A stretch of 49,751 bases of DNA from Terrimicrobiaceae bacterium. GTDB lineage: Bacteria; Verrucomicrobiota; Verrucomicrobiia; Chthoniobacterales; JAATET01. A program made the translations under genes and the position numbers. Location of the stretch: positions 1 through 49,751 of the forward strand of contig JAQTOP010000014.1 in NCBI GenBank assembly GCA_028713285.1, given 5' to 3'. Positions 1-49,751 of this stretch are shown piece after piece; within the stretch, counting starts at the first letter, position 1, and every line of letters starts with the position of its first letter. The notes under the pieces are model-generated. The model did no database searches and was not told the origin of the DNA. It saw only the letters and a program-made list of their open reading frames with translations.

Positions 1-529
1 CTGCGGCGAGTTCTTCGTTCATCCGCATCTGCGCGACGGCCAGTTGCTTCGACTGGATCTCCACATCGACCATCGCCGCCAGATCCTTGAGATCATCCAT
101 CTGCGAACGCGTCAGCTTCCGCGGTTCATTATCGATCACGCACAGCGCGCCGATTCTTTGCCCGTCCGGCGAATGCACGGGGTGTCCGGCATAAAATCGG
201 ATGCGGGGCCCGCCGGTCACCAGGGGGTTGTCCGCAAAGCGTTCGTCCTGGGTGGCGTCCTCCACCACGAAAGGCCCGTCGCCCAGAATGGTGTGGCCGC
301 AGAACGACACCTCGCGCGAGGTCTCCGTGGCATCCATGCCCTGGATCGATTTGAACCACTGGCGCCCGCTATCGACCATGGTGATCGCAGCGATCGGCAC
401 GCCGATCAGCCGCGCCGCGAGCCGGGTGACGCGCTCGAACCGCTCCTCGATGGCCGTTTCCAGAATGTTGAGGGACTCGAGCGATTGCTGGCGCTGCGTT
501 TCATTGAGGGGAAGTTCAGGAGCTTTCAC
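1..529 (-). CDS. GAF-domain protein, 3' part cut by window edge
   Basis: The minus strand reads openly from a GTG at 527-529 to the left edge, about 176 codons, and runs out of the window. It opens with VKAPELPLNETQRQQSLESL and continues as a GAF sensor domain: RLAARLIGVPIAAITMVD, then WFKS, SFCGHTI, FVVEDATQD, FYAGHPV and GALCVIDN. These are the usual landmarks of GAF domains found in front of histidine kinases or GGDEF domains. The effector domain would lie outside the window, so the output cannot be named. The frame is also open upstream of the GTG, with another GTG at 590-592. The 527 start is chosen because it matches the usual family N-terminus (MKAP..NE..R). No clear ribosome binding site. 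Confidence 0.75.
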   Translation of the reverse strand, partial: MKAPELPLNETQRQQSLESLNILETAIEERFERVTRLAARLIGVPIAAITMVDSGRQWFKSIQGMDATETSREVSFCGHTILGDGPFVVEDATQDERFADNPLVTGGPRIRFYAGHPVHSPDGQRIGALCVIDNEPRKLTRSQMDDLKDLAAMVDVEIQSKQLAVAQMRMNEELAA

Positions 530-606
530 GGGAACGAAAAGGTAACACGTCCGTACCGGGATTTCCAAGTTCCCCCCCTTTTCGCTCCGCACGCCCGGGA
601 AAACAG

Positions 607-640
607 AAAAAGCGCACGCCCCTTGCGAAGCGTGCGCTTT
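607..640 (-). terminator. Intrinsic terminator of ahcY
   Basis: An 11-bp perfect inverted repeat AAAGCGCACGC (609-619) / GCGTGCGCTTT (630-640) lies 26 bp beyond the ahcY stop. On the minus strand the stem is followed by TTTTTCTGTTTT. This is the expected form of a rho-independent terminator ending the metK-ahcY transcript before the GAF gene. Confidence 0.8.
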
Positions 641-665
641 GGAAATTTCAAGCGAATCGGACGCC

Positions 666-2096
<1,431 letters not shown>

Positions 2097-2177
2097 AGAT
2101 TTTTATTTGGTCCACAAAAGTCGGCGAATTCCCGTTCATTCAATCTGCGAAAATCGGCGAAACCCGTGGACGATTCC
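2097..2177 (-). repeat. metK-ahcY spacer with short imperfect repeats
   Basis: This 81-bp spacer has GTCCAC near one end and GTGGAC near the other (inverted). On the minus strand it holds two copies of TTCGCCGAyTTT. The plus strand reads as degenerate ~10-bp units, ATCTGCGAAA then ATCGGCGAAA. It resembles the short period-10 to period-12 intergenic repeats common in environmental genomes. I see no riboswitch consensus here. Confidence 0.35.
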
Positions 2178-3377
2178 TCAGGCGATCGCTTTCTTGAGCG
2201 CCGCGGCCTTGTCGGTGCGCTCCCAAGTGAGATCGGGATCGTCCTTGCCGAAATGTCCGTAGTTCGTGCTCTTCGAGTAGATCGGGCGGAGGAGGTTGAG
2301 TTGCTTGACGATGTCGGCGGGCTTGAAGCTGAAGACCTTCAGAATCGCAGCGAGGATGGCGTCGTCGGGCTTCGTGCCCGTGCCGAAGGTATCGACATGC
2401 ACGCTCACGGGCTGCGGATGGCCAATGGCGTAGGCGAACTGGATTTCGCATTTCGCGGCGAGCCCCGCGGCCACAACGTTCTTCGCGACCCAGCGGGCCA
2501 TGTAGGCGGCGCTGCGATCGACCTTCGACGGATCCTTGCCGGAAAAAGCACCTCCGCCGTGCCGCCCCGTCCCTCCGTAGGTATCGACGATGATTTTGCG
2601 TCCCGTCAACCCGCTGTCCCCCTGCGGTCCGCCCGTGACGAAGCGGCCCGTGGGGTTGATCAGATACTCGGTGTCCTTCGTGAGCAGCGCCTTCGGAAGC
2701 ACCTTCTTGATCACCTGCTCGATGCAGAATTTCTCGATGACCGGGTGCTCGACGTCGGCGGTATGCTGCGTCGAGATGACGACGTTCACGATCCGGGTCG
2801 GTTTGCCGTCCACATATTCCACCGAGACCTGGCTCTTCGCGTCGGGCCGCAGCCATTTCGCAAGCTTTCCGGCTTTGCGGATGCGGGTGAGCTCGCGGCC
2901 GAGGCGATGGGCGAACATGATCGGCGCGGGCATCAGCTCCGGCGTCTCCTCGCATGCGTAGCCGAACATGATGCCCTGGTCCCCCGCGCCCTGCTCGGCC
3001 GTTTTCTTGTGCGCGGCCTTTTTTGCATCCACGCCCTGCGCGATGTCGGGCGACTGCGTGGTGAGGTAATTGTTGATGAAAATGCGGTCGGCGTGGAAGA
3101 CGTCGTCATCATGGACGTAGCCGATGCCGCGCACCGCGTCGCGGACGACCTTGTCGATATTGATCGCCTCGCCGATCGGCTTCCGCCCGATCTTCGGAAT
3201 CGTGATTTCGCCGCCCACAACGACGATGTTGCTTTTCGCGAAGGTCTCGCAGGCAACGCGGCTCCCGCGATCCACGGTCAGGCACGCATCAAGAATCGCA
3301 TCGGAAATCGTGTCGCAGACCTTGTCCGGATGGCCCTCGCCAACGGATTCGGAGGAAAAAATATAACGGCGGGACAT
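2178..3377 (-). CDS. metK: S-adenosylmethionine synthetase
   Basis: 399 residues, full length. It makes S-adenosylmethionine from methionine and ATP, releasing phosphate and pyrophosphate. Seen: the N-terminal GEGHPDK (13-19) that binds ATP and metal, the central [11 protein letters not shown] (130-140) typical of methionine adenosyltransferases, and the glycine-rich [16 protein letters not shown] segment around residue 275. It is the first gene of the metK-ahcY pair. Only 47 bp separate its start from the divergent regulator gene, so there is no room for a SAM riboswitch and control is probably at the promoter. The ATG has no clear ribosome binding site. Confidence 0.98.
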
Positions 3378-3401
3378 GGGAAATAAATCAGGTTTGAAAA
3401 A

Positions 3402-3428
3402 ACGTATTAAAGTATGTCAATATTTTGA
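3402..3428. promoter_or_regulatory. Shared metK / sahR-like promoter with candidate operator
   Basis: The divergent region is strikingly AT-rich. The strongest palindrome is TCAATATTTTGA (3417-3428), pairing at 5 of 6 positions as TCAA-N4-TTGA. It overlaps a minus-strand TTGACA (3415-3420), a good -35 for metK, and ends at the regulator's start codon. A weaker imperfect palindrome, ACGTATTAAAGTATGT (3402-3417), lies beside it. ArsR-family repressors usually bind such short AT-rich dyads over promoters. The operator assignment is an inference. Confidence 0.45.
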
Positions 3429-4360
3429 TGAGTCAAATGGCGTCAATCCTAAAATCGTTTCGCCTGCTGTCGGACCCCACGCGCCTGAGGCTGCTGCGGC
3501 TGCTGCGCGAGGAGGAGCTGACGGTCGCGGAGCTGCAGGAAATCCTCGCGATGGGCCAGAGCCGCATCTCGGCGGGCCTGGCGCTGCTCAAGCGCGAGGG
3601 GCTCGTGACCGACCGGCGCGTGGGTAAAAATATTTTCTACAGCGCGGATCTGCCGGACGACTCCCCGCTCGCGGAACTCGTCGCGCTGGCGGGAAGCGAG
3701 ATTCCCGAATCGAAGCGCGACCTCTCCGCCCTTGCGTTCACTTTGGGCAAGCGCAAGGACAAGGCGGCGGAATACTTCAACCGGCTCGCGGGAAAATTCG
3801 GCCGCACCTATATTCCGGGCCGTTCCTGGCAGGCGCTCGCCCATGCGCTGCTGCACCTGCTGCCTCCCATGGTGATCGCCGACCTCGGCGCCGGCGAGGG
3901 CACGCTCTCGCAGTTGCTCGCCCGTCACGCGAAAAAGGTGCTCGCGATCGACAATTCCGAAAAGATGGTCGAGTTCGGCGCGGCGCTCGCCCGCGAGCAT
4001 GGCTTCGATAATCTCGAATACCGGCTCGGCGACATCGAGGCGCCTCCCATCGAGGATGCGACCATCGATGTCGCGTTGTTCAGCCAGGCATTGCATCACG
4101 CCGCGCGGCCACCCAGGGCCGTCGCCGAGGCATTCCGAATTCTCAAGCCCGGCGGGCGCATCGTGATTCTCGACCTCGCCAGCCACAGCTACGAACAGGC
4201 GCGGGAGCTCTACGCGCATGTCTGGCTCGGGTTTTCCGAAGTCGAGCTCCACCAGATGCTCAAAAGCGCCCGCTTTCGGCAGATCGATATCTCGACGGTT
4301 TCGCGCGAGAAGCAGGCGCCGAATTTCCAGACGATTCTCGCGACGGCGGTGAAGCCGTAG
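3428..4360 (+). CDS. ArsR-type HTH fused to SAM-methyltransferase domain (SahR-like SAM-cycle regulator)
   Basis: 310 residues from the ATG at 3428; TTG at 3425 and ATG at 3437 are alternatives. Residues 5-75 are an ArsR winged helix (LLSDPTRLRLLRLL, then MGQSRISAGLALLKREGLV and a wing VTDRRVGKNIFYS). It lacks the cysteine metal box of arsenic sensors. Residues 145-300 are a class I methyltransferase fold with motif I ADLGAGEGT (151-159), acidic loop VLAIDNSEKM, and post-motif LKPGGRIVILDLA. The architecture and its position facing metK-ahcY match SahR, described in Proteobacteria as an ArsR-family repressor whose methylase-like domain senses S-adenosylhomocysteine. Role here is inferred from that match; catalytic methyltransferase activity is an alternative. 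Confidence 0.75.
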   Translation: MSQMASILKSFRLLSDPTRLRLLRLLREEELTVAELQEILAMGQSRISAGLALLKREGLVTDRRVGKNIFYSADLPDDSPLAELVALAGSEIPESKRDLSALAFTLGKRKDKAAEYFNRLAGKFGRTYIPGRSWQALAHALLHLLPPMVIADLGAGEGTLSQLLARHAKKVLAIDNSEKMVEFGAALAREHGFDNLEYRLGDIEAPPIEDATIDVALFSQALHHAARPPRAVAEAFRILKPGGRIVILDLASHSYEQARELYAHVWLGFSEVELHQMLKSARFRQIDISTVSREKQAPNFQTILATAVKP

Positions 4361-4365
4361 CCATT

Positions 4366-4818
4366 TCAATCCGGCGTCGTTTTCATCGCGAGCATCGGGA
4401 GGAACGCCTTGCGATAGGCCCAGGCGAGATAAAGCTCCAGCAGCAACACGACGATCGCGATGACCATGCCGGTCGGTTCGAGAAAGGCATGAAAGGCGAC
4501 GATGTTGACCACGACAGGCGCGATGAGAGCCAGCGCCAGCGGCACGAAGCGATTGGACAGGAGCAGGATTCCGACGAGCACCTGGGTCCCGGCGATCAGA
4601 CGAAACATGTAACCCGTTTTCATCAACGCTCCCGCGAATGCCATGGCCCCCCCGGCCATCGGCGTCGGGGGCGGTGGGATGAAATTCAGAAATCCGTTGA
4701 GTCCGAAAACGAAGAAGACAAGCCCCAGCAGGAGCCGTGCGGCGGTCGGCAGATGGCGGGCGAAGGACTTCGCGCTTCGCCCGCCGGGTTGGTTCGTGTC
4801 GGGTCGGGTATTTGCCAT
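4366..4818 (-). CDS. DoxX-like membrane protein
   Basis: 150 residues. After a polar N-terminus there are four predicted membrane segments: TAARLLLGLVFFVFGLNGFL, MFRLIAGTQVLVGILLL, FVPLALALIAPVVVNIVAF and MVIAIVVLLLELYLAWAY. The FGLNGFLNF and AFHAFLEP patches are typical of the DoxX/DoxD-like family. Family members sit in the inner membrane and have been linked to redox or stress physiology, but the activity is not settled. It is the last gene of a long minus-strand array that starts with an ECF42 sigma factor module. Its stop is only 5 bp from the stop of the convergent SahR-like gene. Confidence 0.85.
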   Translation of the reverse strand: MANTRPDTNQPGGRSAKSFARHLPTAARLLLGLVFFVFGLNGFLNFIPPPPTPMAGGAMAFAGALMKTGYMFRLIAGTQVLVGILLLSNRFVPLALALIAPVVVNIVAFHAFLEPTGMVIAIVVLLLELYLAWAYRKAFLPMLAMKTTPD

Positions 4819-4888
4819 GGCCGTATTGGATATCGCTCCTGCTTTGGGTTTCGGTCGTGATGGAATTGAGTGCGCGGGTTTGGCGCGT

Positions 4889-5185
4889 TCAGCCGCCCGC
4901 CATCGCTCCGACGATCAGAAACGGCTCCACTCCAGTCAATACCGCTTCGGGCAGCCTGGCGTCGGGCGATTCATGAGACAAATCCTCGCTGCATGCGAAA
5001 AACCGGATGAACGGCCGCCGCCGCAGCGTGGCGTGATCGCGAATCGTCCCGCGCAGCACCGGATACCGCGCCTCGAGGGCGTCGAGCACCGCCCGCTGCG
5101 TGGCCGGACGCCCGACTTCGATCCGCACCTCGTCGTCCGCGCGCGCCAGCGTGCGGAGATGGCACGGAAGCACGACCCGGATCAT
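4889..5185 (-). CDS. MoaD/ThiS-family small sulfur-carrier-like protein
   Basis: 98 residues with an ATG at 5183-5185 that overlaps the upstream gene's stop by 4 nt (ATGA), so the two are translationally coupled. It starts [20 protein letters not shown], a typical beta-grasp opening, contains [20 protein letters not shown], and ends [13 protein letters not shown]. The terminal Gly-Gly is the hallmark of MoaD, ThiS and ubiquitin-like carriers that are adenylated and thiocarboxylated at the C-terminus. No activating enzyme (MoeB/ThiF) is nearby. Its invariable partner here is the BNR propeller gene, a pairing I recall from other bacteria but whose function I cannot name. Confidence 0.8.
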
Positions 5186-6297
5186 GGCAAAGTCTGGACC
5201 TCGACGGACAGGACCGCCGGCAGGTCGCGCACGATGGGAATCCAGGAATCGCCGCTGTCGGCGGAGGCATAGACCTGGCCGCCGGTCGTACCGAAATACA
5301 CGCCGCACGGTTCGAGCGAGTCCACGGCCATCGCGTCGCGCAGCACGTTTACGTAGCAGTCCTTTTGCGGCAGGCCCTTCGTGAGCGCCTCCCATTCGTT
5401 TCCGCCGGTCCGACTGCGATACACGCGCAGTTTGCCTTCGGGCGGAATATGCTCGGAGTCGCTCTTGATGGGGACGACGTAGATGGTGTCCGGTTCGTGT
5501 GCGTGAACGTCGATGGGGAAGCCGAAATCGGACGGAAGGTTGCCGCTCACCTCGTGCCATGAATCGCCGGCATCGTCGCTGCGCATCACGTCCCAATGCT
5601 TTTGCATGAACAGGACGTCCGGACGCGATGGATGCGCGGCGATGCGATGAACGCAGTGGCCGACTTCCGCATCCGGATCGGGGAGCTCGAACGGCGACTT
5701 CAGGCCGCGGTTCGCAGGGCGCCAGGTCGCGCCGCCGTCGTCGGTACGGAAAACGCCCGCCGCGGAAATCGCGACGAAGATTCGATCCGGCCTGGCCGCA
5801 TCCAGAAGGATCGTATGCAAGCCCATCCCCCCCGCGCCCGGCTGCCACAGATGGCCCTTCGCCGCTCGCAGCGCCGGAAGCTCCCGCCATGTGCGGCCTC
5901 CGTCCGTGGTGCGGAACAGGGCGGCATCCTCCGCCCCGGCGAAGACCGTATCCGGATCGGTGAGTGAAGGCTCCAGATGCCAGACGCGCTTGAACTCCCA
6001 CGGGTGCTGCGTGCCGTCATACCACTGGTGCGTGCCGGGGACGCCGTCATATTTGAATTCGTTCCCAACCGGCGCCCAGGTTTTGCCCCCATCGTCGGAG
6101 CGCTGGATCACCTGGCCAAACCATCCGCTTGTCTGCGAGGCATAAAGCCGGTTCGGGTCAACGGGCGAGCCCTTGAGGTGATAAATCTCCCAGCCGGTGA
6201 ATTGCGGGGCGCTGATTTCCCAACGCTCGCGGTTGCCATCGGACGTGAGGATGAACGCACCCTTCCGGGTGCCGACCAATACGCGTATTCCGCTCAT
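5182..6297 (-). CDS. BNR-repeat / sortilin-like beta-propeller protein
   Basis: 371 residues without a signal peptide, so probably cytoplasmic. It is built from Asp-box (BNR) repeats: [60 protein letters not shown] and [12 protein letters not shown]. Six such S/TxDxGxTW boxes fit a beta-propeller of the sialidase/Ycf48/VPS10 type. The N-terminus [20 protein letters not shown] is characteristic of the cytoplasmic subgroup often mislabelled 'exo-alpha-sialidase'. There is no sialidase active-site FRIP motif, so enzymatic activity is doubtful. The gene overlaps the MoaD/ThiS-like gene by 4 nt. Confidence 0.85.
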
Positions 6298-6331
6298 GCG
6301 TTCCTCCTTGTCCTGGCCGGCGCGCTCCTGT

Positions 6332-6751
6332 TCAAGCCACGACGCTGATCATCCAGCCGAGGCCGAAGCGATCGGTGAGCATTCCGAAACGCGGCGACCA
6401 GAAGGTTTTTGCGAGCGGCATTTTCACCTCTCCGCCATTGACGAGCGCGGCGAAGGCGCGGTCCGCCTCGGCTTCCGTTGGCACGGCGAGCGAGAGCGAG
6501 AAGCCGGCGAAACTCGGAGTCGCCCCGCATCCGTCCGATGCCATGAGCGTCGATCCGCCGATGCGAAACGTCGCGTGCATCACCTTGTCTTCGTAGCCGG
6601 GCGCGAGCATTCCGGGCGGCTGCGGCTCCGGACTGTCCTTGAAATGCATGAGCAACTCCACCTGCGCGCCGAGCGCGTCGCGATAGAATTCGAGCGCCTC
6701 TTCGCAGCGGCCGCCGAAGAAGAGGTAGGGTTGGATCAATGTCTGGTTCAT
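6332..6751 (-). CDS. VOC-family (PhnB-like) protein
   Basis: 139 residues starting [20 protein letters not shown]. It follows the PhnB/3-demethylubiquinone methyltransferase-like subgroup of the vicinal oxygen chelate fold: [16 protein letters not shown], then [20 protein letters not shown], and the C-terminal [20 protein letters not shown]. These proteins form paired beta-alpha-beta-beta-beta modules. In ECF42 clusters they are common passengers, with unknown substrates. It is one of two VOC genes in this array. The ATG at 6749-6751 is chosen because homology begins at MNQ; the open frame upstream lacks recognisable content. Confidence 0.88.
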
Positions 6752-6994
6752 ATTCGGATTTCCGGTTGGGTTGTGTGTCGTCGGTAAATTTTCAATCCAT
6801 TGCGGGGGTTGAACGATGCTCGTGCCAAACCGCCAGCGGGAGTCGATCTGGCGCAAGCCCATGATGAATCGAAACTCGAGCGCCTTCCGCTTGCCTGGTG
6901 GATCGAAATCGATACCGCTTTCGATCGCCGCGACGAAGACGACTCGTGCAGTCGCCATGGCCTGCCCGCGCCGCCGCATCCTGGCGGCGGGTCT

Positions 6995-7540
6995 TCACGG
7001 CTTCTGCGCGCCGGCGGGTTGAACGACCGATTTCAAGTCCGCTAGGCCCTGTTCAAACTGGCCGCCGACCATCCTGTCGCAATTCATGAACAGGCCCACC
7101 GCCTTGAAGACGAAGTTTTTTGTTCCCGTCATGGTCCACGTGACCTGGGTTTGATCGCCCTCGGGCTTGAAGGTGAATTCCGCGACGTTCGTTCCCGCAA
7201 AGGGTTTGACGAAGTCCAGTCTGAAACGCACCAGCTCGCTCGGACGACTCTCGGTGATCGTCATGCTCCCCTCGCCGACCTTGTCATTGCCCGCCCATCG
7301 AAAGATGGCGCCCGTGCCTGCGGGCGGTCCCTCGAACGAGTTTTTCGCGGCGGGATCGAGCTTCGCCCAGGGCGACCACGCCTGCCATTTGTGCAGATCG
7401 TTCACCTGCTCGAATACCACCGCCGGCGGGGCGGGAATGGTCGCCGAGCGCGCGATGCGGAACTCCGATGGCTGCACGGCAACGACGATGAAAAGGAGCG
7501 CGACGACCGCTCCGACGGCGATGAGAATTTTGATCAGCAT
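6995..7540 (-). CDS. SRPBCC-family protein with N-terminal membrane anchor
   Basis: 181 residues. The N-terminus MLIKILIAVGAVVALLFIVV is one hydrophobic helix. It is followed by a START/Bet v1-like (SRPBCC) domain: ARSATIPAPPAVVFEQVNDL, HKWQAWSPWAKLDP, GTGAIFRWAGN, MTITESRPSELVRFRLDF, and a C-terminal helix with FMNCDRMVGGQFEQGLADLK. This is the 'polyketide cyclase / AHSA1-like' subgroup, frequent near ECF42-DGPF operons. The domain forms a hydrophobic ligand pocket; the ligand is unknown. Starts at the ATG at 7538-7540, just ahead of the hydrophobic helix. Confidence 0.85.
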   Translation of the reverse strand: MLIKILIAVGAVVALLFIVVAVQPSEFRIARSATIPAPPAVVFEQVNDLHKWQAWSPWAKLDPAAKNSFEGPPAGTGAIFRWAGNDKVGEGSMTITESRPSELVRFRLDFVKPFAGTNVAEFTFKPEGDQTQVTWTMTGTKNFVFKAVGLFMNCDRMVGGQFEQGLADLKSVVQPAGAQKP

Positions 7541-7587
7541 GGGATTCCGAGTGGATGGGTTTGCAATGGCAGCGACGTTGCCCCCGG

Positions 7588-8115
7588 TCAGCCGCAGGCC
7601 GCCGGCGCCGCCTGCTGAATTTCCTCCGGGGTGAGATCGCGCACGTGCGTGGCCACGGACCACTGATGGCCAAACGGGTCCTCGATCCTGCCATAGCGGT
7701 CGCCCCAAAACATTTCATCGACGGGCAGCGTGAGCTTCGCCCCTGCCCGGACGGCGCGCTCGACGAATGCATCAGCGTCCTCGACTTGAAGGTGAATCGT
7801 CACCGGCGAGCCTTTGAGCGCCCTGGGTCCCAGCGCGCCCCATGCGGGAGATTCCTCCGCCAGCATGACCGTCGAATCCCCGATTCGGATGGAGGCATGA
7901 ATCAATTTTCCGTTCTGGCCGGGCAGCCGGAACATTTCGACGGCATCGAACGCCGCCTTGTAAAACTCGATGGCATCGGCGGCACCGTTGCAAATCAAGT
8001 GGGGCGTTACGGTGTGCATCCCCTCGGGAACGGCCTTTGCGGTCCGCCCGGTTGATTGCGTGGCCGAGCACCCTTCGATGTCCCGGTTCTCTGCGATGGC
8101 TGTGCTGGATTTCAT
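7588..8115 (-). CDS. VOC-family glyoxalase-like protein
   Basis: 175 residues. After a polar ~32-residue N-terminus it follows the PhnB/YkcA-like VOC pattern: VTPHLICNGAADAIEFYKAA, LIHASIRIGDSTVML, LQVEDADAFVERAVRAGA, and MFWGDRYGRIEDPFGHQWSV with the conserved closing PFGHxW. A second start, MHTVTPHLICNG, lies at codon 33 and gives the canonical length of about 140 residues; the longer form is kept because no stop intervenes. It sits between the SRPBCC and sigma factor genes, as usual for ECF42 clusters. Confidence 0.85.
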   Translation of the reverse strand: MKSSTAIAENRDIEGCSATQSTGRTAKAVPEGMHTVTPHLICNGAADAIEFYKAAFDAVEMFRLPGQNGKLIHASIRIGDSTVMLAEESPAWGALGPRALKGSPVTIHLQVEDADAFVERAVRAGAKLTLPVDEMFWGDRYGRIEDPFGHQWSVATHVRDLTPEEIQQAAPAACG

Positions 8116-8159
8116 GATGGTTGGTTCGGTTGGGTTTTTGTTTTCGGATGGTTGTCTGT

Positions 8160-9509
8160 TCAGTCTCTCGACGAACGGACGGGCTCATTCAGGACATCCC
8201 GTCCGTTTTTTTCGGTCCGGGTTTTTTCCTCGCAATCCCGCAGCCGGTTCGCGAGAAACACCCGCTCGGGCGTCAGCTCGCTGAGTCGGAGGGCATTGCG
8301 GAGGTGATCGGCGGCGACTTGAAAGTGCTCCAGTTCCGCCTCGAATTCGCCGAGGATCGCATGGAGCAGGTGATACGATCCCAACTGGCGGGCGTTCAGG
8401 ATCGCCTCTACGGACGCGATTCCCTTCGCCGGACCGTGGACTTTGGCGACGGCGACCGCACGGTTCAGCGCGACGATCGGCGAAGGGTCGAGCTCCGCAA
8501 GACGGTTATACAACGAGAGAATCTGCGGCCAATCGGTCGATGCATAATCGGATGCCGTGCAGTGGCAGGCGGCGATTCCGGCTTCGAGATGGTATCGGCT
8601 CAGGGCGTTGCCGACGGCCGACTGGCCGAGATGCAGGATGCCGCGCTCGATCATCGCGCGGCTCCACTGCGAACGGTCCTGCTCCTCGAGACGAAGAAAA
8701 TTTCCTTCGCCGTCCACGCGCGCGGGCAGCCGCGCTCCGTTCAACAACATGAGCGCAAGCAGCGCGTGCGTGGCGGGCCCATCTCCCACCGGATGCTCGA
8801 CGAGCAGGGTCGCCAGGCGAATGGCTTCCGCGCAGAGTTCCTCCCTCACCACATTCTCGCCGCTGGAGGCCTTGTATCCTTCGTTGAAAAGCAGGTAGAG
8901 GACCTGCAGGACGCCCTCCAGGCGGGTGGAGAGCGCCGCGCCGGACGGAATCTCGAAGGGAATGCCCTGCTCCTGGATGCGCTGCCGGGCGCGCGTGAGC
9001 CGCTTGGCGATGGCCGCTTCGGACGACAGGAATGCCTGCGCGATTTCGCCGTGACTGAATCCGCAAAGCGTCTTCAAAGCGAGCGCCACCTGGGCTTCCT
9101 GCGAAACTTCCGGGTGACAGCAAACGAACATCAGGCGCAGGCTGTCGTCCCGAATTTCGTCCTCCGAGAAAACCGGTTCGCCGGCGTCCATGTGTTCCAG
9201 GAAATTCGCGATCGCGGTTTCCTTGTTCCGAAAAGTGGTCGCGCGGCGCACATGGTCCAGCGCGAGGTTTCGCGACACGCGCATGATCCATGCGGGAGGA
9301 TTTTTCGGGACGCCGTAATACGGCCACGTTTGCAGGGCGCGCGACAGCGCTTCCTGCACCACGTCCTCTGCCAGTTCGAGATGCTCGACGCCGAAAATGC
9401 GGGTCAGCGTGGCGACCATCCGCCCCCATTCGTGCCGGAACAAATGCTCCACCACCCGGGGTGCGTCCCCGGGTGGCGCCATTTCGTGAGCGATTTCAGG
9501 CGGCGGCAT
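8160..9509 (-). CDS. ECF42-type RNA polymerase sigma factor with C-terminal extension
   Basis: 449 residues from the ATG at 9507-9509, which overlaps the DGPF gene by 14 nt; ATG 9480-9482 is an alternative. Region sigma-2 is visible as FRHEWGRMVATLTRIFG, LELAEDVVQEALSRALQTWP and NPPAWIMRVSRNLALDHVRR. Region sigma-4 is ALKTLCGFSHGEIAQAFLSS with LTRARQRI. The remaining ~230 residues form the helical, TPR-like extension of this subgroup (LYLLFNEGYKAS, ALLALMLLNGARLPAR, LSLYNRLAELDPSPIVALNR). No anti-sigma factor is encoded nearby. In ECF42 the extension itself is reported to be needed for activity, and the partner is a DGPF protein, as found here. Confidence 0.93.
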   Translation of the reverse strand: MPPPEIAHEMAPPGDAPRVVEHLFRHEWGRMVATLTRIFGVEHLELAEDVVQEALSRALQTWPYYGVPKNPPAWIMRVSRNLALDHVRRATTFRNKETAIANFLEHMDAGEPVFSEDEIRDDSLRLMFVCCHPEVSQEAQVALALKTLCGFSHGEIAQAFLSSEAAIAKRLTRARQRIQEQGIPFEIPSGAALSTRLEGVLQVLYLLFNEGYKASSGENVVREELCAEAIRLATLLVEHPVGDGPATHALLALMLLNGARLPARVDGEGNFLRLEEQDRSQWSRAMIERGILHLGQSAVGNALSRYHLEAGIAACHCTASDYASTDWPQILSLYNRLAELDPSPIVALNRAVAVAKVHGPAKGIASVEAILNARQLGSYHLLHAILGEFEAELEHFQVAADHLRNALRLSELTPERVFLANRLRDCEEKTRTEKNGRDVLNEPVRSSRD

Positions 9510-9912
9510 GAGCGAGTTCCGCCACCGCCTCGCGATTGTCCCGCATGGTGGGACACTCCTCCGCGACGGGCCGGACCTCCACGCTCGATCCAAACTCGAG
9601 GATGGGGCATTGCCGGGCAATGGCCACCGCCTCCTCCATGCCCGCCACGGTGAGCAGGAAGTATCCGCCGATGGCTTCCTTGGATTCCGCGAACGGCCCA
9701 TCAACGATCGTGCGGCCGTTTGAACTCGATACGATTCTGCCCTCGCGCATCAGCGGTTGTCCGGCCTTCAACTTTCCCTTCGCCTTCAAGTTCTCGAACC
9801 ACGCGAAGAATCGGTTCAGGACTTTCTCGGTTTCCTCCGGGGAGAGGCCTTCTTCCCAACGGGTGCCTCGAAACAGGAGCATGTATTCGGATGTGTTTGT
9901 CTGCGTTGTCAT
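9496..9912 (-). CDS. DGPF-domain (YCII-related) protein
   Basis: 138 residues from the ATG at 9910-9912. It has MLLFRGTRWEEGLSPEETEK, then GQPLMREGRIVSS, the name-giving TIVDGPFAESKEAIGGYFLL, and EAVAIARQCP. These small ferredoxin-like proteins are the standard neighbour of ECF42 sigma factors and are their usual regulatory targets. The gene opens the array, so the promoter of the whole group should lie in 9913-10060. I could not confirm an ECF42 promoter there by eye. Confidence 0.92.
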   Translation of the reverse strand: MTTQTNTSEYMLLFRGTRWEEGLSPEETEKVLNRFFAWFENLKAKGKLKAGQPLMREGRIVSSSNGRTIVDGPFAESKEAIGGYFLLTVAGMEEAVAIARQCPILEFGSSVEVRPVAEECPTMRDNREAVAELAHAAA

Positions 9913-10060
9913 ATGGTTATTCCTTTTAGCTGAGGTTGACTGTCCCGCAACGGCTCGTTGCGGTTCAAATACACGACGAACAAGTTCGCGCGCCGGGGAC
10001 ACAACGCGTCACTTTTTCGCGACGTCGCGAGATCGGGGGGGGTGCCGGTGAGCCGGAGGG

Positions 10061-11044
10061 TCAGCCCACGGGCTCGACACTCTCGTCGAGCCACTCGCAG
10101 TACGTCTTGCTCAGCTTGTCGGCGATCTCGATGAGGCGGAGTTGCGTCCGGTCGAGATATTGGTGCAGGCCGGTCTCGAAGATGCTCTCGACGGTCGCAT
10201 AGTCGAGGCTGGAGCGGAGCATGCCGGAGAGGCGCTCGGGCTCGTTGTGGAAGGCGGAAATCCCGCTGCCCGAGATGCGGTGAATGGCGCGATCCATGTG
10301 ATCCACGCTGTAGCGGATCGAGCGCGGGAAGGTCGGGTGCAGGATGAGAAACTCCGCGACTTCCCACGCGGCGACGTGCCCGACCCGAATCTTGAGATAA
10401 GCCTCGAGCGCGCTGCACGAGCGGAGCACGGCCATCCATTGCGTGAGATCGACGTTTCCGCCGACGCGCTCGCCCATTGGCAGCAGCGTGTGGTATTTCA
10501 AGTCCAGCACGCGCGAGGTGGAGTCGGCGCGCTCGAGGAATTTCCCCACCTGGATGAACAGCCAGCCCTCGCCGTGCGTCATCGTCGCGTCGGTGATGCC
10601 CTGGAAGAGGTGCGAGCCGTCAATTACGCTGCGATAGAAATCGTGCGGGGTGTTACGGTAGTCGGAGCGGGCCTTTTCGCTGCGGAGGTAGAGGTAGAGC
10701 TTGTTGATGTGCTCCCACATGGCGCTCGAGATCTGCTCGCGCACCGTGCGGGCATTTTCACGCGCGCCTGAAACGCAGGAGATGATCGAGTTCGGATTCT
10801 TCTTCTCGAACGTCACGAATTCCCGCACCGACTCGCCGTCGATGTGATCGAAAAGCGTGCCGAAAAGCTCCTGGTCCTCGAGCGAGGCGAGCACCGGCTC
10901 CCAATGCTCGCGGACGGAGCCTTCGCCGGCATCCTCGAGATCGAGCATGAGGCTCATGTTCACGCTGAGCAAGCGGGCGTTCGTCTCCGCCCGCTCGATA
11001 TAGCGGCTCAACCAGTAACAGGAATCGGCGACTCGGCTTAACAT
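10061..11044 (-). CDS. Alpha-E domain protein
   Basis: 327 residues from the ATG at 11042-11044 (MLSRVADSCYWLSRYIERAE), the usual start of the family. An in-frame upstream ATG at 11063-11065 would overlap the preceding gene and is less likely. The protein is almost wholly helical, with conserved patches LFQGITDATMTHGEGWLFIQ, GKFLERADSTSRVLDLKYH, ILHPTFPRSIRYSVDHMD and LHQYLDRTQLRLIEIADKLS. Alpha-E genes nearly always follow a circularly permuted ATP-grasp gene, as here with a 4-bp gap. Comparative genomics has proposed that such pairs make or modify a peptide. The usual transglutaminase-like third partner is absent. Confidence 0.93.
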   Translation of the reverse strand: MLSRVADSCYWLSRYIERAETNARLLSVNMSLMLDLEDAGEGSVREHWEPVLASLEDQELFGTLFDHIDGESVREFVTFEKKNPNSIISCVSGARENARTVREQISSAMWEHINKLYLYLRSEKARSDYRNTPHDFYRSVIDGSHLFQGITDATMTHGEGWLFIQVGKFLERADSTSRVLDLKYHTLLPMGERVGGNVDLTQWMAVLRSCSALEAYLKIRVGHVAAWEVAEFLILHPTFPRSIRYSVDHMDRAIHRISGSGISAFHNEPERLSGMLRSSLDYATVESIFETGLHQYLDRTQLRLIEIADKLSKTYCEWLDESVEPVG

Positions 11045-11048
11045 GGAG

Positions 11049-12497
11049 CTATTCCGAATCGGCATCCAGCACCCAGGTATCCTTGCTCCCCCCGCCCTGG
11101 GAGGAATTCACGACGAGGGAGCCCTTGTTCATCGCGACGCGCGTGAGCCCGCCGGGCACGATGGAAATCTTCTCCCCGCACAGCACGTAGGGCCGCAGGT
11201 CAATGTGCCGGCCTTCGATGGCTCCGCCGCAGAACGAGGGCGAGCGCGAAAGCTGGATGACCGGCTGCGCGACGTAGCCGCGCGGGTCGTTGATGATGGC
11301 CTGCCGGAATTTCTCGATCTGCTCCTTCGTGCCGTGCGGCCCGATGAGCATGCCGTAGCCGCCGCTCTCGTTCGCCGACTTCACGACGAGCTGCTCGATG
11401 TTGTCGAGGATGTATTTGCGATCCGAGTCCACGGCGGAAAGGAAGGTATCGACGTTCGGCAGGATCGGGTCCTCGGCAAGGTAGAATTTGATCATCTGCG
11501 GCACGTAGTAATACGTGACTTTGTCATCCGCGACGCCGGTGCCGATGGTGTTCGCCAGGCTCACGTTGCCCGCGCGGTAGGCATCCACGAGGCCGGGCAC
11601 GCCGAGCACGGAATCCTTGCGGAAAACCAGCGGATCGAGGAAGTCGTCGTCGATGCGCCGGTAGATCACATCGACCTGCTTGAGCCCGTGCGTCGTCTTC
11701 ATATAGACGCGCTGGTTCTGCACGATAAGATCGGCCCCCACCACGATCTCGATGCCCATTTCCCGGGCAAGGAACGAGTGCTCGAAATACGCCGAGTTGA
11801 ATATCCCCGGCGAGAGCACGGCGATGGTCGGGTCGGGCTTGTCGTTCGGCGCGATGTGCCGCAGCACGGCAAGAAGCTCCTGCGGATAGCGGTCCACAGG
11901 CCGCACGGAATTCCGCGAGAACAGGCCCGGAAAGACGCGCTTCATCGCCTGCCGGTTCTCCAGCAAATAGGAGACGCCCGACGGGCAGCGGCCATTGTCC
12001 TCGAGCACGAGGTAGCGCCCGTCTCCATCGCGAATGAGATCCGTGCCGCAGATGTGGATGTAGATATTCTTCGGCACGTCGAAACCCATGAACTCGGGGC
12101 GGAAATGCTTCGCGCTGCGCACGATCTCGCCGGGGACGATCCCCTCCTTGATGATGTGCTGCTCGTGATACACATCGTGCAGGAACATGTTCAGCGCCGT
12201 GAGCCGCTGCGCGAGCCCGCGCTCGATGTGCGCCCACTCGTCCGCCGGCACGATGCGCGGGATGAGATCGAACGGGAAAATCCGCTCCGTCCCCTCGTCG
12301 CCGCTATAGACGGTGAACGTGATGCCCTGGCTCAGATACGAGTGCTCGGCCAGCGCGTTCTTGCGCTCGAACTCCGCCGGCTCCATCTCCGAAAATTGAT
12401 CGAGCAGCTTCGCGTAGTGGGGGCGCACCCTGCCCGCCGAGTCGAACATCTCGTCGAAAAAACCCCCGACCTCGTAATCGGCAAACATCCCCTGCAT
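11049..12497 (-). CDS. Circularly permuted type 2 ATP-grasp protein
   Basis: 482 residues from the ATG at 12495-12497; ATG 12486-12488 is an equally good start ([20 protein letters not shown]). It shows the family landmarks: [60 protein letters not shown] (an ATP-grasp metal/ATP segment), [63 protein letters not shown] and SRSPSFCGG. Related ATP-grasp enzymes form amide bonds using acyl-phosphates, so a peptide ligase role is likely but the substrate is not known. It is coupled to the downstream alpha-E gene. Confidence 0.94.
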
Positions 12498-12661
12498 GTA
12501 AGCTGGAAAAGTGCCAATCACCCACGGGTTTGCAAGCAAAAGCGCGCGGATGCACGCGTCCATCGCGGAGGCTGTCGCGCCGGCGACGAGACATTCGACG
12601 GCCAGTTCGTGCGTCGCGCCCGTTGCGTCCCGGGCGCGAGGCGGGTATTGCTTGGCCGGTT

Positions 12662-13477
12662 ATGCCTGCTGCAGGGAAATCAGAATTCACGAGCGTCCTG
12701 CCCGACGGGCGGCACGCGCTGATCGGAGTCATCCACCTCAAGCCGCTTCCCGGTTCGCCGCGATGGCAGGGAGACTTCCCGGCGATTTCGAAATCCGCGG
12801 TCGCCGACGCCCGGGCATTCGAACAGGGCGGCGCCGACCTGCTCGTGATCGAGAATTTCGGTGACGTGCCATTCACGAAAGGCGCGGTGCCGGCCGAGAC
12901 CGTCGCCGCGATGGCCGTCGCGAGTGCGGCGATCCGCGCGACGGTGAGACTGCCGCTCGGATTCAACGTCCTGCGCAACGACGCCCATGCCGCGCTCGCG
13001 CTTTGCGCCGCGTGCGGCGGCTCATTCATCCGGGTAAATGTTCACACCGGCGCGATGGTGACCGATCAGGGCCTGATCGAAGGCCATGCTTTCGAGACCG
13101 TGCGTTTGCGTCAGCGGCTCGCGCCCACGGTAAACCTCTTCGCCGATGTGCTGGTGAAGCACGCCTCGCCGCTTGGCGATCTGCCCATCGAGATCGCAGC
13201 CCGCGACACGGTCGAGCGCGGCCTCGCGGACGCGCTGATCGTCTCCGGCACGGGAACGGGCGTCGCAACCAAGATCGACGACGTGCGCCGCGTGCGCGCC
13301 GCCTGCCCGGACACGCCGATCCTCCTCGGCAGCGGGGTGACGGCGGCGAACGTGGGCGGCTATCTCGAATTTGCGAATGGCTTCATCGTCGGCACCTCGG
13401 TGAAGCGCGGTGGCGATATCGCAAAGCCCGTGGACGAACGGAGGGTCGTCGCGTTGCGCAAAGCGCTGGCCGCCTGA
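12662..13477 (+). CDS. BtpA/SgcQ-family TIM-barrel protein
   Basis: 271 residues from the ATG at 12662. Motifs: ALIGVIHLKPLPGSPRW near the N-terminus, ADLLVIENFGDVPFTKG, LPLGFNVLRNDAHAALALC, FIRVNVHTGAMVTDQGLIEG, DALIVSGTGTGVATKIDDVR, and the glycine-rich phosphate-binding LLGSGVTAANVGGYLEFANG. This is the BtpA/SgcQ family. BtpA is needed for stable photosystem I in cyanobacteria and SgcQ belongs to a sugar-phosphate cluster, so the family role outside these is unclear; a phosphosugar-binding TIM barrel is the safest description. It diverges from the ATP-grasp gene. Confidence 0.9.
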   Translation: MPAAGKSEFTSVLPDGRHALIGVIHLKPLPGSPRWQGDFPAISKSAVADARAFEQGGADLLVIENFGDVPFTKGAVPAETVAAMAVASAAIRATVRLPLGFNVLRNDAHAALALCAACGGSFIRVNVHTGAMVTDQGLIEGHAFETVRLRQRLAPTVNLFADVLVKHASPLGDLPIEIAARDTVERGLADALIVSGTGTGVATKIDDVRRVRAACPDTPILLGSGVTAANVGGYLEFANGFIVGTSVKRGGDIAKPVDERRVVALRKALAA

Positions 13478-13496
13478 TCAGGTAATACCGTTTCCC

Positions 13497-13629
13497 GTTA
13501 AGAATTGGATGATCCCTGGGAGAGAAAAGGCAGGGTCGTCACCAGGTGGGGTGACGGGGCCCCAACCCCATCTCGACGACCGGGCCTCGCAGCGCGATGC
13601 CCCTACCTTACGAAGGTCCGGTTCTTAAC
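13497..13629. repeat. ~133-bp nested inverted-repeat element
   Basis: Outer arms: GTTAAGAATTGGA (13497-13509) and TCCGGTTCTTAAC (13617-13629), matching at 11 of 13 positions as inverted repeats. Inside lies a hairpin: GTCGTC (13535-13540) with GACGAC (13575-13580), GTGGGGT with ACCCCAT, and GGGGCCCC at the centre (13556-13563). It has no open reading frame of note. The form is that of a MITE- or REP-like intergenic element. It may also terminate the BtpA transcript, though no T-run follows. Confidence 0.45.
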
Positions 13630-13714
13630 TGGACTTGGTCTAAATTCGCGCGGTAAACGAAGCGATCAATGGATCGGTTTCGATTTGCGCGGATGCGGAG
13701 ATTACGTTTCCCGC

Positions 13715-15154
13715 CTATTTCGCGATGAAAACAGCCGAGGTGCGGTCGGTGAATGAGGCGGTGAAGGCAATCTGGCCCTTCTTGTTAAGGCCCGATACCG
13801 GACTGAAGGCGATCTTGGTGACTGTCTTCTTTTTGCTTCCCACAGTGAGCGTCTGGCCCTCGATCACCATCTGCCGCAGGTTCTTTCCCGCGGAATCGGT
13901 GAGCCAGATGCCCGACAGCGTTTTGTTGTTCGTATCCGTCACGTCTCCGAGAAGGGCCACCTGGCCGCGATTATTTGACGAAGCCAGCGTAAATTCAGCA
14001 AAGTCTCCGATGCCGCCCGGCGCGGCATCACCGACCGCCGCGATGGTGACGATGCTCTTTCCGTTCAGCGTCGAACGAAACACGCCGCGAGTGAGGGCGG
14101 TATTTCCAGTCACGTTGGCGATGAATGCCGCGAAGTTGGCCTTTGGACTCGGTCCAACCTTGCCGTCGAAGGCCGTGAACGTGCCGCCACCGGGTGCGGT
14201 ATCCTGAATAACCACGACGGGCTGGAGATTCGGATTGCTGCCCTGCCAGATCCCATCAAATTGAGCCCCGGTTTCAGAGAGATTCGCGACGATGAAACAG
14301 ATGTTCTTGTTGGCAATGATTGGATCAGTAAAGCTATCGAATGTTGTGAAATACGGCAACCCGATGACATTCGAGGCAGTCGTAGCGACGAGCGTGCCTC
14401 CAGTGGGTGAATTGAAAGCGAAGCCCGGCAAAAACTCTTCGGGAGTGATCCGGAACATGCCGCTGAACGGAACCGCACCCGTCTGATTGATACTCAACGT
14501 GTTCGTAAGAATTCCCGAAAAGTAATTCAGATAGGTGGTTATTCCCGTATTTGTAAATGTACTGCCCGAGGGAAGGATTTCGCCATAGACAGCGTAGCTC
14601 TGATCGGTCGTCGTAATCGTGGGGGGGGCTGGCGCGGGGTTGGCCGTGTCCGTCTCGACGGTCTCAATCATCTGCCCCGCAAAGCCGATGTGGTTGTTAT
14701 TATTGAGAGCGACATCCTTCGCGATGCGGAACATGTATCCAGACCCTGATACAGGGAAGACATTGCTCGCATCGTTTGTATCGATCAAAAAATTATCGTT
14801 GAGGGTTCGCGGGTCATTGAAACCAAAAAACTGCGGCGTTCCGCCTTGCAATGCCACTTTGGCAGGTTTCTTGCCGTTTTTTCTCCAAATGATTGAAAAA
14901 GTATTCAATGCACCGATCGATGGGCCCGATAGAACGCAGGCGTAGGCAACATTTCCCTTGTCGTTGATAGATGGAGCCCCGAATGAGCCTTGGCGGGCAC
15001 TTCCAGTGAGCGCCGTGATTTTGTCGCGCGTCTGCGCGCGGAGGTTGTAATGCACCGTCTGGGCCCATCCGCCGACCGGGGCGAGGGCTCCAAGGGCCAA
15101 GGTCAGACTGAAAACTCGTGTGAAAAAGCTGGAGAGGAACAAATTGCGCGGCAT
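13715..15154 (-). CDS. Secreted NxxGxxAF tandem-repeat (choice-of-anchor) protein
   Basis: 479 residues with a signal peptide (FFTRVFSLTLALGALAPVGG, cleavage near GWAQ-T). The mature part carries degenerate repeats of the NxxGxxAF type: SINDKGNVAYAC, LNNNNHIGFAGQ, SSNNRGQVALLG and SGLNKKGQIAFTASF, spaced about 100 residues. Between them are WRKNGKKP/GIWQGSN-style strands, as in beta-propellers. This family is secreted in PVC and related bacteria; many members end in a PEP-CTERM or other anchor, but this one ends FTDRTSAVFIAK with no sorting signal. It stands alone between the BtpA gene and groEL. Function unknown. Confidence 0.8.
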   Translation of the reverse strand: MPRNLFLSSFFTRVFSLTLALGALAPVGGWAQTVHYNLRAQTRDKITALTGSARQGSFGAPSINDKGNVAYACVLSGPSIGALNTFSIIWRKNGKKPAKVALQGGTPQFFGFNDPRTLNDNFLIDTNDASNVFPVSGSGYMFRIAKDVALNNNNHIGFAGQMIETVETDTANPAPAPPTITTTDQSYAVYGEILPSGSTFTNTGITTYLNYFSGILTNTLSINQTGAVPFSGMFRITPEEFLPGFAFNSPTGGTLVATTASNVIGLPYFTTFDSFTDPIIANKNICFIVANLSETGAQFDGIWQGSNPNLQPVVVIQDTAPGGGTFTAFDGKVGPSPKANFAAFIANVTGNTALTRGVFRSTLNGKSIVTIAAVGDAAPGGIGDFAEFTLASSNNRGQVALLGDVTDTNNKTLSGIWLTDSAGKNLRQMVIEGQTLTVGSKKKTVTKIAFSPVSGLNKKGQIAFTASFTDRTSAVFIAK

Positions 15155-15284
15155 GCGATCGGGGTGGAAGAGATTAAAACGGGTATCGAGGACTGATAAC
15201 TCGCGAGACGATGCTGTAAAGGAAAAAGGCTGCGGGAAGGCGGAAGACCGGAGGGGAAACTTGTTTTCGAGGCCCCAACAAAGA

Positions 15285-15311
15285 ACCGCCGCCCGTTGGC
15301 CGGGCGGCGGT
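15285..15311 (-). terminator. Terminator downstream of groEL
   Basis: Perfect 11-bp stem ACCGCCGCCCG (15285-15295) / CGGGCGGCGGT (15301-15311) with a 5-nt loop. On the minus strand it is followed by TCTTTGTT. It lies 56 bp past the groEL stop and is the likely end of the dnaK-groES-groEL transcript(s). Confidence 0.75.
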
Positions 15312-15366
15312 CTTTGAGGAATCAGTCGTTCCGTGCGGAATGACGGATGGTTGGCGGGACGTTTTT

Positions 15367-17046
<1,680 letters not shown>

Positions 17047-17340
17047 TTAACCGAGGATGCCGAGGATGTCGTCCTCACGCATGATGAGGTAGCCCTCGCC
17101 GTCGATTTTGATCTCGGTGCCACCGTATTTCGAGATGAGCACTTTATCGCCCTTCTTCACGGTGAATGCGATTTTCACGCCCTTGTCGTCGAGTTTGCCG
17201 GTGCCGAGGGCCACGACTTCGCCTTCCTGCGGCTTTTCCTTGGCGGAATCGGGAATGATGATTCCACCCTTCTTGGTTTCTTTTTCTTCGAGCGGCTTTA
17301 CGAGCACGCGGTCTCCGATGGGTTTGATGTTGGCTGCCAT
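17047..17340 (-). CDS. groS: 10-kDa co-chaperonin GroES
   Basis: 97 residues, the usual length. It has [20 protein letters not shown], the mobile-loop segment [40 protein letters not shown] and the C-terminal [20 protein letters not shown]. It caps the GroEL ring. A good ribosome binding site GGAGAA lies 7 nt before the ATG, unlike most genes here. The 141-bp gap to dnaK holds a GC-rich hairpin (17378-17406) without a T-run. No CIRCE element was found, so HrcA-type control is not supported. Confidence 0.98.
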
Positions 17341-17481
17341 GATGGCGTTCTCCTTTTTGGTTTGGTTGTTTAACAGTGGCTTCCCGCACCGTAAGGCGCG
17401 GGAGCCGGCTTGCTAAATTTTTGTTTGAGTGGGGCGGTTAAGCTGGCTGTTCGGCGCCCGGATTGGGAGGCCGGATCGCTG

Positions 17482-19503
<2,022 letters not shown>

Positions 19504-19680
19504 TTATTAACAATATATTATATAGAATCAAATCCCGGAGCGCCGGTATGATAAAGAGCCATCATGGCACATATGAGCCGCGCCAGGCAGCCCTAATCAC
19601 GACACAATGGCGCGATTCCGAATAGGAATATCCATTTGATTGCTGGCCAACAATGCACCGAATCGGCATGGATTCCCTGC

Positions 19681-20367
19681 ATGAACGATCCGCGCAAAGC
19701 CCTTTTCGCGCACCTCGCGCCGTTCGGGCTTTTCCTGCTCGGCCTCGCCCTCGTGCAGTTGGTGCAGAGGCTCGCCGGCTCCTCGCACCATCTTCTGCTC
19801 GCCGAGCCCGTGTATTGGATCTATCCGCTCCAGACGCTCGCCTGCGCCATCGCGCTGGGTGTTTTTTGGAAGGAATACGACTTCGGTTTCCGACGCCCGG
19901 TGCCGCTGGCCGTCGGGGTCGGTCTCGCGGTATTCGTGTTGTGGGTCAGCCCCCAGCTTTTGTTTGGCCAGCCGCAGCGGCTCGGCGGATTCGATCCCAG
20001 CGCCTTCGCGGCGCAGCCTGCGCTCTACTGGGGCACGGTCGTCGTGCGGTTCCTGCGGCTCGCAATCGTCGTCCCGCTCGTCGAGGAGATTTTCTGGCGC
20101 GGATTTCTCCAGCGCTACCTCATCGACGAGCGGTTCACTTCGGTGCCCTTCGGCAAATACTCGCACCTTTCCTTTTGGGCTGTCGCCGTCGCATTCACCT
20201 TCGAGCATTCCCAGGCTGACTGGCCCGCCGCCTTCCTCACTGGTGCAATTTACGGCTGGGTCGCCGTTCGCACGAAGAGCCTGGCTGCCTGCGTCGTCGC
20301 CCACGCCACCACGAATCTCGCGCTCGGCATCTACGTCATGCTCACGCGGCAATGGGGCTACTGGTAG
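19681..20367 (+). CDS. CPBP-family intramembrane protease (PEP-CTERM-associated CAAX-protease type)
   Basis: 228 residues with about six membrane segments (APFGLFLLGLALVQLVQRL, PVYWIYPLQTLACAIALGVF, PLAVGVGLAVFVLWVSPQLL and others). The CPBP/CAAX protease motifs are intact: VPLVEEIFWRGFLQRYL (EExxxR), FTFEHSQADW (FxxxH) and VVAHATTNLAL (HxxxN). The overall pattern fits the 'CAAX prenyl protease-related' subgroup that travels with exosortase/PEP-CTERM systems, and three PEP-CTERM proteins are encoded 16 kb away. No exosortase is in this window, so the link is an inference. ATG 19681 is chosen over earlier starts because homology begins at MNDPRK. Confidence 0.85.
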   Translation: MNDPRKALFAHLAPFGLFLLGLALVQLVQRLAGSSHHLLLAEPVYWIYPLQTLACAIALGVFWKEYDFGFRRPVPLAVGVGLAVFVLWVSPQLLFGQPQRLGGFDPSAFAAQPALYWGTVVVRFLRLAIVVPLVEEIFWRGFLQRYLIDERFTSVPFGKYSHLSFWAVAVAFTFEHSQADWPAAFLTGAIYGWVAVRTKSLAACVVAHATTNLALGIYVMLTRQWGYW

Positions 20368-20382
20368 GGAACGGCACCCCAG

Positions 20383-21294
20383 CTACGACCACTCGAACGG
20401 CACGCCGCAGTGCGGGCAGGGATTGCGGCTGGGATTGATCGGACCGTTGCACGCCGGGCAGGCCGTCGTGAGTTCGCGCGATACGCGCAGTTTGCCGCTG
20501 GGCCTCGCCTCGGCGTCTCCAAGAAGCGTCCCGGCCGCGAATTCCGCGCCGATCCGCAGCCCCTCCAGATCCTCGTAGGCAAGGTCTTTCACAAGCTCTC
20601 CGGCCTCCATGCTGGCGGCGTCGAAGAGGCGTCCGGGTGTGCCCCGAAGCAATATCCAGAAGATCAACGAAGTCGCTGCAATCGCAAAGGCCGCCGCGGC
20701 GATCAACACGAGCTCGCCCATTGCCAGCGTGAGTGTGCGCGGATCGGAGGCCGTCTGGTCCGCACGAAAAAGTGAACCCAATCCGGACCAACCCGCAAAC
20801 CCGCAGAGCAGCGGCAGTCCCACACCCACACCCAGCAGGCTCCACGAGAGAATTGCCGCCAGCTTGCGTTCCTTCTCCACGGCGAGCACGAGCGCTTCCT
20901 CGACGCGTTCCCGCCCCCTGCCGATTTTCTCCAGCGCCGGCTGGAGCACGCGGGCGAGGCAGGCGGACCACCAGCGGCCGCAGGTTTCCCACGCCTCCTG
21001 GTAATTTCCGGCGTCCATCGCATGCTTGAGCACCTCGACCAATTGCCGCGGCACGCCATTCCGATCGCTCAGGACGTAACCGAGATGCGCGATGAGCGCG
21101 GCTGCCAGGATCGCCGACACGGCCAATACCGCCCATGTGGCCGGAGCCGCCGAAAAAAGTTGAACCCACGCGGAGCGTTCGCCTGCCGCCGTGGCAGGGG
21201 CGGCGGCCGCGTCGGCTGCGAAGACGCCCCAGGCCAGAAATGGCACGACAAACCGGGGGAGCGGAGGCATGGGGACATTCCGCCGAATTGCCAT
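20383..21294 (-). CDS. MotA/TolQ/ExbB-like membrane protein with C-terminal zinc ribbon
   Basis: 303 residues from the ATG at 21292-21294; ATG 21268-21270 also fits a signal peptide (PRFVVPFLAWGVFAADAAAA). Three further membrane segments follow: WAVLAVSAILAAALIAHLGY, ILSWSLLGVGVGLPLLCGFA and LVLIAAAAFAIAATSLIFWI. Between the first two is a cytoplasmic loop with ALEKIGRGRERVEEALVLAV, as in proton-channel subunits of the MotA/TolQ/ExbB family. The C-terminus adds CPACNGPINPSRNPCPHC, two CxxC knuckles of a small zinc ribbon. No TolR/ExbD partner gene is adjacent, which is unusual. Family assignment is likely, function uncertain. Confidence 0.6.
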   Translation of the reverse strand: MAIRRNVPMPPLPRFVVPFLAWGVFAADAAAAPATAAGERSAWVQLFSAAPATWAVLAVSAILAAALIAHLGYVLSDRNGVPRQLVEVLKHAMDAGNYQEAWETCGRWWSACLARVLQPALEKIGRGRERVEEALVLAVEKERKLAAILSWSLLGVGVGLPLLCGFAGWSGLGSLFRADQTASDPRTLTLAMGELVLIAAAAFAIAATSLIFWILLRGTPGRLFDAASMEAGELVKDLAYEDLEGLRIGAEFAAGTLLGDAEARPSGKLRVSRELTTACPACNGPINPSRNPCPHCGVPFEWS

Positions 21295-21424
21295 GCGCGG
21301 GTCGAGCATTCTTTGCTGCGCGGTCACGACTTGCAGCCGCCCTCGACGTGCAAGCTTGATTTCGTCGCAGGATCGCCTATTCACGCTGTTCACCTCTGCT
21401 CCACCCTTTGCGACTCTAATTCCC

Positions 21425-22939
21425 ATGTTTACCTGGATGCGCACCCACCAGCGCAATCTCATGCTGGTGATCACCATTTTGACGATCATCTCGTTCGTCT
21501 TTTTCTATAGCATCACCGACCGGACCCACCAGGGCTCCGGCCAGGTCGCCCGCGTCTATGGCCGCAATCTCTCGGTCACCGACTTCCAGCGCGAAGCCAG
21601 GAAATTCCAGCTCGCCCTCGCCCTCGGCCTCACCGAATACGCCACCTCGCTCGGGGGCAACGGCGCGGACGAAGGCCTCTCCGATTTCGTGATCAACAAA
21701 CTCATCATCGACCACGAAGGCCTTCGCCTCGGCATCCAGCCCGGTGACGAAGACGTAAAGAACGCCATCACCGCGCTTCCCGTCTTCCAGACGGGCGGCC
21801 AGTTCGATCCGCTAAAATACCGCCAGCTCGTGGTGACGGCGCTCACGCCCCAGGGCTTCACCGAGCTCGAGATTCAAAACCTCGTCCGCAGCTCGCTCAT
21901 CCTCGAGCGCATCAAGCAGATGCTGGACTCCGTTCCCGCCGTCACCGACGGCGAGATCGCGTATTACTCCCGCATGTTTCAACCGACGTCCGGCGTCGCC
22001 GTCCTCTTCGATCTGGCCGACTTCGCCCGGCAGGTGAAGCTGACCGAGGATCAAATTACCGCCGCCTTCAAGGCGGACCCGAAACGCTTCGTCACGTCCG
22101 AGCTGCGCACCGCGCGCTACGTCCGCTTCCCGATGCCCGCCGACGCGCAGAAGCTCGATGGCAAGGCAAAGATCGACGCCCAGCAAAAAGTCGCCGACGC
22201 CTCCGATAATTTCGCGACCCACGCCGCCGGCGCTGGATTGCAGAAGGCCGCCGCCGAAGCCGGGCTCAAGGTCGAGACCACGCTGCCCTTCGACGCCAAC
22301 GGCAAAATCCCGGCGCTCGCCGAACTCGGATCCGCCGTCGCCGTCGGCGGTCCCGCCACCGCCATCGCACCCGCCGCATTTACGCTCACCGAAAAAGCGC
22401 CCGTCACCGGGGTGCTACAGAATGGCGACGAATTCGTCGTGGCTGAGCTCATGACCGTGACTCCGTCCCGCCCCATGACGCTCGCCGAGGCGCGTCCGGA
22501 AATCACGCGGGAATTGACCGATACCGCCGCAAAGGCCGCTCTCGAGAAGGCCGCGACCGGAGCGGTCGCGAAGTTGCGCGAGGCCGCGCGAGCCGGCCAG
22601 CCCGCCTCCCAGGCCGCCGCCGCCGCGGGCTTGAAGACGCAAGTGTTCACGAACGTCCTGCTTAGCGACGAAGCCGCTCCTGTCGATCTGCGCCGCTTCG
22701 CCGCCGCCGCCCGCAGCGCGAATGAAGGCGAGATCACCGGCCTGCACGCGGAGCCGACCGGCGGCTTTCTCGTCTGGCTGGAGAAGCGCGGCCCCGCAGA
22801 TCCGAAAGCCATCGATCAACACCGCGCCGACCTGGTCGCCGACGCCCTCGCGCAGCAGCAAAATCTCCTCTGGACCGAGTGGCTGAAATCCGCGCAACGG
22901 GAGGCCGGAGTCGCCTTTCCCAGCGGCAACCGCGGCTAG
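21425..22939 (+). CDS. SurA/PpiD-like membrane-anchored periplasmic folding factor
   Basis: 504 residues. The N-terminus MFTWMRTHQRNLMLVITILT plus IISFVFFYS is a single membrane anchor. It is followed by the SurA-N-like helical module: VARVYGRNLSVTDFQREARK, GLSDFVINKLIIDHEGLRLG, IQPGDEDVKNAITALPVFQT, GQFDPLKYRQLVVTALTPQG and TELEIQNLVRSSLILERIKQ. The rest (220-500) is alanine-rich with no clear parvulin rotamase motif, which suggests a chaperone-like PpiD relative rather than an active prolyl isomerase. Divergent from the MotA/TolQ-like gene and 11 bp ahead of the TPR gene. Confidence 0.8.
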   Translation: MFTWMRTHQRNLMLVITILTIISFVFFYSITDRTHQGSGQVARVYGRNLSVTDFQREARKFQLALALGLTEYATSLGGNGADEGLSDFVINKLIIDHEGLRLGIQPGDEDVKNAITALPVFQTGGQFDPLKYRQLVVTALTPQGFTELEIQNLVRSSLILERIKQMLDSVPAVTDGEIAYYSRMFQPTSGVAVLFDLADFARQVKLTEDQITAAFKADPKRFVTSELRTARYVRFPMPADAQKLDGKAKIDAQQKVADASDNFATHAAGAGLQKAAAEAGLKVETTLPFDANGKIPALAELGSAVAVGGPATAIAPAAFTLTEKAPVTGVLQNGDEFVVAELMTVTPSRPMTLAEARPEITRELTDTAAKAALEKAATGAVAKLREAARAGQPASQAAAAAGLKTQVFTNVLLSDEAAPVDLRRFAAAARSANEGEITGLHAEPTGGFLVWLEKRGPADPKAIDQHRADLVADALAQQQNLLWTEWLKSAQREAGVAFPSGNRG

Positions 22940-22950
22940 GCGCGGCGCGA

Positions 22951-23346
22951 ATGGAGCAGGTGCCGCCGGAGATCGAGGCGTTGTTCGACGACGCGAGCGG
23001 CGACATCGCGGTCGGCGAACTCGACGCCGCCATCGAGAAATATCGCCGATGCGTCGCTGCCGTTCCCGACTACTTCGACGCATGGCACGCGCTCGGCATG
23101 GCGCTCATGAAAACCGGCCGCCATCCCGAAGCCATCGAAGCCGGCCTCAAGGCGACGGAACTCAACCCGAACGACCAACTTGCCTGGTCCAGCCTCTCGC
23201 TGTTCTACGTCCGCAACGACCAAATCAAGGAAGCGGAGTCCGCCGGCGTGAAGGCGCGCATCCTGTCCTGGGGCGGGAAGATCGCCCGCGAGGGCGACCT
23301 TCAACGCGACACGGAGACGCAGGGAAGCGGAGACGCGGAGAAATGA
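22951..23346 (+). CDS. Small TPR protein, C-terminus altered by inserted repeat
   Basis: 131 residues. Residues ~10-110 form about three tetratricopeptide repeats: GELDAAIEKYRRCVAAVPDY, FDAWHALGMALMKTGRHPEA and LAWSSLSLFYVRNDQIKEAE. The body ends naturally near ILSWGGKIARE. The last ~15 residues (DLQRDTETQGSGDAEK) are encoded by the GACGCAGGG-type repeat that borders the next gene, and its TGA stop overlaps that gene's ATG (ATGA). I infer that the original stop was replaced when the repeat/four-helix-bundle unit arrived. Confidence 0.8.
   Translation: MEQVPPEIEALFDDASGDIAVGELDAAIEKYRRCVAAVPDYFDAWHALGMALMKTGRHPEAIEAGLKATELNPNDQLAWSSLSLFYVRNDQIKEAESAGVKARILSWGGKIAREGDLQRDTETQGSGDAEK
23308..23340 (+). 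repeat. Left repeat array of the four-helix-bundle unit
   Basis: Reads GACACGGAGACGCAGGGAAG and then CGGAGACGCGGAG, i.e. units of the form GACrCGGrG with G-A rich linkers. It encodes the tail of the TPR protein in one frame and ends 2 bp before the ATG of the four-helix-bundle gene. Confidence 0.75.
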
Positions 23347-23726
23347 GCGAATCGCTGCGGCATTTTCGCGAATTGCGCGTTTACCAGGCAGCGATGGATG
23401 CCGCATTGCGCATCTTTGAACTCACCAGGAGCTTTCCTGCTGATGAGCGGTTTTCTTTGACCGATCAAATCCGCCGCTCCTCGCGCTCCGTCTGCGCAAA
23501 TCTGGCCGAGGCCTGGCGCAAACGCCGTTATGAAGCCGCATTCGTGGCAAAACTCAACGATGCCGAAGCGGAAGCCGCCGAGACCCAAGTCTGGCTGGAG
23601 ATCGCATCGCGTAACGGATATTTAAAACAAGACGCCTTCACCGACCTGGACGCGGCCTGCGAGTCCATCCAGTCGATGCTCGTCAAAATGATTTCCGAGC
23701 CATCAAAATGGACCATCCGCAAGTAG
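23343..23726 (+). CDS. Four-helix-bundle protein, 23S rRNA intervening-sequence type
   Basis: 127 residues. The family signature is clear: FRELRVYQAAMDAALRIFEL, then DQIRRSSRSVCANLAEAWRK, followed by AAFVAKLNDAEAEAAETQVW and an alternation of helices to the end (YLKQDAFTDLDAACESIQSM). These proteins form pentameric four-helix bundles, are related to Avd of diversity-generating retroelements, and occur in 23S rRNA intervening sequences of Leptospira and Coxiella; their activity is unknown. Here no rRNA is nearby. The gene's ATG overlaps the TPR stop, and its last 19 nt contain the ATG of metG. Confidence 0.93.
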   Translation: MSESLRHFRELRVYQAAMDAALRIFELTRSFPADERFSLTDQIRRSSRSVCANLAEAWRKRRYEAAFVAKLNDAEAEAAETQVWLEIASRNGYLKQDAFTDLDAACESIQSMLVKMISEPSKWTIRK

Positions 23727-25303
23727 CAGTCTCCGTGTCCCCGCGTCCCCGCGTCCCCGCGTCGAGTTCCTTTTTCATAACCACCGCGATCGATTACACG
23801 AACGCCGCGCCGCACATCGGCCATGCCTACGAGAAAGTGCTGGCCGACGGGATCGCCCGCTACCAGCGGCTGCGCGGGCGCGATGTATTTTTTCTCACCG
23901 GCGTCGATCAGCACGGGCAGAAGGTCCAGCAATCCGCGGAGAAACTCGGCGTGCCGCCGCAGGAATTCGTCGATGAAATCACGGAAAAATTCCGCGCGCT
24001 CTGGGCGAAGCTCGGCGTGGAATACGACGGCTGGGCCGCCACGACCGACGCCGCGCACAAGGCCTGCGTGCAGACGCTCCTCCAGCGGCTCCACGACGAG
24101 GGCCAGCTCTACAAAGCCCGGCAGGCTGGCTACTACAGCGTGCGGCAGGAGCAGTTTCTCACCGAGAAGGAACGCGGCCCGGACGGCGAATTCGGCGCCG
24201 AGTGGGGAGAGGTCGTCCTCATCGAGGAGGAGAACTACTACTTCAAACTCGCCGAGCACAAACGGTGGCTGCTCGACCTGCTCGACAGCCGGCCCGGACT
24301 GGTCACGCCCGGCTTCCGCCTCGCGGAACTCCGCAACGCCGTCGAAAAAGTCACCGGCGACCTCTGCATCTCGCGTCCGAAGGCCCGCCTCACCTGGGGC
24401 ATCGAGCTGCCCTTCGATCCCGATTACGTCACCTACGTCTGGTTCGACGCGCTGGTGAATTACATCAGCTTCGCCCCGGGCTTCGATCCGAATTCCAAAA
24501 TCCAAAGTCCGGAATTCCACGCGTGGTGGCCCGCCCTCCACGTGATCGGGAAGGACATCATGGTGCCCGCGCACGGCGTCTATTGGCCGATCATGCTCAA
24601 GGCCATCGGATTTGCGGACGCGGACATCCCGACGCTTCTCGTTCACGGCTGGTGGAACATCGCCGGCTCAAAAATGAGCAAGAGCCTCGGCAATGTCGTC
24701 GATCCCGACGCCCTTGCCGACAAATACGGCGCGGAGACCGTGCGCTACTACCTCATGGCCGACATCGCCACGGGAAAGGACGCGGACTTCAGCGAGGAGC
24801 GTCTCATTCAGCGCTACAACGTCGATCTGGCGAACAGCATCGGGAATCTGCTGAATCGCACGTTGAACATGGCGTGGAAATATCGCGACGGCCGACTGGC
24901 GAAATCCGCGGGAAAGGGATTGCAGGATCGCGCCGATTCCGTCGTGCAATCCTACGCCGCCGTCATGGACGACGGCTCGATCAACGCCGGCCTCGAGCAG
25001 GCATGCCGCCTCGCAAATGAAGCGAACCAATATGTCGAGCAAGCCAAACCCTGGGCGTTGGCAAAAAGCGGCGAAACCGCCGCGCTCGACGGCGCGCTCT
25101 ACCACCTCGCCGAATCCCTCCGCATCATCGCGATCCTGCTTTCGCCGGTGATGCCAAAAGCCGCCCGCGGCATTTGGGAACAGCTGGGTGTCGCTGGCGA
25201 ATTTCGCTTCGAAGACACGGCCTGGGGCGGACTGAAGGACGGCCATCCACTCGGAAAGCCCTTCCCGCTCTTCCCGCGCATCGAAGCTCCCGCAAATCCT
25301 TAA
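23708..25303 (+). CDS. metG: Methionyl-tRNA synthetase
   Basis: 531 residues. Class I synthetase: SSFFITTAIDYTNAAPHIGH with HIGH at 36-39, KMSKSLGN near residue 320, DYVTYVWFDALVNYISF, and a helical anticodon-binding domain. It lacks the zinc-knuckle cysteines (it reads GYYSVRQEQFLTEKE where zinc-type enzymes have CxxC) and lacks the C-terminal tRNA-binding domain. The first ~20 residues (MDHPQVAVSVSPRPRVPASS) are not homologous: they come from the end of the upstream gene and its repeat array. The only usable starts, ATG 23708 and GTG 23735, both lie inside the inserted unit. Confidence 0.95.
   Translation: MDHPQVAVSVSPRPRVPASSSFFITTAIDYTNAAPHIGHAYEKVLADGIARYQRLRGRDVFFLTGVDQHGQKVQQSAEKLGVPPQEFVDEITEKFRALWAKLGVEYDGWAATTDAAHKACVQTLLQRLHDEGQLYKARQAGYYSVRQEQFLTEKERGPDGEFGAEWGEVVLIEEENYYFKLAEHKRWLLDLLDSRPGLVTPGFRLAELRNAVEKVTGDLCISRPKARLTWGIELPFDPDYVTYVWFDALVNYISFAPGFDPNSKIQSPEFHAWWPALHVIGKDIMVPAHGVYWPIMLKAIGFADADIPTLLVHGWWNIAGSKMSKSLGNVVDPDALADKYGAETVRYYLMADIATGKDADFSEERLIQRYNVDLANSIGNLLNRTLNMAWKYRDGRLAKSAGKGLQDRADSVVQSYAAVMDDGSINAGLEQACRLANEANQYVEQAKPWALAKSGETAALDGALYHLAESLRIIAILLSPVMPKAARGIWEQLGVAGEFRFEDTAWGGLKDGHPLGKPFPLFPRIEAPANP
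23729..23766 (+). repeat. Right repeat array of the four-helix-bundle unit
   Basis: Reads GTCTCCGTGTCCCCGCGTCC and then two further CCGCGTC units. On the minus strand it is three GACGCGGG units followed by GACACGGAGAC, the inverted counterpart of the left array. It encodes VSVSPRPRVPAS of MetG. Confidence 0.75.
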
Positions 25304-25322
25304 AATCCTGTAAATCCTGTCC
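25298..25322 (+). repeat. AATCCTGTA short tandem repeat
   Basis: Three period-10 units in a row: AATCCTTAA, AATCCTGTA, AATCCTGTCC. They span the metG stop and the beginning of the next gene. Similar 'aatcctgtaaatcctgt' strings recur in intergenic DNA of many environmental bacteria as far as I recall. It leaves the next gene without an ATG, GTG or TTG start at its expected N-terminus. Confidence 0.6.
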
Positions 25323-26327
25323 AATTCGCATTCACCCGATCCCCTCGCCGGCGTCACCGGCTTCAAGCGCCTGCGTTACCGCCTTGAGTATTGGGCGCTG
25401 GAGGCCGTCGCGTGGTTCATCCCGAAGCTGCCCTACGCGGCCATCGCGCCAATCGCCCGCGGCCTCGGCGGACTGGCCTATTTGCTCGATGCGCGCGGCC
25501 GCGCGAACGCGCTGGAGAATTTGCGCGCCGCTTTCGGCGACGCATGCGCGCCCGCCGAGCGCGAACGCATCGCGAAGGCTTCGTATCAGAATTTCACCCG
25601 CACGATGCTCAGCCTCTTCTGGTCGCCGAATCTCACGGACGGCCGCTGGAAACAAGTGCTCCGCATCGAGGGCCTCGACGACGATTCCTGTCATCGCGAC
25701 CCGGCCGAGCCCGCGCTCTATTTCTGCGCGCATTTCGGGAATTTCGAGTGGCTCAGCCACGCGTCGGCGTTCGCGATTGCGACGGGCCCGATCATTTTCC
25801 AAAGATTCAAGAATCCGCTGCTGGGCCCCGTGTTCAGCCGGCTGCGCGCGGTGAGCGGACACGAGATCATCCCGCAGGAGCGCGCGCTCATCCGCATGCT
25901 CAAGCTCCTGCGCGCCGGCGGAAAATTCGGCGCACTCACGGACCTCAGTCTCGACCCGAGGCACAGCACCGTCGCGATCCGCTGCTTCGGCCTCTGGACC
26001 TCGGTGAGCCCGATTCTTCACGCGCTGCGCGAGCGCACCGGATCGAAATTGATCCCCTGCGAATGCGTGCCGCAGGCCGATGGCGCCTACCTCGCACGGT
26101 ATCTGCCCGCCGTCGCCGTGCCGCAGGACGCAACGGCAACGGAGATCACGCAACTCTGCTGGAACGCAATCGAACGCTCGATCCGCGCGCGCCCCGAGCT
26201 GTGGCTGTGGGCCTACAAACAGTGGCGTTTCAAGCCGTCGCACGGAGACCCGGCGGAGCTGGGCCGCTACCCGGCCTACGCGAATACCGCGCGCCGCTTC
26301 GACCGGCTGATCCCCGCGCAACCCTGA
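25317..26327 (+). CDS. Lipid A biosynthesis (LpxL/HtrB-like) acyltransferase, unusual start
   Basis: About 336 residues. The N-terminal amphipathic KRLRYRLEYWALEAVAWF, the LPYAAIAPIARGLGGLAYLL helix, the acyltransferase box FCAHFGNFE (H-x4-E), TDLSLDPRHSTVAIRCFG, and the closing RPELWLWAYKQWRFKP all match late acyltransferases that add secondary acyl chains to lipid A at the inner membrane. The in-frame stop TAA at 25311 is followed by no ATG/GTG/TTG until TTG 25482, which is inside the conserved domain. The likely start is therefore the CTG at 25317 (or CTG 25371). The start is uncertain, the identity fairly firm. Confidence 0.8.
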   Translation: MSNSHSPDPLAGVTGFKRLRYRLEYWALEAVAWFIPKLPYAAIAPIARGLGGLAYLLDARGRANALENLRAAFGDACAPAERERIAKASYQNFTRTMLSLFWSPNLTDGRWKQVLRIEGLDDDSCHRDPAEPALYFCAHFGNFEWLSHASAFAIATGPIIFQRFKNPLLGPVFSRLRAVSGHEIIPQERALIRMLKLLRAGGKFGALTDLSLDPRHSTVAIRCFGLWTSVSPILHALRERTGSKLIPCECVPQADGAYLARYLPAVAVPQDATATEITQLCWNAIERSIRARPELWLWAYKQWRFKPSHGDPAELGRYPAYANTARRFDRLIPAQP

Positions 26328-26342
26328 CGCCCTGGCCGACGC

Positions 26343-28184
26343 CTATTTGGTCACCAGTTGCTCGAGCAGCGCGTTCATCCGCTTGAGCATGGATTGCGGA
26401 TCTTCGAGCAGGCCCGCCGCGATGAGCGCATTGTCGTGGACTTGCTCGGCGACCTGCTTCGCCAGCTCGGGCTGTGATTTCCGGGCATTCTCGAGGCCCA
26501 GCATCATCGGGTGATTGGGGTTGATCTCGAGGTCCTGCTTGAACGGCGGCGCCTCGCCGCGATTCAGATTCTTGAGAATGCGCCGCATGCTCGAGGTCAT
26601 GCCCTTGTCGCTCTCGACGACGACGGCCGGGCTGTCCACGAGCCGCCGGGAGACGCGAACGTCGCCCACTTTGTCGCCGAGGCTTTCCTTGATGAAATTG
26701 CAAAGGAGGCGGGCGGCCGTGTCGTCGAGCGTGTCTTCGGTTTTTTCGAGCGCGATCTCCGCCTTCTCGGCCGCGATCAACTTCCTGCCATCAAACTCCC
26801 GCAGTTGATCCATCACGAACTCGTCCCACGGGTCGTGCAAAAACAGCGCCTCGTGGCTCTTCGCCTTGAGCCCCTCGTAATACGGGCTGGCGAGGCACGC
26901 TGCGCGGTCCGCGCCGGAAATGTAGTAAATCTCTTTTTGGTCCTCGGGCATGCGGGCCACGTAATCCGCGAGCGCGGACGGCGTCTCGGACACCGATGTC
27001 TCATACCGCAGGAGCTTCGCGAGCGGCTCCCGATGGGCGTAATCGCTGACGATTCCCTCCTTGAGGAAATGGCCGAATTCCTTGAAGAAGCCCGCGTAGC
27101 TTTCGGGATCGCCGTTCGCCTCCCCGTCGAGAAACTTCAGGAATCGCGCGGTGAGAACCTTGTTGAGTTTTTGCATCAACGCGGAGTCCTGCATGGTCTC
27201 GCGCGAAATGTTCAGCGGGAGATCTTCGCTATCGACGACGCCCTTCACGAAGCGCAGCCACTCGGGCAGGAGGCCCCGGGCCTTCGACTGGATGAGGATT
27301 CTGCGGCAGTAGAGGTGGATCTCCGACTCGATTTTCGGCATGCCCGGCTTCTCGAGGCTGTGCTTCGGGACGAAGAGGAGCGCGCGGATGGCCAGCGGCG
27401 CGTCGGCGTTGAAATGCAGACGGTAGTGCGGGGCGTCGATGTCATGGCCGAGAAATTTGTAGAACTCGTCGTAGTCCGCGTCGGTGACTTCGGATTTGTT
27501 GCGCGTCCAGATCGCGCTCACCGTGTTCACGGCGCTCCCGTTGAGTTCGATGGGAAAGCCGACGAAGTTCGAGTAGCGCTTGATGATGGATTCCACGCGG
27601 TGGGCGCGCGAGTATTCGCGATCCGACTCGGCGAGCTGGATGACGATTTTCGTGCCGCGGGGCAGATCGGCCGCGGGCTCGATCTCGTAGCTGCTCACGC
27701 CGTCGGAGGTCCATATCCAGCCGGTCTCGTCGGGTTGGAAGGACCGCGTGAAGACGGTGACCTTCGACGCAACCATGAATGCGGAATAGAACCCGACACC
27801 GAACTGGCCGATGATTCCCGGATCGCCGGACGAAGAGGGCTTTCCGGCGCCGGCCTTGAGCTGCTCGAGAAAGGCTTTCGATCCCGAGTGCGCGATGGTG
27901 CCGAGATTCTCGACGAGTTCATCGTGCGTCATGCCGATGCCGGAATCGGCGATGGAAATGCTATGGGCGGTGTCGTCGGTGGTGACCGAGATGGCGAGCG
28001 GACGATCGGGCTCGAAGACCGCGGAGCCTGATGTTTGCAGGAATTTCAGCTTCTCGGTCGCGTCCGCCGCGTTCGAGATGAGCTCGCGGATGAAGATTTC
28101 CTTATCGGTGTATAGGGAGTGGATGACGATGTTCAGCAGTTGGGCGATCTCCGCCTGGAACTCGTGTTTTTCGGGTGCGCTCAT
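26343..28184 (-). CDS. htpG: Chaperone HtpG (Hsp90)
   Basis: 613 residues from the ATG at 28182-28184 (MSAPEKHEFQAEIAQLLNIV). The GHKL ATPase domain shows RELISNAADATEKLKFL, DSGIGMTHDELVENLG and GQFGVGFYSAFMVASKV. The middle domain has GVVDSEDLPLNISRETMQ, and the C-terminal dimerisation domain includes VSRRLVDSPAVVV. It is a standard cytosolic bacterial Hsp90. Its 139-bp leader contains a perfect GAGGGGCCCCTC palindrome (28302-28313) of unknown meaning. Convergent with the acyltransferase gene (15-bp gap). Confidence 0.97.
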   Translation of the reverse strand: MSAPEKHEFQAEIAQLLNIVIHSLYTDKEIFIRELISNAADATEKLKFLQTSGSAVFEPDRPLAISVTTDDTAHSISIADSGIGMTHDELVENLGTIAHSGSKAFLEQLKAGAGKPSSSGDPGIIGQFGVGFYSAFMVASKVTVFTRSFQPDETGWIWTSDGVSSYEIEPAADLPRGTKIVIQLAESDREYSRAHRVESIIKRYSNFVGFPIELNGSAVNTVSAIWTRNKSEVTDADYDEFYKFLGHDIDAPHYRLHFNADAPLAIRALLFVPKHSLEKPGMPKIESEIHLYCRRILIQSKARGLLPEWLRFVKGVVDSEDLPLNISRETMQDSALMQKLNKVLTARFLKFLDGEANGDPESYAGFFKEFGHFLKEGIVSDYAHREPLAKLLRYETSVSETPSALADYVARMPEDQKEIYYISGADRAACLASPYYEGLKAKSHEALFLHDPWDEFVMDQLREFDGRKLIAAEKAEIALEKTEDTLDDTAARLLCNFIKESLGDKVGDVRVSRRLVDSPAVVVESDKGMTSSMRRILKNLNRGEAPPFKQDLEINPNHPMMLGLENARKSQPELAKQVAEQVHDNALIAAGLLEDPQSMLKRMNALLEQLVTK

Positions 28185-28323
28185 GGAATGTTTCGTGGTT
28201 TCGAGGAACGCGCATCCTGCCAAAAAACGCAGTGCGTGGGAAAGGAGCCATTTTGGAACGCCTGCCGAGCCGTTGCAATGGACGGGACCATTCGCCATGC
28301 GGAGGGGCCCCTCGCGCGAAATG

Positions 28324-29247
28324 TCAGCAGACTTTTCCTTTTTTGCCCGCCACCCCGTGACCGACGGGCTTCTCGCCGACCCAGCGCTCGTCCACCGGCT
28401 CGCTGGCAAGCTGGTAGCGCGAATCGGACGAGAGGCGGAAGCGGTTCGACTGGTTGTCGAGGCTCGCATGGACAGTTCCCATGGTGAAGGTCAGCACATC
28501 GCCCGCCTGGAACTCCGTCGTCAACCAGCGCCCGCCAAGTTTTTCGCGCAGCGAGACCGGGTCGCTGGACAACCGGCCATCCCAATCCTGCCACTGCTTC
28601 CGACCCGACTCGATCTCGGGAGCGTCGGAACGATTCACGCAATAGGCGTCCACGTCGCGTTCGAGGTATCGACGCAGCTTGTCCGCCTGGAGGTGCGAGT
28701 TTTCCAGAATCATCAAACCGCCGATCTCCATCGGCACATCGCCAATCGGCGTCCAGGCCGTGAAGACATTCCGCGTGCCGCGTCCCATGTAAACCACGTC
28801 GCAATGCGGATAGGTGCCTCGTCCGCCGCCCGGCATGGCGCGAAACCAGGTGAAATCATAATGGCGCACCGGACCGCCAAGGAATTTCGCGTAGAAGTCG
28901 GTCATGCGTCCCGAGTAGAGCAGCTTCTCGAGCGGAACATTGCGCGCAGTGATCGCGTCCATATCCGGGGCCGCTGTGCCGGGTCTGCTTACGGCTTCGA
29001 TTGGAAGGGAGTCCTCGTCGAGAAGCCCGAGATCGGCCAGCCGGCGGGTAATCTCATCCCGCACTTCCAGGACTTCCGCACGGTCGAGATAACCTCGCAA
29101 AAACAAATAACCGTCTTCGCGCATCCGCGCGCGCAACGCGTCGGGATTATCCACGAGTTCGGTGGAGCTGCGCAAATCACCCAGCGCAGCCGCGGAAGCA
29201 TTCAGCGGCATTCCCAAGGACGTCAACGCCAGTGCGGTTGTTTTCAT
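28324..29247 (-). CDS. Phytanoyl-CoA dioxygenase (PhyH)-family oxygenase
   Basis: 307 residues from ATG 29245-29247; the ATG at codon 13 is an alternative. It is an Fe(II)/2-oxoglutarate-dependent oxygenase of the PhyH family. The iron ligands are visible as YPHCDVVYM (H148, D150) and MGTVHASLDN (H260), followed by the 2-oxoglutarate-binding arginine region NRFRLSSDSRYQ. The early segment LRARMREDGYLFLRGYLDRA is the usual family opening. Substrate unknown. A divergently transcribed AraC gene, now broken, faces it, which suggests it once had, or has lost, dedicated control. Confidence 0.85.
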   Translation of the reverse strand: MKTTALALTSLGMPLNASAAALGDLRSSTELVDNPDALRARMREDGYLFLRGYLDRAEVLEVRDEITRRLADLGLLDEDSLPIEAVSRPGTAAPDMDAITARNVPLEKLLYSGRMTDFYAKFLGGPVRHYDFTWFRAMPGGGRGTYPHCDVVYMGRGTRNVFTAWTPIGDVPMEIGGLMILENSHLQADKLRRYLERDVDAYCVNRSDAPEIESGRKQWQDWDGRLSSDPVSLREKLGGRWLTTEFQAGDVLTFTMGTVHASLDNQSNRFRLSSDSRYQLASEPVDERWVGEKPVGHGVAGKKGKVC

Positions 29248-29320
29248 GGACGGACCCTACCGAAGCCTTACCGAAAGAGAATGGCTCTCGTGGGAAAAGT
29301 CATGTATTTTTTGGCAACAT

Positions 29321-30093
29321 ATGAAACTCACCGTTCAGAGCCGCGATCTTTTCCAAAGCGCAACCGGTTGCCCTCTGGGACACCTTTCGCTGGCAGGCAC
29401 GATTCGCGACCGTTAGGGCGTTTCGGGCAGGCGAATGCGCGTTCTGGGCAGCTACGCAATTGTCTATTTGCGGGGCGGCGGCGGACACTTTGAGGATGCG
29501 CTGGATTCCCGAAAGGAAGTGCGCCCGGGGGACACTGGGATGAGATTTATATCGTTTTCGATGGACCGGTGTTCGATCTCTGGCGCAAGCGCGGCGTCCT
29601 GACGTCGGACAGACCCCTTTATCACCTCGAGCCGCTGCCATACTGGTTGCGAAGATTCGAAGAAGTCGTCGCGCCAAATTTGCCGGCACTCGAGCGCGTG
29701 TGCAGGTTGCAATCGGCGCTTTCGAGCGCGTTCACTCATTACCAGCGCAACCCCGCCGCCGCCCGCGACGCGGAGTGGCTTGCGGAGGTGAGCGCACTCC
29801 TCGATGCCGACCTTGGCGACGTGCTGTATGTCGGGGATGTGCCCCGAAAGCTTGGCCTGTCGGCGGAAACTTTCCGCAAAAAATTTGCCCGCCTCTCCGG
29901 CATGCCCCCTTGGCGCTATCGGATGACGCGGGTGATCGAGCGGGCGTGCCTGCTGGTGCATGAAGGGCGGCTCACCAACAAGGAAATCGCGGCCCGACTC
30001 GGGTTCAACGATGAGTTCCACTTCTCCCGGCGCTTCAAGCAGATCACCGGCCGTTCGCCGACGCAATTCCGCGCACTGTCGATGCGGCACTAG
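29321..30093 (+). pseudogene. Broken AraC-family transcriptional regulator
   Basis: The start is good (MKLTVQSRDLFQSATGCPLG at 29321), but an in-frame TAG ends it at 29414-29416. The same frame continues as GRRMRVLGSYAIVYLRGGGG and HFEDALDSRKEVRPGD. The next recognisable segment, HWDEIYIVFDGPVFDLWRKR, is in another frame starting near 29540. The cupin strand normally between them appears deleted. The rest, including the two HTH motifs (LSAETFRKKFARLSGMPPW and NKEIAARLGFNDEFHFSRRF) and the closing ITGRSPTQFRALS, is intact to the TAG at 30093. A shorter in-frame product from ATG 29569 could still be made. One nonsense change plus one deletion/frameshift is the simplest reading. Confidence 0.75.
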
Positions 30094-30125
30094 AGAATGT
30101 GCGGCGGACACTCGCCCAAAGGGAG

Positions 30126-30174
30126 GGACGGCTCGCCGAGCCGTCCGTCGAGGGCGGTTTCGCCGAAACCGCCC
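30126..30174. repeat. Paired REP-like palindromes
   Basis: Two near-perfect palindromes side by side: GGACGGCTCG-C-CGAGCCGTCC (30126-30146) and GGGCGGTTTCG-C-CGAAACCGCCC (30152-30174). Both share the centre TCGCCGA. They lie between the AraC pseudogene and the porin gene stop, so they can also act as terminators for either side. They look like dispersed palindromic repeats; only one pair is in this window. Confidence 0.6.
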
Positions 30175-30209
30175 TACCCATTGATGTAAGGAACTTGCAT
30201 GACACCACA

Positions 30210-31616
30210 CTAGAAAGTCACGCCCATGTGCAGCCCGAGAATATTCGCATTGTTCACAACCCCGGTGCCGTTCGGGCGAATGAGGTATTGCCAGAACGGC
30301 TGGACGTAGAGGAATTTGCTAAGTTGCACGCGGTAGTCGATCTCCACGACCGCCTCGTTCGTCTGGTGGATCGTCCTGCCGGCATCCTCCTCGGCAAGGA
30401 TTTTATCGTAGCTGTAGTTGCCAAGCGCGAAGGCGACGCCCAACTGATCCAGGTCGCGCCCGGGAATGAGGCCCTTATAGACCAGCCCCGAGTGGAAGTA
30501 GAACGGCAGGGTGTTGTCGTATTTCGGGGCATAGTTGATGAAGCTGAAGAAATAGAGCCCCTGCTCCCCCGGCTTGGTGGGCGCAATGTCAACCGGCTCC
30601 TTGAACGATTTCCCCTCCGAAGGGCCCTTCGCCAACGGCGCGGATTCGGCCTTCGCAGGCTCGCGAAAGAGCATCTGGTCCGCCTGCCAGTAGAATCCAT
30701 ATTTCGCGTCGTAGGTCGATTTGAAGAACGACTGGTTCTCCAGTCCCCAATAATAGCCGCCCATCGCATATTTTCCCGGCAGGCCGCCGATCTTCGGAGC
30801 CACGCCCGCCTCACTGATAAAATACAGGCCGTTTCGATGCGCCGGGTATGCCCCCTGCAAATCGAGGCCGTGATTGGAGGTCGCCACGGCATCGGGGATG
30901 GCCATGTAGAGCCCCGCCTGGGCGTAGGACCAGTTCGTCGGCTTGATTTTGGCGTACCCTCCCCACGCAGCATAGGTGCCGTTGAACGGGATATTGGCGC
31001 CGATCCCCTTCGTTTGGGTGATCGCGTTGTTCACGAACAGCTTCGATTCGGCCTGCTGCGCAAAGAAGTGGTAGGGATTTTGCCAGCCGCCGGAAATCGT
31101 GAACATGTCCTTCACGGGGAGCCAATCCCGCGACTCCCATGTCAGGAAAAACGGCATCAACCGCCATTGCTTGCCCAATTGGTATGCCGAGGGATTAAAG
31201 GCCGGGCTCGCTCCGACGTAGGCATTCGGATTCGCACCGTCGCGCCAGCGCACGGATCCTTGCGCACTCAGTCCCGGAAGTCCCGCCATTTTCTCCAGGT
31301 CGAGCTTGAGGCCAAGGGTGATCTCTTCGTCGAAAGCGCCGCGGGGCGAAGCGATTCCTCCACCGGTAATCCCGTAGAAAGTCCCCTTCCAGCTTCCGTA
31401 TGGAGTAATGCCGTGATCTTCGAGGGCATCCCTTGCGGCAAGCCAATTGCCAGATGCGTATTTTCCGTTCCACCATTCGGAGACGATGGCGCCTGTGGAC
31501 GGTGGATTCACCGCAGGCGCTCCGCCATGGAGCGGGACGAGTGCCGCAAGAGCCAGGATTCCAGCGTGAATGCCGATGGAGAGCGGTTTGCGCCGGTTCA
31601 TTGTGCGAATGGTCAT
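30210..31616 (-). CDS. OprB-family carbohydrate-selective porin
   Basis: 468 residues with a signal peptide (IGIHAGILALAALVPLHGGA). The mature part has SEWWNGKYASGNWLAARDAL, EDHGITPYGSWKGTFYGITG, alternating aromatic-rich strands, and ends ANILGLHMGVTF with C-terminal phenylalanine, as outer-membrane beta-barrels do. The EDHGI..YGSWKG region is the OprB-type opening. It probably lets mono- or oligosaccharides cross the outer membrane. It is the last gene downstream of the large glycosidase-like gene on the same strand, which supports import of glycan breakdown products. Substrate unknown. Confidence 0.88.
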   Translation of the reverse strand: MTIRTMNRRKPLSIGIHAGILALAALVPLHGGAPAVNPPSTGAIVSEWWNGKYASGNWLAARDALEDHGITPYGSWKGTFYGITGGGIASPRGAFDEEITLGLKLDLEKMAGLPGLSAQGSVRWRDGANPNAYVGASPAFNPSAYQLGKQWRLMPFFLTWESRDWLPVKDMFTISGGWQNPYHFFAQQAESKLFVNNAITQTKGIGANIPFNGTYAAWGGYAKIKPTNWSYAQAGLYMAIPDAVATSNHGLDLQGAYPAHRNGLYFISEAGVAPKIGGLPGKYAMGGYYWGLENQSFFKSTYDAKYGFYWQADQMLFREPAKAESAPLAKGPSEGKSFKEPVDIAPTKPGEQGLYFFSFINYAPKYDNTLPFYFHSGLVYKGLIPGRDLDQLGVAFALGNYSYDKILAEEDAGRTIHQTNEAVVEIDYRVQLSKFLYVQPFWQYLIRPNGTGVVNNANILGLHMGVTF

Positions 31617-31933
31617 GATTTGTCGATTGGGTCGGTGATTGGATTTTCGCCTCCCAAATCGAGCACGGACGATGCGAGCGGATGGTTTTCCCAGTTGAAT
31701 CCCGGGAGACTTTTTCCGCTAAATCATGAATCGTGTTCATGTGGATTGCTCCGAATGCCGCCCGGCACCGGGACAATCCCAGTCCTCGCGATCCATTCTC
31801 CTCGCCGGACGAATGCCCCGGTTCTCCCGCGAAGCGATCCGGCGCTCACCGCGCGCCGTCGGGCAAATGAACAAGCTGCCCGGGAGTCCCGCCGCGGGCG
31901 GAGCGCCGCAGCACGTGCGTGCTCCTCACCGGG
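31617..31933 (-). other. 317-bp porin leader, no gene
   Basis: No coding sequence is supported here. The region holds the dyad CATGAA-TCGTG-TTCATG (31725-31741), about 110 bp upstream of the porin start. Nothing else recognisable. Confidence 0.5.
31725..31741. promoter_or_regulatory. Candidate operator upstream of the porin gene
   Basis: Perfect 6-bp inverted repeat CATGAA/TTCATG with a 5-bp spacer. It is of the size bound by GntR- or LacI-type regulators; the GntR gene is 7 kb away in the same locus. No direct evidence ties the two. Confidence 0.3.
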
Positions 31934-34900
31934 TCACGGAAAGACTCCCGGCTCGAAGAAGCCCAGGGAAACGTCGCGCACGGCTCCCGCGCCTGGACCG
32001 TTCCACCGCACCAGTTCAATTTCGTTCTCCGCGCCGAAACGCATGAACGGCGTGAGATTGAGGCTCCATCGCTCGCCGATCATGTGGTGATGGCGGCGCA
32101 CCAGTTTGCCATTGATGAGCACGCTCACGAGGGCGCGGTCGCCCTCCACCGTCAAAACGGCGTTCTGCCCGCGATACTTGGTGTCAACGAAAGCCGTGCG
32201 CCGCAGGAATTGTGTGTTGAAGTCCCCGGGCAACGAGATCGGAGTCTCGTAGCGGAGGCCGTCTTTGGAAGGCGCCCACTTGCCGGCGAGGTTCAGCTTC
32301 GCTTGCGCCTCCGGCTCGAACGACAGCCAGCACTGGCCGCGCAAACCGGCCAGTACGCCGTCGCTCTGCACCTCGACGGCGAGGGTGTGCTGACTGCCGG
32401 GTTTCAAAGCCGCCAGGCTCTCGGCGATGTAGCCGCTATTGTTCATCGGCTTGACTTCACGGCCGTCCAGCCAGACGCGCCCCTTGTCGATAAACGAGGA
32501 GCCATTCCAACTGGTCAGCCACAACGAGACACGGCCCTTTGTCCATTTTGCGGGCACCGTAAAAGTCTTGCGAAACACTCCATGGCCCTTGCCGCCCTCA
32601 TCCTTGACATTCCAGATCCCAATGGGACGCGAAGCCCAACCGCGGTCGTCGAATTGCGCCGCCAGGAGCCGCGTGGCATCGGCCGCGCCTTCGAGTGTTT
32701 GAAATTTCCAATCGTCGGTCAAATCGTCGGCGTGCCGCTGAAACGGCGCGGGCAGCGGCCTGGCGGCTGGCTTCGTCGTGCCGCGCCACCACTTGCGCTG
32801 CAAATCGAACCACGCCGCCGGCGCCCGCGTGATCCGTCCCCGCGGGGTAAGGAAGACCTGCGTTTCCAGAGGATCGAGGGTGATATTGTCGAGCCGCGCG
32901 CCGTCCGGCGAGGCCGTCACGGGAAACTCCTTGCCGCCTCGCATGTCGATGGCGAAGGAAGGATTTTTTCCCTTCTCGAGCACGATGGAGACCGTCTGAC
33001 TCGCATCGTGCGACCAGTTGAACAGGGTCCAGGTGTCATAGAGCCCGTTGTTGGTGACGGCCGGGCGCAACCAAACCTGTTCGTTCTCCGGGGATAGGTG
33101 GCCGGCTTCGGGCTTGACGCCGCGCCAGTCCAGGAGGGCCGACAGCATTTCGCGCAACTGGATGGTCTCCGGGGAATTGGCGCCCGGCTCCACGCGGTCG
33201 AAAATTTTCGCGCCGGTGAACTTCGCGCCCAGCTCGACGATGAAACCCTTGCCCAGAGGCCGCATTCCCGCCGCCACGCTCCCGTCGCTCCAGAGCAGAA
33301 GGTTCTGCGCTTCGGGTGCGATTTTTTCCAGATGCAGCCCGTTGGCGCGCACCCCGTTCCAGTCCGCGCCATAGATCTTCTGGCCGGAAGCGGGTTTGAG
33401 GATTCCAGTCTGGGCAACGTTGCCGTCGGGCGTGAGCTGATCAATTCGCGTCACTTTGTAACCTGTGAGACGTGCAATCGGCCAGGAATTGGGAATCTCC
33501 GGTGTGTGACGCCCGGTCTGCCCCAAGGTAATGAAGGTGCCCCCGGCACGCACCCACCGCTCGATTTCCTTGACCATGGCTTCGTCCATCATCGAGGTGT
33601 TCGAGTCGATGATGACGCGGTAGGCGTCCGCGTCGCCGCTGGCAAACGAGCTTTGCGACAGGCCATCATATGGAAAATGACCGCGCAGCAACGCACCGGC
33701 GTTCCAGTTCCAACGTCCGCCGCCGATATTCTGATTTGGAGCGGAACCCCACGGATAGCCGGTCAATTGCGCGATGCGATCCGAATACAAGCAGGCAACC
33801 TCGGCTTTCGCGTAATGACTCTGCCCCATGAGCGAGAGCTGCTTGCGGACGGTTTCATATTCCGCCTTGATCTCCGGGTCCCAAAGGATGCTGCCGAGGT
33901 GGATAAAGTAGTCGATGCTCTGGATGCCCTCGGTCTGCCACAAGCCGAGCTGTTTCTTGAAATCCTCGATGTCTCTGGCCGGTCCGCCGGGCTCGACAGA
34001 GAAGGGAAGGTCGGCGCCGCGCATCAGCGCCGGCAGCACGTCCGCCCAAAATGCGCCCATGTAACCGGTATTCCGAAACTCCCCGCCATAGGCCACGGCC
34101 AGCGACTTGATGCCGTCCGCGTAGGCGTCGGGAGCCATCAAGGTGATTCCCTGATTCGGAGCCACCTGCCGGATCATCTCCATCCCGCGCCTGACTGTCT
34201 GCAACCGCGACCAGGCGGTGAAGTCGATGAAATCCACCCACTGCGCGTTGAGACCCTCGCCAAGGTTGGGGTACTGCCTGGGCTCGACCGTCGAGAGGTA
34301 AGTCCGGTAAGCGATGTAACCCTGCGGCAGGCGGATCGCCAGCGTGTTCCTGCCGCCCTTGAGCACCGACGTCACCTCCATCGCGCTCCAGTGCGGCTCG
34401 GTGCGCACGATCCTGCTGCGCCCGACTTCCTTCCCGTTCAGGACGACGCGCACCTCCTCACGGGCCGCCAGATTCAGGTCCCACAAATAAAGCCAGACGT
34501 GTCCGTTCTTGGCGGACCAATTGACGGGCAGGTCGAAATGGCGCCGGAACACGGCGGGACGCTTCGCCAGAAACAGTTGCCGGTCGTGCCCCGCGCCCGG
34601 CACTTCGGGCCAGCTCGAATCATCGAAATCGGCTTTGAACCATTCCTCGGGCGCCAGCTTCGACGCGGGCGTATGCTCCTGGTTCTCCTCCGGTTCGCCC
34701 GGCTCCGTGAGCTCCTCATAACCCACGCGCCACGCTCCTCCCACGTCGAGTGCCCGCGGCCCCCACCCGGCAAAGGATGCGATTTCCGGCACATGCACGT
34801 CGTTCCACGCTCCGAGGCTGACACCCCAGCGTTTGGCGACCGCCGCCAGCGTTCCGTATTTCCCCTCGAGGTATCGCCGATAGTCGGCGTCGGCGACCGG

Positions 34901-36373
34901 GCCGTATTCGAGAAAAATATCCTGCGCCCCGTGCTTCAACTCGCCGTGAGGCTCCAATACCGAAGTCACGTTCGGAGCAGCGGTATAGCGTCGAACCGCC
35001 TCCTGCAACTGCCCCAGTCTGTCGTCCTCCCCGGTGGTCGCGTTCCAGGATAAAACACCCTGTCCTCCCAGATAGGGGCTCATCAGGGAATGGAAGTTCC
35101 CGGTGAATCCGGGCATTTTCATCTGCGTCTGCTCGCGATAGCGATTGAGAAACCAGGACGGCTCGCCGCCGGCATTCGCTCCCAGGTGGATGTCCACCGG
35201 CAGACTGCGCTTTCTCGCTTCCTCGGCCACCCAGCCGCCCCAGCCATAGTTCATCATCCCCTCCGCGCTGTCTGTGGCGAGAGGACTCGTGTGCAACAAA
35301 ATCCCCGCCCGATCGTGCTCCCTGGCCCAGTCAAATTCGTGGACGAAATCGTAGGTGGCCTCGGTTTCACCCTTCGGCATCTGCCACGGCCAGTAATAAT
35401 GGCGGAAACAAAACCTGTCCCAGCGGTCCAGCCACATCGGCACCTCCACCTGCGCCGTGGTCGCCCCGGCGGGCTTGACCTGCTGGATGAGAGCCTGCAA
35501 TTCCCCGTCGCTCTTTGCCGCGAGGATGGTCACCTCGCTGGCGTCGCAATAGGCGGCGATGACGCCCTGCCCTCTTACCGCAAAGACGGTCGACGACGGA
35601 ACGGTCCCCGGCTTTGGGGTTACTCCGGGCAGGACTTGCAGATCGGAGAGATACTTGGCATGGAGAAGCTTTGCCCTGGCTTCGTCTTCTGAAAAGACTT
35701 GCAGCACCGAGCCGGCAGCCTCCTCCCAAAAAAGACCCGAAACCGTGCCATATCCCCGCAGGGTGATCGGCGCGAAGGTTTCTGTTGGCATTGTCGCAAG
35801 CGCATGCGCTCTCACGGGAATGCGCGCCGCGGCCGCCGCCGGCTCGACTCCCGAGGGCGCGGCCGCCTCCAGCGCGCTCAGCGCCTGCTGGGCCAGATCG
35901 GTCGCCTGGATCGGAAGCCGCTGCGTCGCTCCCGCGTGCCTGGCCGTCACGCTCACCGCATCCAGTCCGACAACTTCCACCGGGCTTCCCGCAGGCAGCT
36001 TCACCGAGCCGGCCACCTTTCCGCCGATGACGATCGGGAAGTCGGCGGCTTCGATCAGGACCACTTCCTTGGGCCAGCTTTCCCGATGTTCCAAAAGCCA
36101 GGCCAAAGGCTCAGGCCTCGGGGTCGGCGTCGGCGCAGGCGTCGGCGGGGGAGTGGGCGCCGCCGTTGGCGTGGGAATGGGCGCCTGGGCGGGCGTCGGT
36201 GACGGGATCGGCGTGGGGGTCGGAGTCGGCGTGGCGGTCCATTCACGAATCATCTTCCCGGCGGAATCCGCAATCCGCTTCGCCGCAGCCCGCGGCGACT
36301 CGTTATTGAAAAACATGACGGCGCCAAAAAGGACCGCCAGCAGGATGAGGAGAAAAAGAAAGGCGCGCTTCAT
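31934..36373 (-). CDS. Giant membrane-anchored glycosidase-like protein (beta-galactosidase-type architecture)
   Basis: 1479 residues from the ATG at 36371-36373 (MKRAFLFLLILLAVLFGAVM). Order: N-terminal membrane anchor; Pro/Thr-rich linker (residues ~45-90, TPTPTPTPIPSP); SH3-like strand region (VAGSVKLPAGSPVEVVGLD); TIM-barrel part from ~300 (FCFRHYYWPWQMPKGETE, FDWAREHDRAG, MSPYLGGQGVLSWNATTG, EPHGELKHGAQDIFLEYGP); galactose-binding-like sandwich (DDSSWPEVPGAG, AVFRRHFDLP); GATase-like beta-galactosidase segment (YRVIIDSNTSMMDEAMV, ERWVRAGGTFITLG); and a second jellyroll (LAAQFDDRGWASRPIGIWN). It lies before the porin gene. Polysaccharide-active, substrate unknown. A decayed paralogue lies at 41.5-42.7 kb. 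Confidence 0.7.
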   Translation of the reverse strand: MKRAFLFLLILLAVLFGAVMFFNNESPRAAAKRIADSAGKMIREWTATPTPTPTPIPSPTPAQAPIPTPTAAPTPPPTPAPTPTPRPEPLAWLLEHRESWPKEVVLIEAADFPIVIGGKVAGSVKLPAGSPVEVVGLDAVSVTARHAGATQRLPIQATDLAQQALSALEAAAPSGVEPAAAAARIPVRAHALATMPTETFAPITLRGYGTVSGLFWEEAAGSVLQVFSEDEARAKLLHAKYLSDLQVLPGVTPKPGTVPSSTVFAVRGQGVIAAYCDASEVTILAAKSDGELQALIQQVKPAGATTAQVEVPMWLDRWDRFCFRHYYWPWQMPKGETEATYDFVHEFDWAREHDRAGILLHTSPLATDSAEGMMNYGWGGWVAEEARKRSLPVDIHLGANAGGEPSWFLNRYREQTQMKMPGFTGNFHSLMSPYLGGQGVLSWNATTGEDDRLGQLQEAVRRYTAAPNVTSVLEPHGELKHGAQDIFLEYGPVADADYRRYLEGKYGTLAAVAKRWGVSLGAWNDVHVPEIASFAGWGPRALDVGGAWRVGYEELTEPGEPEENQEHTPASKLAPEEWFKADFDDSSWPEVPGAGHDRQLFLAKRPAVFRRHFDLPVNWSAKNGHVWLYLWDLNLAAREEVRVVLNGKEVGRSRIVRTEPHWSAMEVTSVLKGGRNTLAIRLPQGYIAYRTYLSTVEPRQYPNLGEGLNAQWVDFIDFTAWSRLQTVRRGMEMIRQVAPNQGITLMAPDAYADGIKSLAVAYGGEFRNTGYMGAFWADVLPALMRGADLPFSVEPGGPARDIEDFKKQLGLWQTEGIQSIDYFIHLGSILWDPEIKAEYETVRKQLSLMGQSHYAKAEVACLYSDRIAQLTGYPWGSAPNQNIGGGRWNWNAGALLRGHFPYDGLSQSSFASGDADAYRVIIDSNTSMMDEAMVKEIERWVRAGGTFITLGQTGRHTPEIPNSWPIARLTGYKVTRIDQLTPDGNVAQTGILKPASGQKIYGADWNGVRANGLHLEKIAPEAQNLLLWSDGSVAAGMRPLGKGFIVELGAKFTGAKIFDRVEPGANSPETIQLREMLSALLDWRGVKPEAGHLSPENEQVWLRPAVTNNGLYDTWTLFNWSHDASQTVSIVLEKGKNPSFAIDMRGGKEFPVTASPDGARLDNITLDPLETQVFLTPRGRITRAPAAWFDLQRKWWRGTTKPAARPLPAPFQRHADDLTDDWKFQTLEGAADATRLLAAQFDDRGWASRPIGIWNVKDEGGKGHGVFRKTFTVPAKWTKGRVSLWLTSWNGSSFIDKGRVWLDGREVKPMNNSGYIAESLAALKPGSQHTLAVEVQSDGVLAGLRGQCWLSFEPEAQAKLNLAGKWAPSKDGLRYETPISLPGDFNTQFLRRTAFVDTKYRGQNAVLTVEGDRALVSVLINGKLVRRHHHMIGERWSLNLTPFMRFGAENEIELVRWNGPGAGAVRDVSLGFFEPGVFP

Positions 36374-36446
36374 AAGGGATCGAGCGAAAAGAATCAACCG
36401 CGGATGAGACGAATGTCAGGAATAAAGCAGTCCGTCAAAGAGTGCG

Positions 36447-36462
36447 GGCCGGGGCCCCGGCC
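36447..36462. repeat. 16-bp perfect GC palindrome
   Basis: GGCCGGGGCCCCGGCC, in the spacer between PEP-CTERM gene 1 and the glycosidase-like gene, 25 bp past the terminator. May add to termination; otherwise unknown. Confidence 0.5.
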
Positions 36463-36486
36463 AATCCGATGCTAACACGACAAAAG

Positions 36487-36510
36487 CAACCCCGGCCGAA
36501 GCCGGGGTTG
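36487..36510 (-). terminator. Terminator of PEP-CTERM gene 1
   Basis: Perfect 10-bp stem CAACCCCGGC (36487-36496) / GCCGGGGTTG (36501-36510) with the stable loop TTCG on the minus strand, followed there by CTTTTGTCG. It separates the PEP-CTERM gene from the glycosidase-like gene, which must then have its own promoter; a minus-strand TTGACG occurs near 36435. Confidence 0.8.
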
Positions 36511-36541
36511 AAATTTACGGATTGGCAGGAGAACGCAAGGC

Positions 36542-37612
36542 TCACCCGAGCATTGCATGCCGCCTGCGCCTGCGAAGCAGGATCAAGCCCAGCAATCCCG
36601 CAGTGGCCAGGGCATAAGCGCCCGGCTCGGGGACTACGGCGAGACCGCCGAAACTGGTTGGAGTGGTGCCCGAATAGAGACGCATCGTGTCGTAGTCGGC
36701 ATTCACCCCTGGTCCATGAGCAAATCCCGCCTGATCCCAGACGCCATTCTTGAATGCAGTTGTCGTTGCCTCAACGATGCTCGCGTTGAGGTTAAATGAC
36801 GCCGCATACTGCAAGTCAGCGTTGGATGTGGTATCAATCGCGAGAAAATCCTGCCTCGCAAACACTTTCGCGGTAATCAAACCATTGGCATCCGTGCTGA
36901 ATGTAAAGCCAAGGTGATAACTACCCGGATTGCTGAAAAAGTCGGAATTGCCGTCCATGAAGGCGGATCCGGTTGTGCCGCTGGCCGACCCGTTGCCAAA
37001 CGTGAGTTTTGTATAGTTGGTCATCGCCCCGGTGCCGGTGTCCAATTGAAGCCGGACGGCGCCAAAACCCAGACCGCTAAAAATCAGCCGCATCCCGCTG
37101 GTACCCACACGGTTGTCCAAATTTGTAATCCCAGCAAGCCAATCGGCTGATCGGCCGTCGGGAACGGTATCCTTCACATCAAGCCGGGTGAATTCATCAA
37201 ATCCGCCGTTCAGATTGACGAAGGTGTTGGGACCATTGACGATGTCGGTGCCGGCAAGACTGGCAAAGGAGCTGGCCGCGGACGTGGGTGTATATTCAGC
37301 GAAAAAGCCGCTGCCGCCACCGGCGCCGGTGGAAGGCCAAAGGGTGTTCAGATAATTGCCGCTGCCCGTGGTAAGAGGGGGCGGCCCCTGAATACTGGAC
37401 ACAAAATTGGGACCGTTCCCGAAGATAGCGCCTGTGCCACCGATCGCGACGATGTCGCTTGCGCCACCGGTTCCTCCGCCGGTGCCGTTATAATCGGCCT
37501 CGAAGACGATGGCTGCGTTTGCGCCCGCTGCCGATAGCAGGAAGGATGTGACAATGGCCGCAAGGCCGGACGGAATCCGCCGGTTATGGCGGTGGGTAGG
37601 GGATGTTTTCAT
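36542..37612 (-). CDS. PEP-CTERM protein 1
   Basis: 356 residues from the ATG at 37610-37612. Signal peptide SGLAAIVTSFLLSAAGANAA; mature start IVFEADYNGTGGGTGGASD. The C-terminus is a textbook PEP-CTERM sorting signal: VPEPGAYALATAGLLGLILL followed by RRRRRHAMLG. In the family this is cut by exosortase at the outer face of the inner membrane during export. It is ~60% similar by eye to the next two PEP-CTERM proteins (shared: NTFVNLNGGFDEFTRLD, YHLGFTFSTDANGLITAKVF, ARQDFLAIDTTSNADLQYAA, NADYDTMRLYSG). Possible LamG-like sandwich; ligand unknown. Its leader holds a 15-bp tandem repeat. Confidence 0.9.
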   Translation of the reverse strand: MKTSPTHRHNRRIPSGLAAIVTSFLLSAAGANAAIVFEADYNGTGGGTGGASDIVAIGGTGAIFGNGPNFVSSIQGPPPLTTGSGNYLNTLWPSTGAGGGSGFFAEYTPTSAASSFASLAGTDIVNGPNTFVNLNGGFDEFTRLDVKDTVPDGRSADWLAGITNLDNRVGTSGMRLIFSGLGFGAVRLQLDTGTGAMTNYTKLTFGNGSASGTTGSAFMDGNSDFFSNPGSYHLGFTFSTDANGLITAKVFARQDFLAIDTTSNADLQYAASFNLNASIVEATTTAFKNGVWDQAGFAHGPGVNADYDTMRLYSGTTPTSFGGLAVVPEPGAYALATAGLLGLILLRRRRRHAMLG

Positions 37613-37614
37613 TG

Positions 37615-37659
37615 GTTTGTTGTTCTGTGTTTGGTTGTTCTGTGGGTTGTTGTTCTGTG
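37615..37659. repeat. Three 15-bp tandem repeats before PEP-CTERM gene 1
   Basis: Units GTTTGTTGTTCTGTG, TTTGGTTGTTCTGTG and GGTTGTTGTTCTGTG (37615-37659), directly upstream of the ATG. The unit length is a multiple of three and the frame is open, reading NPQNN-type residues. Copy-number change could alter leader length without a frameshift. Absent from the other two PEP-CTERM leaders. Confidence 0.75.
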
Positions 37660-37675
37660 GGTTTGCTAATATCTT

Positions 37676-37790
37676 CAGTGACAATCGGTTCAGGAAAATT
37701 GCTTGAACGGCCGCTTGGGATGGGAGGAGAAGGGCATTGGCCCCTGGACGATGGAAGGAGACCAGACCCGCGGTTGCGGCTCACGGCCCG
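37676..37790 (-). pseudogene. 3' remnant of a duplicated GntR regulator gene
   Basis: This ~115-bp stretch is a gapless copy of the final part of the GntR gene and its stop (38902-39016). Shared strings include GGTTCAGGAAAATTGCT and GGAAGGAG/AGAAGGAG. It is the last piece of a regulator that once preceded PEP-CTERM gene 1 and now forms the 3' end of PEP-CTERM gene 2. The leader beyond it is also shared (CCTGAACCGA...CTGAAGA). Confidence 0.8.
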
Positions 37791-38871
37791 CTTGGCTCCG
37801 CCTCCAAAGCGCGGTCAATCCCAGGAATCCCGCGGCTGAGGCGGCCAGAGCAAGAATACCCGGCTCAGGGACTGCGGCAAGCGCGTCAAAACTCGCCGGA
37901 GCACTGTCATAGAGACGCATCGTGTCGTAGTCGGCACTCGCCCCTGCACCCGCCGCGCTCACGAATCCGGCCTGATGCCAGGCGCCCGAATCGATCGGAT
38001 TTGGACCGATGGCGGTCGCATCGAGGTTAAAGGTGGCCGCATACTGCAAGTCGGCGTCGGATGTGGTATCAATCGCGCCAAAATCCTGCCTCGCAAATAC
38101 TTTCGCGGTAATCAGGCCATTGGCATCCGTGCTGAATGTCAAGCCCAAATGGTAATTATTCGGATCGTTGAAATAATCGGCCGTGCCGTCCATGTAGGCG
38201 ACATTGCCCGAGGCAAAACTGACAGAACCGTTGCCGGCGCTAAGTTTTGTATAGTTGGTAATGCCGGCGGCAGCGCCGGTATCCAACTGAAGGCGAATGG
38301 CGCCATAGCCCAGGCCACTAAAGGTCAGCGCCATCCCGTTGCTGCCGGATATCGTGGTTACAGTGTAAAATCCACTAAGCCAGGTGGCGGAACGTCCGAC
38401 GTCGCCAGGCCCGCCCGTGGTTCCCACATCCTTGATGTCGAGCCGGGCAAACTCATCGAAGCCGCCGTTCAGATTGACGAAGGTATTGGGACCGTTGACG
38501 ATGTTGGCACCGACGAAACTCGCGAGGGAACTGGCGGCGGACGCGGGGGTATAGTTGGCGAAAAAGCCGCTGCCGCCGGCGGCGCCGGTGGAAGGCCAAA
38601 GGGAGTTCAGATAGTTGCCACTTCCCGCATCAAGAGGGTTCGCCGATTGGTCGCTGGCGACAAAATTGGGGTTGTTGCCGGTGATCGTACCCGTGCCGCC
38701 GAGGGCGACGACATCGCTTGCACCACCGGAGCCTGAGTCGGAGCCGTTATAGTCGGCCTCGAAGACGAGGGCCGCGTTTGCGCCAGCCGCAGAGAGCAGG
38801 AGGGATGCGGAAAGGGCCCCAAGGCCGGACGAAAGGCGTCGGATAGGGGATTGGCCAGGGGGTGTCTTCAT
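37690..38871 (-). CDS. PEP-CTERM protein 2 with GntR-derived C-terminal tail
   Basis: 393 residues. Signal peptide GALSASLLLSAAGANAA and a mature domain like proteins 1 and 3 (NTFVNLNGGFDEFARLDIKD, YHLGLTFSTDANGLITAKVF). It has VPEPGILALAASAAGFLGLT and a short ALWRRSQ. Instead of ending there it carries ~30 more residues, including RVWSPSIVQGPMPFSS and PFKQFS. These match the last residues of the neighbouring GntR regulator (QVWPPSVIPGPLPFSS, SFEQFS), and the DNA (37676-37790) aligns without gaps to the end of that gene (38902-39016). The sorting signal is thus no longer at the very C-terminus, so normal processing may be impaired. Confidence 0.85.
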   Translation of the reverse strand: MKTPPGQSPIRRLSSGLGALSASLLLSAAGANAALVFEADYNGSDSGSGGASDVVALGGTGTITGNNPNFVASDQSANPLDAGSGNYLNSLWPSTGAAGGSGFFANYTPASAASSLASFVGANIVNGPNTFVNLNGGFDEFARLDIKDVGTTGGPGDVGRSATWLSGFYTVTTISGSNGMALTFSGLGYGAIRLQLDTGAAAGITNYTKLSAGNGSVSFASGNVAYMDGTADYFNDPNNYHLGLTFSTDANGLITAKVFARQDFGAIDTTSDADLQYAATFNLDATAIGPNPIDSGAWHQAGFVSAAGAGASADYDTMRLYDSAPASFDALAAVPEPGILALAASAAGFLGLTALWRRSQAGREPQPRVWSPSIVQGPMPFSSHPKRPFKQFS

Positions 38872-38918
38872 GATGCTACCTGTTTCTGGGGATTGTCGAT
38901 TCTTCAGCGAAAGTCGGT

Positions 38919-40025
38919 TCAGGAAAATTGCTCAAACGATAGCCCGTGGTCGGAGGAAAACGGCAGGGGACCGGGGATGACAGAAGGAGGCCATACCTGC
39001 GGCCGTGCCTCCCGGTCCTCGAACTGGGAGTTCACGATTTCGATCAATGCATCCGCGAAGCGGCCGATTTCCGTCACCAAAAACGTGGCCGGCAAAGGGC
39101 AGAGATAGGGCAGCAGGTCGTTGGCGTGCAAAACCAGCTTCAACTCCCCGGGCACGCACACGTGACGCTCGAGAATCGCCATGATTACGCCGGAAGCGGC
39201 AACGTCGGGATAGATCAGCAGCCCCTCCGGATGCCGTTGCTGAGCCCAGAGGGCATGGAATTGCTCATATCCATAGTGAGCGAGGCGACGCTGAGCCCGC
39301 GTGGGAACGCGCATCCATTCATTGCGGGTTTCCAAGCCGAGTTCTCCGGCCGCTTCGACGATCGCCCGGTGGAAATCCAGGTCCTGCGATTGAGACGTCC
39401 CAATATGGCTGATGATCCCGACCGACCGGCACCCCTGCAGGCGAAGCTGCTCCAAGCCGGTCCGCATGATCTGCCCAGGATCGCTGCAATATCCATTTTT
39501 CAGGGAACGATCCATCGTCAACATCGCGGAGGGAATCCGTGCGTTTAGTATCCAGTCCGGATCACCCTCGCGGATCAAAGGTGCGATCAGCGATTGGATT
39601 TCGCGCCTCTCGATCGCCCTCTTCAATGAAGGCAGCATCACCTTCTGCTCGTTTTCCGGGCGATCGTCCGACCAGATCAGACTCTTCACGCCCTGCACGG
39701 CCAGCTTCCGTTGCAATTCCAGTCCCACCGCCCGGTAAAAGTCCGAGTCGTCCCTCCAAAAAAGTCCGTTGAGATAAATCCCGGCACAGGTGTGGACAGG
39801 GGCCACACCGCGCACGTAGGTCGCCCTCTTGTCCCTGCGGTCCAGCAACCCTTCCGAGTGGAGGCGGGCCATCGCCATATGCACCGTCCGGACGCTCGTT
39901 CCCATCTGTTTGGCGAGCGCGCCCGTGGATGGCATCCTGGACCCGGGAGCGAATACCCCCTCGACAATCTGCGTGCGAACGAAATCTTCGACCTGCTGGT
40001 GCAGAGGCTGCTGTTTGATGAGCAT
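38919..40025 (-). CDS. GntR-family regulator with LacI-type ligand-binding domain
   Basis: 368 residues from ATG 40023-40025 (GTG 40026 is adjacent). Residues 5-72 are a GntR winged helix: PLHQQVEDFVRTQIVEGVFA, PGSRMPSTGALAKQMGTSVR, TVHMAMARLHSEGLL. From ~80 a periplasmic-binding-protein-like sensor follows, with AGIYLNGLFWRDDSDFYRAV, SVGIISHIGTSQSQDLDFHR, GLLIYPDVAASGVIMAILER and a closing TEIGRFADALIEIVN. Such regulators sense sugars. It lies 47 bp before PEP-CTERM gene 2 and is the only intact one of three cassette copies. Probably controls this locus. Confidence 0.88.
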   Translation of the reverse strand: MLIKQQPLHQQVEDFVRTQIVEGVFAPGSRMPSTGALAKQMGTSVRTVHMAMARLHSEGLLDRRDKRATYVRGVAPVHTCAGIYLNGLFWRDDSDFYRAVGLELQRKLAVQGVKSLIWSDDRPENEQKVMLPSLKRAIERREIQSLIAPLIREGDPDWILNARIPSAMLTMDRSLKNGYCSDPGQIMRTGLEQLRLQGCRSVGIISHIGTSQSQDLDFHRAIVEAAGELGLETRNEWMRVPTRAQRRLAHYGYEQFHALWAQQRHPEGLLIYPDVAASGVIMAILERHVCVPGELKLVLHANDLLPYLCPLPATFLVTEIGRFADALIEIVNSQFEDREARPQVWPPSVIPGPLPFSSDHGLSFEQFS

Positions 40026-40095
40026 CACTTTATTCTTAGTAAATAGCCGATACGAAATAGATTCAAGAGCGTCAATACTTTTCTTACAAATTTGC
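40026..40095 (-). promoter_or_regulatory. Promoter of the GntR gene, duplicated at 41343-41400
   Basis: On the minus strand TTGAC, AATCTATTT, CTATTTAC, AGAAT and AAG stand in the same order and spacing as in the remnant upstream of PEP-CTERM gene 3. TTGACG can serve as -35; the -10 is unclear. The conservation itself suggests these blocks matter (promoter or autoregulatory site). Confidence 0.5.
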
Positions 40096-40164
40096 GGTCA
40101 CCTATCATCCGATCTCTGTAGCAGCCGATGAAATCTCACAAAAGAATCCCAGCTCGAAGAGAAA

Positions 40165-41259
40165 TCACGCGAGGTGACGCGCGCCCTGCACGTCGGCACC
40201 GCTGGATGGCACGCGGTCCGCTCGCCTCCGCCTCCGGAGCGCGATCAATCCCAGCAGTCCCGCTGCTGAGGCAGCTAGGGCAAGAATGCCCGGCTCCGGG
40301 ACTGCACTAAGCGCGGAAAACGTGCCCGGATCGCTGCTATACAAGCGCAGGGAGTCGAAATCCGCGTCAAGGGCGGTGCCTGCTGCATAGAATCCGGAAA
40401 TGCCCGTCTGGCCCAGGACACCCGACGCAGTGGTGACCGGTGCGGGATTTCCTGCGAATGTCGTTGCATCGATATTAAAGGTCGCTACGGAAAAGGCGTC
40501 GGTTGCTGTATTGATCTCCCCGGTCCCCGTCGTCCCGAACAGCTTCATCGTGATCAGTCCACTGGCATCCGTATTGAAAGTGAAGCCCATGTGATACGTT
40601 TCGCCATCATTTTGCAGGAAGCCGGCGCCAAAGCTGTCAAGAACCGCCCACCCGGGGTTGACCAGCGAGCCCTGGCCGCTCACCAAATTGAAATTGCTGA
40701 TTGCAGGGGATTGGGTTTGAACCTGGAGCCGGAAACTGGGCCCTATGCCGCCAAAGATAATTCCCAATGGACTGCCGGCGCTGGGAAACGCAACAGGACC
40801 ATTGGACCATTGGTTGTCGCCCGGAACCGCCGTGTTGCGCCGGACAAAATAATCGAATCCGCCTTGCAATACGGCAAAGGTATTCGCGCCGTTCACCACC
40901 GTGCCGCCATACAAGGCGTTCAAGGTATTGGCCGTGCCCGTTTGCGTAAAGAAAGCGGACGAATTAAAAAAGGCCGTGCCATCCGTTGTGACGTGGAGGT
41001 AGTCGCCTCCCCCCGCCGCCAGGGGGTTCGTTCCAATGACTGTGCTGGTGAGCCGGGGATCCGCGGTGTTGAGCGAACCTGTGCCGCCGATCGAAACCAT
41101 ATCGGTCGGACCACCTGTTCCTCCGCTGCTGCCATTGAAATCGGCCTCGAAGACGATGGTCGCATTTGCGCTTCCGACGCAGAGCAGGAAAGAGGCGGCC
41201 AGGGCGGCAAACCTCGACGGAATCCGCCGGGCATGGAATTGTCGAGAGAGTTTCTTCAT
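40165..41259 (-). CDS. PEP-CTERM protein 3
   Basis: 364 residues from the ATG at 41257-41259 (MKKLSRQFHARRIPSRFAAL). Signal peptide ALAASFLLCVGSANA; mature start TIVFEADFNGSSGGTGGPTD. The sorting signal VPEPGILALAASAAGLLGLI with ALRRRRRADR is almost identical to that of protein 2, but ends in a 15-residue polar tail. The internal sequence is the most divergent of the three (SFRLQVQTQSPAISNFNLVS), although the YHMGFTFNTDASGLITMKLF block is kept. Upstream lies the decayed 5' end of a second GntR gene. Confidence 0.88.
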   Translation of the reverse strand: MKKLSRQFHARRIPSRFAALAASFLLCVGSANATIVFEADFNGSSGGTGGPTDMVSIGGTGSLNTADPRLTSTVIGTNPLAAGGGDYLHVTTDGTAFFNSSAFFTQTGTANTLNALYGGTVVNGANTFAVLQGGFDYFVRRNTAVPGDNQWSNGPVAFPSAGSPLGIIFGGIGPSFRLQVQTQSPAISNFNLVSGQGSLVNPGWAVLDSFGAGFLQNDGETYHMGFTFNTDASGLITMKLFGTTGTGEINTATDAFSVATFNIDATTFAGNPAPVTTASGVLGQTGISGFYAAGTALDADFDSLRLYSSDPGTFSALSAVPEPGILALAASAAGLLGLIALRRRRRADRVPSSGADVQGARHLA

Positions 41260-41309
41260 GGCTTTCGAGGGAATTTGGGGAGGGTTATTTACCGTTGCTG
41301 AATTTGCAG

Positions 41310-41400
41310 CGCGGGGGAGGCTGTTGTTCGACAAGCGTCGCTTGATTCTGGGTAAATAGGCGGTCGGAAATAGATTGCGATTTGTCAACAACTTTTTGGC
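41310..41400 (-). pseudogene. 5' remnant of a second GntR regulator gene
   Basis: On the minus strand this region repeats the GntR promoter and first codons: TTGAC..., AATCTATTT, G-CTATTTAC, AGAAT-AAG, then ACGCTTGTCGAACAACAGCC, against ATGCTCATCAAACAGCAGCC in the intact gene (14 of 20 positions). The start codon ATG has become ACG. Homology fades after CAGCCTC, so the body of the gene is gone and the sequence passes straight into the PEP-CTERM gene 3 leader. Confidence 0.8.
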
Positions 41401-41459
41401 GAACCCTGCCGCCGACGAGTCCCTTTCCTCTGTAAGGCTGGCGAAAATTCACGCCGGGG

Positions 41460-42716
41460 GGCGGGGCGGAATTGTGGCACAAGCTGTCGCACCGGGCCGG
41501 CACCGGCGAGGGTCTCGTAACCGACTCGCCATGCCCCAGGTGCCGGGGCGACGTCCAGCGTCTGCGGCCCCCAACCGGCAAAGGACGCCAGTTCCGGCAC
41601 GCGGACATCGCTCGACATCTTCACGTTTGCGCCCCAGCGCGCCGCCAGGTGTGCCGTATTTGCTCTTCAGCAAGCGCCGGAAATTGGCATCGGCCTCCGG
41701 GCCATACTCCAGGAAGGTGTCCTGCTCGCCGTGCTTCATTTCGGCATGCGGCTCCATGTAGGAGACAACATTGGAATCGGCGCTAAAACGGCGGATCGAA
41801 TCCTGATACATCCCCATCTCGGCATCCTGGCCGCCGCCGGCATTCCACGACAAGACACCCTGCCCTCCCAGATAAGGGCTCATCAGATTGTGAAAGTTGC
41901 CGGTGAATCCGGGCATCTTGAGCTGGTTCTGCCCGCGATAGCGGTTGAGGATTCATGCCGGTTCGTAGCCGGCCGTTGGCACCGGGGTTCACCGCCACCG
42001 GCAACTGGCGCTTTTTGGCCTCGGCCAAAGCCCAGTCCAGATAGCCGTAGTTATCATCCCGTCGGCGCCGTCGGTGTTGAGAGCGCCATAAAAAACCGCG
42101 ATCCCCGCCCGCTGCTGCTCTTTGGCCCAGTCGAACTCCTTGATAAAATCATAGGTGGTCTCGGTCTCTCCCTTGGCATCTGCCACGGCCAGTAGTAATG
42201 GCGGAAGCAGAATTTGTCCCAACGGTCGGAGATACATTGGCACCTCTACCTGCGCCGTGGTCGCACCGGCGGGCTTGACCTTCTCGACGAGGGGTTGCAA
42301 ATCCCCGCCGCTCATCGCTGCGAGAATGGTCACCTTGTTCGCGGAGCAATAGGCGACAATGGCTCCCTGCCCTTCGGCCTCGTAGATCGTCGACTTCGCG
42401 CCATCGCCCGACTTGATTGCCACCCCGGCAGCCCGCTCAAATCGCAAACGTATTTTGCCTGCAGCAGCTTTGCCTTGTTCGCATCTTCACAGGTGATCTC
42501 CAGCACCGAACCGGCCGCCTCCCGGCGGAAGGAACCCGAAACCACTCCGTAACCGCGCAATGCTGCGTCGGGAAGCGATTCAGCCTCCCCAGCAGGAACG
42601 TCCGCACTCGATTTCGCTCCGGCTTGCGCCGCGACTGCCGCCCGGGCGGATCCAGAACAAGCCCAGAGGCAGCCGATCAGTCCGGCCAATGCCAGCGCCG
42701 GGTATTTTCTTATCAT
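41460..42716 (-). pseudogene. Decayed, truncated paralogue of the giant glycosidase-like gene
   Basis: Starts with its own signal peptide (MIRKYPALALAGLIGCLWAC) and lacks the Pro/Thr linker. It then follows the intact protein piecewise in different frames: LRGYGVVSGSFRREAAGSVL, then IVAYCSANKVTILAAMSGGD and KPAGATTAQVEVPMY, then (shifted) SDRWDKFCFRHYYWPWQMP, then GETETTYDFIKEFDWAKEQQ, then YGYLDWALAEAKKRQLPVAV, then MPGFTGNFHNLMSPYLGGQG, then VPELASFAGWGPQTLD and WRVGYETLAG. I count at least five frame changes. It stops where the intact protein has ~900 residues to go. Not translatable as one protein. Confidence 0.85.
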
Positions 42717-42792
42717 GGAGAATGGCTCTCATGGTTCGGAATCCGATTCCGGCGGTCGGATTGTTTTGGAATCCATGGGGATCGCAAGCCGC

Positions 42793-44709
42793 CTACGGTC
42801 GGATTGCCGATATCCGCGCTTTCCCAACTTTGACGTCCGCTGCGGCGCCGAGGCTGGTGTTATAATAGGTGCCGCCGGGCGTCGTCTCCGACTTCACCGC
42901 CTTGACGAGATAAGTGTAGGCCCCCGGGGCGACGCCGGCATCGGTCCAGGTGGTGCCCGTCACGGGCGCGCCCGATGGATTGCCAGCGCTGGCCGGGACG
43001 CCGCTCCTGCGGACAAAGGGACCGCCCGGCGATGCCGCCCGATAGATATGGTAGCCGACCACACCGGGCGTCGGCGATGCCGCCCAACTTAGCACCACGT
43101 CCCTGCCCGTCACAGCCACAGGCGCACCGGGCGGAACGATGGGGTGGGCGCGCAATGTGGGATCTCCCATCAGGCCCAGATGCACCCCGCGGGGCTCCCC
43201 TCCCAGTTCGGGGTAACGATCCGCGGTGGATTCCTGGGTAAGCCGCCAGCAATCACCGATGCTCGCACCCAGGGCCATGCGGTGCATGACGACATTGGGG
43301 CGGCCCGCGGCAAGACAGGTCAGACCGTAGCCGTCGTTTGCCAGAACGGCGCGCAGCAGGTCGTCACGGCGATTCCAGTCGATAAAATAACTGCCGAACA
43401 GCATGGTGAAGACGGCAAGCGATTTCTTCCCTGCAAAGTCGGCGGTATTCGCAACGCCGGCGCAGTCCCAGCCGTCTTTTTTATAGGTTCCCCACCCGCA
43501 GCCATAGGCGAACAGGCGGCTTTCCGTGGGCAGCGTCGCAAGCCAGTCCCCTTTCTCGACGTTACCAATTCCCACCACGCTGGAAATCCGCCAGCCGCAG
43601 GCGCCGGGCGCCCCCCAGCCGGGACCGAGATCGCCGAACGTGTCGGCGTCAACCAGGCACTTTGACGGAACCGCCCACTGCCCCGTCCGCCACGCGTGGT
43701 CCTTGGCAAGGTAGCGGCGCAGCAGATCGGTCTCCGTAAGCGGCGCAAAGGCCGGCATATTGGAGAGATCGACACGGCCCACGGCGAGTTGAACGCCGGA
43801 ACCGGGAATGGTGCTTTGGTCGAAACGTCCGTCGCCGATCACATTGGCGTTATTGTCTCCGCCCGACTGCATGTGATACGGAGCATTCACGCTTCTGTCG
43901 GTCCAGTTGCCCGCCAGGTTTCCGTAGTATGCGTCGGCCGGCCAGGCGCCGATGTGCTGGCCATGGCCATCCGGTGCCAGCTTGCCTGCATACGGCACGG
44001 GAACATGCCCGATGACGAGCACATGGCTGACGCCGGGATCGGACGCAACGTCGGCCTTTACCTGGGTCTTGATCGCCTTGATCACGGAGCCGTCGGCGTC
44101 GCCATTGCTGCCCGCCGCGCCCTTCCATTCCGTCCCGAATGTGCAGGTGCTCCGCGGCACGTCATGGCGAATCACGTTCCATCCATCGGAGGCGAGATCC
44201 GCCTGAAACCGCGCCAGCTCCGCGGACAGGGGCCCGGCTTGCGTCTTGTCCACGAGCAGCACCGCCGTCCCGCGCCTGTCCACGAGGGGAAGGTTTATTG
44301 CGGCAGCCACATAACCATAGGATGTCGGATTCTTTTTTGGATCCGTTCCAGCGGCGCGGATGATCTGATACTCGTAAGCGGAGCCGGGCAACACATTGGA
44401 GTCCGTCCAGGTGTCCGCAGTGGCGGGCAGGTTGGATGCCACATGGGTAAAGCCTTTCGCGCTGTTCCAGGTCCGGCGGTTGATACTGTATCCGGCGCCG
44501 CCAGGCAGATTGATCCACGAGAGCGTGATTTTCGGCGGCGAGGCTTGCACCGCGGCCTGGGCTTGCACGACGTAATCCGATGGAGCCGCAGCCCAAACGG
44601 CCGGGGCGAACCCAGGCACACAGGCAAGCACGGCCAGGACTCTATCAATCCGTGCCATGCGCTGGAGTCTGTTACAGAATGAAACGAGAGGGTTCGCGCT
44701 GTTGAACAT
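42793..44709 (-). CDS. Secreted protein with gingipain-like (C25-type) fold and fibronectin type III ends
   Basis: 638 residues from ATG 44707-44709; ATG 44656-44658 (MARIDRVLAVLACVPGFAPA) gives a cleaner signal peptide. Residues ~50-120 are FnIII-like (ITLSWINLPGGAGYSINRRT). The middle resembles C25/caspase-fold peptidases: GTAVLLVDKTQAGPLSAELA, RFQADLASDGWNVIRHDVP, HVLVIGHVPVPYAG, HIGAWPADAYYGNLAG, GVQLAVGRVDLSNMP and TMLFGSYFIDWNRRDDLLRA. The C-terminus is another FnIII (VVLSWAASPTPGVVGYHIYR). I cannot point with confidence to a catalytic His-Cys pair, so peptidase activity is open. No sorting signal at the end. Confidence 0.6.
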   Translation of the reverse strand: MFNSANPLVSFCNRLQRMARIDRVLAVLACVPGFAPAVWAAAPSDYVVQAQAAVQASPPKITLSWINLPGGAGYSINRRTWNSAKGFTHVASNLPATADTWTDSNVLPGSAYEYQIIRAAGTDPKKNPTSYGYVAAAINLPLVDRRGTAVLLVDKTQAGPLSAELARFQADLASDGWNVIRHDVPRSTCTFGTEWKGAAGSNGDADGSVIKAIKTQVKADVASDPGVSHVLVIGHVPVPYAGKLAPDGHGQHIGAWPADAYYGNLAGNWTDRSVNAPYHMQSGGDNNANVIGDGRFDQSTIPGSGVQLAVGRVDLSNMPAFAPLTETDLLRRYLAKDHAWRTGQWAVPSKCLVDADTFGDLGPGWGAPGACGWRISSVVGIGNVEKGDWLATLPTESRLFAYGCGWGTYKKDGWDCAGVANTADFAGKKSLAVFTMLFGSYFIDWNRRDDLLRAVLANDGYGLTCLAAGRPNVVMHRMALGASIGDCWRLTQESTADRYPELGGEPRGVHLGLMGDPTLRAHPIVPPGAPVAVTGRDVVLSWAASPTPGVVGYHIYRAASPGGPFVRRSGVPASAGNPSGAPVTGTTWTDAGVAPGAYTYLVKAVKSETTPGGTYYNTSLGAAADVKVGKARISAIRP

Positions 44710-44799
44710 TTAGTGATTCAAGAATGATGTGGCGCACACCGCGGTCAACCGATAATAGAAGCGCGGCATACTCCTTAATAAATGCTAATTCCTGTTATC

Positions 44800-46278
44800 C
44801 TATTTTTCAGTGACTTTATCGGCAGCAATTCCGTTCCGCCCCAATCCCGCCAATAACTGCTTCAAACACGACGCCATGATCTCATTGTACCGTTTGTCAG
44901 TCTGACGAAACACGTATCCGTTGGGCCGCGCTGCGTTAATTTCAACTTTGATGCCTCCGCCATTGTCGTTTGGAATATCAACCTTGGCGGACTGCGTGCT
45001 CCCGTCGGCAAACGTGAGATCTATGCTGTGTTCGCCTTTGACGGTGTAGCCGAGCTGGAAATAGAGGTCGAGGTATTTCCCTTCCCGCTCATACGTCACG
45101 CGCTGCCGTCGGACGGGCTCGATATATTCCCATCGCGCGCCTTTCGGCCCGGTGATCACGATATCCTTGATCTGCTTATCGGCTGGCGCGCCCAGCGTGC
45201 GCACGCAGCCGTTGTGCTGTTCGAAGTCGTTGTCCCGGCTCCGCGCGTCACTGCCCATGCTCCAATATTCGGCGACAAGCCGGCCCTCGGGCGCCGTTTG
45301 CATCGCTGGCCTATCTTGAAATCCAGCATGCATCGGCACGAATTGGAAACAATCCACCGCTTTGGACCCGAGCCCGGCCTTCGCGGCCTCGTCAGGCGCC
45401 AATGCCACATAATCATTGGCAGCCTGCTCATAAATGCGGCGCCCCGCGGCATGAATAAGCGCCGGCGTGCTCCACATATTGCGCCGGTGGAATTCGGATA
45501 AAGGGTGCGGGCCGGAATCCAGAAACGCGATGGGATCTCCCGGATCGCGCGTAAGACAATAGGCAAAATAATTCTGAACCTGCGAATCGCACGCCTTCAA
45601 AATGCTCAATTCATCCGCAAAATAGTATGTGCTATAACCGTCATTGCCCGCGCATGGGCACCAGTAAAGCGGCAGTCCCGTCTCAAACAGGCGCTGATAG
45701 GAAAGCGAATCGTAGTCGCTGTTGCATTCGCGCACGTTCTGCTCCGGCGGCGCGCGGCCGATGCTGCAATACACGGCGCGCACCTTTCGCTTGAGCAACT
45801 CCGGCTCGCGATTGAACGCCGCGACGATGTCCCGGCCACTGCCGACAGTAACGATGACCACGGGCTCCGGCGACGCGCGCAGCACGGAGAGAATCATTTT
45901 CACCGCGCCCTGGAATTCGTCCGGTTGATCGAGCGCCTTGTCGTCGCGGCTGCGCAGACGCTGGCCGAGCCCGATGACGCAGGGCACGGTGCGCCCGGTG
46001 ATGCGCATCATTTGCCGCACCGCAGACGCTCCCGTGTGCTTTTGCTGCGCTACGCCCAGGTCGAGGATGATGCCCTTGATATCGAACTCCTTCAGCGCAA
46101 AGACGCACGCAAGGTCAAAGTGGTCGTCCGCATCCCAGTGCGGATGGAAAAGGTCCGTCGAATAAATCAGCGGGATCTTGTGCGAAATGTCCCCGGCACG
46201 GCACGGCACGACGAACGCGGCCAGGAAGATCAGAGGAAACGCAACCGACCCACGCCGGTTTATTGCAAGTAATCGCAT
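44800..46278 (-). CDS. Secreted nucleoside-hydrolase-like protein
   Basis: 492 residues; signal peptide AFPLIFLAAFVVPCRA. The first ~300 residues follow the inosine-uridine nucleoside hydrolase fold: PLIYSTDLFHPHWDADDHFD (the acidic cluster stands where IUNH has DxDxxxDD), LACVFALKEFDIKGIILD, GQRLRSRD, EPVVIVTVGSGRDIVAAFNR and AVYCSIGRAPPEQN. A C-terminal ~120-residue beta-rich module follows (ARWEYIEPVRRQRVTYEREG). Extracellular N-glycosidase-type activity on nucleosides or related ribosides is possible. A scrap of ribokinase lies directly upstream (46312-46450), hinting at an older ribose pathway here. Confidence 0.7.
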   Translation of the reverse strand: MRLLAINRRGSVAFPLIFLAAFVVPCRAGDISHKIPLIYSTDLFHPHWDADDHFDLACVFALKEFDIKGIILDLGVAQQKHTGASAVRQMMRITGRTVPCVIGLGQRLRSRDDKALDQPDEFQGAVKMILSVLRASPEPVVIVTVGSGRDIVAAFNREPELLKRKVRAVYCSIGRAPPEQNVRECNSDYDSLSYQRLFETGLPLYWCPCAGNDGYSTYYFADELSILKACDSQVQNYFAYCLTRDPGDPIAFLDSGPHPLSEFHRRNMWSTPALIHAAGRRIYEQAANDYVALAPDEAAKAGLGSKAVDCFQFVPMHAGFQDRPAMQTAPEGRLVAEYWSMGSDARSRDNDFEQHNGCVRTLGAPADKQIKDIVITGPKGARWEYIEPVRRQRVTYEREGKYLDLYFQLGYTVKGEHSIDLTFADGSTQSAKVDIPNDNGGGIKVEINAARPNGYVFRQTDKRYNEIMASCLKQLLAGLGRNGIAADKVTEK

Positions 46279-46311
46279 ATTTACAGTGTCACTCCTGTTG
46301 GTTCCGGCGAT

Positions 46312-46450
46312 TCAATCGCAACCAGAGTCGCTGGCAAAAGCATATTCGTCTGTGACGTCGGCGATTGAAAGGCGGTTGTTTGCGCCTCCCGCCACGGCGA
46401 TGACATTCTCCCCTGTCCGGGAAACAAGAATCAGGGCGACTTCCGCCATC
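46312..46450 (-). pseudogene. Ribokinase gene fragment
   Basis: Minus-strand translation contains EVALILVSRTGENVIAVAGG and ANNRLSIADV, then stops at 46312. This matches the sugar-kinase segment GVALIFVNGEGENVIGIHAG / ANAALSP of E. coli RbsK, about 35 codons from the middle of the protein. The rest of the gene is missing on both sides. It is a remnant, not a functional gene. Confidence 0.6.
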
Positions 46451-46454
46451 GGTG

Positions 46455-46515
46455 CTGTCGGCGGCACCGGCTCGCTGATCAATAATCCCGGACTCACCAC
46501 CTCGGTCGTCGGATT
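46455..46515 (+). pseudogene. Possible PEP-CTERM gene fragment in opposite orientation
   Basis: The plus strand reads GGTGSLINNPGLTTSVVG, close to GGTGSLNTADPRLTSTVIG of PEP-CTERM protein 3. At DNA level GGCGGCACCGGCTCGCT and CCCGGACTCACCACCTCGG align to that gene with few changes and one indel. Short, so chance similarity is possible. Confidence 0.35.
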
Positions 46516-49366
46516 ATGGCGTGTTAATGGTATAGCAGTCGAGATTGACGCCACCATTATTGTCTGTCGCATCATACTGAACGGCAATCGTATTGCCAGT
46601 GCCCGGATTCAATGTAATCGGCACGGTGATGTTTCCATAATGACCCAGGCCGAACCATCCTCCTGTAATCGGGAAGGTGAATTGCTGTAACTTTGATCCA
46701 TTGACGTAAATACTTTTCGTGGAGACATTTCCAACTGGAACTCCATTTGCATATTGAATAGTCAAATAGCATTGGCCTCCGGCTCCTCCGTTGACATTTG
46801 TGATTTTGTTATACGCGCCAGGTTGGAACCCCGCGAGGGCCCTGCCGCCGGATGCCGCCGAGTCGGAAGAGATATACATGTTCCCGCCCCCGCCCGTGTT
46901 GCCCAGGAGGCCGTTTTCGGATTCATATGTGGTTGTGCTGCCCGACGGGGTATTGCCCGATTGAACCGTATTTACGCTGCCACCGTCGGCGAGGAATCTT
47001 GTCACCGAACTGGTCGTGTTCGAGTAGAGCATCTGTCCGGTGATGCATTTGGTCATGGTAACAGCCGTTGGCATGTTCCAGATTGTGTTGCCCGCAATCA
47101 GCGTGTTGGTCACGTCGCCGACTCCCGTTCCATTCGACATGCTGGAATACAGATACCCGTCCACAAGAATCCCGTCCGCAGGAATACAGGCAATGTATTG
47201 GCCGTTTTGCATGGTAAAGGTGGTTTTGGCGGGATCGCCGATGATCGTGTTGCCGGTGATTTCGGTTCCATAGGCCATTACGTCGAAGTAGTTGTAGGGC
47301 GAATTCCACCGGCCCGTGGTGATTGATATGCCTGCCCAATTACCTCTCGCCGAGACCCCTTGTATGTTGTTGCGTGTGATCCGTACGAAATACGAGGGAA
47401 CATCCGGCATGGTGCCGGCCTGGAAAAAACCGCCCGAACTCAAGCCTCCATTGATGGCATACGTGTAGATGCCCATGCAATCGGTGATCGTATTGTCCGC
47501 GATCACATCATCGTACGCGTTGCCGTAGGGTTCGATGCCCGCCGCGCAGTTATTGCCGGTGTTCTTGTAAACCGTCCAATTGTTGAGCGGGAGGATCAAG
47601 GTCCACTTGCTGGTGTAGTCGGGAATGGTCGTGAACGCAGGGTCCGGGCTGACAATGGAAAGCGTGTTGCCGGAGATCGCCACCTTGCGCAATTGCCCCC
47701 GGCCAGCGCCGTCGGTGATCATCACGCTCAGGCTGCCGTAACTCAGGTTGGAGGTCGCCGCAGTCAGGACCGCCCCGGACAGGGGGACCAGCGGCGAAAC
47801 GACCATCGACGTGGGGGTGGAAGAAATCACGCCGCCGCAGTCGAAGGCGCCGGCGACGTCCTCACAGCAAATGATCTCGCCGTCAGACAGGACATTGGAT
47901 TTATCCCCGGCTCCGGTAATGCTGTTGTTGGCAACATACGCGTTGTCGCGGGTGAATATGCCGTGGGAATCCTGGTTGTATTCCCCGTGGACGACAATCG
48001 TGTTGTTTTCAATAAACGAATAATCCGCCAGGGTGTGGGTGTATCCCGCCGCATACTCAAAATAGTTGTTCTTGTAGGTGCAATACTGCTTGATCGGTTC
48101 GTTGGAGGGGCCAGCGCCGAATCCGACCCAGTTGTTGTTCTGCAACAACACCCGTTCCCTGGCCTTGAGGAGTAGTCCGATAGCACGGCGCCCGTGAGCC
48201 CCGCTGGCATCTCCGGTCCCAACCGGGTAGTTCATGCCAACACTGGAGATAAAGATGCGATTGCCAACCCGTGAATCCATCCCGACTCCGAAGTTGTCTC
48301 CTAGTGCGATCATGCAGTCCGGACGAACCGAGACGGTATTCGGGTTGGACAGCTGAAGGCTCAGATTGGCGATACCCTGAAGCTGCGGTGTCCCGCCGAG
48401 GCAACCAGTTCCTTTGGTGGTGATCATGCAACCCCCTCCGGTACCGGTGTAGGTGATGTAGGTGACGTTTCGTCCCTGGCCTTTCAGGACGACATTCGCG
48501 CCCATTTGGAGGGCGCTGCTGATGTTGTAGTTGCCTGAATCCAGGTTGACCACCCCACCACCGTTATTCTCGGCAGTGTTCAGCACCGTTTGAATCGCTG
48601 TCGTGTCGTCGCCTCCGCTGGGATGAACAGCGTAATTGTTGTTCCAGTTGAAGTCCTGCGCCCACGGCACACCCAGTCCAAGAGGGTCGAGCCCGGAGCC
48701 GGTGTTTGTAATCGTCAGAGTCTGCCCGCTAGTTGTCCGGGACCAATCCGTTGTGGCATTGCACGAAACCTCGACGTAGTAAGTGCCCGCGGGAGCCGAT
48801 CCCACCGTGAATGTCACCGCGTAGGGGTTCATGCTCACGATGTTCTGTCCATAAGTGCCTCCACTGCCGTTGTTGAGACGGACGTAAGTTTTGGTGGAGC
48901 CGCCCCACTCACCCCGGTCGAAATTTCTTCCCACCACTTCAATGCTGTTTCCGGCATGAGCCTGATAATCGGAAATGAACAATGGCCTCGCTCCGTTCAT
49001 CTTGTAGCAAGAACTCCAGCCATCCGCGTTTTGCACCCAAAGATTAAAGACCGCTGGATTTGTGCCCGCCGGCAAGGTGGCAACCAAAAAGTGACCCTGG
49101 GGGTCTGTCTGGATAATCGGTAGGCTGGTGTAACCTGCAGGAGGCGTACTTGGCGATGTCCCATTGGAGGGCCAGATGGCCACCCGTAGACTGCTGCCCG
49201 GATTGAGGCCGTCACCGTTTATGTTGAACGGTTTTCCGGCCGCAACAGCGTCGGATACTTTTAGGATGGTCGGAACAGCGCTCTGTGCGACGTGGGCAAG
49301 GGTAAAGCAGAACGCGACAGAGGCGATGAGTTTAAAACTACCAGTCAGGGGATTATTTGTTTTCAT
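46514..49366 (-). CDS. Secreted pectate-lyase-like parallel beta-helix protein
   Basis: 950 residues from the ATG at 49364-49366 (MKTNNPLTGSFKLIASVAFC), with a signal peptide ending near AQSA. Residues ~30-220 are two Ig/IPT-like sandwiches (GDGLNPGSSLRVAIWPSNG; GNSIEVVGRNFDRGEWG). From ~235 comes the pectate-lyase-3 opening GGDDTTAIQTVLNTAENNGG and VVNLDSGNYNISSALQMGAN, then many N-rich beta-helix rungs (NNYFEYAAGYTHTLADYSFI, ENNTIVVHGE, ITGNTIIGDP). The last ~130 residues look like a CBM6/35 carbohydrate-binding module (GRALAGFQPGAYNKITNVNG, WFGLGHYGNITVPITL, NTIAVQYDATDNNGGVNLDC). Likely a polysaccharide lyase or hydrolase; substrate unknown. Confidence 0.8.
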   Translation of the reverse strand: MKTNNPLTGSFKLIASVAFCFTLAHVAQSAVPTILKVSDAVAAGKPFNINGDGLNPGSSLRVAIWPSNGTSPSTPPAGYTSLPIIQTDPQGHFLVATLPAGTNPAVFNLWVQNADGWSSCYKMNGARPLFISDYQAHAGNSIEVVGRNFDRGEWGGSTKTYVRLNNGSGGTYGQNIVSMNPYAVTFTVGSAPAGTYYVEVSCNATTDWSRTTSGQTLTITNTGSGLDPLGLGVPWAQDFNWNNNYAVHPSGGDDTTAIQTVLNTAENNGGGVVNLDSGNYNISSALQMGANVVLKGQGRNVTYITYTGTGGGCMITTKGTGCLGGTPQLQGIANLSLQLSNPNTVSVRPDCMIALGDNFGVGMDSRVGNRIFISSVGMNYPVGTGDASGAHGRRAIGLLLKARERVLLQNNNWVGFGAGPSNEPIKQYCTYKNNYFEYAAGYTHTLADYSFIENNTIVVHGEYNQDSHGIFTRDNAYVANNSITGAGDKSNVLSDGEIICCEDVAGAFDCGGVISSTPTSMVVSPLVPLSGAVLTAATSNLSYGSLSVMITDGAGRGQLRKVAISGNTLSIVSPDPAFTTIPDYTSKWTLILPLNNWTVYKNTGNNCAAGIEPYGNAYDDVIADNTITDCMGIYTYAINGGLSSGGFFQAGTMPDVPSYFVRITRNNIQGVSARGNWAGISITTGRWNSPYNYFDVMAYGTEITGNTIIGDPAKTTFTMQNGQYIACIPADGILVDGYLYSSMSNGTGVGDVTNTLIAGNTIWNMPTAVTMTKCITGQMLYSNTTSSVTRFLADGGSVNTVQSGNTPSGSTTTYESENGLLGNTGGGGNMYISSDSAASGGRALAGFQPGAYNKITNVNGGAGGQCYLTIQYANGVPVGNVSTKSIYVNGSKLQQFTFPITGGWFGLGHYGNITVPITLNPGTGNTIAVQYDATDNNGGVNLDCYTINTP

Positions 49367-49613
49367 GATGGGGGGAGGGGGGCAGATATCTAATCTACGA
49401 GTCTTGTTGTGGGGGTTGATGTTTAGCGGGGAAAATGCGAAATATGCTGGCGTGCCCAAAACAACGGCAGCCATGATGCATGCGACTCCGGGCGCGAGCA
49501 TCGGAACGTTTCCCTCCGGTCTGGCCCGATATGCGGTAATGGCGCCCAAAACCAGCGGTGATGAAGCACACGACCACGGCGGCGGGATAGGATTGTATGA
49601 CGATCACAATCTT

Positions 49614-49624
49614 GGGGGGGGGGG
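49614..49624. repeat. Run of 11 G
   Basis: G11 on the plus strand (C11 on the minus strand) about 250 bp upstream of the beta-helix gene, just downstream of the candidate promoter. A second G-rich stretch, GGGGGGAGGGGGG, touches the leader next to the start codon. Such tracts are slippage-prone; it could also be an assembly artefact. Confidence 0.7.
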
Positions 49625-49635
49625 TCGAGTGCTTG

Positions 49636-49682
49636 CGCAATCGATTGCGGTCAGCCTGACATCGTCCGTCCGAAATTGTCAA
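49636..49682 (-). promoter_or_regulatory. Candidate promoter with LacI-type operator for the beta-helix gene
   Basis: On the minus strand TTGACA (49682-49677) is a consensus -35; 17 bp later stands TCAGGC, a weak -10. Right after it is CGCAATCGATTGCG (49636-49649), a perfect 14-bp palindrome with a central CG, the form bound by LacI/PurR-type repressors. Its place near +1 suits repression. No LacI gene is in the window. Confidence 0.45.
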
Positions 49683-49751
49683 CACCTTATTTTACCGCGG
49701 GGGCGCAATTCCTGTTCGAGCGCTTCCGCATGGTATCGAGGCAGATTGTCC

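What the first reader, a model, noticed from the sequence alone, without database searches (positions are those of the whole stretch)
36542..41400. Triplicated GntR-regulator + PEP-CTERM cassette in which only one regulator survives
Three PEP-CTERM genes stand in a row. Before gene 3 lies only the promoter and first ~10 codons of a GntR gene (41310-41400, start codon ATG changed to ACG). Before gene 2 lies the intact GntR gene (38919-40025). Before gene 1 lies only the last ~115 bp of a GntR gene (37676-37790). So one unit, regulator then surface protein, was copied twice and two regulators were deleted from opposite ends. The surviving regulator may now control all copies through conserved leader blocks. 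I know of no description of a sugar-sensing GntR paired with and co-duplicated with a PEP-CTERM protein.
Basis: seen in the sequence. Interest (0 to 1): 0.8.

Follow-up and report, generated by a model that had tools for sequence, protein, structure and literature searches.

The report
Sugar-type regulator with tandem PEP-CTERM array
A Verrucomicrobiota bacterium carries one intact sugar-sensor-type repressor gene among three tandem copies of a surface-protein gene; the two broken repressor pieces are mainly scars of how the array was copied, but related bacteria repeatedly put such repressors right in front of surface-protein genes, a pairing I found no description of.

Summary
Three PEP-CTERM genes lie in tandem on the minus strand with one intact GntR-type regulator. 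Both regulator fragments score far above every one of 1000 shuffles.

The history is only partly as proposed. The "tail" fragment before gene 1 is not isolated. It belongs to a 1.23-kb direct repeat [last ~100 bp of GntR + leader + PEP-CTERM] whose two copies abut with 6 bp between them. One tandem duplication with a breakpoint inside GntR explains it without copying and then deleting a regulator. The same junction sits in a second array on contig C85. The remnant is in frame with gene 2, so that protein carries a 31-residue GntR-derived extension after its sorting signal. The "head" fragment (promoter plus about 7-10 codons, ATG to ACG) before gene 3 does need a regulator deletion or a partial copy. 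A decayed glycosidase copy shows the duplication was wider.

The regulator is AraR-like in architecture. In 40 related neighbourhoods a PEP-CTERM gene lies directly downstream in 6 (expected 0.3), scattered over the regulator tree. The pairing is recurrent, but control of all copies is not shown: gene 1 and 2 leaders do not carry the promoter block.

The parts
38919..40025 (-). intact GntR-type regulator: N-terminal winged helix PF00392 plus C-terminal LacI/CcpA-type sensor domain PF13377 (AraR-like architecture)
   Evidence: the only full copy in the genome
40026..40090 (-). promoter/leader block of the regulator (shared TTGAC at 40071-40075, AATCTATTTC, CTATTTACnnAGAAT)
   Evidence: block found only here and before PEP gene 3
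41317..41391 (-). copy of the regulator's promoter block and first ~7-10 codons (start ATG now ACG), upstream of PEP gene 3
40165..41259 (-). PEP-CTERM gene 3 (start ATG at 41259)
   Evidence: PF07589 above cut-off; 46% aa identity to genes 1 and 2, dN/dS about 0.4
37690..38871 (-). PEP-CTERM gene 2; its last 31 codons are the GntR tail, fused in frame after the sorting signal
37672..37790 (-). GntR 3' tail remnant (ends with the GntR stop region and the start of the PEP leader); doubles as the 3' end of gene 2
36542..37612 (-). PEP-CTERM gene 1 (ATG at 37612)
   Evidence: PF07589 above cut-off; 67% aa identity to gene 2, dN/dS 0.37
36564..39018 (-). head-to-tail direct repeat [GntR tail + leader + PEP]: copies 37796-39018 and 36564-37789, 6 bp apart
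   Evidence: 71% over 1263 columns
36487..36510 (-). terminator-like hairpin (CAACCCCGGC-TTCG-GCCGGGGTTG then CTTTTG) after PEP gene 1, before the glycosidase
   Evidence: consensus match only
31934..36397 (-). 1487-aa GH2/GH42-like glycosidase-type protein downstream of the array
41449..42716 (-). decayed, 3'-truncated copy of the glycosidase gene (frameshifts and stops), upstream of the head fragment

Best explanation
This is a locally regulated carbohydrate/surface-protein locus in a Verrucomicrobiota bacterium of the order that holds Spartobacteria LR76. An AraR-like repressor (GntR DNA-binding domain plus LacI-type sensor domain) heads a short operon, GntR - PEP gene 2 - PEP gene 1, that ends in a terminator; a glycosidase-type gene and an OprB-type porin follow. 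The array grew by tandem duplication. At some stage a duplication started inside the 3' end of GntR, at a GGACCG microhomology with the end of a PEP gene, and placed [GntR tail + leader + PEP] behind an existing PEP gene. That left the tail fragment and fused it in frame to gene 2. A separate copy of the regulator's promoter region, with the regulator body lost, now stands in front of PEP gene 3. Inferred function: without its ligand (probably a sugar or oligosaccharide) the regulator represses its own operon and, through the copied promoter block, gene 3; the ligand relieves repression and exosortase-sorted surface proteins are made together with the nearby glycosidase. Shown: anatomy, duplication units, purifying selection on the PEP genes, domain architecture, recurrent GntR/PEP-CTERM adjacency. 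Inferred: operator, ligand, repression, and the order of events.
For: Abutting 1.23-kb repeat copies whose 5' edge lies in GntR. The same junction in a second array, C85:454-595, 80% to the window remnant. No internal GntR fragment in the genome. GGACCG at the PEP gene 3 end, in GntR and at the C85 junction. Purifying selection: dN/dS 0.37 for PEP1/PEP2, 0.40-0.43 for comparisons with PEP3. GntR gap to PEP2 is 47 nt and PEP2 gap to PEP1 is 77 nt, with a strong terminator-like hairpin only after PEP1. AraR/YvoA-like N-terminus and CcpA/PurR-like C-terminus. OprB porin, CBM6 and GH2/GH42-like neighbours. PEP-CTERM gene directly downstream of related regulators in 6 of 40 loci, expected 0.29, P about 7e-7. 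Two exosortase genes in the genome.
Against: A full-unit copy followed by a deletion would leave the same final anatomy, so the tandem-duplication history rests on parsimony. C85 shares the junction, yet its PEP body is more diverged from gene 1 (dS about 1.6) than gene 2 is (dS 0.62), so conversion or more than one round of amplification must be added. No palindromic operator was found. The promoter block is no better conserved (78%) than the dead regulator codons beside it (17 of 22 identical, 77%, read), so selection on it is not shown. The pattern scan found no sigma-70-type promoter there.
Confidence: 0.62

Rival explanations
1. One reading: a complete [GntR-PEP] cassette was copied twice, and two regulators were then deleted from opposite ends.
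For: Fragments from both ends of GntR lie in front of two of the three PEP genes. The head fragment does require loss of a regulator body or a partial copy. Three paralogous PEP genes stand in a row.
Against: It needs an extra duplication and a deletion for the tail side. The repeat copies abut. The second array on C85 also contains only tail + PEP. No internal GntR fragments were found in the genome.
Confidence: 0.25
2. Purely neutral scar: the array is an ordinary product of tandem duplication, the regulator acts on something else (for example the glycosidase), and its link to the PEP genes has no regulatory meaning.
For: No operator found. The promoter block is no better conserved than dead codons next to it. 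Other PEP paralogues of the family in the genome (contigs C85, C48, C41, C12) have no such regulator gene near them. Related regulators also sit before pseudopilins and glycosidase-type genes.
Against: PEP-CTERM genes directly follow related regulators far more often than expected (6 vs 0.3), repeatedly and on different branches. Operon-like spacing and no strong terminator between GntR and genes 2 and 1.
Confidence: 0.25
3. The GntR tail on PEP gene 2 is a functional C-terminal extension that alters sorting of that protein (retained, secreted or not cut by exosortase).
For: In-frame fusion of 31 residues; dN/dS of the tail about 0.3 between GntR and gene 2 (31 codons). The PEP-CTERM signal is by definition a C-terminal domain (PMC1569441).
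Against: The homologous C85 copy has a stop after about 7 residues, so the extension is not kept there. Because one of the two compared tails is the constrained GntR end itself, the low dN/dS does not show constraint on the gene 2 side.
Confidence: 0.1

Closest known systems
AraR of Bacillus subtilis (GntR-family arabinose repressor; PMC4218819)
   Same: Domain order and classes: N-terminus matches GntR-family chains including AraR, C-terminus matches CcpA/PurR-type sensors. Genes for sugar use nearby.
   Different: No ara-box-like palindrome found. The partner gene is a PEP-CTERM surface protein, not an arabinose catabolic gene. The ligand is unknown.
PEP-CTERM/exosortase sorting system (Haft et al. 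2006, PMC1569441)
   Same: N-terminal hydrophobic leader, PEP motif, transmembrane helix and basic cluster at the C-terminus (genes 1 and 3). Two exosortases in the genome. Large paralogous families, as reported for Verrucomicrobium spinosum.
   Different: The described regulators of PEP-CTERM genes are PrsK/PrsR with sigma-54 in Proteobacteria; here a GntR-type regulator adjoins the genes. Gene 2 has a 31-residue extension beyond the sorting signal.
Ordinary tandem gene arrays with duplication breakpoints inside a neighbouring gene
   Same: Abutting direct repeats, partial neighbour gene at the junction, short microhomology.
   Different: The partial neighbour is the likely regulator of the array and is fused in frame to the preceding copy.
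Pseudopilin (pulG-like) families amplified with polysaccharide genes in Verrucomicrobiota (67 homologues in Verruconatronum alginivorum, PMC13274419)
   Same: In relatives the same regulator family stands directly before pseudopilin genes in about six loci, so PEP-CTERM proteins occupy the same slot.
   Different: Different sorting machinery; no pseudopilin in the window array.

Membership tests
PEP-CTERM proteins | PEP motif, hydrophobic helix and basic cluster at the extreme C-terminus (genes 1 and 3) | tested here: met
   PF07589 21.0 and 24.0 bits, cut-off 20.7; genome scan 25.6 and 27.5 bits.
PEP-CTERM proteins | the same, for gene 2 | tested here: inconclusive
   Motif present (18.2 bits by hmmscan, below cut-off; 23.3 in the genome scan), but followed by 31 GntR-derived residues, so not at the extreme C-terminus.
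PEP-CTERM proteins | exosortase in the same genome | tested here: met
   PF09721 at C79 and C20, E=2e-44 and 5e-41.
PEP-CTERM proteins | N-terminal signal peptide | not tested
   Hydrophobic N-terminal stretch followed by an A-x-A-like site seen in the alignment; no signal-peptide program run.
AraR-type regulators | GntR winged helix N-terminal and LacI-type periplasmic-binding-like domain C-terminal | tested here: met
   PF00392 and PF13377 both over cut-off; PDB profile matches.
AraR-type regulators | palindromic operator in its own and target promoters | tested here: inconclusive
   A promoter block is shared with gene 3 only; no clear palindrome and no further sites.
AraR-type regulators | sugar effector that releases DNA | not testable with these tools
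   Needs binding assays.
Tandem duplication with breakpoint in GntR | abutting direct repeats whose edges are the breakpoints | tested here: met
   36564-37789 and 37796-39018, 6 bp between copies; GGACCG microhomology. Does not exclude copy-then-delete.
Recurrent regulator/PEP-CTERM pair | regulator homologues followed on the same strand by a PEP-CTERM gene more often than chance | tested here: met
   6 of 40 loci, expected 0.29, P about 7e-7. 6 of the 12 PEP-CTERM genes in the 427 kb of neighbourhoods read lie there.

The most novel reading that the evidence does not exclude
Verrucomicrobiota use a loose family of AraR-like, ligand-sensing local repressors to switch single exosortase-sorted surface proteins (and, in the same slot, pseudopilins) on and off with a particular glycan. 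The pairing is assembled anew many times, and here one repressor has come to serve an amplified array of three surface proteins through copied promoter and operon structure.
Probability: 0.35. Interest if true: 0.6.

Novelty: new variant of a known kind. Interest (0 to 1): 0.42.

Why it matters
The 2006 description of the PEP-CTERM system named regulators only for Proteobacteria (PrsK/PrsR with sigma-54) and stated that further regulators remained to be discovered, inside and outside the Proteobacteria (PMC1569441). Verrucomicrobiota can carry dozens of these proteins per genome. A recurrent GntR/LacI-type neighbour gives a concrete, testable candidate and suggests that surface-protein display is tied to a sugar signal. 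The array is also a clear example of how tandem duplication can leave a regulator fragment that looks like a lost regulator but is only the duplication edge. The literature search covers open-access papers only, so absence of a description is not proof.

Tried and rejected
Structure of the PEP protein: AlphaFold with the six paralogues gave mean pLDDT 48 and pTM 0.56. The PDB fold search had no match under E 0.001, so no function is drawn from it. PDB sequence search with PEP gene 1: nothing. Search for further copies of the promoter block in window and genome: only the two known sites (the genome DNA search did not even recover the gene 3 copy, so its sensitivity is limited). Alternative that the GntR C-terminus was itself borrowed from the array spacer: disfavoured, because the tail aligns with the end of the sensor domain of other regulators, though the last ~12 residues are unique to this gene. 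Alternative that the pairing is one inherited gene pair: rejected, the PEP-partner label needs 7 changes for 7 rows, at least 6 forced by supported branches. Misassembly: unlikely, because the copies differ by about 29%. Literature searches for GntR with PEP-CTERM, PEP-CTERM in Verrucomicrobiota, and tandem PEP-CTERM clusters: nothing relevant. The scan of genome contigs gave only LR76 and one more genome.

Full report
Observation. The region 36542-41400 holds, on the minus strand and in order of transcription, PEP-CTERM gene 3 (41259-40165), an intact GntR-type gene (40025-38919), PEP gene 2 (38871-37690) and PEP gene 1 (37612-36542). Both regulator fragments are real. The tail fragment (37672-37789) and the GntR 3' end (38901-39018) align over 118 nt without gaps at 73%, score 79 against a best of 28 in 1000 dinucleotide shuffles. 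The head fragment (41317-41376) and the GntR 5' end (40004-40063) align over 60 nt at 78%, score 55 against a best of 26. The ATG to ACG change is correct, and the similarity extends in register to a shared TTGAC.

A self-comparison of the whole window shows that the tail match is only the edge of a longer one: 36564-37789 matches 37796-39018 at 71% over 1263 columns. The two copies stand head to tail with 6 bp between them. Each copy is [last ~100 bp of GntR, leader, PEP gene]. This is the signature of a tandem duplication whose upstream breakpoint lay inside GntR, near GGACCG, a hexamer also present at the 3' end of PEP gene 3 and at the C85 junction. The fragment before gene 1 then needs no second regulator and no deletion. 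A copy-then-delete history would leave the same anatomy, so this is an argument from economy, not a proof.

The tail is also the end of gene 2. Gene 2 reads through the junction in frame and ends ...REPQPRVWSPSIVQGPMPFSSHPKRPFKQFS, where GntR ends ...REARPQVWPPSVIPGPLPFSSDHGLSFEQFS. The sorting signal of gene 2 is therefore followed by 31 foreign residues. Its motif scores 18.2 bits by hmmscan, under the 20.7 cut-off, and 23.3 in the genome scan.

A second array. On contig C85 of the same genome a truncated PEP gene is followed by the same tail fragment (454-595, 80% identical to the window fragment) and then another PEP gene. There the fragment contains a stop and indels. The junction was most likely made once and inherited by both arrays. 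The C85 PEP body is more diverged from gene 1 (dS 1.64) than gene 2 is (dS 0.62), and 65 nt of the C85 sorting-signal region are identical to gene 1. Repeated amplification or gene conversion is the likely reason; I could not resolve the order.

The head fragment and the wider duplication. The fragment before gene 3 carries the regulator's promoter block and first codons, then passes into the gene 3 leader. Here a regulator body was lost or never copied. Upstream of it lies a decayed copy of the downstream 1487-aa GH2/GH42-like gene (about 41551-42559 versus 34743-35760, 71.5%; stops and frameshifts). The duplicated tract was thus wider than a regulator-surface protein pair.

Selection. dN/dS is 0.37 for genes 1 and 2, and 0.40-0.43 for each against gene 3, so all three PEP genes appear to be maintained. 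The promoter block (78%) is not better conserved than the neighbouring dead codons (17 of 22 identical), so selection on the block is not demonstrated.

The regulator. It joins a GntR winged helix to a LacI-type sensor domain. In the PDB its relatives are YvoA- and AraR-type N-termini and CcpA/PurR-type C-termini. It is the only full copy in the genome, and no homologue beyond weak DNA-binding-domain matches was found in the three other genomes of the genus. The PEP family and the glycosidase are also largely private to this species. One flanking gene, an OprB-type porin, is conserved in the genus but in a different setting. The neighbourhood (OprB porin, GH2/GH42-like protein, CBM6 protein) points to carbohydrate use.

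Relatives. Of 286 genomes of the class, 20 hold a homologue at E 1e-20 or better. One of them, G047, is Spartobacteria LR76, identified by equal contig length. I read 40 neighbourhoods. In 6 (L124, L129, L130, L137, L142, L147) a PEP-CTERM gene directly follows the regulator on the same strand; 0.29 are expected from the number of such genes per genome, P about 7e-7. Half of all PEP-CTERM genes in those 427 kb sit in that slot. In about six others the slot holds a pseudopilin-type protein, and in further ones a glycosidase-type protein. On a tree of the regulators the PEP-CTERM partner is scattered: 7 changes for 7 rows. The pairing has therefore arisen repeatedly. The loci were found by homology to the window regulator and its nearest kin, and some genomes contribute several, so the P value is approximate.

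Mechanism. Most likely GntR, gene 2 and gene 1 form one operon (gaps of 47 and 77 nt, a strong terminator-like hairpin only after gene 1), repressed by GntR at its own promoter, with gene 3 driven from the copied block. The ligand is probably a sugar. Operator, ligand and repression are inferred.

Verdict. The history is better read as tandem duplication with a breakpoint in the regulator on one side and loss of the regulator body on the other. The regulator/PEP-CTERM pairing is real, recurrent and, in the open literature searched, undescribed. This is a new variant of known kinds, of moderate interest.

Noticed in passing
L078:395-460 (G000 contig C85) and window 36562-36627: A 65-nt stretch coding for the PEP-CTERM sorting signal is 100% identical between two paralogues that are otherwise only about 70-84% identical at DNA level; looks like gene conversion.
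   Followed up: partly
L079:6330-7578 and 7904-9146 (G000 contig C48): Two further PEP paralogues in tandem, 95% identical, a recent duplication in the same family without any regulator fragment nearby.
   Followed up: partly
window 41449-42716: Decayed N-terminal part of the GH2/GH42-like gene with frameshifts and stops upstream of the array; another full relative (62%) on contig C76 without PEP genes.
   Followed up: yes
L118, L121, L122, L131, L133, L139: Homologues of the regulator stand directly before pseudopilin-type (N_methyl/DUF1559/T2SSG-like) genes in other Verrucomicrobiota, the same slot that PEP-CTERM genes take.
   Followed up: partly
window 37608-37659: Leader of PEP gene 1 contains a short 15-nt tandem repeat absent from the leader of gene 2.
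   Followed up: no
L058:3758-7286 (G033): A PEP-CTERM gene divergent from the regulator with 283 nt between the open frames, a different layout of the same pairing.
   Followed up: no
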